Assembly: GCA_029582155.1 (NCBI GenBank)
Contig: CM055908.1
Coordinates: 19,817,406 to 19,881,405 of the forward strand
Length of the DNA stretch: 64,000 nucleotides
Source of the DNA: Panopea generosa
Lineage: Eukaryota > Mollusca > Bivalvia > Adapedonta > Hiatellidae
Direction: 5' to 3'
The translations under genes were made by a program, and so were the position numbers. Shown here one piece after another: positions 1 through 64,000 of this stretch; position 1 is the first letter of the stretch; the number at the start of each line of letters is the position of its first letter. A model generated the notes under the pieces. That model searched no databases and had not been told where the DNA came from. It worked only from the letters and a program-made list of their open reading frames with translations.

Positions 1-1558
1 CACCCCATACAGACTCACGGCATGATACCCCACCCAGCCACACTCCATACAGACACACGGCATGATGCCCCACTCAGCCACCCTCCATATAGACACACGA
101 CATGATACCCCACCCAGCCACACTCCATACAGACACACGGCATCATGCCCCATCCAGCCACCCTCCGTACAGACACACGGCATGATACCCCCAACCAGCC
201 ATACTCCATACAGACACACGGCGTGATGCCCCACCCAGTCTCACTTCATACAGACACACGGCATGATGCCCCACCTAGCCACACTTTATACATATACATT
301 GCATGATACCCCATCCTGCCACACTCCGTATAGACACACAACATGATCCCCACCCAGTCACACTCTCTACAGACACACGACATGATACCCCACCCAGTCA
401 CACTCCATACAGACACACTGCATGATGCCCCACCCAGCCACACTCCATACAGACATACGACATGATACCCCACCCAGTCATACTCCATACAGAAACACGG
501 CATGATGCCCCACCCAGCCACACTCCATACAGATGCACGGCATGATGTCCCACACAGCCACACTCCATACAGACACACGGCATAATGTCCCAGCCAGCCA
601 CACTCCATACAGACACACGGCATAATGTCCCACACAGCCAGACTCAATACAGACACACGGAAAGATGCTCCACCCAGCCACACTTCATTCAGACAAATGA
701 CATGATACCCCTACCTGTCACACTCCATACAGACACACGACATGATGCCCCATCCAGTCACACTCTTTAAAGACACACGACATGATACCCCACCCAGTCA
801 CACTCCATACAGACACACGACATGATCCCCACCCAGTCACTTTAAATAGACACACGACATGATACCCCATCCTGCCACACTCCATACAGACACACGGCTT
901 TATGCCCAACCCAGTCATACTCCATACAGACATACGGCATAATGTCCCACCCAGCCACACTCCATACAGTCACACGGCATAATGTCCCACCAAGCCACAC
1001 TCCATACAGACACACAGCATACTGTCCCACCAAGCCACACTCCATACAGACACACGGCATGATGTCCCACACAGCCACACTCCATACAGATACACAGCAT
1101 ATTGTCCCACACAGCCACACTCCATACAGACACACGGCATAATGTTCCACCCAGCCACACTCCATACAGTCACACGGCATAATGTCCCACCCAGCCACAC
1201 TCCATACAGACACACAGCATAATGTCCCACCAAGCCACACTCCATACAGACACACGGCATGATGTCCCACACAACCACACTCCATACAGATACACAGCAT
1301 ATTGTCCCACACAGCCACACTCCATACAGACACACGGCATAATGTCCCACCCAGCCACACTCCATACAAACACACGGCATAATGTCCCACACAGCCAGAC
1401 TCAATACAGACACACGGAAAGATGCTCCACCCAGCCACACTTCATTCAGACAAATGACATGATACCCCTACCTGTCACACTCCATACAGACACACGGCAT
1501 GATGCCCCACCTAGCCATACTCCATACAGACACACGGTATAATACCCCACACAGTCAC
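1..1558. repeat. 40-bp minisatellite array
   Basis: Tandem array of about 39 units with a 40-bp period. The core of each unit reads like CAGACACACGGCATGATGCC followed by CCACCCAGCCACACTCCATA. Variants alternate between GATGCC, GATACC and AATGTCC, and between CAGCC and CAGTC. The array starts before the window and ends near 1558, where unique sequence (ACGGACAACCGACAATGG) begins. It has higher-order structure: the stretch starting at the rare variant AAAGATGCTCCACC (661) recurs about 757 bp later (1418). All open frames here, on both strands, are repeat artefacts. Confidence 0.97.
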
Positions 1559-4500
1559 AACGGACAACCGACAATGGACAACGGACCTTCAATTCTTAAA
1601 AGTTTCTTTTAATTGTACAATGTTTCAATTGTTTGCCCGAGGATTTAAGTCGCAACCTCAGTTTTTTATATTGGTACTTTAATTATTTTGAACATACACT
1701 GTGATATAAACACAATTCTCCTGTGGAACTTGTCCTAGTAAACTCCCATTTCAAGAAGATATGACCCCCGTGAGATTCAAAACCCACGTCACTGTAACGA
1801 GGCAATTATAGTTAAAAATCCGAATGCAATTAGTGAGGACAATAACGATAAGACAATAATTATGATTAAAAATCTGCTCTTTGCAACATGCATTTTCAAA
1901 AAAAGGTCCCCTAGATATTTTGTTATGTGTTTTGAATGAACATTGTTTGTGACATAATCTCGATCTTCCTTTGATATTTTTGTACAATCAAAATGAAAAA
2001 AGTAGTGACATAATTAAAAACTGCGTTCATTTTAAAATCGATTAAGTACTGACGTCACGAATCCTTCTGATACATAATTGACCAATTTACAACTAGTTTC
2101 TTCAACAAATCTACGTAGTTACTGATCATCAACATAATTGTAAAACACACTTTAAAAATTCAAAAGCCTTCTCACAGCGAAAAAGCAGTCAATGTCAACT
2201 CTCCATGAATCACTCACTTGAGGGTGCGTGTTTGCACAGATTGAAATTGAATTACGCAAATTAAAATTTAAAGATTTTGAAGGGTTTGTTTTGACATTTT
2301 GTGGGTTTCTTCTTCTTTTTTTTTTAACATTTTATTCTAAAAAATGGGTATGATGAATATCTGCCTTATGTGCCTGTATATCAGCCACGTTGTTAGAAGC
2401 TCTAATGCAATTTCTACAAGTCTTGGAAATCACCGAAACTATTTCCCGAGTGACAAATAAATTATGAATTTTCGTCGATAAAATTTAAGTCTAAGATAAT
2501 ACCAATTTAGGAACGTGTTCGTCCAGGCAACATTAATGGTATTGATGAATTTGGCGCTTACAAAATGTCCTTTATTGGAGGATTGTGGAATGATCCATAG
2601 AAGTACGTTACATATGCCTGCAGTGAAGTCATTTCAGTAAATGAAAAGAAAAACAAAATGAAACAAAATTCAAAACGAGAATAAAATAAGCAATCGTCAG
2701 TGTATAACATTACTCCAATATTTACTGGGCTTATTGGGGTGGTATAACAAATTTGCCGAAGTAATATAAATGTAAATTGTAACATTCATATATAAGATTA
2801 TGCAATTTTTTTTTGCATCCCTATAAGCTTTAAAAATTCCAGATCGGTTGGTAGGGATAGTCTAAGTAGTCAATGCGCAGAAATATTAATCGGGATGTCT
2901 GGATTTTGCGCAGACACATTTTTATACAATAATAAGGCACTTTTTTTGATATTGTAATATTTTCTTTATTGTTTGTATAAATTGTTGGTATAATAAAATT
3001 ATGTTGCCCCAATCAGTAATATTGGTGTAACCTGGAGATAAGGCGAATACGCTCGTGTTTAATGCAACTTTAGATATAACGTTCGTAATATATATGTTTA
3101 ATCTGACGAGTTTGTACCGATAAAACTGTTTGTATTCGACTAAATACTAAAGTAAATTAAATAAATATTAATACATTTGCATACGCCTACCTAATTTGAT
3201 TGATGTTATAGTACCGTTTGGTTTATTTTATCCAACATTTTTAAAAATGACTTACTACATAAGCAGGGCTATTCCTTTGGTCCTGTTGAAAAGCATTTCT
3301 TGCACTCAACAAAACTGATCACGTGACACTTGAACTATAATAATATTATATAAAAACTTAATAATATGCGTATGTAATTATATTTATTAAGCAGGTCGTC
3401 GTTACAATACCTGTGAGATACATTTAATCTCATTTGATATTGTGTTGTTCTTTCATAGTGATTTACTTACCAATGAACATTGTCATGTTTTTTTTCTGGT
3501 ATATAATAAGTTGAACTAGTATATTTTAAGTTATTTTCATCATTTTTATAAATTAAATTTCAAAAACTATTTCATAAGAATGCGGTTTTCTTCTTTCGTA
3601 TCCTGTATAAATTTACGTCTCGCTACACGGTTACGCCCATTTTTTTCCCTTACGGTAAAATGATTCTTACGCTTAAAAACAAGGCCTATTTAATTTGGTT
3701 TTGAAATATTTTCAAAATGGTTCATGGTAGTTGTGATATCGTGCTGCAGATGAGTGAACAAAAGTTGGCCTAGCATATACTACAATAAAACATCATTGGT
3801 GTTAAAAAGGTGATTTTTATAGGATTTCAACATATGCATGTATTTATTCAAAATATCTCAGGGTGTCATTGCACCCTCTTTTAAAAAAAAACAACGTGGT
3901 CTACCTACCAGTGATTATGCATTTTTATGTGGGTTTATATTCCTGCTATGAAAAAAAAAACTTCTATGAGGAATTCTTTTTTTTCCATGGAAACCCTAGG
4001 TCTTTTATATATATATATATAAAAAAATCAAATGTGTAGTGAGACCATAATGTTTTGACATGCGGTTCAGTCAAGTAAGCGACTAGTTGAGAGGAAGTGG
4101 AGCATCTCGTTCATTTGGCAGCGAGTTGCGGGCCGTTAATTATACATTGCTCACGTCACGCTCATTTCCCGGAGTGACATTTATGTAGACTGTTAACGTA
4201 AAAAAATGCACAAAATGTCGTGGACATGTACCTACTGAATTAATAATAAAGCTTGAGGTTAAGTAAGACGATTTTATGTATCAGAGACGTCTGTTTTATA
4301 CAATTGCTTTTAATTATACATATCTTCACCTCATTCTAATTTTTCACTGCAGATCTAGTATGTTTGAAAATCATTGGCTGGTACTTCACTTTGTGTGTGT
4401 TTTAAATGGTTTTGTTGTTTCATGGGTCTATTATTGGTAAGTTAATGTAAAGAATGATTTCTGGGGGTTTTTAGTTGATGCGGCAGCCTGTGGGAAAAGT

Positions 4501-6370
4501 ACTGGTGAACCGCAGCATAAATGTTATTGATTATACATCACACTATTTACGGATAGCGTCTTTTTCCGACCCTGTCTGCCATAGTCCATTACGCAGTGTC
4601 AACAAATCAGACGGAAATGGAGCGAACATTTATTGGTGATCGGAATCTGCTACCAAGACACACATATATATATATATATATATTGTATGCTTCTCCGACA
4701 AGAATTTCTACCGAATTTCTTTTGGTTTCAATACATTTTATTCACATATAACATTTCATTTACTATGTATCATTGTCAAAATTTTTAAGCATTAGAGCAA
4801 CTTCCAGTATGTATGTTAGTTGAAAAGTAAAAGAGTGAGTCTGTAATTGTTCAACTATATTTTTATTACATACAAAATTTCATTTCGCGTTGTGCTGCAA
4901 TGTTCAATTTTATAAGCGTATTTTAACTCAGTGGTGTTGTTATTTCCGATTCCTTGTAACCATGAAGCTCGCTAGGCCTGTCTTGTTTGGGAATAGAATA
5001 ATGTTTAACCCGTTGCAATGGTAACAGGGGTATTGTATGTTACATTATGCCTCATGAACAGACTTGATAAAACCAAGTCTGATATTTCCTATTTATTGGT
5101 TGCGTTCTTTGCTCCAAAATATTCCTTGATCATGCATTCTTGATTAACACAATATACGTCTTCCGTGTTGTGGTCGCCCCTTACATTAGCTCACTGTTGG
5201 CATCGGTAACTGATTCCTTCACGTCACGGAGCTCGGGGTTGCTTGTCAATAGAATACCGGTTAGGTCGGTGCAAAGGGACGTGAGCGATGTTGCATGTTT
5301 CAGTAATTCTTATGAAGAAATAAAACAGCCTGGAATTTTCTTGGTGCTGTACTTCCAAGGGATCCCATATCAGATTCAGCTTGTGATTAGGGAGATTAAG
5401 ATGTCTGTAACGAAGCTTCTCTTTCATCTCTTTCATCCAGTTAACACCCACTTAAGCGTATTAATTAAGTCCCATCCATACACTTATATCTACAAAATAA
5501 GACATACGTACTAGACTGAAATAAATCATTTGAAGAAAGCATTGCAATTTTCTGCGGCAAAACTTGTAAGTTTCTAGAAATATGTGTTTTAAAAAGGTTG
5601 TCTGCAAGCAGTTGCATTCGTGCTTATTTTCAGTGAAACTAATTGCGGGGGGAAATCAGAACGTAGTTTGGTCTGGATGTTTGGTATTATGTTTGCGCAT
5701 TATGTCAAATAATTATCGTATGATTCCGTATTGCGTATTCCGTTATTGATGTAGACGTGCAGAAAACAACAACCACAACTCACTTTTTGTCGGCAAAATT
5801 CATATTACAGATATGTTTCATATCATTTTAACTTTAAATGTGTCTTTAAATGAAGAAAAGCATTATACGTACACCATACATGATCATGTTTGTACGTGCA
5901 TCTCTTAATGTGTGTACGTGCATCTCGTAATGTTTGAATATGCATCTCTAAATGAAGTAATATTGTTTGGTAGTGCGAGTATTTAGGCCAAGTCAAATAT
6001 TTTCTAAACTGAGCGTACTTTAGTTGATTTAGAGACAATTTGATGTATACTGACAGTCTTTGTTCCCTATAATCGATAAATAATTATTTGTAGATAATAT
6101 TTAGCTGTGTAACGTGTTAATACTAGGATTTTCTATATCTATATTGTTTTGGAGAAATGTGAAATAAACAAATAAACGTCTTGGGGTGAATATTTTATTA
6201 CTTGCTATGATTAAGCGTTAACAGTTGAACATTAATTTTAATTATTCAATTAAAAAAAATTGATAATGAAACTGATAAAATAATAAGAAAGCGAGAATGT
6301 TATAAGTTTTGAAACAATAAAACACACCTGTAATTTATAAGCACAAACCCCAGAATAATATGAACTTCAT
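1559..6370. other. Intergenic stretch, no gene seen
   Basis: AT-rich unique-looking sequence with short (TA)n runs near 4003-4022 and 4663-4683. The open frames are short and have no recognisable domain or splice-site framing. A short stretch at about 3200-3250 (tGATGTTATAGTACCG..TTGGTTTATTTT) is similar to 14593-14655, so a small dispersed repeat is likely there. Nothing else could be identified. Confidence 0.6.
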
Positions 6371-6374
6371 ATCA

Positions 6375-7145
6375 ATGGAAAACAGCAAATTCAGATTCAA
6401 ATTCAAATTTTATTGGCAATTTCGGCAAACGTTTGCCTTTGGCCATTTACAAAGTTTTTAAATAAATATGGCCAATACACAATACACAACAAAATCATAA
6501 ATATCATTCACATACAAGTTAAATACTAAGCTATAAACATATTGAGTATAAGAAACAGTTACATTATATAGGGATTGTAAAGAAGTTTCATTATCAAATA
6601 TTATTTACTTGTTCTTGTGCTAGTTTTCTTATCTTAAAAGCTTCAGATACATATTTTTCTATTTTTAAAATATTTTTCTTGTTTTTATTTGACATAATAC
6701 TTGAAAATTTCTGAACTGTAGGCCAAGATGAACTATTTAAATATAATATTCTGATGCTATGGTATCTTGGGCAACATAGTAAGAAATGATATACAGTTTC
6801 AACAACTTTCATGGAACATAATTTACATAGCCTATTTTCTCTATCTATATTATTAAATCTTCCAAACTCAATTTCTAAATCGTGGGAGCTTAATCTAAGG
6901 CACGTTAATTGTTTTCTAATGGCATTATTTTTTATAACATCTAAATAATCTTCAAAAATAATCTGTTTCTTGAATTTCCTAAAATATTCCAATTTAGGCA
7001 ATTCTTCAATGCCAGTATTCCAACTCTGGATATACTGATCACGTATTCTTTGTCTAAACATGGGTAGATAATTTACGTCTGTATTAAAGTTTAACCATAG
7101 TTCACCAAATCCTGGTCTATCCAAATATTCCTTCACATTATGCAA
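6375..7145 (-). mobile_element. LINE 3' fragment (RT C-terminal zinc-knuckle region)
   Basis: A 183-codon minus-strand open frame (7145-6594) has the look of the C-terminal end of a non-LTR retrotransposon ORF2. It is rich in K, I, L and N, with the segment RLSSHDLEIEFGRF followed by a Cys/His cluster (CKLC about 23 residues before HFLLCC). This matches the C-x2-C...H-x4-C 'zf-RVT' arrangement found downstream of many LINE reverse transcriptases. The presumed 3' tail continues to about 6375, where the plus strand shows ATTCAAATTCAAAT next to TTTTATTGGCAA, as expected of a short repetitive LINE 3' end. The reverse transcriptase and endonuclease parts are missing, so this is a 5'-truncated, dead copy. 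The family assignment comes from motifs only. Confidence 0.75.
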
Positions 7146-7365
7146 AACAAAAAGTATCCAGAAATGGTGTTTGTAAATGATAGTTTTTCCGGAATTATTT
7201 GAAATTTTTTTGTTGTTGTTGTTGTTGTTGTTTTTTTCTTTTCTTCCAATGTTAAAGATGGGAACTTGAAATCTCGCTTGAGCATGTCGATAGTAATTTT
7301 GGTTATTATGAAGAAAGTGGGTAAGAGCTTATAAGGTGTGTCAGTATTGCAGTGTTTAATAAAAA

Positions 7366-7692
7366 ATTAACAATTAAGAAACCCAAAGGGAACAACCGCA
7401 GTTTAGTGTAAAACGTCATTTGACTGACTCTGGGCGGGAGCTACGATGAAAACTGAGATGACTGACGTTTGAAAGTTGACGTTAGCTAATGCCGTTTCTA
7501 GCATCGCTCGCGCTACTTTGTAGTTTGTAGATGACGAATCGTTCAGAATTGAATCAAGGGCGGAGTCTGTGCAATGTCATTCACGCGTGTGCATTGATGA
7601 TGAACTTCTTAATAATTAAGAACGAACTGAATAATTAAATTAGTTTGTAGGATGTTTTAACAAATAAGAGCGACACACTTGAAAAGTAATAG
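7366..7692. repeat. Dispersed repeat, copy 1 (second copy at 58.2 kb)
   Basis: Starts at AACAATTAAGAAACCCAAAG and ends near GTTTTAACAAATAAGAGCG. The same block recurs in the same orientation at 58229-58518, sharing for example TCATTTGACTGACTCTGGGC and GAATTGAATCAAGGGC.GAG. The copies differ by point changes and by a short internal duplication of the GACATCATTTGACTGAC type in the second. No coding capacity was seen. The nature of the element is unknown; a non-autonomous transposon is likely. Confidence 0.8.
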
Positions 7693-10600
7693 TTTAAACA
7701 TTTATTTTCCTTCGAGTGTGAAACAAGTTCTTACAACTTAGACAAATTGCGCTCGGAGCTCTTCTGGATAGAACCAGTACTATGGGTTCGGTGCTCTACG
7801 ACTGGACCACGCGCTCCGCTGTTAAAACTCAATATGTGCATATTGGCTAAATTTTTCTTTGTTCAGATTACTCATTTGTCTGTGAATATGTTTTAATAAA
7901 AAAATAACAATTAATTATGTAATTTTTACCCGTAAACCAGATTTGGGCTCCCAAGTGATACTCACCTCCCCAAAGTTGTGAACCCAGTTGTCGTTTCTCT
8001 TGTATGAATACATTGCTAACTTGGGTGTGCGATTCCTATTAGACAATGCCTACTCTTTGACTAATATAAGAAGGGAGTGATGTCTATGCATCGCTTGATG
8101 TGTAGGATATTCAAAGATTGGTATTTCTTTCAACATATTTAGATTTAATCACAAATCAGTACTAGAACCGCTGTTCATCAACACAATTTGGTCAGTTATC
8201 CGTCCTATATACATGTGGATAAACTTTCGTTTTTCATCATGTTCAAGATGCGGTTTATATTATTTTGTTCGTGATGGCACATCGGCTATTCAGCTTATAG
8301 TTTGGAATTCAGTGTGTCACTACAAAGATACAAAATTAACGTGACAGCCCTGTGACAGCTGTCTTGTAGATAAACGCCACTAGCAGTACGATCTGTAGAA
8401 GAAATAAATCAATATCATAAGACTGAAGATGCATTTTGTAGTATAAACAGATAGTAACAAGAAATTGCGAGTTACGAGTTCCCTAAACAAGTTGACATTA
8501 AGCATTATTAAATAGCATAAGTAACTACCAAACATTTACTGCACGAAAACCAAACACAAGTGATTTATTAATTAAAAGGGCACACGGCAATTCGGAATTA
8601 GAATATTTCTCATGTCCATACATCAATCAATCTATATATACACATATAAAAGTACTATCAGCATATATGTAAAAGGTTCTGCAAACGTGGGGTATTTGCG
8701 TAACATAATGAAAATTCCATACGGCTATGTTGTATATATCGTTATATAACAATAATTCAAACTTAACAAATAAGAGAATGAAATTGCATTCATTAGTTCA
8801 TTAGTAATCCATTGTCAAAGTAGACAGGGGACATCGGTCAGAAATGGCTAAAAGACAGGTGAATTCAATCATTGACAATTCCATAACACCAAGGTGGATA
8901 CACACATTAACGACAGAAATACTGCACTTTCAACACTGCAAATCTTGATCACGACGACACAAACAGTGCCGTGCCTTTGGCGTAAAGCCCAAATAAGGAT
9001 ATGCACGCATACTGGAGTATTCGGATGTCATGTTTGCATCGTGTGGGCATATGTAATCGTCAGAAAAAGGTTTAAGTGAAGTGAAGATCGTCTTTATATC
9101 CGTATGGAGCGTTACAGGTAACATCTGCCTGCCATAATGCTCAAACCGTATACCAGACATACACAGATTACAAAGTTGTAGGCCTTCTATATATAGTTTC
9201 CATGATTAAGACTGGATCACAGAGCCATCTACTTAAATGTTATGCTATAAACTAATAGTGATATTCAGAGTCATAGTTAAATAGTCAAAGTCATAGTCAT
9301 AGGTATTTACCACTGACTAGAATTGACTAGCTATCATACAATACTACAATAGCATATTATATGAAGGCAATCCGATCATATTTGTTATTGAAAGTATTTC
9401 TGAGACAACGTGATCTACCACATCGGTGTTAATGTTTGTAGGTATTTGATAACTCCTATGAAATCTTGGAAATTATTCAGGACTATTGAAAGAAGGGAAA
9501 CATATTAAAATTTATATCGATACTTATTAAAATTTGTAAGAAATATACGCTGATATGTTAAAATTACTTTTCCCCCCATACCTTGTTTATTTAAATTAAG
9601 TATTAATCGATAGTGTTAATTATGCTTTCTTTTCTCAATACTTTCGGTTTGTAATCAACCTTACAAAACTTATATGTACAACGCGACGTTTGATAATGCA
9701 CACTATTTTGTCAATCTGTTATGTGATTTGTCGTCAATGTGTCGAATATAACAAGAAACATTTATGTTTACATTTAATACGGTTGTCAAAATATTGAATC
9801 TTGAATAAGACCGATAAAATAAGCATATAAGACAATTTTACGGAGTGGTGATTGTATGCACTAAAAGACAACCGTACAATCTCCTTCATGCTAATAGACA
9901 TGCATGATTTATAAAAATAATTATGTTTAAATAAATACACTATGTATGAAAAAAAACAGAAATTTAAAATTGGCAACACATTTTAACAATAAACCCTTAA
10001 AAGGCATTTTCTAAACATTAGAGTCGTTATCTAGAAATGTTTCCGTGTAATCAGAACATAAATAGCCTCGATGCATTAACGTCGTCGTCTTGCAGTGAAT
10101 ATTACAAAATTGTCTGCATTTAAATTGTGAATACCGCGTTTGGTTCTCAAGCTATTATACATCGCTAATGCTCGGTTATCATTAAAAGTCAATAAGTGTT
10201 AAGGAAAATAAACCAAGCATTCACATTCTAAAATACATGAAATTACCTTTAAGTGGGGGGTAAACAATTTAAACCTTTTTTAGATTTATCATCACAGTTG
10301 ATTTTTGCTATTTGTACTATAAGGTCTATGATTTCAGTAAACACATCCACATAGAAACACTTTTAATGTATTTGTTCCATAGCAGCAATGTATCTGCACA
10401 TAGAAATGCCAATAAATTGTAGGATGACAAGCTTATTCTATCTAAAGACAGTGCAGTGACACCATAGTTTTTGTTCAAAATAAGTCCACAAATACATCAC
10501 ATCCTGGACTGTGTGTCAGGTTACGAAATTGAGTTAATCATGAAAAATGTCGTATAACCTCGGGGCCAATACTACGTACATTGTGGATAGAATGTCTTAC

Positions 10601-10880
10601 TCAAGGACACGATACATAACCATGGTGTGGTAAGTTGTCCTGAACCCAGATGCATGGGCAAGGAAAAGATCGAGTGTATGCATCTAGTGCGTGTCACTAT
10701 GGTAGACATTTGGGCATACGAAATGGTGAACAAATCAATCCCATATAACTAGTTGGGAGTAATACCAAATGCATCAACCCGCTTGCTTAATCGTCAGGTG
10801 TGATTGTATAGGTTAATTGCATTTTTTCTGAAGTTGGCAGTTCATCAGAAAAGTAGTACAGCAATAATTTTTCGTATATC
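7693..10880. other. Intergenic stretch, no gene seen
   Basis: No open frame with a recognisable domain, no RNA gene and no clear transposon ends. One short GTCATAGT-type repeat occurs near 9270-9305. The small open frames on both strands near 8894-9160 look like chance. Confidence 0.5.
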
Positions 10881-11500
10881 ATTATTTAACAGTTTATTTA
10901 TTTAGTAATATATGTCTCTGGCCCAAAATATAACACAAAAATAAAACACTTTTACAATTGATTGACACATATACAAATAACAAATAATTCATTACAATGG
11001 ATATTATTTAAGAAACTACAGAATGTTTACTTCTAGTTTTCTAGTGCTCATTACGTGATACAAATATCTAGCGATTTACAAAATTTCATCTGTTTTTAAA
11101 GATAACATAAGGGAAAAAATAGATTATGAGAGCTGTTTCTTTACATATGGTAAAGAAACAGTCTTTAAAATAAGTATCCCTCATGTAGTTATACAATGGA
11201 CATTCGAAGAAAAAATGATGTTCATCTGCAGTAACATAACTGTTTGTTCTTAAGCAGAAAAAGCAGTACCTTAAGTGCCTATCGATTCCTATATGTCTTC
11301 CAGATTATGGCTTGAACAACGAAAAATAGACATATCCCTTCTATATGTGTTTGGCAAGTCTATAGTTAAATAATGTTCAACGTTGAGTAGAGACTTATAG
11401 TATTTATAATGTAATGCTTTTGGTGAAGATTCAACATCGACATGCTAATTTTGTGAATAACAATCAATTAAGCTTGCTTAGAAATAGTATCCTGCATCAT
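10880..11500 (-). mobile_element. LINE 3' fragment, decayed
   Basis: Reading the minus strand from about 11310 to 11165 gives a continuous stretch containing GRHIGIDRHLRYCFFC and DEHHFFFECPLYNYMRD. That is again the C-x2-C...H-x4-C signature of the region downstream of a LINE reverse transcriptase. Flanking frames are interrupted by stops. The probable 3' end (about 10885-11000, plus strand TTTATTTAGTAATATATGTC and GCCCAAAATA) resembles 44135-44210, suggesting a second 3' end of the same family there. It is a different family from the fragment at 6.4-7.1 kb, judging by the diverged zinc-knuckle sequence. Confidence 0.65.
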
Positions 11501-11944
11501 TCCCAACGTCATGGGAGGTTCTGACGCACCAAAAGCAAAATCTACAAAGCATAATCTTTTATTCACCCTGCCTAAGTTTTTCATGTAGACGTTTTAGCAT
11601 AATATAACAACGTTTTAGATATATGTGATCTACCTACCATCCGTGTTAATTTTAACCAACATTTAATACAGTTTGTCATTTAAAAAATACAAAGTGGTAT
11701 TCTTCCACATTCACCCAGTCTTTTGAGATAAATTACAATGTTGTTTGCTAAATTTAACTAGTTCAGATTATACTTTATCAATATAAGTATAGCCTAAAAT
11801 TTCTTATGAATAGCATAAAAAATGGCTTAACCATGGAGTCAAATATTTATAACATATTAATAGGTTCCATATGACAGAATTGTCGTTGAAAGTTACAAAT
11901 ACAGGTGGATGCTTTTAGACTCTGTAATCACTATTATCATTATC

Positions 11945-12015
11945 GTTGATGTTGTTGGGTTGTTGTTTTGTTGTTGTTGTTGTTTTTGTTGTTGTTGTTG
12001 TTATTGTTGCTGCTG
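11945..12015. repeat. (GTT)n-rich microsatellite
   Basis: Imperfect GTT/TTG triplet run (TTGTTGTTGTTGTT with interruptions), directly before the minisatellite at 12.08 kb. Confidence 0.9.
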
Positions 12016-12074
12016 CTTTTCTTGATTATAACTTCTGCGGGAATACAACATTACGACATCAGTGCAGTCGTCGA

Positions 12075-12658
12075 TTATTGTTCAGAATAGCAAGTTAGTA
12101 TTGTTAATAATAGGAAGTTAGCAGTACAGTCGTCTATTATTGTTCAGAATAGGAAGTTAGCATTGTTCAGAATAGGAAGTTAGCATTGTTCAGAATAGGA
12201 AGTTAGCATTGTTTAGCATTGTTCAGAATGGGAAGTAAGCATTGTTCAGAATAGGAAGTTAGCATTGTTTAGCATTGTTCAGAATAGGAAGATAGCATTG
12301 TTTAGCATTGTTCAGAATAGGAAGTAAGCATTGTTGAGAATAAAAAGATAGCATTGTTTAGCATTGTTCAGAATAGGAAGTTAGCATTGTTCAGAATAGG
12401 AGGTTAGCAGTGCAGTCATCTATTATTGTTCAGAATAGGAAGTAAACATTGTTGAGAATAAGAAGATAGCATTGTTTAGCATTGTTCAGAATAGGAAGTT
12501 AGCATTGTTCAGAATAGGAGGTTAGCAGTGCAGTCATCTATTATTGTTCAGAATAGGAAGTAAACATTGTTGAGAATAAGAAGATAGCATTGTTTAGCAT
12601 TGTTCAGAATAGGAAGTTAGCATTGTTCAGAATAGGAAGTTAGCAGTGCAGTCGTTAT
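12075..12658. repeat. GTTCAGAATAGGAAGTTAGCATT minisatellite with 118-bp higher-order unit
   Basis: Tandem units of roughly 23-36 bp built from two modules: GTTCAGAATAGGAAGTTAGC and ATTGTTTAGCATT. A higher-order unit of 118 bp, starting at TATTATTGTTCAGAATAGG, is seen at 12421 and again at 12539 with almost no change. That indicates recent segmental duplication inside the array. No coding potential. Confidence 0.93.
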
Positions 12659-12699
12659 TGCTGCAATTGATGTTGATATAAATGATATTTGACCAAATA

Positions 12700-12772
12700 C
12701 ACTGCTGCTGCTGCTGATAATGATGATGATGATGATGTTGTTGATGTTGCTGGTGATGGTGGTAATGATGGC
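12700..12772. repeat. CTG / TGATGA triplet microsatellite
   Basis: CTGCTGCTGCTG is followed by (ATG)n with TTG and TGG variants, ending before GGCTTCTGCAGCAG. Confidence 0.9.
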
Positions 12773-15700
12773 TTCTGCAGCAGTACGGCAGTATGTACTG
12801 TTAATCTATTGTTTGGTCATATACAATAAAAGAAAATGCTGTTGTATTTAAATTAGTCTAAAATCATGATAGATGTTTTTTTTTTATAAGAATGTACTAA
12901 ACTTTGTCGGTGAGCATTTATATGGTTTTATGTTGACATAATACATCACTGTAATACTGGCCAAAGTACGGACATTGGGTTGGGTCAAACTAAAGATGTA
13001 GAAACAGTTCCAAGAGTTGCTATTACGATTATGTTTTCTATAAATTGTCGGGTTCTGGTTTCTGTTTAATACAGAACCTACATGTCTTTAACATTTTGAT
13101 TTCGATACTAGTACATTAAGTTTCTTTGCAAATGAACACTGTTCAGTACTTGGTGAAACTTAAAACGACTAAGATCATTGTGGCGACCGACAGGGTGTTC
13201 GGACATCTTAGATATAGGTGTTACTATTGCCGGAGTGTTAGAAACTTAGTCCAAGACACTTCTGAAAATGCTGCATTCTGACGGCATATCTGCAAATTGA
13301 AGAAAGCTACGACGAAGACACCAATATGTCAGTAAAGGTCCAGATTATATATGACATATTGACCACTATGATAAAATAAAATCATTTTACTTTTAGTTAA
13401 TAAGTATATTGATGGTTCCTCTAAACATGATATATGCCTCTATGGCAGCAAACAAACTCTGACCCGAGAGGAATTACAATATCGTACGTCAGTAGGTCTT
13501 CTTCCGCTACCGTAGTTAAAACTCTACCAACAACTTCATTCTTTATGAAACATACTTCCATCTGCACTCTTTTTCTCGTGATGGTGACTTTTTTGGTAAG
13601 AACGAGAAATGTTGAAACTCGTTAAATTACAAAAAAAGATTCTCATAATAATTCGTAATTTCGAGAAATATTCTCTTAATAATTAACGGGAAATTCGTTC
13701 TGACGACTTTTTAAACTCCCCACAATAAATTTGTTCTCGTTATTACGAGGGGGCATTATTGTTATACAAATCTTTAATCTAACCCTACCCGGCGTGTGTA
13801 CCTAAGTATTGATGGATCAAAGCGACGTTTTTAAAGCAACACAAAAGCAACAATGAAGACTGTGCTATACCATATCATTTATATTTTACTTTTATGTATT
13901 TCTACAGACGGTAGCGTGCCTACATAAAATCCGTGACGTCCCGAGACGGTTGTTCGTTATGTAATAATATGTATTTATGTGTCTAGTTGTCTTTAATCAT
14001 CATACAAAATCTAAATAAAGTCTGCACATGCGTTCGTATACTGTCTAATATTCCAATATGCATCAAGCATCGTCTGCATTCCAATGAATTACTGCTTTAA
14101 GTATAAAAAAGAAAAACTAGAGTATATGTTCTAGACCAATAATATATCATGGTAAAATACCATTGGGTATAATAACGTCTAAAGAAGAATGAAAATCGAG
14201 GTTCATAGTTGAACACTTTCATAAAGAATGGTGTAGCTCAGTGGCAGATTTTAGGAGAAAATTTCTTAAATACTGTAAATAGTGCTTACTTCAGTAAAAT
14301 GGTAAAAAAGCGTATAGTTTGATATTTCCATCTCACATTTTGGGACCACTCCGGCTTAGCTTCACGATATAAAAGCACAAGATAAATCGCAGACTTGCTG
14401 TCATTAAACCTGATTTTCTAATATATCTATGACGATCATCTTGAATTTCCAGTCGTTAAACAGACAGCCATGGTTGGTTATTGCGAAACAAAAGTTGGGA
14501 TGGGATATATAATAACATATACAATGATCACCATTCTACAGTTTCTCTGTATTGTTCTCTAGACGAATAACATCATCAAAATATCCATATTATTTGACTG
14601 ATGTTATGGTAGCGCTTGGTTTATTTTCTACAACATTTTTAATAATGACATAAAACAATGTCCATAATTGATATATGTTTATTGTTTGATTTGCTACATA
14701 TAGGCCTATAAATAACATAAATAATGAAATTCGACGAATAAAAAATAGTCCCTGTCGCGTATGATCATTTTGGCGGTCATCAAGACTGTAAAGTTTAATG
14801 TCGCCGACATCACCAGGGTTGTACTTTTGGCATAACGTCCGATTAGGTCACCATGTGCTGTACTTTAAGCTAACAAAATAAGAGGATGTGTATTTGCCAA
14901 TCGGAAAATACAACAACCTTTCAATTGTATTTTCGTTATGTTTGAATTAAAACCATTTCAAAGTACAGCTTAATATAGCACCGGTAATGTCATAATTTAA
15001 CAATTTCCCTTCAAATTTTTACACGTCTTCTTACTAATAGCGCTAAAGTTTGAACTGGAAGGTGCGTATTTTAGCCAGAACTTATGTTGTCTTGAGGTAT
15101 ATTACGACTGATTGATTGAGCTAAATCTAGCCCAACTTGCAATAATGCAATTACAAACGTTTTGTGTCTTCATTCAATTCCCAAAATGACGCACTCGCCG
15201 CAGTAATGAGCTATGAGCCGTGCACGACTTTAAGCCACCATATTTTAGCTTGTCTGTTTAATACAAAAAGTAGGCCCACGTATCAACTTGGGAATTACAT
15301 TTTGTCTAATATTTTATTAAGTTGCGAACAAAAATAGATTTACCGTCGAAATTATTTTGCAATGGAGAATATGTTTCTTACAAATGACTCCATTAACAAG
15401 AATACATCTCAGTTTTACCATAAAAAGAAAAAAAAGATTATGCAATACAATAAATGTGTCGTCTAATAGTAGGCTATTGTAATAAATTAATTCAAATCGG
15501 TTCCAAAAATATGGATCCGTGGATCTAAAAACGAGGTATTTGCAACTAAGGTTTGTTTGCCTAATTTAAACTCTGACACAAAAGACGCATACGAAATCTG
15601 AATTTTCACCCAAATGTTGGAAGAATTCATAGCCCAGTCCCTTTTCATTTCAATCCATTACATTGTATTGCATAAAGTATTATATAGACACTGAGATCAA

Positions 15701-15839
15701 AACTATATAAACTAATTTACGATGTAGTGTACAGTCATGGTGACAATCATAAATCATAACTTTTAAGAGAAGAAATTATACTGAAAAACTGGCGCACAAT
15801 ATCACTTCTAAATTTATCGTATCAACTAGCATCTGCTTG
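12773..15839. other. Intergenic stretch, no gene seen
   Basis: No coding region, RNA gene or transposon end could be supported. Near 14228 the sequence GTGTAGCTCAGTGGCAGA resembles a tRNA A box, but there is no matching T arm. Near 13434-13625 an open frame of 63 codons has no recognisable content. Confidence 0.5.
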
Positions 15840-16751
15840 TATTGCTCGAAGATTAAAATTGGTTTAACAGTATGTCATACATAAAGATCAGACAGGTTTC
15901 TAAACTGGAAGACACATAGGCGAAAACACTAGATTAGTATATGGTATGATGTTTTATGCTGAAAACATACAATATTCATGGACTTCTTCTTTTGGTTGAT
16001 TTCGAAGAAGCATTTAACTCTGTTGCGTTGTGATTTCATTTTAAAAGTCTTTGATTTCTATAACTTTGAACCAACAAATCTTTAAAAAATAAATAGGTTT
16101 TTCACACTAGTATTGAATCATTTGTTTTAGTATATAGTCACCTTTTGGAATGGTTTCCCCTACAGAGAGGCTGCCTCCGAGGGAATCCATTGTCACAGTA
16201 TATTTATTTTGTGTGCAGACATACTAGCCATCTTGATAAGACATCATTCAAATGTTAAAGGTATAAACATAGGAACTAAAGAATATTTAATTTCACAATA
16301 TGCAAATTACAAAACACTGATATTTCATGGTTCCGAAAAATCAAGTTGAGCTCTACATGTATCAAAATTATGTTAAAATCTCCGGCATTTATATCAGTTT
16401 TGACAAAACTAAAGTTATATGGATTTGGTGTAGAAAACGATGTAACGTAAAAATGTGCAGATAATATGATCTTTGTTACACTATTAGGTATCAAGTTTTC
16501 TGTAGATTTACAAACCATATGTCAAATTAACTATAAAGCTAAATTAGAAGACATTAAAAGACTATGTGTCTGCTGGCCTAAACGAATTCTGACTTAAATA
16601 TAATAAAAGAACTAAACACTTGATATTTTAGCTTTGTTATGGTTTGGCAAAGTAGATAAAGTTATTACTCATTAGAAACTAGGAGGTTAAAGAATGATTG
16701 ATATTGAATGCTTTTTAAAATCCATAAAAAATTACTTGGATAAGACGGTTA

Positions 16752-16952
16752 TTAACCCTTTACTTCATATAGACGCCTTTTGACACCTAATATAGAAGAC
16801 TTTTGAATTATTGGATGAACTATGTTAACATTAACTGACAGAATAGAAAACAGTGCAGGAAGTGTTCAGATTGCTCGTTGCTTCCTGCACTGTTTTCAAA
16901 GGCCTTCTGTGATCGGTGCGGAATAACGCGTATCTGTGGAGTAAAGGGTTAA
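16752..16952 (+). mobile_element. Palindromic TTAA MITE, copy 1
   Basis: Begins TTAACCCTTTACTTCATATA and ends with its reverse complement TGTGGAGTAAAGGGTTAA, so the terminal inverted repeats are flanked by TTAA. A second inverted repeat lies inside (CAGTGCAGGAAG...CTTCCTGCACTG). TTAA target sites and CCCT termini fit the piggyBac superfamily; no transposase is encoded. It sits inside the older LINE. Confidence 0.88.
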
Positions 16953-17074
16953 CAAGTGATGATGACTGCCTAAATATTTTTAAAGAAATGAACCCTTGAA
17001 TTAAAGAGTTTACTTGTCATGGAAGTAACTATATTACAATTAAATTAAAATCAGTAGAAAATCCTTTCTGGAAA

Positions 17075-17505
17075 CAGGGCCGTAGCCAGAGTTTGATTTT
17101 ACAGGAGACACAATCCCAACTTTGCTAGAGCTGTCCGGGTGTCATGCTCCCAGGCAAAAATATTTAGCTTCTGGTGTACATTTCCAGCGTGTTTTTTTAT
17201 ATTTCAGAGAAACTTTAAGTAGTTCAAATCTATTAAACAAACTGCATATTATATAATTACCCCTTTTTACACTATTATCTTGAAATATACATTGGTAGCT
17301 TTTTAGACCAGACATAGCAATATATATCAACGTTTAGTAATACACTGTAAGAAATGTTTTTACTGTGTATTGTGATATAATTGTACTGAAAATAGTAAAT
17401 GATAAGGAAATATTTTTGCAAGGGTAATTCATATAAACATTTAAACTTTTACAAATTCTACAGGAGGCAAATGTCCACGTTTGCGTCAGTGCGGTTACGG
17501 CCCTG
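17075..17505. mobile_element. Non-autonomous DNA transposon with CAGGGCCGTARCC ends
   Basis: The 431-bp element starts CAGGGCCGTAGCC and ends GGTTACGGCCCTG, giving 13-bp terminal inverted repeats with one mismatch. Subterminal ACAGGAG and CAGGAGG continue the symmetry. It is flanked by direct GGAAA (17070-17074 and 17506-17510). Removing the element and one GGAAA restores the LINE reading NPFWK-DIFES, which confirms both boundaries. CAGGG-type ends suggest hAT, but the visible duplication is 5 bp instead of 8, so the superfamily is open. No transposase frame was seen. Confidence 0.85.
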
Positions 17506-18199
17506 GGAAAGATATTTTTGAAAGTTGTCTTTATCGTTATGTTTATTATCTATATAATGTTTCACCGTCGTCATGTATCATTTTCATAGCATTCCTCTAT
17601 GGCATAACAAAAAAAATGTCGGAGGAGCATCAGTTGTCTATGAAAGCTGGTTTGAAACAGGCATATATTCTATAGATGCAAAAGGTGAACTATTATCTTT
17701 CAAATGTTTCAAACAGACATGTGGTGTTAGGTCATATTTCATAGAATATGAAGGTTTTAAAGCAACGATTAACAGACTTTTGATACTAAAACGTTCCCAA
17801 ATTCGACAGGAAAAGTTATAACCCTGTTACTTCCTTTTACTAGCCACTATCTTAAAAAATACTAAAGGTAGCAGGATGATGCCATGCTTATAACAAATAT
17901 AACATCTCCAGCACAAATCAAGTGAAAAAAAATCTTCCCAACAAACATGCTGATAATTGGACAAAAATATTTGCATTACCTTTCATGATGAGTCAAAATA
18001 CAAAATACGATGGTTCCAGTATAGAATTTACCGCAGAATTTTAGAAAAAAATTATTTACTTAAAAAATGAACATTTCCATCGTTGAAAATGGTAGTGTCT
18101 GTGATAAATCTGTAAAAAAACATTAAACATCCATTCTATGATTATAAAATTTCCAAGACTCTTTGGCCAAACCTATCAATTTTCATCAAAAATAAATTT

Positions 18200-21100
18200 A
18201 CTAATTTTGTAACCAGTTAGTCGGGTTCAGATATAATCTCGGGAACAATAATTATGATTTAATGCTAAAATAAATTCTGCGAAAATACCACATATTCTAT
18301 AAAAAAAAAAATAGAACCATCTTGTGTCAGTTTTAAAAATTACTTAAAATCTGTTTATAGAATTGAAAAAAATGTAACCTTTAAACAATTTAAAGATATG
18401 CACTTTAAAAAAAAACGGAAATATTACAGATGCCTAACTTTTTACCCTCACTAGTTTTACCAACATTTTATTATATTGACACAAATCATTATGCAGACTG
18501 TTGTAACAATAAACTATATGAGTTTGTATATACATCTGTATATATATATGTATACGTATATATATATTCCTTTTTCTTTTGTTATCTATGTCTATTCTTA
18601 CATTTTTTATGAATAAAAGTGTTTTTGTTCTTATAACAGTATAATATAAATAACATGTCATTTTTTTCTACCTATACTTTTTCAACTTTTGCTACACTAA
18701 AACAATGAAACACATAAATATTATATCATCATGAGGGTATGAAAATATGTTTTATTTTTCTGGGTTATACTGGTGTTGGCATAAAACACATGTAAAACTA
18801 GCTACACATGGGCAATTTTCATTCCGTTCAAACAAACACTGTTTCTTGATATTGAAAGCGGTTTAACACGGAAATAAAAGCCCTTAGTGATGTTTATCAA
18901 ACTCTATACTGTACTCGTAATTTGTACACTTACACCATTCTAAATACACTTAATGTCATATTATTTTTTTTATATTTAGATATCTTTATTAGTGTCTTGC
19001 CATTTACTGACAGAAGTGTTGAATACATTTTTTTTTTCAAAAAAGAAACCATTATTTTTCATACCTATAAAAGAATAACATCTAGAAAATAAAAACTTTC
19101 CATCAAATAAGCCTCTTCCACCAAAATGTTATTTGAGTTAAAAACCTTGTTTGTATATTTTTCATATTTCATATATGTTATATGTAGAGATAAAAAAATC
19201 CTCCCAATTTGCATTATGACAGAAAAAAAATAAAAATAAAAGTGTCTGAGATTAAAACATCCCTAATAATTTAAAAATTAGGGTTTCCGACGAAAATTAT
19301 ACATGTCGAGGGCTCGGCGTGAAATAATTGTATCTTACATTTCGAAAAGTTGTTAGTAGAAGGAAAACCCTACTTTCTAAGTGACAATATTTACCATAGT
19401 AATAGTAAACGAAGATTGTAAAATCATTTAGTATTACAAGTGCAAGAACACTCCTGAAAAACTTCTATTCCAATAAATAAAGAAGAATGTCAGTTACAAT
19501 AGTTTCACGCTGAAATTGATGGATTTGTTCAGTTTAAAACTATTGTATCTGCTAGTATTCCACGTTTTAAAGCAATCGGACAAGATCTTCATTACTTAAG
19601 TAATACCTGGTTAAAATATGTGGTAATTTTTTTCTCTTCATCAAAATTGCACATAAAAAATCTTTACGGACATAAGCAATCTATTTTTTAAATATCTGAA
19701 TAATTAATATAAATATCCATAATGTATTTTAATATAAATTAACACTTTTGTTCTTGTTTCTTTAAACAAGAAAACACTTTAAATGATTATATAATATCAA
19801 ACAAAAATATTAAAAATATTGAAATATTGTGATATTGCATTGTGATGTAGATACAATATGTTTTACTTATTTTTTATCTCAAGTGTTTAGCTTGAAACTA
19901 TTGTATCGGCACATTATCTTTTTTTCATTGATTATACTGTAAAGGTAAGACTAAGAAAAACCTTTAGAGTATTAACTTGTAATTTATTGCAAAATATATG
20001 TCAAACTATTAAAGAATGTCAGTTACAATATCGTATAGTTTAGTTCAGTGTGAAACTATGGTATCTGCCTGTGTTGATCCGATTAATTGATTAATCACCC
20101 AATTGTTACACTGGCACGATTATTGACGATGGGTTTTGTTCTTGTAATGAATTATACTAATTATTGTGTAATCTTCCTTATAACCAGACTTAACGCTGAT
20201 TGGAGGAAAATTAAGTCGGGCACCTACTCCTGTGACCTAGCCCGGTTATTATATATAGAAAATAGAAAACCTATAAAAGATTTATCGCGAGTTTAATCGT
20301 TAATCGATCGTCAGAAATGTCCAATTAATCAATTCAAACTTTCTGCTCCGGTTCCCAACTCTGGTATCTGTATAATTGCATTACTGCAGATACAATAGTT
20401 TCACACTGACATTTTTTTTCATTTGCAGAAACAATAGTTTTTCACTAATCATTGTTGTTCCTATTTTGAGATGGAATTTGTCACTGATATTTCTTCTGTA
20501 ATGTATTTATAGGAAACAAAGGTGATTTTGGTGAAAATGTCAGCTACAATAGTTTCACGTTGAACCTTCGATGCTGAGTGGAGAAAAAAAACTGTTTATC
20601 TCTGAAATTATGACTTAAAAATGTTATAATCCACTATTACTTTAAATATGTATATTTATTTTATCTTATATGTAATTTTGTAAGGTGTATAGAGGGATGG
20701 CTCACCCCGACAACCATACACCTATCACGAGGTGATTAAATGGACCACCATTTGGAAGTTGAAATTGAAAAAAAAAATTCAGAGAAGCAATTTAAACATA
20801 AATCAAATGGTATATAGGTATATAATACACTATTCAACTGTCGTTATTTTTACACAAAAACATGTTGTGTTTTATTGATATTCATTACTGAATTGTATTT
20901 CTCATCGCTGAGGCATAATAAATATGCTTCGCTAAATGTCAGGTTGTGTCGTTATTTGCTCAATTTTTCTACTGTTTGTTTTGGAATTTATGTATACCAT
21001 AAAATTGGAGAAAGTATTGAAGCGTTATACGGTCCAAGGTACATGTAGGCTACGGAATCAAGATTTTTAGTAGCAGAGCAGCTGTTTTAACAGAAATATA

Positions 21101-23000
21101 ATATTATGACATAGGCCCTATGTGTTTATGAGATATGAGATTTTTCTTCACTATTTATAATTCCTAAAAAAAACACATAATTTTTTCAAATCGGCGTCAC
21201 TGATTCATTTTATCTAATAACTACTTGTATGTCTTATAAACTTGTGTTTCAGATTATCATTAGTAGTGATTTTTTAGTTTGACCACTTTGTATTGCATCT
21301 TAATGCCAGAAACAATTGCTATTTGAAACAATAACATATTCGAAATGTACGATTGAAAGTTAGACATGCACGCCAACTCGCTTATGTTTATGTTGCAAAA
21401 ATCATATGGATGAATAAATGTCTCCGAAAACTTCCTAAATTAGAAACAATTGTGTGTACGACGACTACTAAGGACGAACAATGTCGGTGACGAAATAAGA
21501 GATAGAAAACCGTAAACCATTCGAACAGAATGACGTCATTTATAATTTCCTGAAGCGTTTCAATGGCGGTTGTTTATGAATTTTGACACTTGAAAAATGT
21601 GAATCGTGAGGTTGGCAGTGAAAAGATGTCAGGAATAAGATGTACTAGTAAATTTACACATTATCAATATTGTTGAGGCTGAAAAGATTTTTGCTGAAAC
21701 ATGCACCAACAACATTTATCAAATATTTTATATCCAAATTTAGATAGATATGTTTATGTCCGAGAAGTTGTGTTGATCAAATAGCGTGAAACTAGAAAAA
21801 CACATACAAGTCAACTGTTTTTCAAAGTACAGCATGCATTAGGAGTATCGGACATTGAAATGTCATGTGGGGTTCATCAGACAGCTCATTGAATTATTCA
21901 TCAGAGGTTTAATGGACTTTTATTTTCATTTAAATCATTGTTTATAACAAAAATAAAGCATACATTTGTTTCAATTCTTATTCAACACAATTTATTTCTT
22001 CAAATAAATGCAAAAATGATAACTGTAAAACAAGTTCAACCTTTCTGTTTCATGTTGAAAATGCTATATAAAAAATATTGCCATCTCTATCTGGGCGAAC
22101 ATGTGAGGGAAAAACTTGTTTACACAAACCGCTCTCTTCCAATCAAAATTGTCATCATGGTGCATAAACACCCCTATGTTACCTGGGATGTGTTAATATT
22201 ATGGCTGCTTTGATATGGTCTGAAAACAAATGTAGTACATGCAGATAGCTGCAAATAGCACATTTTCAAATTGTCCGGAAAACTCGGGTGTCCAATATTC
22301 GCAACATTACTCTATTTACTTATTTTCCTTTTACATTCAACATGTGGTCCTGTGCTAAAAAATCTATAAGAAAGCTACCTCTCCGGAACCTCTATGATTT
22401 CTGACATGCACAAGCAAATTTTTTTATAACTTTTGACCTTGACCTGTATTGCATCAGTTTTCAGCAGACGTTGTTGGAATCGATATTCGTAAACAAACCT
22501 AGCTTTTGTCAAGGTTTTATGTAAACTGAACAATGGACATGGTGAGAAATTCATTTTTTAGGTCTGTATCATAAAATGATTTTCTTGCTTATATCGGTAG
22601 CATTATTTTTATACTTTTCATTGCATTGAATGCCCACGCGAATACCATTTGTAAATATTGCCATTATGTGCTGGAAGTTGAAATAAGCATGTGAGATATT
22701 CACAATTCTCGGAAGTGATTGAATTTAGGGTGTGATCGAAAACAGTTTACAACACAATATATGCCAATTATTCTGGTACTGTTCATAAAAATATTGTCAA
22801 TCAGGATCTTTCAACCAATGAATGGCTATATGTAAGAAATTTGAGTTTTAGTGAAAACTAATAATGATAACCAAGACCCTAACCTGATGCAGATATAACT
22901 GGGTTTTTTTACCTTCTGTAAAAAGCTATTATTTTCAACCACTAAGTACATATTTATACATTTATTTAGCATACATGCATGTAGTATGAGTGACTGTCAC
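18200..23000. other. Intergenic stretch upstream of the PDE gene
   Basis: AT-rich, with a (TA)n run at 18535-18570 and A/T homopolymers. No gene supported. At 19488-20570 a motif of about 25 bp (TGTCAGTTACAATAGTTTCA) occurs several times in both orientations; it is listed separately. The promoter of the downstream gene could lie here or closer to 23.4 kb, but no TATA or initiator can be assigned. Confidence 0.5.
19488..20570. repeat. Cluster of TCAGTTACAATAGTTTCA motifs in both orientations
   Basis: Plus-orientation copies at about 19489 (GTCAGTTACAATAGTTTCAC), 20015 (diverged), 20388 (GCAGATACAATAGTTTCACA), 20425 (GCAGAAACAATAGTTT) and 20537 (GTCAGCTACAATAGTTTCAC). Reverse copies at about 19535 (TTTAAAACTATTGTATCTGC), 19890 (TTGAAACTATTGTATCGGC) and 20053 (GTGAAACTATGGTATCTGCC). 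The pair at 19489/19535 forms an inverted repeat with a short spacer. Probably remnants of a small inverted-repeat element that inserted repeatedly. Confidence 0.7.
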
Positions 23001-23189
23001 TTAACCCTTTACTTCATATAGACACCTTTGGACACCTCTAATATTGAAAGCATTAATTCACCATGTATCAGCAATGGGTGAATTATGTTTTTATTAACTG
23101 ACAGAGCAATCTGAACTCTTCCTGCACTGTTTTCAAATGCCTTCTTTGATTGGTGCATGAAAACGCATATCTATGGAGTAAAGGGTTAA
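23001..23189 (+). mobile_element. Palindromic TTAA MITE, copy 2
   Basis: Starts TTAACCCTTTACTTCATATA and ends TATGGAGTAAAGGGTTAA. It is a shorter copy that has lost one arm of the internal hairpin (only GCAATCTGAACTCTTCCTGC remains). It lies 327 bp upstream of the PDE start codon, in the probable promoter or 5' UTR intron. Confidence 0.9.
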
Positions 23190-23421
23190 AGATATTTTAT
23201 ATATGTCTCTGGTAATATGGTCATTAATTTTTCATCTCTTTGTTGATGATGTAGTTGTAACAGTTTGAAATCTCATTGTAATGATTCAAGCATTTAGTAT
23301 CACATACGTATACATACATTTATCTATATGTACAGGCTATAGAAGTTCTTGATAAAATAATAATACATGCACAAAGTTTTTTAACAATCCAGTCAAATTC
23401 AATTTATATATTTCATTTCAG

Positions 23422-23515
23422 ATAAACTGTGAAGGATAGAAATGAAGTTTGACATAAACCTATAAAAAAATCAGTTGATTTTTCTCATATAAAGTGTAAA
23501 CAAAACTCCTTAAAA
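23422..23515 (+). promoter_or_regulatory. Probable 5' UTR part of PDE exon 1, with a short upstream ORF
   Basis: A pyrimidine-rich acceptor-like stretch (TTCATTTCAG) ends at 23421, so a 5' UTR intron may end here; if so, the transcription start lies further upstream. An in-frame stop TGA (23450-23452) precedes the chosen start. A small upstream ORF (ATG 23442 to TAA 23463-23465, seven codons) lies 50 bp before the main ATG and could dampen translation. The acceptor is inferred from consensus only. Confidence 0.45.
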
Positions 23516-24082
23516 ATGGAACCCAACTTGAAAGAGGAAGATGTTGAAAGTTTTCTTTTGGGTAATATTGACTTTCTGGAGAACTGGCTCCGGAAACATG
23601 CCACAACAGAACTCCTTGACAAAATCAAAAATATGGAAATCGCTGCGCCCAAACCCAAATTCAATACATCTGCTCGCAATTCCATTACAACTAACATGTT
23701 CAAACGTTACGTGGATGGAATTGTTAGGACCAGGAAGCGATCAGATGTTAATAGACAAAAGTTGCTTGCGATGAGTGATGCTGAGATGTTCATGGAACTC
23801 ATACGTGACATAGCAAGTGAATTAGATGTTAATGTGTTGTGTCATAAAATTCTACGCAATGTTAGTGTTTTGACAGGAAGTGATAGGGGTAGTTTATTTT
23901 TAGTGAAGGGTTCAAAAGAAAACAAATATCTAGTTTCAAAACTGTTTGATGTGACGGAAACATCAACATTAGAAGAATCACTCCATACAGAAGAAACAGA
24001 AATCAAGGTTCCATTTGGAAGAGGTATTGCTGGTACAGTAGCAGAGACCAAAGATATAATCAACATAAAAGATGCATATGAG
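23516..24082 (+). CDS. PDE11: PDE11-like exon 1: leader and first part of GAF-A (residues 1-189)
   Basis: The start is the first ATG after an in-frame TGA at 23450, with A at -3 and G at +4. The leader (about 93 residues) is charged and has no signal peptide or membrane segment, fitting a cytosolic enzyme. GAF-A begins near [14 protein letters not shown] (91-104) and continues through SDRGSLFLV (122-130) and [10 protein letters not shown] (164-173), the typical beta-strand and loop of PDE GAF domains. The exon ends ...KDAYE with donor GAG|GTATGT, phase 0. The intron that follows (24083-29521) holds dispersed repeats. Confidence 0.93.
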
Positions 24083-27000
24083 GTATGTAATATCAATGCT
24101 TTTGTTTATACTAATTTATCTTAGCTTTATTGCGATGAAAGCTTATATTAACCGCTCTCGAGTCCGCTTCCTGTGTAACCTGGGAGTGTTGTTTTACAAG
24201 AGACATCGGGTCAGCCGGGGGATTAAACCCGCAACGTCTGGCGTAAGTGGCCGACACTCCATCAATGCATTAATGTTTGTACATTGAGTCTACATTTTGC
24301 ATATATTATATACAATTGCATAAGACTTTCTTCCAACATTGTAAATATTTAATGAAAATTTAGAAACCATTAAAACTTTGATACAATTATATCACAATTG
24401 TAAAATTTAATGAAGAACTTAATGCTCATCTCAGCAAAGCTCAAGGTGAGCTATCTTGAATGTCCTGTGTCTGTCATTAACTTTCACTTCAAATGACTTC
24501 TCTAAAATCGCTTGACAGATTTTCACCAAATTTGACCCCGTAGTGGGGGCTTCTCAGGCTTTTTATGCCCCCCCCCCCCCCCCCCCCCAAATTTTGGGGT
24601 GGCATATAGTAATCGCAGCGTCCGTCCGTCCGTCCTTCCATCCGGTATTTCGTTTCCAGCCTGTAACTTTGTCATGCATTATAAGATGGATTTTGTTGAT
24701 ACTTGCTACAAATGATCAACATAGTATAACGACGTGTCGCGAGTAAGACCCACACCTGTACCTCAAAGGTCAAAGTCACAATTGGAGTTTGTTTGACAAC
24801 ACTTTGAGTTTGTGTGAGATTTCGTTTCCGGCCTGTAACTTTCTCATGCATAGATGGATTTTGTTGATACTTGCTTCAAATGTTCAACATAACATGACGA
24901 CGTGTTGCGAGTAAGACCCACACCCATACATCAAAGGTCAAGGTCACAATTTGAGTTTGTTTGACAACACTTTTAGTTTGTGTGAGATTTCGTTTCCGGC
25001 CTGTAACTTTGTCATGCATTGATGGATTTTGTTGATACTTGCTACAAATGATCAATATAACATATCATATATTTTTATTTTCACAGACCATTTGGGGGGC
25101 ATGTGACACTTAACAGTGACATTTCTTGTTTTTTATTAAATTTAAAAAAATCTCCAAAAGTACAAGGCCTGAAACTTTTACATTTTACTTATACCGGTAG
25201 TACCATCAGTATCAGTTTCTTTTGGATTTGTTCAAGCTATGAGCCTTAGTAACTGTCAAAATTGGCCCCGCCTTGTGGACTCTAAGCAGTCTTTATGTTG
25301 GGACATTTTCATTTCATTTTTTTTTCTCAAGAACCGACAAGCCATAAATTTGTTTATATTTGGTATAAATTATCCTTATGATTAGGGGTTTCAAGTTTAT
25401 TCAAATAAAAGGACTAGGGTCCATTGGGGCTCAGTAAGGGGACTTTGATTTTTACATCTGTAGGAATAGTATGGGAATACAGGAAATTATGTTTTCCTCA
25501 TATGTTTTTGGTATTATTCCAATCAAATTAATGTCTATTTTAGGAATTATTTCAATCATCTTGGTATCTGGAATATTGTTTAGTCATAACTATTGAGACT
25601 ATGTGTTTAAAAGGGGATTTGATATCCGTAAGGTGCTGGCAGGGGCCAAAAAGGGATAAATTTGTGAAATTCCAAAAATCTTCTAAAGAACTAATGAGCT
25701 AAATTCATTCATATTTGGCATAAATGATCTCTATGAGTAGGAGTTTCAATTTTGTTCAGATGAAAGGGTTACATTTATTGAGGCCCAGTAAGGAGACTTT
25801 CATTTTTACATGTAGGAATACTATGGGAAAATAGTAAATTATCTTTTTATCATCCATTTTAGGATTTATTTCAATCATCTTGAGATCTGGAGTACTGTTT
25901 TGTCAACAACTGAGACTGGGTTCTTAAAGAGATATTTAATATCCATAAGGGGCCAACAGGGGCCTGAAAAGGGAAAAATTGTGAATTTTCAAAAAAATTC
26001 TTCTCAAGAACCGACAAACCAAATATGTTTATATTTGGTTTAAATGATCTCTATAAATATGGGTTTCAAGTCAGTCTGTTCAAATAAAGTGTCCATTCTG
26101 GCCATAAGGTAAGATAACTTTGATTTTTACATGAAATAGTATGGGGACTTGAGAAATTATGTGTTTTTTTTCATAAATTTTTGGTATCATCCAATCTTGT
26201 TGATGTCTAAAGCATTGTTTAGTCATAACAATTGAGACTGGGTTCTTTAAAGGGGATTAAATATTCATAAGGGGTCAGCAGAGGCCCAAAAAAGTGATAA
26301 AATTGTTAAATATCGTCTTCTTCATTTTCGAATAACGAAGGGGTTAGGATATATTGGGGCCCAGTCAGGGGACTTTAGTTTTTACATAGGAATACTGTGA
26401 ACACAGATAATTCTCAAAATTTGAGGGAAAAAAAACGGAAGTGAAATCAGATGAGCGACTTAGGCCCATTTGGCCCTCTTGTTTCAGGTTTTCACCTGTT
26501 AGTTGACTTGTATATAAATAAATGCACAATGGCCAATTAAATATTTAGATAAAAATCATCTATGTCAATAATTTTTAAAGATGTATGGAGGAAAGCAAAA
26601 ATAGTAAAAGTGTTACAACATTAGAATAGCAGAATAGTCAAGCTGGTTTGAATGAATGAATGAATAGGGTTTTCCAGTGTACAAACACATTATAGGTTAT
26701 TCGATGCCAACAGGAAGAAAGATTCCAAGTTCACTCTACATGGACAAAAACAACACATTAACATGTAGATTAAAAAAAAATACATAAAATGAATATGCAG
26801 AATGAACCTAGGACCTTGATACCTGCAGAACTGCAGAGTTTCAGCAAATTCTATCGTATTACTCAATTTGTCGCTTCTTACGACATGCATAAGCCACAGT
26901 GATCTTATTCTTGCCATCACTCATGTATCCCTGGAACCACACAGGGGTTGATAATTTAACCACAATAGTGAACATGACAAAAAATGATAAAATGAACATG

Positions 27001-30000
27001 ACACCCATTTGGAGGATTCCTACCCCTCTGCAGAGATCGGCAGTGATTCTATTCTTAGCCAGAACCACACGGGCTTGAGCATTTTACTCAGGTCTTCCTT
27101 TATGGATAATTACACCATATAAATCAATACATTTATTAAAACGTAAGTGTTTTTTTGTGCTTCTACTCTGACTTGTAATGAGGTTTTTACTCCTACAATA
27201 AAACTGGATGCTATTACCCTTTATTTATGTTATGTCTTGGAAAAAGCAAACAACCACATTTAGAAAAAACACAAAAAAAGTTTTGGTACTATAAAAATGT
27301 CATTCAATCATGGAATTATATAGAGATCATATGGAAGAGTAACTGAAAGAGATTTTTGGAAAATACTCAAACTCCCGTACTAGAAAGCTAAATAAACTGG
27401 TAATCGTGTCTACTTTCACTCTGGCAATAACTTGTACAAAGCATACTAACCAAGAACTGGTTTATCTGGCAGTTTCATGTTAAAACTTTACATAGATAAA
27501 GGAAATATGAAACAACTGTTTGGATATGCATGTATTAGCAATGTTTTAAGTGAAAAGAAAATTATTTGCATAACAGTTGTGCTTAAAAACAAAATTGTTT
27601 GCGTTTTCAACAAATTTATTTGAGTGAAATACGCAAATACGCAACTGATCTGGAGTATTTCTTATTAACGAATGTTTCGATTAAGAATCGGCAGTAATGG
27701 AAAAATATATTCATAAATTCAGAAGATTAAATGTTTTGACCAATTATGGGGGGGGACTTTCAATTTCTTTTTGATTTAAGGGAAGAAATGTTAATATTAA
27801 ACTCATTGGTGCAGTGGTATGGTTGCTAGGTGTTTGTTGGTCACATCAGCAGTTGTAGGTTCAGCCTAAACTAGAGCTGATGAACTCTCAGAAATGAAAC
27901 TCAGTAAAATTTCTACCTTGAAAACTCACTATTCAATGGCAATTTTTTTTTCTGGAGGTAAACCACTATCCTAACCATAAATCATACAAATACTTAAGGC
28001 AAAGAAGTTAATTACAAATAAAAATTGAAATTTTCATCTGCTTAATTTACTGATTGCAATGGATCCTATAAAGAAAGAGTAAATACCCTAATATTCATAA
28101 TTCTGGGAACAAAAAATACCTCCAATTTTTTTTCAAATTTGTGTTAAATTTTGTTAATATCATAAAAGTTACATTTAGGGCTCTGAGTTATGACTGATTT
28201 GAATTCTTCTGAAAATGTCCAATGACAAAAAAGATATCTAAAACCAATGTGACACAAGTTTTAACTCAGCATTGAAAAGATTAAAAGTTATTAATCATTT
28301 TTCTCACACTGTTTCCTAAGGAAGTCGAATGTGGAGTTGTAAAACACACATTGATGTATTATATTTCACATATATATGGCAGCAAAGTTTGTGGCTGCCA
28401 GGCAAAACAAAGAAAAGCAGATTAGATCTTGTTGAAATTCATCCCAAATTTGAAGATATTTCGTGCACACTCAATGCATGCTGTAAAGTTTTTATTTTGC
28501 AATAATCAGAAGTTGCATCACTGTAATTGGTTACATCAGCTTCAGAGAAAATTTCAATTACACTAGCCTCAAAGGTATTCTCAGAGCTGGAAAATTCCAC
28601 TCGGCGGCTTGTCATGACGAGTGAGCATTTGGTCAGGACAAGTCATATTTAAGAAACTGACCTTAATATTTCTTTGATTGTAAGCATTGGATAAAAAAAT
28701 TATGTAAAGAGAGAACAATAAGCTTTTATAAGAAATTTCAAGCCCTGGTTCTTTGTCATGGATCTTCACTGTGCATAGTTTGAAGAGTATCAGGTCACCC
28801 TTAAAAAAATGTGTGTGCCACTTCTGACCCATACCATTTAGGTGTTGGTAGGTTGTAGTAATTTCTTCTAATGATAGGTAGAGAAAGAACACGTAATGAC
28901 CTAGAACATTTTGAATGAACAAAAAAAATAAAAAGAGTTTCTGACCGTCAGGATTGTTGTGGGTCGGTGGTAGCAGCAAATGATATTTCAATTTAGGCTT
29001 CAGCACTATATTTAAAAGCAGTCCTCAATAAAAGTGTTTGCCATGCTCCTACTTTTTCACTGAAAATTGCAGCTTCCCAAACTTTTTTATTGACTTCAAA
29101 ATGTTGAATTATTTTTTCATGATGTTTTGTTTAAAATGACTATGCACAAAAATCAAAATCTAGCAAAAAAATAATTAGTTTTCAACCTACCTCACTGAAA
29201 AATACTGGCCCAGAGCACAGCAAACAAACATTATTTCAGGGATGGCCAAATGTAGAAATATAGCAGGAAAGTAAAATATGTTATAGCAAGATTGTAATGT
29301 GAATTTTGTCTGGTTGTTATTTAAGAGAGTTCTAGCCTAGAGTTAAATGATAGTCTGGGTAAGGCTATATGTGTGCAAGTCCATTTAAAACTGTTTCATG
29401 ATAATACTGTCAACAAAAAGTTAACAAAATATTCTGCATGTAATTTCTGCATAATTTATAACTATTGTATTGTTGCTTGCATGTAATGATCATTACAAGA
29501 ATTGGTTCCCTTTTTTTCTAGGATCCTCGTTTTAACAAAGAAATTGACAAGAAAACAGGGTACCGCACTCACAGTATTTTATGCATGCCGATTCTTAACT
29601 ATGAGTATGAAGTAATAGGTGTGGCCCAGATCATCAACAAAATCACTGGCAATCATCAGTTTGAGGAACAGGATGTTGAGGTAAAAGGAAAAAAGTATTT
29701 TTTTTATAAATACATTGTTACATAATCTGTTGATGTTATTTGTTCATGCTTTGCAATACATATTTATAAGGATGACTTGTCATATTTAAAATTCTTCAAA
29801 AATCTCCTCAAGAACTGACTGGTAAGCCAAATTTGTTCATACATGTATTTGGTTTCAAAATTTTAGAGTTGGCAAATCACATCTTTATCATGCTTAGATA
29901 TATTCATTGGGCCCATATTCACAGTGTACAAATGTCTCTGTATGTCAACCTCAATAGCAATACGACAGATGAGAGTTTTGAAAGGAAACAACTTGCCTGC

Positions 30001-33000
30001 TTTGGACAATCAGTAAGTAGGTTATAGTATTGTTTTATTTCAGTCCAGGTATAGTTTTATGTTTGGCAAACTCCTATAGTCCTTCACTTAAGTCAATAAC
30101 ATTTGTCAGGTTGTTAAAATTTGAAACGTTTTGTTCAACAATCAGTAGCCAGTATTCTATTTTGCATAAATTGTCTGCTGCAGAATGCATCATAGTCCTT
30201 TCAAGTATGTGTGTGCTTTTTTTCTCAAATGTTTATGAGGTTGATGATGCCAAAAGATATTAGAAGTTTTGTTTTCAGCAAATTATGATTTAATTCAACT
30301 TTCTTTTATACTTACCATATGACTAGTCATCTGTAATAATAACTTGACTGTATGGCTCTTAGTGATACATCTGATGGTCATTTGCAATGCGTCCTGTATT
30401 TATTTTCGCCACAAAAATGTGCAGATTGCGAAATAAAGATGTCAAAGGTAAATTTATGATAATGATATCAGGTTTAATGGGTGTTTATATTTCTAGGAAT
30501 GGATGAATCGTTTGAAGTGAGTGCCAAAGGCGAAAATTTCATTGAAGAATTTATGATCCCTTTGTTATTAACATGTGACATATGTGCCTATACAAGCAAG
30601 TATAAACACAATTTGAAAAGACACATAAAGGTTCATGCAGACCTCCCCCTACCTATCATCTGTGTGACAGCTATGAAAAATCTTTTGGAACAGGATATGG
30701 ACTGAGTTTACACACATGTATTCTAAACATGAAAACTCCTTCCGCTCACATGCATGGTGTGTTACAAAGGATTCAATGTTCAGAGCAATTACAAAGGTCA
30801 CCTAACATCTCATGATAGGATTCTGAGATTGTCTTGTTCACGATGTACTTGCACCTTCCAGTATAAATGTAGTTTAGTGAGACACATGAAGGACACAAAA
30901 ATAGTTTGTACCAGGCCAGATTGTAAAATTGAATTTGCATCTCTAAATGCCCTGAGAAAACATGAACTAGCTATGCATTCCTGTCGAGTCTTTCAGTGTA
31001 AAAAATGTATGAAATCTTTCAAGCGGCAATTAAGCCTCAAACACCACTAGGAGCATGCACATTGTAAGCAGAATATATATGATGACATAAATTATGAACA
31101 CGAAGGACTAAATTGTATTATAACTGAAGAAGAAGTACCCTTTTTACAGTAAATATTCAGACACTTCAACCATTTCTGTAATAGATGCTTCCATCTTATG
31201 ATTTGGGCAAACCCATTTGTTTTATCAGGGACTGGCTAATACAATTATTGGCAAACAGTGCAGACACTGATCAAACTGCCCCTTAGTGGTCTGGTCTGTG
31301 TCTACACTGTTTGCAAAGGCAAGTCTGTCCAAATATTTATGGTATATTTTTATTCATGACATGGTATAGCTGTGAAATAGCTGCCTAAAGTAAATAACGG
31401 TAAATGACTTCCATGACTTCATTATGGTAAATAAAAATATTGTTATTTTTATGTTGTTGTCTTTTTGTTTGTTTGATATTTATATATATTTGTTTCCATG
31501 ATCTCAGTAAACAAGATGTTTGTGTATGTTTTTAGTTTATGTATGTTCTAGTCATATTCTTTGTTCAATCTTGCAGTTTTATTTCTTGATGTCATACTAC
31601 CAATATCAATATAGGCAATAACTAAAGAAGTAATAAATAAAGATGTTCATTTTCTTTTTACTCTTTGATATGAATATATCACTAGTAGTTGCCATATTCT
31701 CACGAAACAGGAAGGTTTAATGTCTAGTCATGTTTTGTTTTTGATTTTGATTGTTTATTTTGATTTTTATATTAATTGAAAGAACAGAATTTACAATAGA
31801 ACAATTATCTTCTGAAATCTTCATTTTACATGAACACCATTAGATAATTGCAAGGTATTATTCTCTAATATCATGGGAATATTTCAAGCGACTTGATCAC
31901 ACACGTGATGAGTTTACATATAATTGTAAGAGTTCTGTCTTTGAAATAATATTTTCATTAATCATGTTTCATTGTCTAGCCCAACTTTTCCAACCCTCTT
32001 AACTTCATCTGACTATCTCATCTGGTGAGTATTCTCAGTCAAAAACCATTCAGCGACTTCACCAAAAAGTAGAAATGCTATATTAGACATAGGAAACTTT
32101 TTCTCCATGAGCAGCTTATTGAATTTGATAAATACGTCTTCCAGTTATGCTCTTTGAGTGTTTGTTAAACACTAGGTATCATTTCAACATGTGACTTGTG
32201 TGAACAACGCTCAGTCTGCCTTATCAGTACATTCACTATCAAGTATAAAGCATTCATCCGTCTGGACACAAACGATTCTGTTCTCAATATGTCAAGATAA
32301 GTCCATCTAAGATTTCTCTCATCTTCGTCATCATCACTGTTACACAATTTCAGTTTTGCTTTCCAAGGTGTTGATGTGAAGCGGCCTACTTTTCTAACTG
32401 GTGAAATTGTTACATTGTACATATTTGAAACAAATATTTTGTGTCACCGAGATGGGTGTTATCATTATATTTTCTGAAGCCAGTTCGTGTGGTATAACTT
32501 TAAAACTGTTTGTTTGAATATGCCTGACTGAATCACTTTGTAAGGAAACCACTTTTAGTTTAAGCTCATCTCCCCCGTGCATCATTATACAATGATCGAT
32601 CAGTTCTGCAAAATTTGTTGATGTTTAAGTGGTACAAAAGTAATAACGGAACTCTTCCATTCTTATCTTAAACAAAAATATCATTCTGTGATTAAGGATC
32701 CAACATCGCTGCTGGCCATACTGTAGTTCATAACAGCCAGAGCAATTAGAATAATCTCTTTGCAAAGAGCCAGACAATAGAAGCAACTGCACCAACGATA
32801 TAATTTGTTGTTTTCATAAATAATAAAAACATTGATCAAGTATCAATGTACTTGCCATGCTGGTGTGATATTTGTTTGCATTAATTTATCAAAACTTGAT
32901 CTAAAATGGACATATGCAGTTTATGTGAGAATAAATTTCACACATGAAAACATCATTTTCCTATCAAGTTCAATAATTGAGTGGGAAAATAAAACAAATG

Positions 33001-36000
33001 AAAAAGATAGATTTTATGAATTTATGTTGATAACTTACTAAAACTGTATGAAAGGCTGAAACAATTCCAATCACAATGCTTGTATACACATTTCTTTAGC
33101 AAAGATAACTCACCAAGAAACTTGTCTGGTTACAAGCTTCTTTCAGGTATCGCTATTAAGATTGACATAGAGAGATGTTTGTACACTGTGATATTTCTAT
33201 AAGGATGTCTATTAAAAACATGCCAAAATAATACATTGAAAAGGGATTTCCCAACTTGTCTATTCACCCAGGTTAGACTAAGAATGCAGTACCATTTATG
33301 TGGTATATAAATCATATGACTTCAGTTGGATTTTGATTTAAACCATCATATTGATACAAAGTGGTGGATTTAGTTTATCTTAGTAAGATTACAAGTAATG
33401 AGGTAAAGGTTATCAAGCCGCACATGCATTACATTTATTTTTAGAATCTGAATTCCGTTTTTCGATTTCACGACTCAAAATATCATTTTTGCCACATTTT
33501 GGGGGTTTAAAATTCCTGATTTGTATTTTAGGTATAAATGATCCTTAAATGCATCATATTCATTTTAAACGTAACTTTATTTTTACAGACATTGACCGTG
33601 ATTTGTTCTGATACACTGCCTTTGTTTATTTTGCCAACAGTAAATTAATATAAATTACTGATCTATTATATACATCATCAAGTTCCATTGTATTTTTGCA
33701 TTCTTTTTGCAGGTGTTCAAAAAGTACCTGATGTTTTGTGGTATTGGAATTACAAATGCTCAACTGTTTGAATTGTCAGTGCAGGAATACAAGCGCAATA
33801 GGGTAACCTTTACTGCAGTATCACTACTTGCATCACATGACACATCTGCATATCTGACTCAGTTTCAAATTACTTGTATAATGTTTCCCGCCACCTTTGG
33901 CCTGGGAGACCTTGTTTTTGCCTGTCATATCCTTGCATTTTAATGAAACTTTGCCAGAAGCGTCACCATGAATTCAAGTTTTCCCATGAACATAACAGTG
34001 TTGAACTCTGATTTTTGAGAGTCGTGGCTCTTTCATGTTTTTAAAATACAAATGTTTTCTGCACAACTTTTCCAAACCTTTTATCCGATTTTGAAGAAAT
34101 GTCAATATATATATATTTGAACTGTAGTTGCGCATGTCAACACTGTGTTTCACTGTGAGGAACTTGGAGTTCAGATTTCTTTAGAACTATTTATGGCATT
34201 TAAAGTGTCTTTGTGAAGCCTAGTTACGACCCTTTGATGTTGACTCCTATGAATTTAGGAACCTATATCAGAGGCTCATGAAATTTGCCAGCAGTGTAAG
34301 TTTGAAATCAAATTTGTGTGTATATTGATTATATTCTCCATGTTTAGCTTTGATAAAAAAAAGTACTGATTCATGTCTATTGCAATATGAAAAACCTTGT
34401 CCAAAAGTCCCTGTTAAAATTGCATGCATTGCTTGTGGGGAAACATCTGTTATTTCTTTAGGTGATCTGTCACTTTTGGCCTGTTGTTAAAGATCCAAAG
34501 ATCAGTTGTTATAAATAATTGACAAATATATTCAATATTTTCAATGTAATTGCGAATAAAATATGTTTAAACTTATAAATATGGCTCTGTGTTAACTTCT
34601 AGATGTTACTGAAGCTGGCACGGGGAGTGTTTGAGGAGCAGCAGAACCTGGAGAAACTGGTACAGAAGATCATGTTAGATGCCCAGGAGTTACTGCAGTG
34701 TGAGAGATGTAGTGTCTATCTCATAGATGATGCTTTAGATGGAGTAAGTATACAACAGACATCTTGGGGTGTCGTGCAGTATGTAATAAAACTGTTCTGT
34801 AATTGTTGCATTACTTGCTTTAGGAATGGCAGAATAATCAGCTGGGTTAGCTAAACTTTCATCATTCTCTTGTTATGTCTAGACTGGCAACTAAAGTATA
34901 CTAAGACTTCAAACATTTGAGCTTCAAGAGCAATGTTTTAAGTATACTTTGTATGTATGTGTGGTTAGATGTTTAACAGAACCGAAAAGATTATAGCTTG
35001 TTCAGGACTTGGAGCTTGGATGTTTCCTTACATGGTATATTCTGTAAAGACAGAGCTAGCCATATTGCTGATATCTGTTTTTCTCCTAACAGGTTACGTG
35101 TACTATGAAATAATGAAATCCAACAATAAATTTCCATCGGGACCAGATTCCTAACAGCTAACATAAGTCGTTTCTTTTCTAATACCGGTATGCTGACATG
35201 TGTGAAAGGATAAATTCTCATTATTTCATTTCGTAAATCCCTCATACATAATTTTGGTATTCTATTTGTTTTTGATATCCAGCACAAGTGTCCAATTTCA
35301 GGTTAATCTATTAGAATTTTATGTTTGTAATAAATAAAATTTGCATATATGGCAAAGATTCTTTATTGATATTTGTGTACTAAATTTAATTTATTAGCCT
35401 AAAAAAGTAAGATGCACAAAAATTGATGTTGAAATGTATTCAAAAGCTGGATGAAAAAGTTATGGTAGGGATGATTACCATAATATAAATTTTACTTACG
35501 GTTGGTTGACTTGTTAGGGAGGTGAAAATATCTTGACACTCTAGTTTTAATTAAGAATTAATACAACCATAATCAAAACGATATAAAATATATTGCATCA
35601 GCTTAATTTTGTTTTAAAAATGACATAAAAGGAATAAATATCACATAAATATATAATAAAAAGAGTAAAATGCATGAAAATTATTTCAGAATTGTTGTTG
35701 TAGTTGTATGGTGTTTAGCGTTGCTTTCAACAACTTTTCAGTCATATCGCAACGGTGTCTACTTGAGAGTATTCTGAGTGCTGTTGCACTGGAGTATTAT
35801 GCCGCAGACACACGGTATGATACCCTACCCAGTCACATTATACAACAGGCGGACCAGACCTAGAACTCTCCTCTAAATGCTGAGCGTCAAGCGAGGAAGC
35901 TTCTAGTACCATTTTTAAAGTCTTTGGTATGACCAGGTCAGGGATCGAACCCATGACCTTCCACATGTGAGGCGGATGCTCTACCACTAGACCACGCTGC

Positions 36001-39000
36001 GGTCTTTTTCAGAATTTACTCCACACCAGTTTTATACTTTCACTGTATTCATGCTAATTTTATGATGTAGGATCACCATAGGTTTACAGGCATGTTTGCG
36101 AGTATCCTTAAGAAATATAATCATAAAAACCTGCTAGTGAAACTACCTGAAGATGACAAAACTTATGGAGAGGTAATTTTCACTGTAGTGTGACTCTCAC
36201 AGAGGTTAACATTTCATGTGTGTGAAATAAAACTTACATATAGTTCTGACATTTTTTTCCTTTCTCTTGGTGAATCTGGCTTCAATCATAATAAATCACG
36301 TCACAAAATTATAAGCAAAAATTGTTGTAATTAAGTTGATGTCTGAGTAAAATAATGGATTCTGTCAGTATTTTGAAATTACAAGACACAAGATCAGTGC
36401 CGGTCTTAATACAACTTCTACATGTATGTATAAATACAATGTAGCTTCTTAATAATACTTTGAGATCACATTGATCCATGTTAAGGTCACTTACTTTTAG
36501 ATGGCATAGTTTAAGGTTATTATTACTGTCACTTGCAGATGGCTAGTTCAACTTGTAACAGTCATGGTCACTTTGAGATCACATAGTTCAAGTTAAAGGT
36601 CACTCACAGTCACTTTTAAATGATATTGTTTAAGGTAACGGTCATTGTCATTTTGAGATCACATAGATAAAGGTCACTGTTACTTTTAGATTGCATAGTT
36701 CAAAGTTACGGTCAGTCACTGTTATTTTGAGATCACATAGTTCAAGATAATGGTCACTGTCACTTTTAGATCGCATAGTTCAAAGTTACAGTCAGACACT
36801 GTAACTTTGAGATTACACATAGTTCTAGGTAAAGACCACTGTTACTTTGAGATCACACATAGTTCTAGGTAAAGACCACTGTTACTTTGAGATTACATAA
36901 TCCAAATTTTAAGTTCACTGTTACCACAACTTTTATAAATAGAAAACCGTTTCTGCAAAAATTGAGGGAGATCACTGGTTCAAGAAATAGGTCATCATTG
37001 CTAGATTTTCCAGATTTATTGTAAATAAATGCTGGTTTTAACTGATAAACCAGTCTTCTGTAGACTGTATAAACCATTAATACACCCAAAGATGGCTTTT
37101 TAATAACCTCCAAATTTCTTGTTGTGCCAATAGCTGTCACTTTTTTCTTTTTTATTTATCTGCATATCAAGAATTTTGTTCTTTCATTGATATTGAATTG
37201 ATACATAGACATACTTGTATTGAAATACGCTTCAGTTTGCTACATTATCATACATATTAATGCAACTCGAGTCCCAGGAAAAAATGTAAAAAGAAACAAT
37301 AGTATAGCTATGATTAAACATAGCCTGTGTTAAACAAGTTGTTAGTAGTCATTATAGGTTTATGTTTATTTTAGTCTCATGTGACTGTTATTATGAAATA
37401 GTGTTGAATTCTCACTTCTTACTGAACTGAGTTGTTCTAGTTTAAATTCCTCCACTAGCCAATGTAGCAAGTTATATTTAATACTTTGTTGCTTTTTTTT
37501 TTTCAGCAGATTCAGAATTGTACTGATTTTTAGATGATGTAAAAAAAAAAATCTGATATTTTATCTAGAGGGTCATTATGGGTGATCATTTCAAAGCATT
37601 GTGGTCTACAAATGACTTCACTGATTCTGGGTTAGGGCCCAGTTTGGCTCAATGATTTCAAGTGGGAAAGTCAGTTAGACAACTTTATAAGGAAGGATAA
37701 TGAAGGATCTACTCAGATTCCACACATTATTTGAATTGGATGCCATATATAACAAACAGTGTGTTGAAAATGAGGTCAATTAAAATATAAGATTTTTTGA
37801 AATGGCTTGTTCAATTTTTCATTGTCATTTAAAGTAAAAATTAAAGACTTTGCAATTTAAAATGTCTGTAATAAATATATACAACCCATTAGGTTTCAAA
37901 TAGCCGTTATAAGCTGCTTAAAACAAAAACAACAATTTGTAATGAATTTGATCATAAAAATGCACATTTGATTCAAGTTAATTCCTTTAGCATTATTTGT
38001 TCTATACTAATATATCCATATCAATATAACATTTTTTCTTTATATAAGATTGGTTTGTTGAGAAAGTAGCTTTACATGTAGTACACAACCTGTTGGAAAA
38101 ACTGACTGACTGAGACGTCTGATTTAACTCTTTATAGATTTTAACGAGTGGCTAATGGAATATAAGAACAACATTTTGTCAAGTCTGTGTCTCTAGGTTT
38201 AGACAGAAGCTGCCATCTCTGTACAGTGATATATTGGAAAGTAATTAGTGGTCTGCAACCTGTACTAACACATTATTGTATAAAATACTAGTCCTACCTA
38301 GTTTATTTTGCTGTACCTAGTGTTTTTGACTGTTCATAGTGTTTTGACTGTACCTAGTGTTTTGTAATTATAGGTAATTAAAGATGCATCACTGATAACT
38401 TTCTGCTCAGAAAATGATAAAATGTTTATAAATGAATTGGAAAGGGGAAGGTCCCTTTCGAAGATACTGGTCGATTCCGTCATTGTAGTTCATCTTATTT
38501 ATAAGAAAATTGTTAATACACAGGTTGGCATTTTCCGTTTTATTCATTGATGTTTTAGCATAACCAGATATTGATTGAGCAATGAGTGTCTTTATCGTGG
38601 GGCACGATTTAGTACTTGGTGAACAAAGTTTAAGAATTTACGCTACAGAGACAAAATCAACTATAATTAATTGAACAGAATATCCATAATATGTTATGTT
38701 TTATATAGATGTGCAGTGTTGCTAAGATAAGAAAATATACTCCATGTAGGTGAAACCTCTTTAAAGGACTCTGCAAGGCATAAAAGTAAAGATTTCAGTA
38801 GTTTAACTTGACCTCTTAGTTTCGACAAAAGCTGCGAGGAGAATTAATTTTAGAGGAATGTTTTGTTAATTTTCAGCCTAATTATCTCAGTGTTGGCTAC
38901 TATATTGGCAAGTTGGAAAAGGTAAAAGTTTTCCATTTAAATTAACCCTTAGCTTGCTGGTCATGTTGTACAAAGAAGGAACAGATTATCCTACAAGTTA

Positions 39001-42000
39001 CTACATTGTTTGGCTCTCAGTCAGTAATTTCTGAGTAAGACCCATTCTTAATTTGTGATGTAATGGTCCAAAACAATAGTGGAGTCTATTACAGAAGATT
39101 AGCAAGTTAAGGGTTAAAGTGTATATATATGTATATATATATTGCCTTTTGTTGTTCATTCGCCCAATGAAAACATCATGTGTCAATGGCATTATTATAC
39201 TAAACCAATCTTTTGTCACTAGAAAAGTATACAGTTTCTCTTGGCATTGAAAATATCATGCAGATTGAAAAACGGTGTAAATATTTTTTATTTGTTCACC
39301 TTAGTAAAGGTCATGGTTAGCTATTCTGGTCACCCTGTGTCGTTCATATTTATTTGATCAAATATAACGCGGTTGTTGTGTATCCATATCAGCTTGGACA
39401 AGTTCTTGAACTGGCCAAATGGAATAATTAAACCCCCCGATACAAAATATTTGGGGGAGATATAGCAGTCATGCCAAGCCTTATGCATGTTATCGGCATG
39501 TTGCGCGAGCATAATTTTTCAATGAGTTGTGGCCCTTTGAATTTTTCATACATATTTATATTTTTTGTGATCGCTATTCTCTGCAACCATTGGCTGGAAT
39601 TCAATGGAACTTCACAAGAGTAATAAGTATTAAGCTTAGTTGTGTATATCATTGGCGTGTTGTGCGCGGTTAATTTTTCAATGAGTTATGGCCCTTTGAA
39701 ATTTTATTTATATTTTTTTGTGGTTGCTATTTCTCTGCAACCATTGGCTGGAATTCAATGACACTTCACAAAAGTGATTGGTTACTCTAATTGGTTCACT
39801 GTGTCAAAGCAGGCAGTAAAAAGGATGCAATAATTGTGTCAGGGTGCCATCTGGGGGGTATTCATCACCTTCAGTAAAATCGGAGTATATGGCCCCTGAA
39901 TCATCAAAAATTGCATTATTTTGACTACACATGTGCACTCTAGGATGCCCGAGTTTTCGTTGGATCCTTAACAATTTTACACAATAGAAATAATAATTTG
40001 GGCAAGTTCTTGAATAGCCCAGCCCAATTGAATAATTAATGATGGCATTACAGCTCTTGGATCATTAACATTTCTCTATTGACAATGTGTTCTTACTGGC
40101 ACCTTCATTTTCACTTGTATAGTAGTTACCTTTATCATATGACCTTAAGTAACATTTTAAAAGGTAATAAATGTCTGAGTTCTGTCTCTTCAATTATCAA
40201 GTCACTTTATTTTGTCACAGGTGAGTGATAGTTAAAAGATGTCTGATAATGTACTGGCATATCAAAAATCAGTCAAAATATCAATTGGTGTAGTCAAATC
40301 TTCAATAAAAAAAATTGATGTTGATTAAACTGAATCAATTTGCCACATTTTGTTAAATTTTTAAAAGATGGTTCTTCACCCAGATAAACCCATCTTGTAA
40401 TTGAAATTTCCTGTGAATTATTTGCTTATTTTTTTTTTTGCTTTGTTCTATAATATGTTCTACAATTCCATGCTTAATAAACTTCCTCTATTGCTTTGCT
40501 TTTATAAATAAGTGCTATTCCTGAAGTGTCAAATTTACATGCATGGACTCAATGAATCCTGGTGTAATTTTTGGTTAGGTCGCATGGGCAATTGAACCCT
40601 ATATAAGGGCCAGTTAAGAAATTGACTCTGTGCTCTGCCATATTGAAACATCACGATCACGCGTTAAAACACGGCATTCACCACATGGAGGTCGCCATTG
40701 TTTTTCTAAACAGTGTATTATGGGAATGTACAAATCGGTATTGATATAGACTAGTCCCTGGTCTCGTATAATATAAGATGCGAAGGCAACGTCAAGAGCA
40801 TTTTGGGTCCGAGAACCAGGCTAGTATTGATAATGAAACCTGGTCATGTTCAGGCTGTTCAGACCGATTTCCGGCTAAAAAGAAAGTTTGTATGTGGTGT
40901 GTGTGTGATAATTGATTGTGACATTTTAATGTACTAATTGAGATCACTATGAATTGTTCTTTGCATATTTAACCAGGGACTAATGAAAATGCCTTAAATC
41001 AACGAATTTTCAAAAGGTCTTGAAACGTATCTATTTTGACAATTTATTGCCGTTTCTGACAGATTCCTACCAAGTTAATGTTAATAATTTTTAAATAACC
41101 TTGAATGTACTCAATTGTTATAATATGCTGAACCCATAACAATGGAATAAAAAATAACAAAATTAAACTGCTACAGTTGTTTATTTTACTCGATACAACA
41201 GAAATATAAAAGTTTACCGTGTGACATATTTTCAGCACGTTGTCAGAATCAGATATAATGCCGAACATGTACAAGTTTTGGAAAAACAGTAATTTTTAAC
41301 TTTTATTCTTCAAAAATAATATATCCAAAAATCAATTAAGAATATGTTATCGAATTAATTAAAATAAATTATGATCATAGTATAAAATTGTATAGAATAT
41401 AGCAGTAAGAATGTTAGACGATATATAAAGTACGTTTTAAATATACAAATGGCAATACAATAACATAATGATTGACATCTGTACATTTAAACATCAAAGT
41501 TACTATCAGGCACACCTGCAGCCAGGAATTTGCTGTGTCAGCCGGAACTGTGTTGGGATTTGGTATCACCAATGTATTTATAAAAGCAGCCAACTTGTTA
41601 CCCAGAGGCTGTGATAATGGATGAACTCATGATGGATATTTATATCTCCCATTTATTGCAGGTCAAATGATAGACCCTGGACAAATATTATTATAGCCAT
41701 TATCCCAAAATTTCTTACTTTTTAAACCGTGTTTAATGCCCAACATTTAAAGATCATTATTCTGACGTAACATTTTTTTTTTACTTTTCTTACAACAAAA
41801 TCAAATTGTAAAATATATTTGTAGGCATGAAAATAAAAATGTATAAAATTTATACAAGTTGTGAATAAGGAAATAGATTACACAAATAGATCTGAATCTT
41901 CATCAGGTCATGAAAATATGTCAGGTGTCATGGAAGACACTTCCTCCATGGGGAAGCCAGTAGAAATGGGAGAATTTCTATCTTATCTTTGGGTCGAGAT

Positions 42001-45000
42001 AAAATTCTTGCTTTGAATTGTCACTTACAAAAAATTATTATTTATATTGTTTGTCTTAAAAGCAAGGGTGGTAGAAAGATGATAATAAGACTTTTATTAA
42101 TGAGGAACATTTTAAATCTTCCATGAGACCATCAAATGATGAATTAAATTGAAATGGAATTTGATTTGCTTGGTATGCAAGAAAATGAATCACGTAATAT
42201 GTCTTTTTCAGTTTTGGCAGAAAATTCATCCTTCGCAATAATCGTTTTTTTTTTGTTTTTGCCAGGTCTTCATTCTAACCAACACAGTTATCCATCAGAA
42301 AGGAATTTTCTGTTTGAATCTCAAACCCCAGAAAGATTCTTATACATATTGTATTTCATCATAATACTTATATATATATTAGTAAACTGACCTCTTTGTG
42401 ATGGAAACTCATAAGTCAAGGTTACTGGTGTTGAATATTGAAAACAGTGCTGCTAAATAAACAGTTGAAGATTTATCTGTTGTTTCAGTGTCCTAATTAC
42501 AATTCTCCAATAAAGGAGAACCATTCTACCTGAGTTCAGGGTGCCGTCTCCCGTGTCTCCTGACAGCTCCTATTATTTCTACAGTGATGCAGCTACTGAA
42601 TGATTGTTATCAGCTTTATGCTTAAAGCTCAAATTTCCTTCCTAATGTTTCCGCTGGGATGCATTTTCATTGAATCAATGCAGTTTACAAATGATTCCGC
42701 TCCATTCAGTTAAGTTGTTGAGATGCCTGTATTTTCTAACTTATTGATCATTCTGGCATTGATTTTGTCATTACTGTTTCTATATGGACCTTAAAATTCC
42801 ATTACCCAGCCCATTATGTCTGTCATGGTAGCTTTATGGAGCTTTTATTTTATTTTATCTCTGTTATCTCTGCTATAGACATGTCAGGTAGAAGTACTGC
42901 TTTCCCCTCCACCAGAGTCTCCCTTACTTTGATTTATAACAAGAAAGAGCATATAGTTTTAACAACTTACAGAAAAAATAAAATATTTATTTAAAACAAA
43001 ATATATGAATGTGATGTGAGAATTTTCTCTATGTGCCAAAAAAAAACAACTGATGAAAGCAAAGTATATTTTACTATCATTATGATCATGGATAACTAAA
43101 ACTATGCAAAATAAGATGATTATCAACCATTAACCAGAGTTGTGCCCCTTAACATGGATCTGCATTTATAATTGGGTATTTTAACTTTATCTTTATGTCA
43201 TGTAGATCTACACAATATCAAAAAGCGATGATACCAGTAATACAGGAAAATTTATCAAAGTTGGCATAATATATCCGTTTAAAATGTTTAATAGGACAGA
43301 TTGAAAATTAGTTCATAATGACCTGTTTGAAGTTTAAATGCTCAGAAACTTGATGACTCAATTAAATGGATGTGGTATTGACTTCGTAATTTTCAAAGCA
43401 CTTCAAAAGATACGTGGGCAAAAAATCCTATATTTGATATGCTGTTTGGTCTTACATCATGTTCGATTGATTGAGGTATTCAATTGTTTAACTACCTAAT
43501 CAAACACCTGGGCATTTGAAAGATTAATTATATCTATTTAACCTTTTATATAATCATGCTAACTCCAATAACATGTCAAGTTTCCTTTCAACAGTAATGA
43601 AGTTTTAACTATTGATTTGGTTAAAATTAAACTTTGTGCTTAGCTAATAGAATACCCAACCCAATTTGGAAAAAAACAACAGGGAAGGAATGCGGGAAGA
43701 CAGCGGCACATTTTGGGACATGTTCATGTATAATAATTTTTAGTCTTTCGAAATAACTTCCAAAAGATTGGTTAGCACTTAATCATTATATGGTGTGAGG
43801 TTTTATGCTGTAATCATTAACTACAGGTCGAGTTCATTATTTGTAAATATTGGTCAGCTTTTTACAGGAGTTGTGGCCCATTTTCTACTATTTTTTTTGT
43901 AAAACAATGTTCTCCTTGCAATTACATTCAAGAGAGTCTAGTATTAATCAATATAAAGGTGAAGTTCAATATTTGTCAATGTTGATCAAACATTTACAGG
44001 AGTTATGGGCCCTTTTTACTCTTTTTTTTTTTTCAGTAAAATAATATATATGGACACATTTATAGTTAAGGGTGTTTGTCTAACTTGGTATTATTTACTA
44101 AAGTTTGTGAGTGAATAGTAGTTTATAACACATAGTTTATTTAGTAATATAGGCCGCTGGCTCAAAATACAATAAATATATATATTTTGTAACATTTTAT
44201 GAATATTTTAAATACAGACGTCCTTGAACAATAATTTTACCTAAAAATGTCATTATTTTGCATCTTTTAGTTTCTCTTGCAAAAAAAAATGTTTACAAGG
44301 TATGCAAAACCTATATTTATACAATAATATTTCACAGAATATATTAAAAAATTTGTTTGCTGTCATCAGATCTAGTAGTTTTTTATTGGTAGGTTAGTAG
44401 CTTTTTATTTTTATTTATTTCTTTACTCATTTTCCAGAGAATGTTGGGATGTTGACAATTGAACAATTTACATTTTACTTCCAGAAGAAACATACCATGT
44501 ACAAGTTTGATTTCATTGAAGAAATATTAATATTTTTAGCACAGTAATGTCATCATTTGAATAAAACAAAAAAAACAAATTTCACAGATGACAAACTTTT
44601 AGAAGGTCAATAATATATCTAAATTAGATTTGGCCTTAACTATTAAAATATGTTGTTTTCTCTTTTTTTTTATCAAATTAAAAATTCACATTCAGTAGAA
44701 CTTGGCTTAAACACGGATGGCTGGAACACTTCATATAGCTTGAACTACTTATCGCAGTCTGGTCTCGGCTGATTCCTATTTCAATGTATATACATGTATG
44801 GTATGATGTTGACGGGAACAACCCTTAACTCAAACTATTTTGTCCAGTCCCGTTTGGTTCGAAACATTGAAGTTCTGCTGTATTTAAAATTCATATATTC
44901 ATCAATTTATTAAGACATCTTGTTTCTTAATGAATGCCATTGACAAGTGCATGACTAGGGTATGAGTCCCAGTCAGTGAAAGGGTCTTGTTTAGCTTAAC

Positions 45001-48000
45001 CCTTTACTCCATAGATACACGTTTTCCCGCACCAATCACAAAAGGCCTTTGAAAACAGTGCAGGAAGAGTTCAGATTGCTCGTAACGAGCAATCTGAACA
45101 CTTCCTGCACTGTTTTCCACTCTGTCAGTTAATGTAAACATAATTCATCCAATATTTCAAAAGCCGTCTATATTAGGTGTCCAAAGGTGTCTATATTAGA
45201 GGTGTCCAAAGGCGTCTATATTAGAGGTTTCAAAGGCGTCTATATTAGAGGTGTCCAAAGGCATCTATATGAAGTAAAGGGTTAAATACTGAAGCACTGA
45301 CTGTTCATGACAGACAAGATCCTTTTAACAGACCTGGCCAAATGTCTTATTCCCAAAAACTAGAGAAGCAAATATTTTTATTTTTTGACAGAAGTTTTCA
45401 CTTGATAGGGTTTCTTTTGTTTAAATTAACCATTGGTTACATAGGAAAACCATTGGAAACAGAAAGCTTTTCATATTGTCCTTATATATTGATCTTATGT
45501 CAGACAACTCGTAACATGTTATTTGGGCCGTTAACTGTTTTGAGCTCTTGGTCATAGTCTCCATGAAATTTTATAATTGTAAGAATGACAAAAGTTGAAT
45601 AAGCAATGGTATTATTAGAAACAAGTTTTTTTGGCTTTAAAATAGAACAATCCAGGATGCATTTTAATGTCAAAATGTTTTTACGTTTTCATCAAAGTAA
45701 AATCTTGCTGAGTTTACAATAAAACATATAAATAAATATACATTCCAGTGTTGTGTTGAATCTATCTTTCAAAAGCCTAAAAATCAAATCATATGGGGAA
45801 AGTTTGCATGGCAGTGGGCATATTTTCTCTTTACCGAGGTTAGGTATTTCTAGTTCATCCTCAGGGATGTGAAATATTCTCATGCTGTGATGTTGGAACT
45901 ATCCATGACATGAAGTATGAAATATACTGAAAGGATAAAGAATTGCTTCATGAATTTCAGAGATTCACAATTTATCAATCTATTGTTAGCAATACTAACA
46001 GTTCTAGAATATGTATGCAAAGGTATTTCATTTATGATCTTGTCATTAATAATTATCATGATAACAAACTCTTTAATGAAATACTTTCACAAACATATTC
46101 TAAAACTATAGAAATATTGTTCGCTGTGAAATTCACCTTGGCATTTCATTATCCTTTCAGTATAATATATGGCTTAATATATTTGCTTGGTAAGCGATAA
46201 AAAGAATCTTATAACATTTTGGTTTATTTGTTTTTTTTGTAGAAAATTCTATCCCTTGGGATAGCTGTTTTCATGGGAGCTCAGCAAAGCTCGTTCCCAC
46301 CAATATTCCTCCTGACAGATTTTTTTATCCAAACCTCAAAGCTTCTTATGATATTGATTCAAGGACCTTAAACGGAATTTATCAGGATTTATATATATAT
46401 ATATATTTAAACCTCTCTCAATATTATATTAGGAATTTCCTAACTTGGGCTATGCGCAAAGGTTAGACTAAAACAGATTTCCCACTTAAAAGTGCAACAT
46501 ATTTTGTGTCGTATTAAATGAGACACGTGATTTTTTTGTTTTGATTTCAAGTAAATTCCTTTTACACAGGCGCACCACAAAATCTGAACAGGCAAACACG
46601 TTTTTAGTAGAGATATAATGCATTTTGATAACATATAGGAGTTAAGGTGGGAGGGGTTGTATGCCGTTTTTTTTTTTTTTAAAAAGTAGTTGCACCATTG
46701 ATACAGGTTAACACATAGTAAAAAGTGTTTCATCTTAGAGTCCAAATGATGTCAAGCAGTAGATAAATGCTGTTGATTTTTAGAATAGGTACTTCGTTCT
46801 AAGTTTACCACTCCATCCTATATATCGACTTTATGACGTTTTGGTGGATGGTCATACCAAATTGTTCGTATTTGATTTATTAATGATAATGAGATGCTTC
46901 TGATCCATTTTGATAATTATTTTATTTGTTAAGACGTTTTTAGTGTGTTTTCCTGAAATACTCCCTTTTAGACCATATTTAATGAAACGCTCTACAATGG
47001 TTTAAAGGATAAATTAAATAATAATATGAAGTAAGTCATCAACTTGTGATTAATATATATGTTTTCTCTGTTAATATACATGATAAGTGCTAGTACAAAA
47101 CATCTGAGTGGAAAATAGTTCAGTAAATTTTACTTTCTTTTATCATTCTCAGAAAGAGGACAATCCAAAGTCATCGAATACAGTCAAGAAACCAAAGACA
47201 ATGAAGGTACATATGATGATTTAATTAGTTACCAAAATACGAGCTCTCATTACAATTATAAAGATACAGTATGAATTTACAAGGGTTAATACTGTAATGG
47301 TACAGAGCATGACTATGTTATTTCATGGGAACTGAAAGAGTTTTTTCTCTCTTATGTTCTTTCTCCAAATGGATCATATCCCAAAATTGATAATAAATAG
47401 GGACCAATCTGGTTTTATCTCCGGAAGATATATGGGGGGAAATAATATCTCATATGATATTACGCAATATACTGAGGTTAATGATATTCCAGGTCTTATT
47501 TTATTAATAGATTTTGAAAAAGCATTCGATTCCGTATCTTGGAGTTTTATCTTTACAGTATTGAATTTTTTTAAGTTTGGTGAGTCATTAATAACTTGGA
47601 TAAAAGTTTTATATAAAAATGCAATGTTAGCAGTTAAACAAACTGGTAAACTTTCTAATTTTTTTAATATAGGGCATGGCTGTCGTCATGGCGATCCACT
47701 GTCTCCATATATATATTTATTTTATGTGCCCAGATACTAGCCATAAATATCTGAAATAATACATCTATAAAAGGCATTTCAATTAATAATCAGGAAATTA
47801 AGCTGTCTTAATATGCCGATGATACATCAATAGTCTTGGATGGATCTGAGTTATCACTTAATGCTTCTCTTTCAGAACTATCTAAATATGCAAAACATTC
47901 TGGTCTAAATATCAATTTTTATAAGACACAAATGGTATGGATAGGGAGGAAAAAATACAGTACAGACACTATAAAGATAAAGTGGAAATTAGTTTGGGGA

Positions 48001-51000
48001 AAAAATAACTTTAAACTGTTGTGGTTCACTTTTCATGTTAACCTAGATAAAATGATTGACTTAAATTATAAAGAAAAACTAGATAAAATAGATAATTTGA
48101 TAAAAATTTGGAAGAGACGATACCTAACTCAATGAGGATAAATAACGGTTAATATTAAATTTCTACTCCTGTCCAGATTAAATCACCTTTTTATTTCTCT
48201 ACAAAATCCCAATAAAAACATTATAACAAACCTAAACAATATTTTCTATAACTTTCTATGGGAAGGTCCAGCAAATATCAAAAGAACAATTATTGTAAAA
48301 CAATACATAGATGGTGGGCTTAGAATGATTAACATAATGCCTTTATACAAAGTCTAAAATTAACATGGATAAGAAGAGCATTTACAAATAACAGTTCATG
48401 GAAATTACTGTTAGTCAGTTGTATTAATTTAAATAAACTAGTTAATTTTGGACAAGGGTATGGTGAATCTATTATAAATACATTATCAAACAAATTCTGG
48501 AAAGATGTCTTAATATCTTATGTACAACTGCTTAAAGTTTGTGTTCCCCAAGGGGCAGAAGAATTGTTATCAAGTCCTTTATATTATAATAATATTCTTA
48601 CTGTACAGTCACATATTTTCTATAAACTGTGGTATGAAAAAGGGTTAATATATGTAAATGACATGTACAAAGACAATGGGTCATGGCACTCTATGCAAGA
48701 GCTTCAAGACATATATGGAATTAAAACAAATTTCCTAACATACAATGGGCTGATTGCAGCCATAAATCCATTTAAATCATTAGTATAAAATATTTTAGAC
48801 TTTAAAAAAATGAAATATTCTTTCAGACCAAATTATTGTTGGCTATTTTTCAAAAGTTCTAAAGGCTGTTATAAATTTTATGAACTGCTTAATAAAAATA
48901 ATGAAATCCCAACATCAAAAAATAAATGAGAAGAACTCTACAATATTGAAGACAACACATGGAAAGAGATATATTACCGTACTCACTATTTAAGTTTGCA
49001 ATAGCTTCTCATTTACAGTGGTTCCAGGTTAGAATTAACCATAGACTATTGCCAACAAAAGCTTTTTTATATAAAATTAAAGTTAAAGAAAGTCCACTTT
49101 CAGTTCCTGTCAACAGGTAGAGACAATTACGCATATGCTGTGGACCTGTCCTGAAACTAAAATATTTCTTCAAGAAATAAAAGAAACCCTACTGTCGAAA
49201 AATATACCATATATATTCAATGAAGAAGAGATCATTTTTAATATTGGAAAGCATTTCTGTGTGGCAGACCTGTTTTTTTTTCACTCCAAATTAAGTATTA
49301 TATATTCTCCTCAAAAAGATTAGATATCCCTCTATCCATAAATGCTTTTAAAAATAAGGTAGCTTGGGCTTTTAAAACATAAACACCTTGCAATAAAAAA
49401 CAACAACTTACAATCTTTCAAAAAAGATTGGCAACCAATTATGCAAGCAGTTAGTTAATTATTTTTCTGTAAGATGTACAGATACTTGGCCAGTTAGTCA
49501 GAAATGATACCATAAAATAACCTAGTTTAAAGTAATAAAAAAAATATAATGTATTCAAAACCTACACAGACACATGTATATATTTTTTTCTTTTATCCAT
49601 TATCTTCTCTCATCGACAAATATGTCAAGCTATAAAAAAATGAAGAAGAGAAGTTTTACCTGAAAACTCATTTATATTTCCCTTTGCCTTATTTTTATTA
49701 TATTAAAGAAATACAGAAATGTAGAAACAAAGATAAAATACATGTAAAAAAATATATTGTTTGATATTAAGTTAACTGAAGGTCTTATTTTTAGAATATT
49801 AAGGACATTTGCACATTACAAATACATACTCCAGTAAACAGTTTTTTTAAGTGGGGTGTTAAATGCATTGAAAAGAGTCTTAGCTGCTTGTGCCAGAGGT
49901 CCCAGGTTTGATCCTCTACTTTACCAGATAGATTCGTGGGGGGGGGGGGGGGGGGGGGGGGGGAATGCTCAATATTGGTTCTATTCAAGAAATGGAATCA
50001 AGACTGAATGTTCTGACTTGAATTAACCATGATTACTGGTATGTGAACTTCAACAGAACTCACCTTTGATCTTTTTCCATAAACAATATTTAATCATCAG
50101 TAATTAGTCCTGCTTTGTTCTTTACTTTGAAACATAGTATTAAAAAAATCAAAGAAGAAGCATAATTTACTTCAAAAATACTGGCTTCTGACCTACAATT
50201 TATGTGGTCTTTCTGAAATAATAAATTGACTGCTTCATAATGTTTCTTTGATTTTCTGAAAATGATGGCACAGATTGACTTGGTATTTACATCACCAATC
50301 CTTCAAATATAGGTTCATGTATGCTTCATAGTAACTTGTTATTTTATTTACATGTATACTAATTATGTTTTCCGTTACATTTATCAAACTTGATATTTAT
50401 TTGTAACAATTCTTTGTTGAAAGGTTATTTTTGAAAAAATACTAAAAACAAGTTATAATTTATGGTTTATGAGCTGTGTTTTTAACTTATTCCTGGTACT
50501 GGTATTGGTTTTTGAATTAATTTTTCTCCCTTCAAAATGATTAAACTAAGTTACTATTAAAATATAAACATTTACTTTTTTGCAGGACATAGTTTTCATG
50601 AAGGCTTTTGACTTATATGCAAAGGATAGCGGAAATATACACATACAAAGGTAAGGAAGTGTGCATATGAATATAGTGAAGGATTTGCTAAGCATCTACT
50701 ATACCTGTAACAAGTGCAGCAGGTTGGTTGTTCAGATGAAAAAAAAATGAGGTACTAATTTTTTGTTTTGAACAATTGTTTAACAATAAATGTCAGCAAT
50801 GGTTTCTGAAGTTATATTGATTTGAGCCCGTGTGGTTCCAGCTAAGAATAGAATCACTGCCAATCTCTGCAGAGGGGTAGGAATCCTCGGAATGGGTGTC
50901 ATGTTCATTTTATCATTTTTTGTCATGTTCACTATTGTGGTTAAATTATCAACCCCTGTGTTATTTCAGGGAGCCATATGAGTGATGGCAAGAATTGGAC

Positions 51001-51388
51001 TACTGTGGCTCATGCATGTCATAAGAAGCGACAATTTGAGTAATACAATAGAATTTGCTGAAACTCTGCAGTTCTGCAGTTGTCAAGGTTCTAAGTTCAT
51101 TCTGCATATTCATTTGTTGGTGTATTTTTTTAAATCTGTATGTTAATTTGTTGTTTTTATACATGTAGAGTGAACCTGGAATCTTCCTTCCTGTTGGCGT
51201 CGAATAACCTATAATGTGTTGGTATGCCGTAAAACCCTATTCATTCATTATATTGATTTGATTGATTTGTTAAAGATACAATACATACACAGATAAGAAG
51301 AAGTGACAATACTTTGGAATGCTCAGTAGCAAGAGATACCACTGGTGAGCTTGAACCTGGTTTACTAGGATACCAAATCTCCTCGCTC

Positions 51389-51459
<71 letters not shown>

Positions 51460-54400
51460 TCCAATTCAGAATCGCTTATAATTTGTTATGAATAAATAAA
51501 CCTAATTCAAATATTGTTTTCAGTTATATTAAAATTGTCTCCATTGTCTGAACATTTGATCAAATAAGTCTTGTGTGTGGTTATAGAAACTCACAATTTT
51601 GCTATTCTCCCGCAGGATACAGATTACTGTCAATTGATATGAATAAAGCTATCAAAAGTGCATTCGTAATTTTGTTTTCTAAAGGCCCTGAATACTTATA
51701 TCATCTTTTATAGATTTTATAATTGCCATGGTCAGATATCTAATGTTCTTTCTTCTCTGATTCTATACCTTTTAAGATTATTGAATGTCATGTGGCCTTT
51801 TATAAAGCCAATTATACTGTCCTTCTAATCTACCTAGACCTAGAGTTATGTTTTCTCATTTGAAGAAAGGGCTTATTATTTGACATTTATATTATGCCAA
51901 TGCTTAGTGACAAGAACAGAAAATGCTAAGAATGACCTACCATAGTATTGTACCGGAGTCCTTAGTTACATAAAAAAATAATATAAAGTTTGTACACTAG
52001 TACTGTACTTCGAATGTGTTAACATCTTGCTTTACTGCTGTTACAGAACATGTTAAAGTATATTTTGGTAAGGCATGCAAAATTCTGGTGTAGGTATGTT
52101 TTTGTCTATAACATTTTTTGATGAAGTTTTAAAAAAAATACCTGGGATTAAGCAAAAACTTGTTAGAAAGGATTATTATGAGGTCCAGTTGCACATATCT
52201 CTTTTGCAGTACAGTGTGTTGATTTTTTGACTAAGTTATGGCCATTTGCATGTTCTGATTTAAAATCTTGTCTTCTTGAACCAACACTTCAATGCATTCA
52301 CTGAAATTTGGTGAGAAGGATGATGACGGTAAGAAATCTATTAAAGCATATTCCATTTGTATTCCTGTTTGATGATATTTGGCAGAGAAACATGCCTTTC
52401 CAATGTTGATATGAAGAATTTTGTCTTTTCTCGGACAATCAACAGGAATTCACTGACACTTCCCTCGGATTAGCCTGAAAAGTAGATTTGCATATCTGAT
52501 AAATTTGTATTCTGGTTCAATGATTTTTGGTCCTTAGAATTTTCCAAATGAAAAAACCTTGCCCATGCTTCTTCTCCACAACCAAAACTTTCTGCGAATG
52601 ACCGATGTGAACTCTAATGTGCTTATCAACTTTACTTTTCAGTGCAATTGCAGTTTTTCTTCCAGTCTTGTCATCAAACCTAAAAGTTGCCAGTTTTTAA
52701 CATTAACAATATCATTTAAGATAATTTCACCATTGTTTGAGAGGGAGAGATATATATAGAGTTTTTCTCCTGAAATATAATTTCTGTAATTATTCATTTT
52801 ACTTATTACGTTTCATGCTACTTTGTTGGCTGTGCCATTTAATTGCTACGTCTCAATTGGTTATGTATTTTCTTATACCGTATTTATATAACCATAAGAA
52901 CTCGGATAATAAAATTGAAATGGCAAAAATTGATAATCTCTGAGTGGTGGCCTGAGAGGTACCAAATATTGCTTAGTTGGCATGTTTTCTAATGCATCAG
53001 GTAGGCCTTTTAGATCCATCTTGGCCCTCCAATTAATATTTGTAAATGTACTTACCATTTGCAAATGAAAATGGACATATAATATTTATTCAGTCATGTT
53101 GGCACCACTGTAACATTGAATCATTTTGCTGCAAGGACTGAACTGTAATTAAGTTTATGTTATTTTTCAGTGCATCAGATTTGGCTAATTCTAAGAATGC
53201 TGAGATCGGCAGATATGTTATAGTGAATCAGACGCCACTGTGTATTACAGACCTGGAACTAGATGGAAGATTTGGCAAAGGACCAGTAAGTTGTATATTC
53301 CCTGATTCCCTCAGAGAATAATGCAGGCTCTTCTAGCATTCTGTAATATTTATCAACTTACTTTGAAAAATAAGTATAAAACTACCGCATCTATAATCAT
53401 GATACTTTACCGATTATGGTTGGGAATTTAATCACTGATTAGAATATGATTGGTTGTCTCGTAAATTTTCATTTTAGGAACTGAAAATCAGTGTCTGAAA
53501 TTGAAAAAATGGTATCAGTTGGTGTAGCAACAAACTTCTTAATTTAAGAAAATATAAGGACTGCCATCCTGTTGTCTGTTAACAATTTATGAGTTTCTCG
53601 GTAAATGACTGTGGCACTTTGCACAATTGTTCACAAAGAGTCAAAATTCAATGTTTCATAACTGTTTTTTCATTTTGAACAGAGACCGGGGCATGGTCTA
53701 GTGGTAGAGTGTCTGCCTCACATGCGGAAGGTCGTGGGTTCAATCCCCAGCCGGGTCATACCAAAGACTTTAAAAATGGTACTAGAAGCTTCCTCACTTG
53801 ACGCTCAGCATTTAGAGGAGAGTTCTAGGTCTGGTCGGCCCGGTTTCAGTATAATGTGACTGGGTAGGGTATCATACCATGTGTCTGTGGCATGATACTC
53901 CAGTGTGACAGCGCTTAGAATACTGTCTCAAGTAGACACCGTCACGATATGACTGAAAAATTGTTGAAAGCAACGCTAAACACCATACAACAACAACATC
54001 ATTTTGAACAGAGTTATACCCTTTGTTGTACTTAGAAATTTGTGTCAAAGTCAGTTCCACAGAGCTGCTTATGGGAAAGAAATGAAAATTTATGGAATTA
54101 TTCACTTAGGTCCTGATGTGAATATATAGGTTCCACCACTTTCTTTAATTTTACAATTTTATGCCTGTTGTTGGACTTATAAATGATTTATATTTTCAGT
54201 TTACTGATGAGGATGGATTTACAACTCGCAGTATTCTATGCATGCCTGTATATAACAGTGAACACAAAGTAACCGGTGTCACACAGCTGATTAACAAGCT
54301 CAACAAAACCCCATTTAATGACAGTGATGCAAATATAATTGAGGTATGTTTTCTTCAGTAATTTTAAAAATGGGTTAATATTGACATACTTAGGTATTGT

Positions 54401-57400
54401 TTTGTTTATCAATTTTCTTGTTATGCTCCCCCCAAACGGGGAAGCATATAGTTGCCGCTTCGTACGTGCATGCATCCCCAAATTCTTGTCCGGGCTATTT
54501 CTCTACAACCTCTGGTTGGAATTTTATGAAACTTGCTAGGATGCATCATTACCAAGTGCAGATGCATATATTGTCCGATGATTTTTCATGGAGTTATGAC
54601 CCTTTGATTCTGTTTGTGACCAAGTTCTTTTCCGTGTTGTTTCTCTACAACCCCATGTTGAAATTTTATGAAACTTGCTAGGATGCATCACTACCAAGTG
54701 GAGATGCGCATATTGTCTTTGTGTTCCGGTTCGATGATTTTTCATTGAGTTCTGGCCCTTTAATTGAATCTGTGACCAAATTCTTGTCTGCGCTGTTTCT
54801 CAACAACCTCAGATTGGAATTTTATGAAACATGCTAGGATGCGTCATTACCAAGTGCAGATGCGCATATTGTTTTTGTTTTCCGGTTCGATGATTTTTCA
54901 CAGAGTTGTGGCCCTTTGATTCTGTTTGTGACCAAATTCTTGTCCGGGCTATTTCTCTACAACCCAATTTTGGAATTTTATGAAACTTGCTAGGATGCAT
55001 CACTACCAAGTGGAGATACGCATATTGTCTTTGTGATCTGGTTTGATGATTTTTCATGGAGTTATGGCCCTTTAATTGAGTCTGTGACCAAATTGGTGTC
55101 CGCGCTATTTCTCTACCTCAGGTTGGAATTTTATGAAACTTGCTAGGATGCATCATAACCAATTGCAGATGCACATATTGTCTTTGTGTTCCGGTTCGAT
55201 GATTTTCACGAAGTTGTGGTCCTTTGATTCTGTCTGACCAAATTCTTGTCTGCGCTATTTCTCTACAACCCCATGTTTGAATTTCATGAAACTTGCTAGG
55301 ATGCATCATAATGACCTATTTCAAAGTATGTTGTACAATGTATTATATCACGAAATAAAAAATAATTTATTGACTTCTCTTTAGAACTCTGACAATTACT
55401 ACCCCCATTCAATATCATTACCATATGGTACAGAGTCAAACACTCACTTGGGGGAGCATCCTTTGATTCCACAGTTATTTTCTTGTTAGACCATCATTAA
55501 AAAAATCTTTGTTTTAGAACTTCTGAACGAAACTTGGTAGGAACGTGCCTTTGATGGTTTTGTACTTTCCGTACAGATAAACAAAGCAACAACAAACTTG
55601 TTCCAGATTTGCTTTGATTTTCATGCTTAACTAAAATTCAACTTGGTCACCATCATGTTTTCTTATAGGAAGACATTGTTTTTAAAAAATCACCTTCACA
55701 GAAACCTGAACAAATGAAACCGAATTTGGCAGGAATGTTTTCTAGATGGACTCCACTACAAGTTTGTATTCTTTGTTCTGCTTATTGTCTCTGTTAATGC
55801 TATCTTTGAATTTTGAATCATTTTAACATGTGATTATACTTCAGTATCACTTACCATGACATCAAATTGGGATTTAGTAATATTATGCTCCCACAACAAT
55901 TAACAGTTAAACAATCACAGACTGTCTACCAAGCTCTGGGGAACCTCAAGTATGTGATATTCAATTTATGTTTAATTTCAGGCATTTTCAATATTTACTG
56001 GGCTTGGAATTCACAACTGTCAGATGTATGAAAATGCTTGTAGATTGATGGCCAAACAGACAGTGGCACTTGAGGTTTTGTCATTCCATGCCACTGCACA
56101 GATGGAGGAAACAGATAAACTTGTGGTATAAGTCAAGCTTATTTTAAATTGATATTGATTATTGTTGCATAAAGTCTTAAAAAATTAAAAGATCAAATAA
56201 CCTGGTTATCTTCTTCGATACGTTCTGCCGAAATCTTTATTAAAATTAGATGTTATTGAAAGCCTGTCTAATTAATATTCTTTCTAAATTAGTTCACCAG
56301 TAGTTGTTGTTGAACAGTTCATGATACAAAAGTATAATACAGTGAAACTCAGTTATTCAAGGTTGAATTGTACTAACAAAAATGTCAGTTTCATTATATT
56401 TTGAGTCTCTAATCTTTTCAAATTACTACATGAAAAATAAAAATGGTTAAGAGCAAACATAACCTTGCTCATTCTGCCATATTATTAATAAATAAGTGGC
56501 TTTGTTGTTAAAACTTATTTTTAAAATCGAACATCAAAGTCATCATGATAAAGGAGTGTGATCAAGTGAAATCCTGCCCAAATTAAGGTTAGAATATTCT
56601 GTGAAATTTTAATCAAGGTGAAGTCATGAGAGTTAACTCTTTACTTCATAAAGACGCCTTTGGACACCTAATATAGAAGGCTTTTGAATTATTGGGTGAA
56701 TTATGTTTATATTAACTGACAGAGTGGAAAACAGTGCAAGAAGTGTTCAGATTGCTTGTTATGAGCAATCTGAACTCTTCCTGCACTGTTTTCAAATGCC
56801 TTCTGTGATTGGTGCGGGAAAACGTGTATCTATGGAGTAAAGGGTTAAGAAACATCTGACATTGGAGACAAAAATACTTTCAGAAAATGTACTTGAGTTT
56901 TACACGTTACTTTATATACAGGGACCATCACAGGACTTGGTGATTTTGAGTTTCTGATACATGAGTTATTGCAAGTAATGTGTATTATAAAATGTCCAAT
57001 TTGCTCGAGTTTAAAATACTTGGACTAAATTGAAGTTTCATTTTATGCTTTAATTTCATTTATAATCTGACAGCTTAGTGTAACTACTTATAATTCTTAT
57101 AAAACATTCCACTGTCTTTGTATCTAATGTAAGTATTAGTTTCGTGTCTGAAAGACAGAATATGATAAACAAAAAATATATCCTAATCTTTGTAGTGATA
57201 AATACTAAAATCCATTAATGATATATTCTTTTTTCAGAAAAGTCAGACTCACTCTGGAGAAGAACTCAAACTGTACACCTATGAGTTTAATGATCTTGTA
57301 CATACAGATGATGAAACCTTACAGTGTACGATATGTATGTTCAGAGAAGCCGGGCTCATTGATAAATTCAAAATTCCACTTGATGTAAGAACTTTATTCT

Positions 57401-60400
57401 AATTCTTATATAAAATTATGAGTTAAAATTTAATGTTTTTATTTACATTATTTTAATATTAAAAACTACCTAAATTTAATTAAACACCCAGCTTTATTTA
57501 ATTTCACATTTAACATGAATATTAGTAAATCATCAACAGTAATATTATTAAGAAAATGAACATGTTTGAATACTATTGACAGCCCCGGTGACACTATACA
57601 ATACAATCTCAGGTGATACCATACAACACAATCACAGGTGGCACCATACAATACAATCTCAGTTGGCACCATACAGTACAATTTCAGGTGGCACCATACA
57701 ACACAATCTCAGATGACACCATACAATACAAACTCAGATGACATCAAACAATACATTCAGGGATGACGCCGCATGATAAAATTTCAGATGAAACTTTCTT
57801 GGGTTTATAACATTAAAGTTTATAGTGCAGATGGGTGTCTAGTTTGAAAAACTATTGACCATTATATTGGAAACATTTTGATTAAAACTACAGCATTGTT
57901 GAAGATATATTTTTTTTAATTCTGTCAGTGTTCTTATTTAGATACATGTATTTATTATAACATAGGTAATCTGCAGATGGACATGTAGCGTGAAGAAGAA
58001 CTACCGCCCGGTCACGTATCATAACTGGAGACACGCCTTCAACGTTACACAAACTATGTTTACTATGCTCTTTGTGAGTGTATTTTTTATCTAACAGTTT
58101 TTATGAAAGTGCTGTGAAACTTGGTTTACTGGAGGATTTCCATCTCTTGTTGATACCAATGGTCATTTATTATGCACACTTGCACATAACCATATAAGTA
58201 ACAGTTAGTGTTCATTATGTAAAATTTAACAATTAAGAAACCCAAAGGGAGTGACTGCTGGTTTAGTGTTAAACATCATTTGACTGACAGTTTGACATCA
58301 TTTGACTGACTCTGGGCGGAGCTGAGATGATTGAAGTTTGAAAATTAATGTTTGTTAAGGCCATTTCTAAGCATAGCTTGCACGGGTTTGCAGTTGAACA
58401 TGACTCATTCAGAATTGAATCAAGGGCAGAGTCTGTGCAATGTCATTCTTGCGTGCACGCAGTGATGACGAACATCATAATGTTTTAACAAATAAGAGCG
58501 CCACAATTTTGAAAATTGAAGTATTTCCATTGGTTGTCAAATGACTAATAATGCCTAGGAATTCAGTAAACACAAAATACTGGCATGTGGCTCAGAATTA
58601 GCAATTCATTAAGCATTGTTGTAGAAGATGACGTTTCTAATAATATCCTATATGTATGGTATAAGGAAATTTGATCCAATCCTTCTTATTTGTTAAAGCT
58701 CCATATTGGGCTTAAATAATTTTGCAATATTGGTTATTTGTACAATTTTTAGCTCCCCTGGACGAAGTCCAAGGAGAGCTATTGCCATGACCCCCGCGTT
58801 GTCGTTGGCGGTGGCGTTGTCTGTAGACATCCAGGTTAAACTTTTGTGTTTAAGTTTAAGATATCTATGCAACCACTCATTGGATGTGAATGAAACTTTG
58901 CATGTGTGTTCACTATCATCAAAGGAACACACACAGACAAGAACCATAACTCTGGATTGCATTTTGGCACAGTTATGGCCCTTTTTGGACTTAGACACCC
59001 AGGAGCGAGCTTTGTTGTCTTCTGACAACTCTTGTCAAACATTGCCTTCCAACTACATATTTGTACATTTAGACATGATATTTGTATGTATACAATGGTT
59101 GAGTAATTTCAGTCTAATTATCTTTGTCTGAGAGCATAGCTGTCACCTTATTTGTCCTTCCATGTGAACTCATTTGTTTATCCAATGCATAACTCAAAAA
59201 CAGTAACAGGCAAAAACATTTTAAACATATAATGAAAAATGAAATTAAGGGTGGTAATTCTATTAGCTTTTTCTTTGTATTTCTGCATATCAGTTGTCTG
59301 TGCCTTTTCCAAAGCAAACTTTTAGAGATAATCTTATAAAATTGTATACACATGATAAACACCCCGAGATGGAGTGCAGAGCTCGTGGGTAAGTTAAATT
59401 TTATGATAAGAGGACTTCCGTTATTCTATTACACCCACCTTGTCCAAGGCTTAATTTGGAAACTGTTAATTGTATTAGACTACTGTAACACGAATGTTAG
59501 TGCATGCTAATTCTAGGTTGGGTTTGATGAAGTTTCTCTGTCATAGCTTGGAATTTATTACAGTTGATTCCATGGAACGTAGTACATATATAGATAAAAT
59601 GCAACAGAGTTCAAAGATGGTAATTCAGGGTTGCATTGTTTTTTATAAAATTAATTCCCATGTTTCTGTTTAATTCAACACATTATTTAAATGTGTCTTG
59701 CCTGGAGTATAACTTGATAAATGAAAGATGTAACTACATGGAACTTAGTACACATATTAAGGACAATGAGCCAAAGTTTAATGTACAATTGTGGTAACTA
59801 TTGACAAAATTACTTTTCCTTTTTCTGTTTATTCTGTTAAATTTAAAATAAAATAAGTCCAATGACACAAAAGAAATAACTACAGACTGAATTTTGTCAA
59901 AATTACTTCACTTTTTTCTTAACCCTTTACTCCATAGATACGCGTTTTCTCACACCAATCACGGAAGGCCTTTGAAAACAAGCAATCTGAACACTTCCTG
60001 CACTGTTTTCCACTCTGTCAGTTAATATAAACGTAATTCACCCAATAATTCAAAAGCCATCTATATTAGGTGTCCAAAGGCGTCTATATTAGAAGTGTTC
60101 AAAGGCGTCTATATGAAGTAAAGAGTTAACTGGGGCATCCATCAGTACTACAGATATCCTTGTATTCCACAATTACAATTACATTCTCACCTTAGAAACT
60201 TTTTCAGAATTGATTATCATCAGGAAGGCCATATCTGCAGTTGTCATAGCAGTGCAATCCATAACGTTTTGAAAGCAGTTGTCCACAGGATAGTTTACTT
60301 GCCCCCAGGCAAACATTACCTGTGGAGTTCTTTTTTCCATAGTTAACTAAATTATAATGACTCAGATCTATGAAAAAATGCAGTATTTTCATTCTGACTA

Positions 60401-63400
60401 CTTTGTAACTCGTATCAGATTAACAAACATGAAATGTCTTGTTTTGCATCATTCTAATGTCATGAAAAACTACTTTTAGAATCAAATTGATTTCTCACCA
60501 ATTAATAGTAATTTGAGTTTCAGACTCTAAAATTGACTTGTCCAGCAACATTTAACTGGAAAATTTCACTTGTCCCTCTGGAAATCAACATGGTGCAGGA
60601 CAACAGAACAATCGTTAATTTCTAATCCTGGATTGGGTCATCAATCACTTTTCTAATTTAAAAAAAAAAAGCCCCAGAATCTGTTTAGAAAACATTTCTC
60701 AGGAATAGTTTTGTAGCTGCTGTTATCTTTCAATTTCTACTTGATGTTATAAAGTTCAGAAGACAGTATCAGTAATTTAAAATTGGTTTTCAATTATGGA
60801 CTTTTTTTTATATCTTTAAATGTTTACAAAACTATTGATTTTGAAAATAAATGTTGTTAAGATCAAACTCATTATATTTTGCAATGAATTTCAAATTTAA
60901 TTAATATGCAGATTTAATAGATGTGTGCCGAGTTAGTGACGGTGAAGTAAATGTATTACAGGAATTGAAAATCTTTGATAGACACTACCATAATAGGAAA
61001 TCTGTCTTAAGAATAAAGTTTAGCTGTAATCAATATTGATAATAACTGGAGATGTACTTTCTTCTCTTTAATCAAATAAAACTTGTCATAGACTTTTATT
61101 TTTTTTTTATAAACTATTCTACTAGTAAGGTCTGGCATACAATGTTAATGATGTTACATCAACTTACATTCCTAATTGAAAGTGACATGTTTGACATGGC
61201 TGCATGGCTTGTTATAAATGTTAATAAAGCCATCATTTACAAATTACAGACAATGGTTTACAAGTGATAGCAAGGATAGAAATATTTTACAGAATCTTAG
61301 ATGAACTTTATACATATAAACTGTTTGGTGGAGATGTTTTTAACATATTGTCTTCTCATATGTATATAAGTACATGTACAATAATTATGTATATGTTTTG
61401 AAACTTTTGGTAATAAAATGTTTGCCGAATCCATTCAGAGAATGGTGATTGGGTGTATAGAGTTACTATGATATTGACAAATAGTTTGTTTGCTTTAAAG
61501 CCACCAACCCAGTAACTATATCATGCTACAGAATATTTTGAGATGAGATCTTTTTGGTAAAGCAAAGTAGGAAAATAGAATTTAAGAAATCTACATTGGC
61601 TTCTGTATTGAAAGAGTGGAGCATTTGTGTCTCATGGATATATGTGTAGCTTTATCACAAGCTAGTTGTCTTGTATTCTATATACTGATTCAATTTCTTG
61701 TGTACTGATACAAATTCTAGATTATATCTAATTTGGTAATGTATCATCTTCTTCTGTAGCCGGGTTCGATTAGCTCAGTCAGTTACGTGTCTGACTATCA
61801 ATCCAGGGGTCGTGAGTTCGAATCCCCTGCCCGACAACAGTCTCCGTGATGATTAATATGCGACATTGTATCTCATTATCATTCATCTCTTACCACTGAT
61901 TCAAATGGGAAAGTTATCAGTTCCTTGCGGAGATGGGGTTGCTCGAGTACTGGTTAATCCCAGGAAACATCGGTTAGGTTAACTGATCGTCTGTTAGCCC
62001 TCGATGGCATAAAATGACGCTAAATATTCAATCAATCAATCAATCAATCTTCTCCTGTATGTTTAACTTTCCTATGTTTTCCTACCAATAACAAAATAAT
62101 ATTATTTTTCAGACTGGAAAACTGTTACCTGTGTTCAGTGAACTCGAGATATTGGCAATGATGGTGGCCTGTCTTTGTCATGATCTGGATCATAGAGGAA
62201 CAAACAACGCATTCCAAGTCAAGTATGTAGTGAGAATACATATTTGTTAATTTGATAGACCAATCATTCAGAGTCAAGTATGTAGTGAGAATACATATTT
62301 GTTAATTTGATAGACCAATCATTTAGAGTCAAGTATGTAGTGAGAATATATATTTGTTAATTTGATAGACCAATCATTCAGAGTCAAGTATGTAGTGAGA
62401 ATACATATTTGTTAATTTGATAGACCAATCATTCAGAGTCAAGTATGTAGTGAGAATACATATTTGTTAATTTGATAGACCAATCATTCAGAGTCAAGTA
62501 TGTAGTGAGAATACATATTTGTTAATTTGATAGACCAATCATTCAGAGTCAAGTATGTAGTGAGAATATATATTTGTTAATTGGACAGACCCATCATTCC
62601 AAGTCAAGTATGTAGAGAGTACATATTTGTTAATTGGATAGATGGATCCTTCCAAATTAAGTATGTGGTCAGGACATGCCTTTAACTTGTAAGGCCCATC
62701 ATTTCAAGGCAAGTATGTCGTCAGGACATGCCTTTGTGAACTTGTGAGGCTCATCATTTCAAGTCAAGTATATAGTCAGGACAACCTTTGTTAACTCTTT
62801 AGGCCCATCAATCCAAGTCAAGTAGGCAGTCAGGACACCCTTTGTTAACTCTTAGGCCTATCAATCCAAGTTAAGTATGTAGTCAGGACATCCTTTGTTA
62901 ACTTGTAAGGCTCATCATTACAAGTCAAGTATGCAGTCAGGACATCCTTTGTTAACTCTTAGGCCTATCAATCCAAGTTAAGTATGTAGTCAGGACATCC
63001 TCTGTTAACTTGTGAGGCCCATCATTCCAAGTCAAGTATGTAGTCAGGACATCCTTTGTTAGCTTGTTAGGCCCATCATTCCAAGTTAAGTATGTAGTCA
63101 GGACATCTTTTGTTAACTTGTTAGGCCCATCATTCCAAGTTAAGTATGTAGTCAGGACATCCTTTGTTAGCTTGTTAGGCCCATCATTCCAAGTTAAGTA
63201 TGTAGTCAGGACATCTTTTGTTAACTTGTTAAGCCCATCATTCCAAGTCAAGTATGTAGTCAGGGCATCTTTTGTTAACTTGTTAGGCCCATCATTCCAA
63301 GTTAAGTAGTAGTCAGGACATCCTTTGTTAACTCTTTAGGCCCATTAATCCAAGTCAAGTATGCAGTCAGGACACCGTTTGTTAACATGTTAGGCCCAAA

Positions 63401-64000
63401 GTATGTAGTCAGGACATCCTTTGTTAACTTGTAAGGCCCATCATTCCAAGTTAAGTATGTAGTCAGGACATCCTTTGTTAACTTGTTAGGCCCATAGTAT
63501 GTAGTCAGGACATCCTTTGTTAACTTGTAAGGCCAAACATTCCAAGTCAAGTATGTAGTCAGGACATCCTTTGTTTACTTGTTAGGCCCATCATTTCAAA
63601 TCAAGTATGTAGTCAGGACATCCTTTGTTAACTTGTTGGGCCCATCATTCCAAGTCAAGTATGTAGTCAGGACATGCCTTCATTAAATTGTAAGGCCCAA
63701 CATTCCAATTCAAGTATGCAGTCAAAACATCCTTTGTTAACATCCAAAGCCAATTAATCCAAGTTATGTATGATAATGTAGTCAGGACATCCCTTTGTTA
63801 TCTTGACATCTAGTCTGGTCAAGCTCAGGGAATTTTGTGTCAGCAAACCGTGAATATGTTCTTTTAAAAAACCTTTAAGAAAGGCTTGATTTATATCTAT
63901 ACAGTTCCACATAATAATAATTTCAAGACAGTTTGTGTCATAGTTGTGTTGTCTGTTATAGGGTTGTATCACCACTAGCAATGTTGTACAGCACATCAGT
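23516..64000 (+). CDS. PDE11: PDE11-like 3',5'-cyclic nucleotide phosphodiesterase (14 exons, 3' end outside window)
   Basis: A split gene whose exons join in frame: 23516-24082, 29522-29680, 33713-33802, 34603-34743, 36071-36172, 47153-47206, 50586-50650, 53171-53285, 54200-54343, 55982-56125, 57238-57384, 57966-58073, 62113-62222, 63962->64000. The product hydrolyses cAMP/cGMP in the cytosol. Residues 1-93 are a leader with a basic RKRS site (73-76) that fits a PKA/PKG consensus. GAF-A spans about 94-265 and GAF-B about 273-510; the catalytic domain starts near 530. HNWRH (595-599) supplies the general-acid His and a metal His; HD of [10 protein letters not shown] (635-636) supplies metal ligands. 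[16 protein letters not shown] and [10 protein letters not shown] resemble PDE11 more than PDE5/6. About 661 residues are visible. The remaining catalytic part, including the last metal Asp and the glutamine switch, is off the right edge. Confidence 0.93.
24140..24265 (-). mobile_element. tRNA-derived SINE fragment
   Basis: On the minus strand this reads GAGTGTCGGCCACTTACGCC then TTGCGGGTTTAATCCCCCGG, with a B-box-like GGGTTTAATCCC. It resembles a tRNA-derived SINE head. The tail and target-site duplication were not found, so this is a partial, diverged copy. Confidence 0.5.
24425..26485. repeat. Composite intronic repeat with two tandem arrays and a poly-C tract
   Basis: Left part: GCTCATCTCAGCAAAGCTCA, a C20 tract at about 24570-24589, then CCGTCCGTCCGTCC. 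Three units of about 170 bp follow, starting at GATTTCGTTTCCGGCCTGTA (about 24645, 24820, 24987), ending at a GGGGGGCATGTGACA motif (25093). Right part (25320-26400): three to four diverged units of about 340 bp with AAGAACCGACAA...GTTTATATTTGGTATAAAT...GGGGACTTTGATTTTTACAT. The block closes with GAGCGACTTAGGCCCATTTG and GCCCTCTTGTTTC. Non-coding. An abundant repeat of bivalve type is likely, from general resemblance only. Confidence 0.75.
26650..27082 (-). repeat. Dispersed repeat, copy A (inverted partner at 50.8 kb)
   Basis: About 430 bp, matching 50825-51255 in reverse orientation. Shared blocks include AGAATAGAATCACTGCC, CTCTGCAGAGGGGTAGGAAT, GGGTGTCATGTTCATTTTAT, AACTCTGCAGTTCTGCAG and TCGAATAACCTATAATGTGT. 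A 69-codon minus-strand frame (27068-26859) with one hydrophobic segment is open here but broken in copy B, so it is probably not a gene. The end carries GAATGAATGAATGAATA. Element class unknown. Confidence 0.85.
27083..29521. other. Rest of PDE intron 1, no gene seen
   Basis: AT-rich intron. A diverged tRNA-like stretch near 27810-27880 (GGTGCAGTGGTATGGTTG, GTTGTAGGTTCAGCCTA) may be an old SINE head. A 141-codon minus-strand frame at 29006-28581 has no recognisable domain and no support as a gene. Confidence 0.5.
29522..29680 (+). CDS. PDE11: PDE11-like exon 2: second half of GAF-A (residues 190-242)
   Basis: Acceptor TTTTTTTCTAG, donor GAG|GTAAAA, phase 0 at both ends, 53 codons. It starts [20 protein letters not shown] and continues CMP...[10 protein letters not shown], then F-x3-D (FEEQD). 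This is the NK..F..xD element near the cyclic-nucleotide pocket of PDE GAF domains. The usual following Glu is one residue further on (DVE). Confidence 0.93.
30481..31050 (+). pseudogene. C2H2 zinc-finger pseudogene in PDE intron 2
   Basis: An intronless plus-strand stretch encodes pieces of at least five C2H2 fingers. These are CDICAYTS...[10 protein letters not shown] (about 30571-30633); a second finger in a shifted frame ([17 protein letters not shown], about 30660-30712); [18 protein letters not shown] (30757-30810); [18 protein letters not shown] (about 30827-30886); and [10 protein letters not shown]...RKHELAMH plus [10 protein letters not shown] (to 31040). It needs at least two frame changes and ends at TAG 31048. 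A retrocopy or part of a decayed mobile gene is likely. A TTTCTAG acceptor-like site stands right before ATGGATGAATC, so an abandoned exon is an alternative. Confidence 0.65.
31950..32600 (-). pseudogene. Decayed coding segment, unrecognised
   Basis: The minus strand carries consecutive protein-like segments in different frames: [20 protein letters not shown] (about 32580-32520) through [17 protein letters not shown]; then, shifted, [20 protein letters not shown] with an acidic SDDDEDE run, ending ...HVEMIPSV (32168); then [20 protein letters not shown] and [16 protein letters not shown] (about 32120-32017). The frames stay protein-like despite stops, so this was once coding sequence. I cannot name the protein. 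It lies opposite and 0.9 kb downstream of the zinc-finger pseudogene and may belong to the same inserted unit. Confidence 0.45.
33713..33802 (+). CDS. PDE11: PDE11-like exon 3: end of GAF-A and linker (residues 243-272)
   Basis: Acceptor TTCTTTTTGCAG, donor AGG|GTAACC, 30 codons, phase 0. It encodes [20 protein letters not shown] followed by VQEYKRNR, the last helix of GAF-A leading into the long connecting helix to GAF-B. This helix contributes to dimerisation in related enzymes. Confidence 0.92.
34603..34743 (+). CDS. PDE11: PDE11-like exon 4: start of GAF-B (residues 273-319)
   Basis: Acceptor AACTTCTAG, donor GGA|GTAAGT, 47 codons, phase 0. It contains [15 protein letters not shown] and [17 protein letters not shown], the opening helix and first strand of GAF-B as in PDE11 and PDE5. 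The next GAF-B strand, expected directly after, is delayed by the sequence of exons 5 and 6. Confidence 0.93.
35694..36006 (-). mobile_element. tRNA-derived SINE with 10-bp target-site duplication (SINE-A)
   Basis: The minus strand begins with a tRNA-like head: A box TGGTCTAGTGGTAGAGC and B box GGGTTCGATCCC, with CACAT in the anticodon loop (a CAC, valine-like, origin is possible). It ends in CTAAACACCATACAACTACAAC. Perfect TTTCAGAATT duplications flank it (35684-35693 and 36007-36016). The body is shared with the SINE at 53685-53998. One body segment (35801-35843) matches the 40-bp minisatellite unit at the start of the window. The SINE ends 64 bp before exon 5. Confidence 0.93.
36071..36172 (+). 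CDS. PDE11: PDE11-like exon 5, probable GAF-B insertion loop (residues 320-353)
   Basis: A 34-codon open stretch framed by acceptor GATGTAG and donor GAG|GTAATT, phase 0 at both ends, so it joins exon 4 without shift. It encodes a hydrophilic segment ([20 protein letters not shown], then EDDKTYGE). Typical PDE11 GAF-B domains go from the CSVYLIDD strand to the next strand with a shorter loop. Exons 5 and 6 together would insert about 52 residues. It could be an alternatively used exon. The call rests on splice signals and frame, not family similarity. Confidence 0.62.
36455..36905. repeat. Degenerate GGTCACTGTTACTTTGAGATCACATAG tandem repeat
   Basis: Diverged tandem units alternating ACTTTTAGAT.GCATAGTTCAA and TTTGAGATCACATAGTTCAAG, separated by AAGGTCACTGT-type links. 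The last two units (about 36814-36894) are a nearly perfect 40-bp duplication containing ACACATAGTTCTAGGTAAAG. Confidence 0.88.
36906..38876. other. PDE intron 5, left part, nothing identified
   Basis: AT-rich intronic sequence. No transposon ends, RNA gene or additional exon could be supported. A CTGTACCTAGTGTTTTG-like phrase is repeated three times at 38312-38365. Confidence 0.45.
38877..38921 (+). CDS. Candidate 45-nt micro-exon of the PDE gene
   Basis: Framed by a good acceptor (TTGTTAATTTTCAG) and donor (AAG|GTAAAA). It is 45 nt, phase 0 at both ends, with no stop; it would encode [15 protein letters not shown] between exons 5 and 6. No family similarity supports it, and such framed stretches can arise by chance in 11 kb of intron, so it is kept as a low-confidence candidate. 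Confidence 0.22.
38942..39117. mobile_element. Second TTAA MITE family (TTAACCCTTAGCTTGCT)
   Basis: 176 bp including both TTAA. Starts TTAACCCTTAGCTTGCTGG and ends TTAGCAAGTTAAGGGTTAA, a 13-bp inverted repeat with one mismatch, flanked by TTAA. Termini CCCTTA.. again fit a piggyBac-type non-autonomous element. The interior is unrelated to the five palindromic MITEs. Confidence 0.82.
39485..39790. repeat. Tandem dimer of a 170-bp dispersed repeat
   Basis: Two units share GTTAATTTTTCAATGAGTTATGG-type starts (39508 and 39666), then CCCTTTGAA, then TCTGCAACCATTGGCTGGAA with TTCAATGGAACTTCACAA. The phrases echo the tandem array at 54.4-55.4 kb (CTACAACC..TTGGAATTTTATGAAACTT), so they are probably related families. 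Confidence 0.75.
39800..44110. other. PDE intron 5, central part, nothing identified
   Basis: No exon, RNA gene or transposon end could be supported. Two related phrases at 43855 and 43995 (TTTTTACAGGAGTTGTGGCC / TTTACAGGAGTTATGGGCC) suggest an old dimeric repeat of the 'gagttatggccc' type. Confidence 0.45.
44120..44400 (-). mobile_element. Likely LINE 3' end (same family as 10.9 kb)
   Basis: TTTATTTAGTAATATAGGCC and GCTCAAAATACAATAAATA align with the 3' part of the fragment at 10.88-11.5 kb. No coding stretch remains. The relationship is judged by eye over about 80 bp. Confidence 0.45.
44996..45285 (-). mobile_element. Palindromic TTAA MITE, copy 3 (expanded)
   Basis: TTAACCCTTTACTCCATAGA ... 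TATGAAGTAAAGGGTTAA, flanked by TTAA. The central hairpin is nearly perfect (45051-45117, arms of about 33 nt: CAGTGCAGGAAGAGTTCAGA and its complement around CGTAACG). Next to one end, a 25-bp unit, GTCTATATTAGAGGTGTCCA with AAGGC, is repeated five times, making this the longest copy (290 bp). Confidence 0.93.
45286..47152. other. PDE intron 5, right part, nothing identified
   Basis: A-rich and T-rich intron with a (TA)n run at 46392-46408. Short open frames on both strands have no recognisable domain or splice framing. No gene or transposon end seen. Confidence 0.45.
47153..47206 (+). CDS. PDE11: PDE11-like exon 6, lysine-rich loop in GAF-B (residues 354-371)
   Basis: Acceptor TTTTATCATTCTCAG, donor AAG|GTACAT, 54 nt, phase 0. 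It encodes [18 protein letters not shown], a flexible, basic segment placed just before the GAF-B strand of exon 7. Like exon 5 it has no clear counterpart in the family as I know it, and it may be alternatively spliced. Confidence 0.65.
47350..49460 (+). mobile_element. LINE with reverse transcriptase core, sense orientation in PDE intron 6
   Basis: Readable reverse transcriptase blocks in order: [15 protein letters not shown] (about 47400), [16 protein letters not shown] (47492-47541), [13 protein letters not shown] (47673-47711), the catalytic YADD (47812-47823), and [20 protein letters not shown] (about 47882-47941). Then come a connector with NKFWKDVL and [33 protein letters not shown] (about 49017-49075) and [10 protein letters not shown] (49126-49155). 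Several stops and frameshifts break it; the endonuclease part is missing (5' truncation). The block order resembles L1/Tx1-type elements in animals. It begins about 150 bp after exon 6 and is the same family as the fossil at 15.84 kb. Confidence 0.88.
49461..50585. other. PDE intron 6, right part
   Basis: Probable LINE 3' flank, then a diverged tRNA-like stretch at about 49870-49925 (TCTTAGCTGCTTGTGCCAGA with B-box-like CAGGTTTGATCCTC), directly followed by the poly-G tract. No exon seen before 50586. Confidence 0.45.
49938..49963. repeat. Poly-G tract (26 G)
   Basis: Uninterrupted run of 26 G after GATTCGT. It may be over- or under-called in the assembly. Confidence 0.9.
50586..50650 (+). 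CDS. PDE11: PDE11-like exon 7: GAF-B strand (residues 372-393)
   Basis: Acceptor TTACTTTTTTGCAG, donor AAG|GTAAGG, 65 nt, leaving two bases of a serine codon (phase 2). It encodes [20 protein letters not shown], corresponding to the V-F-x-FDL strand of GAF-B. Confidence 0.88.
50825..51255 (+). repeat. Dispersed repeat, copy B (inverted partner of 26.65-27.08 kb)
   Basis: Same blocks as copy A in the opposite orientation, from AGCCCGTGTGGTTCCAGCTA to ACCCTATTCATTCAT. The frame open in copy A is stopped here at CAT ATG AGT (GCC ATA TGA), which argues against a protein role. Length about 430 bp. Confidence 0.85.
51391..51458. repeat. Poly-C tract (68 C)
   Basis: Uninterrupted run of 68 C between CCTCGCTCAA and GTCCAATTCAG. 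Very long for a homopolymer; the true length is uncertain in any assembly. Confidence 0.9.
51459..53170. other. PDE intron 7, right part, nothing firm
   Basis: No exon or RNA gene seen. At 52190-52480 phrases such as GTTGATTTTTTGACTAAGTT and ATGGCCATTTGCATGTTCTG suggest a diverged copy of the 'gagttatggccctttg' repeat family seen at 39.5 and 54.5 kb. Confidence 0.45.
53171..53285 (+). CDS. PDE11: PDE11-like exon 8: GAF-B middle (residues 393-431)
   Basis: Acceptor TTATTTTTCAG, donor CCA|GTAAGT. It completes the serine codon begun in exon 7 and ends in phase 0. It encodes ...[20 protein letters not shown] and [10 protein letters not shown], equivalent to the lid and 'nISDayqDpRF' part of [17 protein letters not shown] replaces the usual DAYxDxRF wording. 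Confidence 0.92.
53685..53998 (+). mobile_element. tRNA-derived SINE with 15-bp target-site duplication (SINE-B)
   Basis: Head with A box TGGTCTAGTGGTAGAGTG and B box GGGTTCAATCCC, then a body (CTTCCTCACTTGACGCTCAG, GTTCTAGGTCTGGTC) and tail CTAAACACCATACAACAACA. Perfect TCATTTTGAACAGAG duplications flank it (53670-53684, 53999-54013), pointing to a fairly recent insertion. Same family as SINE-A (35694-36006) in the opposite orientation. Not a functional tRNA: the acceptor stem does not pair and there is no gene-like end. Confidence 0.95.
54200..54343 (+). CDS. PDE11: PDE11-like exon 9: GAF-B C-terminal half (residues 432-479)
   Basis: Acceptor TATATTTTCAG, donor GAG|GTATGT, 48 codons, phase 0. 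It encodes [20 protein letters not shown] then GVTQLINKL...[10 protein letters not shown], the second-GAF version of the RS-LC-P and NK..F..xD signature also found in exon 2. Exons 2 and 9 are clear internal paralogues at the protein level. Confidence 0.94.
54420..55465. repeat. Dispersed element with six 142-158-bp tandem units
   Basis: Starts at TGCTCCCCCCAAACGGGGAA and closes near CACTTGGGGGAGCA, so the ends are inverted. In between are about six units with CAAATTCTTGTCCGGGCTAT, TTCTCTACAACC, GGAATTTTATGAAACTTGCT and AGGATGCATCATTACCAAGT. Unit starts fall at about 54480, 54622, 54778, 54934, 55089 and 55240. The open frames on the minus strand are produced by the repeat. Non-autonomous element, class not determined. 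Confidence 0.85.
55982..56125 (+). CDS. PDE11: PDE11-like exon 10: GAF-B end and connecting helix (residues 480-527)
   Basis: Acceptor GTTTAATTTCAG, donor GTG|GTATAA, 48 codons, phase 0. It encodes [20 protein letters not shown] then [20 protein letters not shown], matching the long helix from GAF-B to the catalytic domain, where related enzymes have 'AKQ...LEVLSYHA'. Confidence 0.94.
56633..56848 (+). mobile_element. Palindromic TTAA MITE, copy 4
   Basis: TTAACTCTTTACTTCATAAA ... ATGGAGTAAAGGGTTAA, flanked by TTAA. The central hairpin is intact (CAGTGCAAGAAGTGTTCAGA ... with its complement around TGTTATGAG). One arm of the terminal repeat has a C-to-T change. Confidence 0.92.
57238..57384 (+). 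CDS. PDE11: PDE11-like exon 11: entry of catalytic domain (residues 528-576)
   Basis: Acceptor ATTCTTTTTTCAG, donor GAT|GTAAGA, 49 codons, phase 0. It encodes [20 protein letters not shown] followed by [17 protein letters not shown], the first catalytic-domain helices (family pattern: F-x-D...M F x E L x L v x k F k I). Confidence 0.94.
57575..57760. repeat. 25-bp minisatellite in PDE intron 11
   Basis: About seven units with exact 25-bp spacing of ACCATACAA/G (57618, 57643, 57668, 57693, 57718). Consensus is close to GGTGGCACCATACAA then CACAATCTCA. Confidence 0.93.
57966..58073 (+). CDS. PDE11: PDE11-like exon 12: catalytic YHNWRHAFN motif (residues 577-612)
   Basis: Acceptor TTATAACATAG, donor TTT|GTGAGT, 36 codons, phase 0. 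It encodes [20 protein letters not shown] then [14 protein letters not shown]. By comparison with PDE5, His595 (YHNW) is the general acid and His599 (WRH) a metal ligand. Both are present, so an active enzyme is expected. Confidence 0.95.
58229..58520. repeat. Dispersed repeat, copy 2 (first copy at 7.37 kb)
   Basis: AACAATTAAGAAACCCAAAG through AACAAATAAGAGCG, same orientation as 7368-7690. A short internal duplication (GACATCATTTGACTGAC-like) distinguishes it. No coding capacity. Confidence 0.8.
58748..59040. repeat. Dispersed 'TTAGCTCCCCTGGACGAAGTC' repeat
   Basis: Starts AGCTCCCCTGGACGAAGTCC AAGGAGAGCT, a short inverted repeat. It continues with GCGTTGTCGTTGGCGGTGGC, ATCTATGCAACCACTCATTG, GAATGAAACTTTGCATGTGT and CAGTTATGGCCCTTTTTGGA, ending near TCTGACAACTCTTGT. 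The 141-codon plus frame crossing it (58706-59131) is a repeat product. Resembles repeats I associate with bivalve introns; not checked by search. Confidence 0.65.
59919..60129 (-). mobile_element. Palindromic TTAA MITE, copy 5
   Basis: TTAACCCTTTACTCCATAGA ... TATGAAGTAAAGAGTTAA, flanked by TTAA. One hairpin arm is deleted (GAAAACAAGCAATCTGAACA). Three 25-bp GTCTATATTAGAAGTGTTCA-type units lie near one end. Same orientation as copy 3. Confidence 0.92.
60130..61740. other. PDE intron 12, nothing identified
   Basis: AT-rich intron. Open frames are short, with no domain and no splice framing. No transposon ends found. Confidence 0.45.
61759..62046 (+). mobile_element. tRNA-derived SINE of a different family (SINE-C)
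   Basis: Head with A box TTAGCTCAGTCAGTTACG and B box GAGTTCGAATCCCC. Body with TCCTTGCGGAGATGGGGTTG and CTCGAGTACTGGTTAATCCC. Tail GACGCTAAATATTCAATC followed by (AATC)n. Flanked by ATCTTCTTCTGTA (61746-61758) and ATCTTCTCCTGTA (62047-62059), a 13-bp duplication with one change. It ends 53-54 bp before exon 13. Not a functional tRNA gene: the acceptor stem is unpaired. Confidence 0.9.
62113..62222 (+). CDS. PDE11: PDE11-like exon 13: [10 protein letters not shown] metal site (residues 613-649)
   Basis: Acceptor TTATTTTTCAG, donor CAA|GTATGT, 110 nt, leaving two bases of a lysine codon. It encodes [20 protein letters not shown] then [11 protein letters not shown]. His635 and Asp636 are metal ligands by comparison with PDE5. 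The exon is squeezed between SINE-C on its left and a tandem array on its right that copies its own last 13 nt and donor. Intron retention would hit a TAA at 62247-62249. Confidence 0.95.
62208..63800 (+). repeat. 54-55-bp tandem array built from the exon 13 splice donor
   Basis: About 29 units. The first six or seven have a 55-bp period (donor copies at 62223, 62278, 62333, ...) and read TCAAGTATGTAGTGAGAATA then CATATTTGTTAATTTGATAG. The later ones have a 54-bp period (for example 63090, 63144) and read CAAGTCAAGTATGTAGTCAG then GACATCCTTTGTTAACTTGT. Each unit carries the last exon bases (ATTCCAAGTCAA) plus GTATGTAGT, so the array grew from the exon/intron junction. The long open frames on both strands here come from 54 being a multiple of three. 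Confidence 0.95.
63962..64000 (+). CDS. PDE11: PDE11-like exon 14, partial (residues 649->661)
   Basis: Acceptor TTGTCTGTTATAG. Its first G completes the lysine codon of exon 13, and then [12 protein letters not shown] follows, matching the PDE11 segment after FQxK (SPLAQLYSTS-like in insect Pde11). The exon runs off the right edge. Confidence 0.9.

Follow-up and report, generated by a model that had tools for sequence, protein, structure and literature searches.

A minisatellite array built from an exon's own 5' splice site occupies most of a phosphodiesterase intron in Panopea generosa

The window analysed here is a 64,000-nt stretch of the Panopea generosa genome, and positions are counted from its first nucleotide. 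On the plus strand, a coding exon of 110 nt at 62113-62222 encodes a stretch of a phosphodiesterase (PDE) catalytic domain (Pfam PF00233, E 6e-13) and ends in phase 2, with its last codon split. Its matches in the PDB are PDE2, PDE6 and PDE5 chains. An exon further upstream matches the GAF region of PDE5, indicating that the gene is a GAF-type cyclic-nucleotide phosphodiesterase, which we take to be PDE11-like. The authentic 5' splice site, AA/GTATGT (62223-62228, donor GT at 62223), was inferred from homology and from the reading frame, which continues into the next exon. The beginning of that exon lies at 63962-64000; the protein goes on past the window end as MEHHHFDH, and MEHHHFDHSIMIL is the continuation of this exon beyond the window. 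The intron is 1,739 nt long, and 91% of it (62223-63805) is a tandem array. The 156 nt outside the array (63806-63961) carry the acceptor AG at 63960-63961.

Several other features were seen in the window. A tRNA-like promoter sequence at approximately 61760-61837 has ATCA repeats downstream of it, at approximately 62026-62050, just before the exon. By eye this looks like a SINE; an ARAGORN scan of the window detected no tRNA gene. Positions 1-1559 hold 39 copies of a 40-bp repeat, in which both strands have long open frames, the open frames at 47336-49320 resemble a LINE reverse transcriptase by eye, and 51391-51458 is a run of 68 consecutive C.

For the intronic array, TRF reported a period of 54 with 28.8 copies at 62210-63741, as well as a 55-bp sub-array at 62210-62642. 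Wrap-around alignment divided 62210-63805 into 30 units. The units derive from the exon end (13 nt, CATTCCAAGTCAA) and the 5' splice site. The first unit begins inside the exon and has the exon's final 13 nt (62210-62222) as its start. When the exon end was compared base by base with unit 8, all 13 nt were alike, after which the match fell away. A 21-mer across the junction, searched with up to three mismatches, had 25 matches in the window, all 25 of them inside the array; the same search of 100 shuffles gave 0 matches. The preliminary description of this DNA had proposed that the exon's own 5' splice site was amplified in tandem, and this is borne out, with the array ending near 63805 and not at 63800 as first given. 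It had also recognised two period classes. Units 1-8 (62210-62647) form the 55-bp class, with seven units of 55 bp and unit 8 of 53 bp, and units 9-30 (62648-63805) form the 54-bp class, with 22 units of 51-55 bp (mostly 52-55), apart from four short ones of 47 or 49 bp. Mean unit identity was 0.93 among units 1-8 and 0.83 among units 9-29, compared with 0.72 between both sets. The two classes thus appear to have been homogenised separately, in line with two expansion phases.

A search of the genome (1,474,161,289 bases in 39 contigs) was made with a 24-mer across the junction, allowing up to two mismatches. It returned 15 matches, and all 15 fall inside the array, which points to a local origin. 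Local amplification of the exon's own junction, as had been suggested, is further upheld by the unit alignment, which starts within the exon. The preliminary description had named insertion of the repeat as a rival; the likeness of an inserted repeat family to the exon end would then be due to chance or conversion. No point in support of this rival was found. Such a repeat would have to be reconciled with the purely local 24-mer matches, with the 13 nt of conserved coding sequence common to exon and units, and with the same geometry at other exons, where it is built from different units. We regard insertion as very improbable.

The exon and its intron position seem to be older than the array. 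The peptide AFQVK stands at the exon end in 4 of 14 relatives (14 among 33 matches), with near variants in others, and a donor-like site of identical codon position and phase is present in two paralogues in the genome (FQIK, FQQK). The TRF arrays nearest downstream of the two paralogue exon matches are 4,616 and 479 nt away. These observations bear on the idea that the intron itself is new, made by tandem duplication of exon sequence containing AG/GT sites. Intron gain by tandem genomic duplication is described in PMC4974935 and PMC3443670, and it resembles the present case in that a tandem duplication spans a splice signal; the model set out in PMC3087553 also allows arrays of boundary repeats to yield introns. 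Here, however, the intron position predates the array: the paralogues share it, phase included, in the absence of a TRF array at the exon end, and the 156 nt on the acceptor side are non-array sequence. Intron gain of this kind is therefore disfavoured for the array intron, to the point that we give it hardly any credence.

Homogenisation may have reached the exon itself. A stretch of 107 nt that starts at 62217, 6 nt inside the exon, recurs without change from 62382 and again from 62437, yet at two positions where units 2-7 read AG the exon has retained CA. We read this combination as homogenisation extending up to the exon, with selection protecting the exon copy. A feature of the mirages described below is an edge unit spared homogenisation; here, unit 1 equals later units from 62217 onwards, and only its first exon bases differ.

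We next considered the splice potential of the units. With a donor scoring matrix, a GT scoring above 2 was present at the donor place in 29 of the 30 units, so that nearly every unit is a potential donor, as had been claimed. The authentic donor 9-mer, CAAGTATGT, occurs in 14 of the 30, the authentic one included, and no unit donor outscored the authentic donor on this matrix. Predicted pairing with the U1 end gave a different order: seven unit donors of sequence TAAGTATGT reached -5.0, against -4.0 for the authentic site, and some other GT sites were also better. Because these seven are predicted to pair better with U1 than the authentic donor, some leakage to other donors is plausible.

The consequence of such leakage is set by an in-frame TAA, which had been noted at 62247 for the first units and which lies at 62248-62250. 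This stop precedes unit donors 2-30, and every one of them would give the same truncated product, ending at the TAA. Truncation inside the catalytic domain, as anticipated by the preliminary description, is thus predicted for all of these donors. Upstream of the stop there is a weaker-scoring GT at 62230, splicing from which would lengthen the exon by 7 nt and alter the reading frame. The same stop removes the proposed row of in-frame 18-codon cassettes: translation of such cassettes from exon 62113-62222 is ruled out, since the TAA intervenes before the open 54-bp frame. Of the 6 frames of the 54-bp consensus, 2 are open, this one and one on the minus strand, and openness is for this reason no sign of coding.

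A row of competing donors that all lead to one stop could act as a splicing dial, in which part of the transcripts would be diverted to the TAA at 62248, with the number of units governing how much productive mRNA is made. The occurrence of the authentic 9-mer in nearly half of the units, the shared stop and the stronger predicted U1 pairing of seven unit donors are as expected for such a device, and human IFI6 takes downstream repeat units as donors according to PMC4526556. Stronger conservation of the splice signals would speak for function. In the window array alone, the donor core AAGTATGTAGT required 9 parsimony steps in 11 columns, or 0.82 per column compared with 2.58 elsewhere (P 0.0008, free column permutation). 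This apparent selection on the donor core disappeared when the signal was ranked against contiguous windows in six arrays, leaving out the authentic unit and every unit in which gaps exceeded 25%. The signal ranked 12/54, 16/63, 36/49, 34/41, 10/44 and 6/75, and over the six arrays conservation of the splice signals did not significantly exceed that of the remaining unit sequence (Fisher P 0.26). In amphioxus, moreover, splicing is reported to be undisturbed by comparable arrays (PMC3087553, PMC3902484). We consider the dial unlikely. Since the splice signals are not conserved beyond chance, neutral tolerance of the arrays is the best reading of the sequences and is preferred over a regulatory role.

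Arrays of the same geometry recur elsewhere in the genome. We found them at 8 of 108 sampled exon ends (6 of 76 PDE ends and 2 of 32 myosin ends), four at donors and four at acceptors, and the stretch of exon common to exon and array varied from about 9 to 51 nt. The most extensive case lies on the minus strand of contig 17 (approximately 10208975-10215600), where a 123-nt exon of a presumably PDE9-like gene is amplified at both ends. On its acceptor side, about 108 aligned 49-bp units (approximately 5 kb) contain the acceptor and about 30 nt of the exon start. On its donor side, about 51 nt of exon end are present 19 times, counting the authentic copy, and GTA comes next in 17 of the 19; the downstream intron of 1,359 nt consists largely of these donor copies. 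Use of the second donor of this gene would add 21 codons in frame, with a stop in unit 3. Another gene that we assume to be PDE9-like, on contig 1, has a 2.1-copy donor repeat, at a junction that agrees with the beginning of its next exon. Two further PDE exons have acceptor arrays, one on contig 2 with 10 aligned units and one on contig 13 with 2 copies. Junction arrays extend beyond phosphodiesterases, since they were also found at two myosin exons, one on contig 14 with a donor array (41-bp unit, TRF 5.2 copies) and one on contig 2 with an acceptor array (44-bp unit, TRF 5.2 copies).

To judge these counts, the density of arrays has to be taken into account, as minisatellites (period at least 10) account for 16.7% of the PDE loci (218 kb) and for 6.1% of the myosin stretches. 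The PDE sample comprised 38 exons from 39 Pfam hits, the remaining hit being excluded because it was a copy within the contig-17 array; the myosin sample was the first 16 of 81 hits. Exon ends were taken as Pfam match ends and were checked base by base where an array overlapped. The exon that follows the contig-17 array was left uncounted, its TRF array overlapping the Pfam match yet ending 48 nt before the exon. In a comparison set, an array edge lay within 62 nt outside the match end at 3 PDE ends and 1 myosin end. Null rates, with junction arrays included, were derived from the 80 merged arrays counted in 218,010 nt and the 7 counted in 16,257 nt. If the window's own end is set aside, an array was present at 7 of 107 ends, compared with 2.56 expected for a 62-nt zone (P 0.016); zone widths between 50 and 70 nt gave expected counts of 2.07-2.89. 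Counting that end as well gives 8 of 108 against 2.58 expected, and myosin alone gave 2 of 32 against 0.85 (P 0.21). The roughly 3-fold excess over the density null is graded as suggestive, because the PDE part of the sample shares its family with the finding, and the count of junction arrays is largely what would be expected from a genome so rich in minisatellites. A broader proposal, that junctions in this genome are preferred seeds of minisatellites, that introns grow from copies of their own donors and acceptors, and that the length of such arrays varies among individuals and tunes productive splicing of genes like the phosphodiesterases, seems to us improbable.

Our preferred account is as follows. 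Some 55 bp, taking in the exon's final 13 nt together with the first part of the intron, would have been duplicated locally in tandem and have founded a minisatellite, which may then have grown to 30 units by slippage or unequal exchange. The exon copy would be held by purifying selection, while the remaining copies drift and are homogenised in blocks. The first donor, having exon context, is most probably the one used in splicing; a message spliced from a later unit donor would run into the TAA at 62248 and be truncated and prone to nonsense-mediated decay. Overall, a locally founded mirage minisatellite that is neutrally tolerated while its first donor is used is, in our judgement, likely.

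A row of near-identical splice sites that all face a single partner site amounts to a natural experiment on site choice by the spliceosome, and the arrays in paralogues permit in-frame and truncating versions to be compared. A human example is IFI6 (6-16), whose minisatellite reportedly gives multiple splice donors (Turri et al. 1995). In both IFI6 and the window array, repeat units 3' of the exon end offer donors, which are potential donors in the window. The downstream donors of IFI6 are used in mRNA, as stated in PMC4526556, whereas unit donors 2-30 of the window array lie beyond a stop. As the TAA at 62248-62250 precedes these donors, none of them would lengthen the protein in frame; the repeat units of IFI6 are in frame.

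Arrays at exon boundaries are a known but little-studied oddity. Among titles and abstract openings, no molluscan case of a boundary minisatellite was recognised; abalone TSSK1-like and Conus papers mention a minisatellite. In amphioxus, tandem repeats spanning exon-intron boundaries, termed mirages, are described in PMC3087553 and PMC3902484 for Adh3, the globins BflGb6 and BflGb9, and TnC, with similar repeats in PGBD5. They occur at both 5' and 3' boundaries and are unstable in length. The window array resembles them in spanning a boundary, with 13 nt of exon and a donor heading its 55- and 54-bp units, in repeating the splice signal in many units (by score and by 9-mer, as given above), and in being local by the genome search. 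On sequence grounds it therefore has the structural features of a mirage minisatellite. The two differ in scale and setting: the two BflGb6 haplotypes have 3 and 6 units, and the window array has 30, in a mollusc, filling most of an intron. Myosin comparison agrees with a molluscan source: the eight best PDB matches of a muscle-myosin exon are 3i5f, from squid, and 1dfk, 1dfl, 1b7t, 1kk7, 1qvi, 2ec6 and 2os8, from scallop, at 153-167.5 bits, followed by 3jbh at 134.7 and Myosin-7 chains at no more than 126.2. For a second, more conserved exon these eight again rank first, by a small margin (110.5-111.6 against 109.6), so that a mollusc is more probable than a lancelet. With about 108 acceptor and 19 donor copies at the single exon on contig 17, the phenomenon known from amphioxus is extended to a mollusc and on a large scale.
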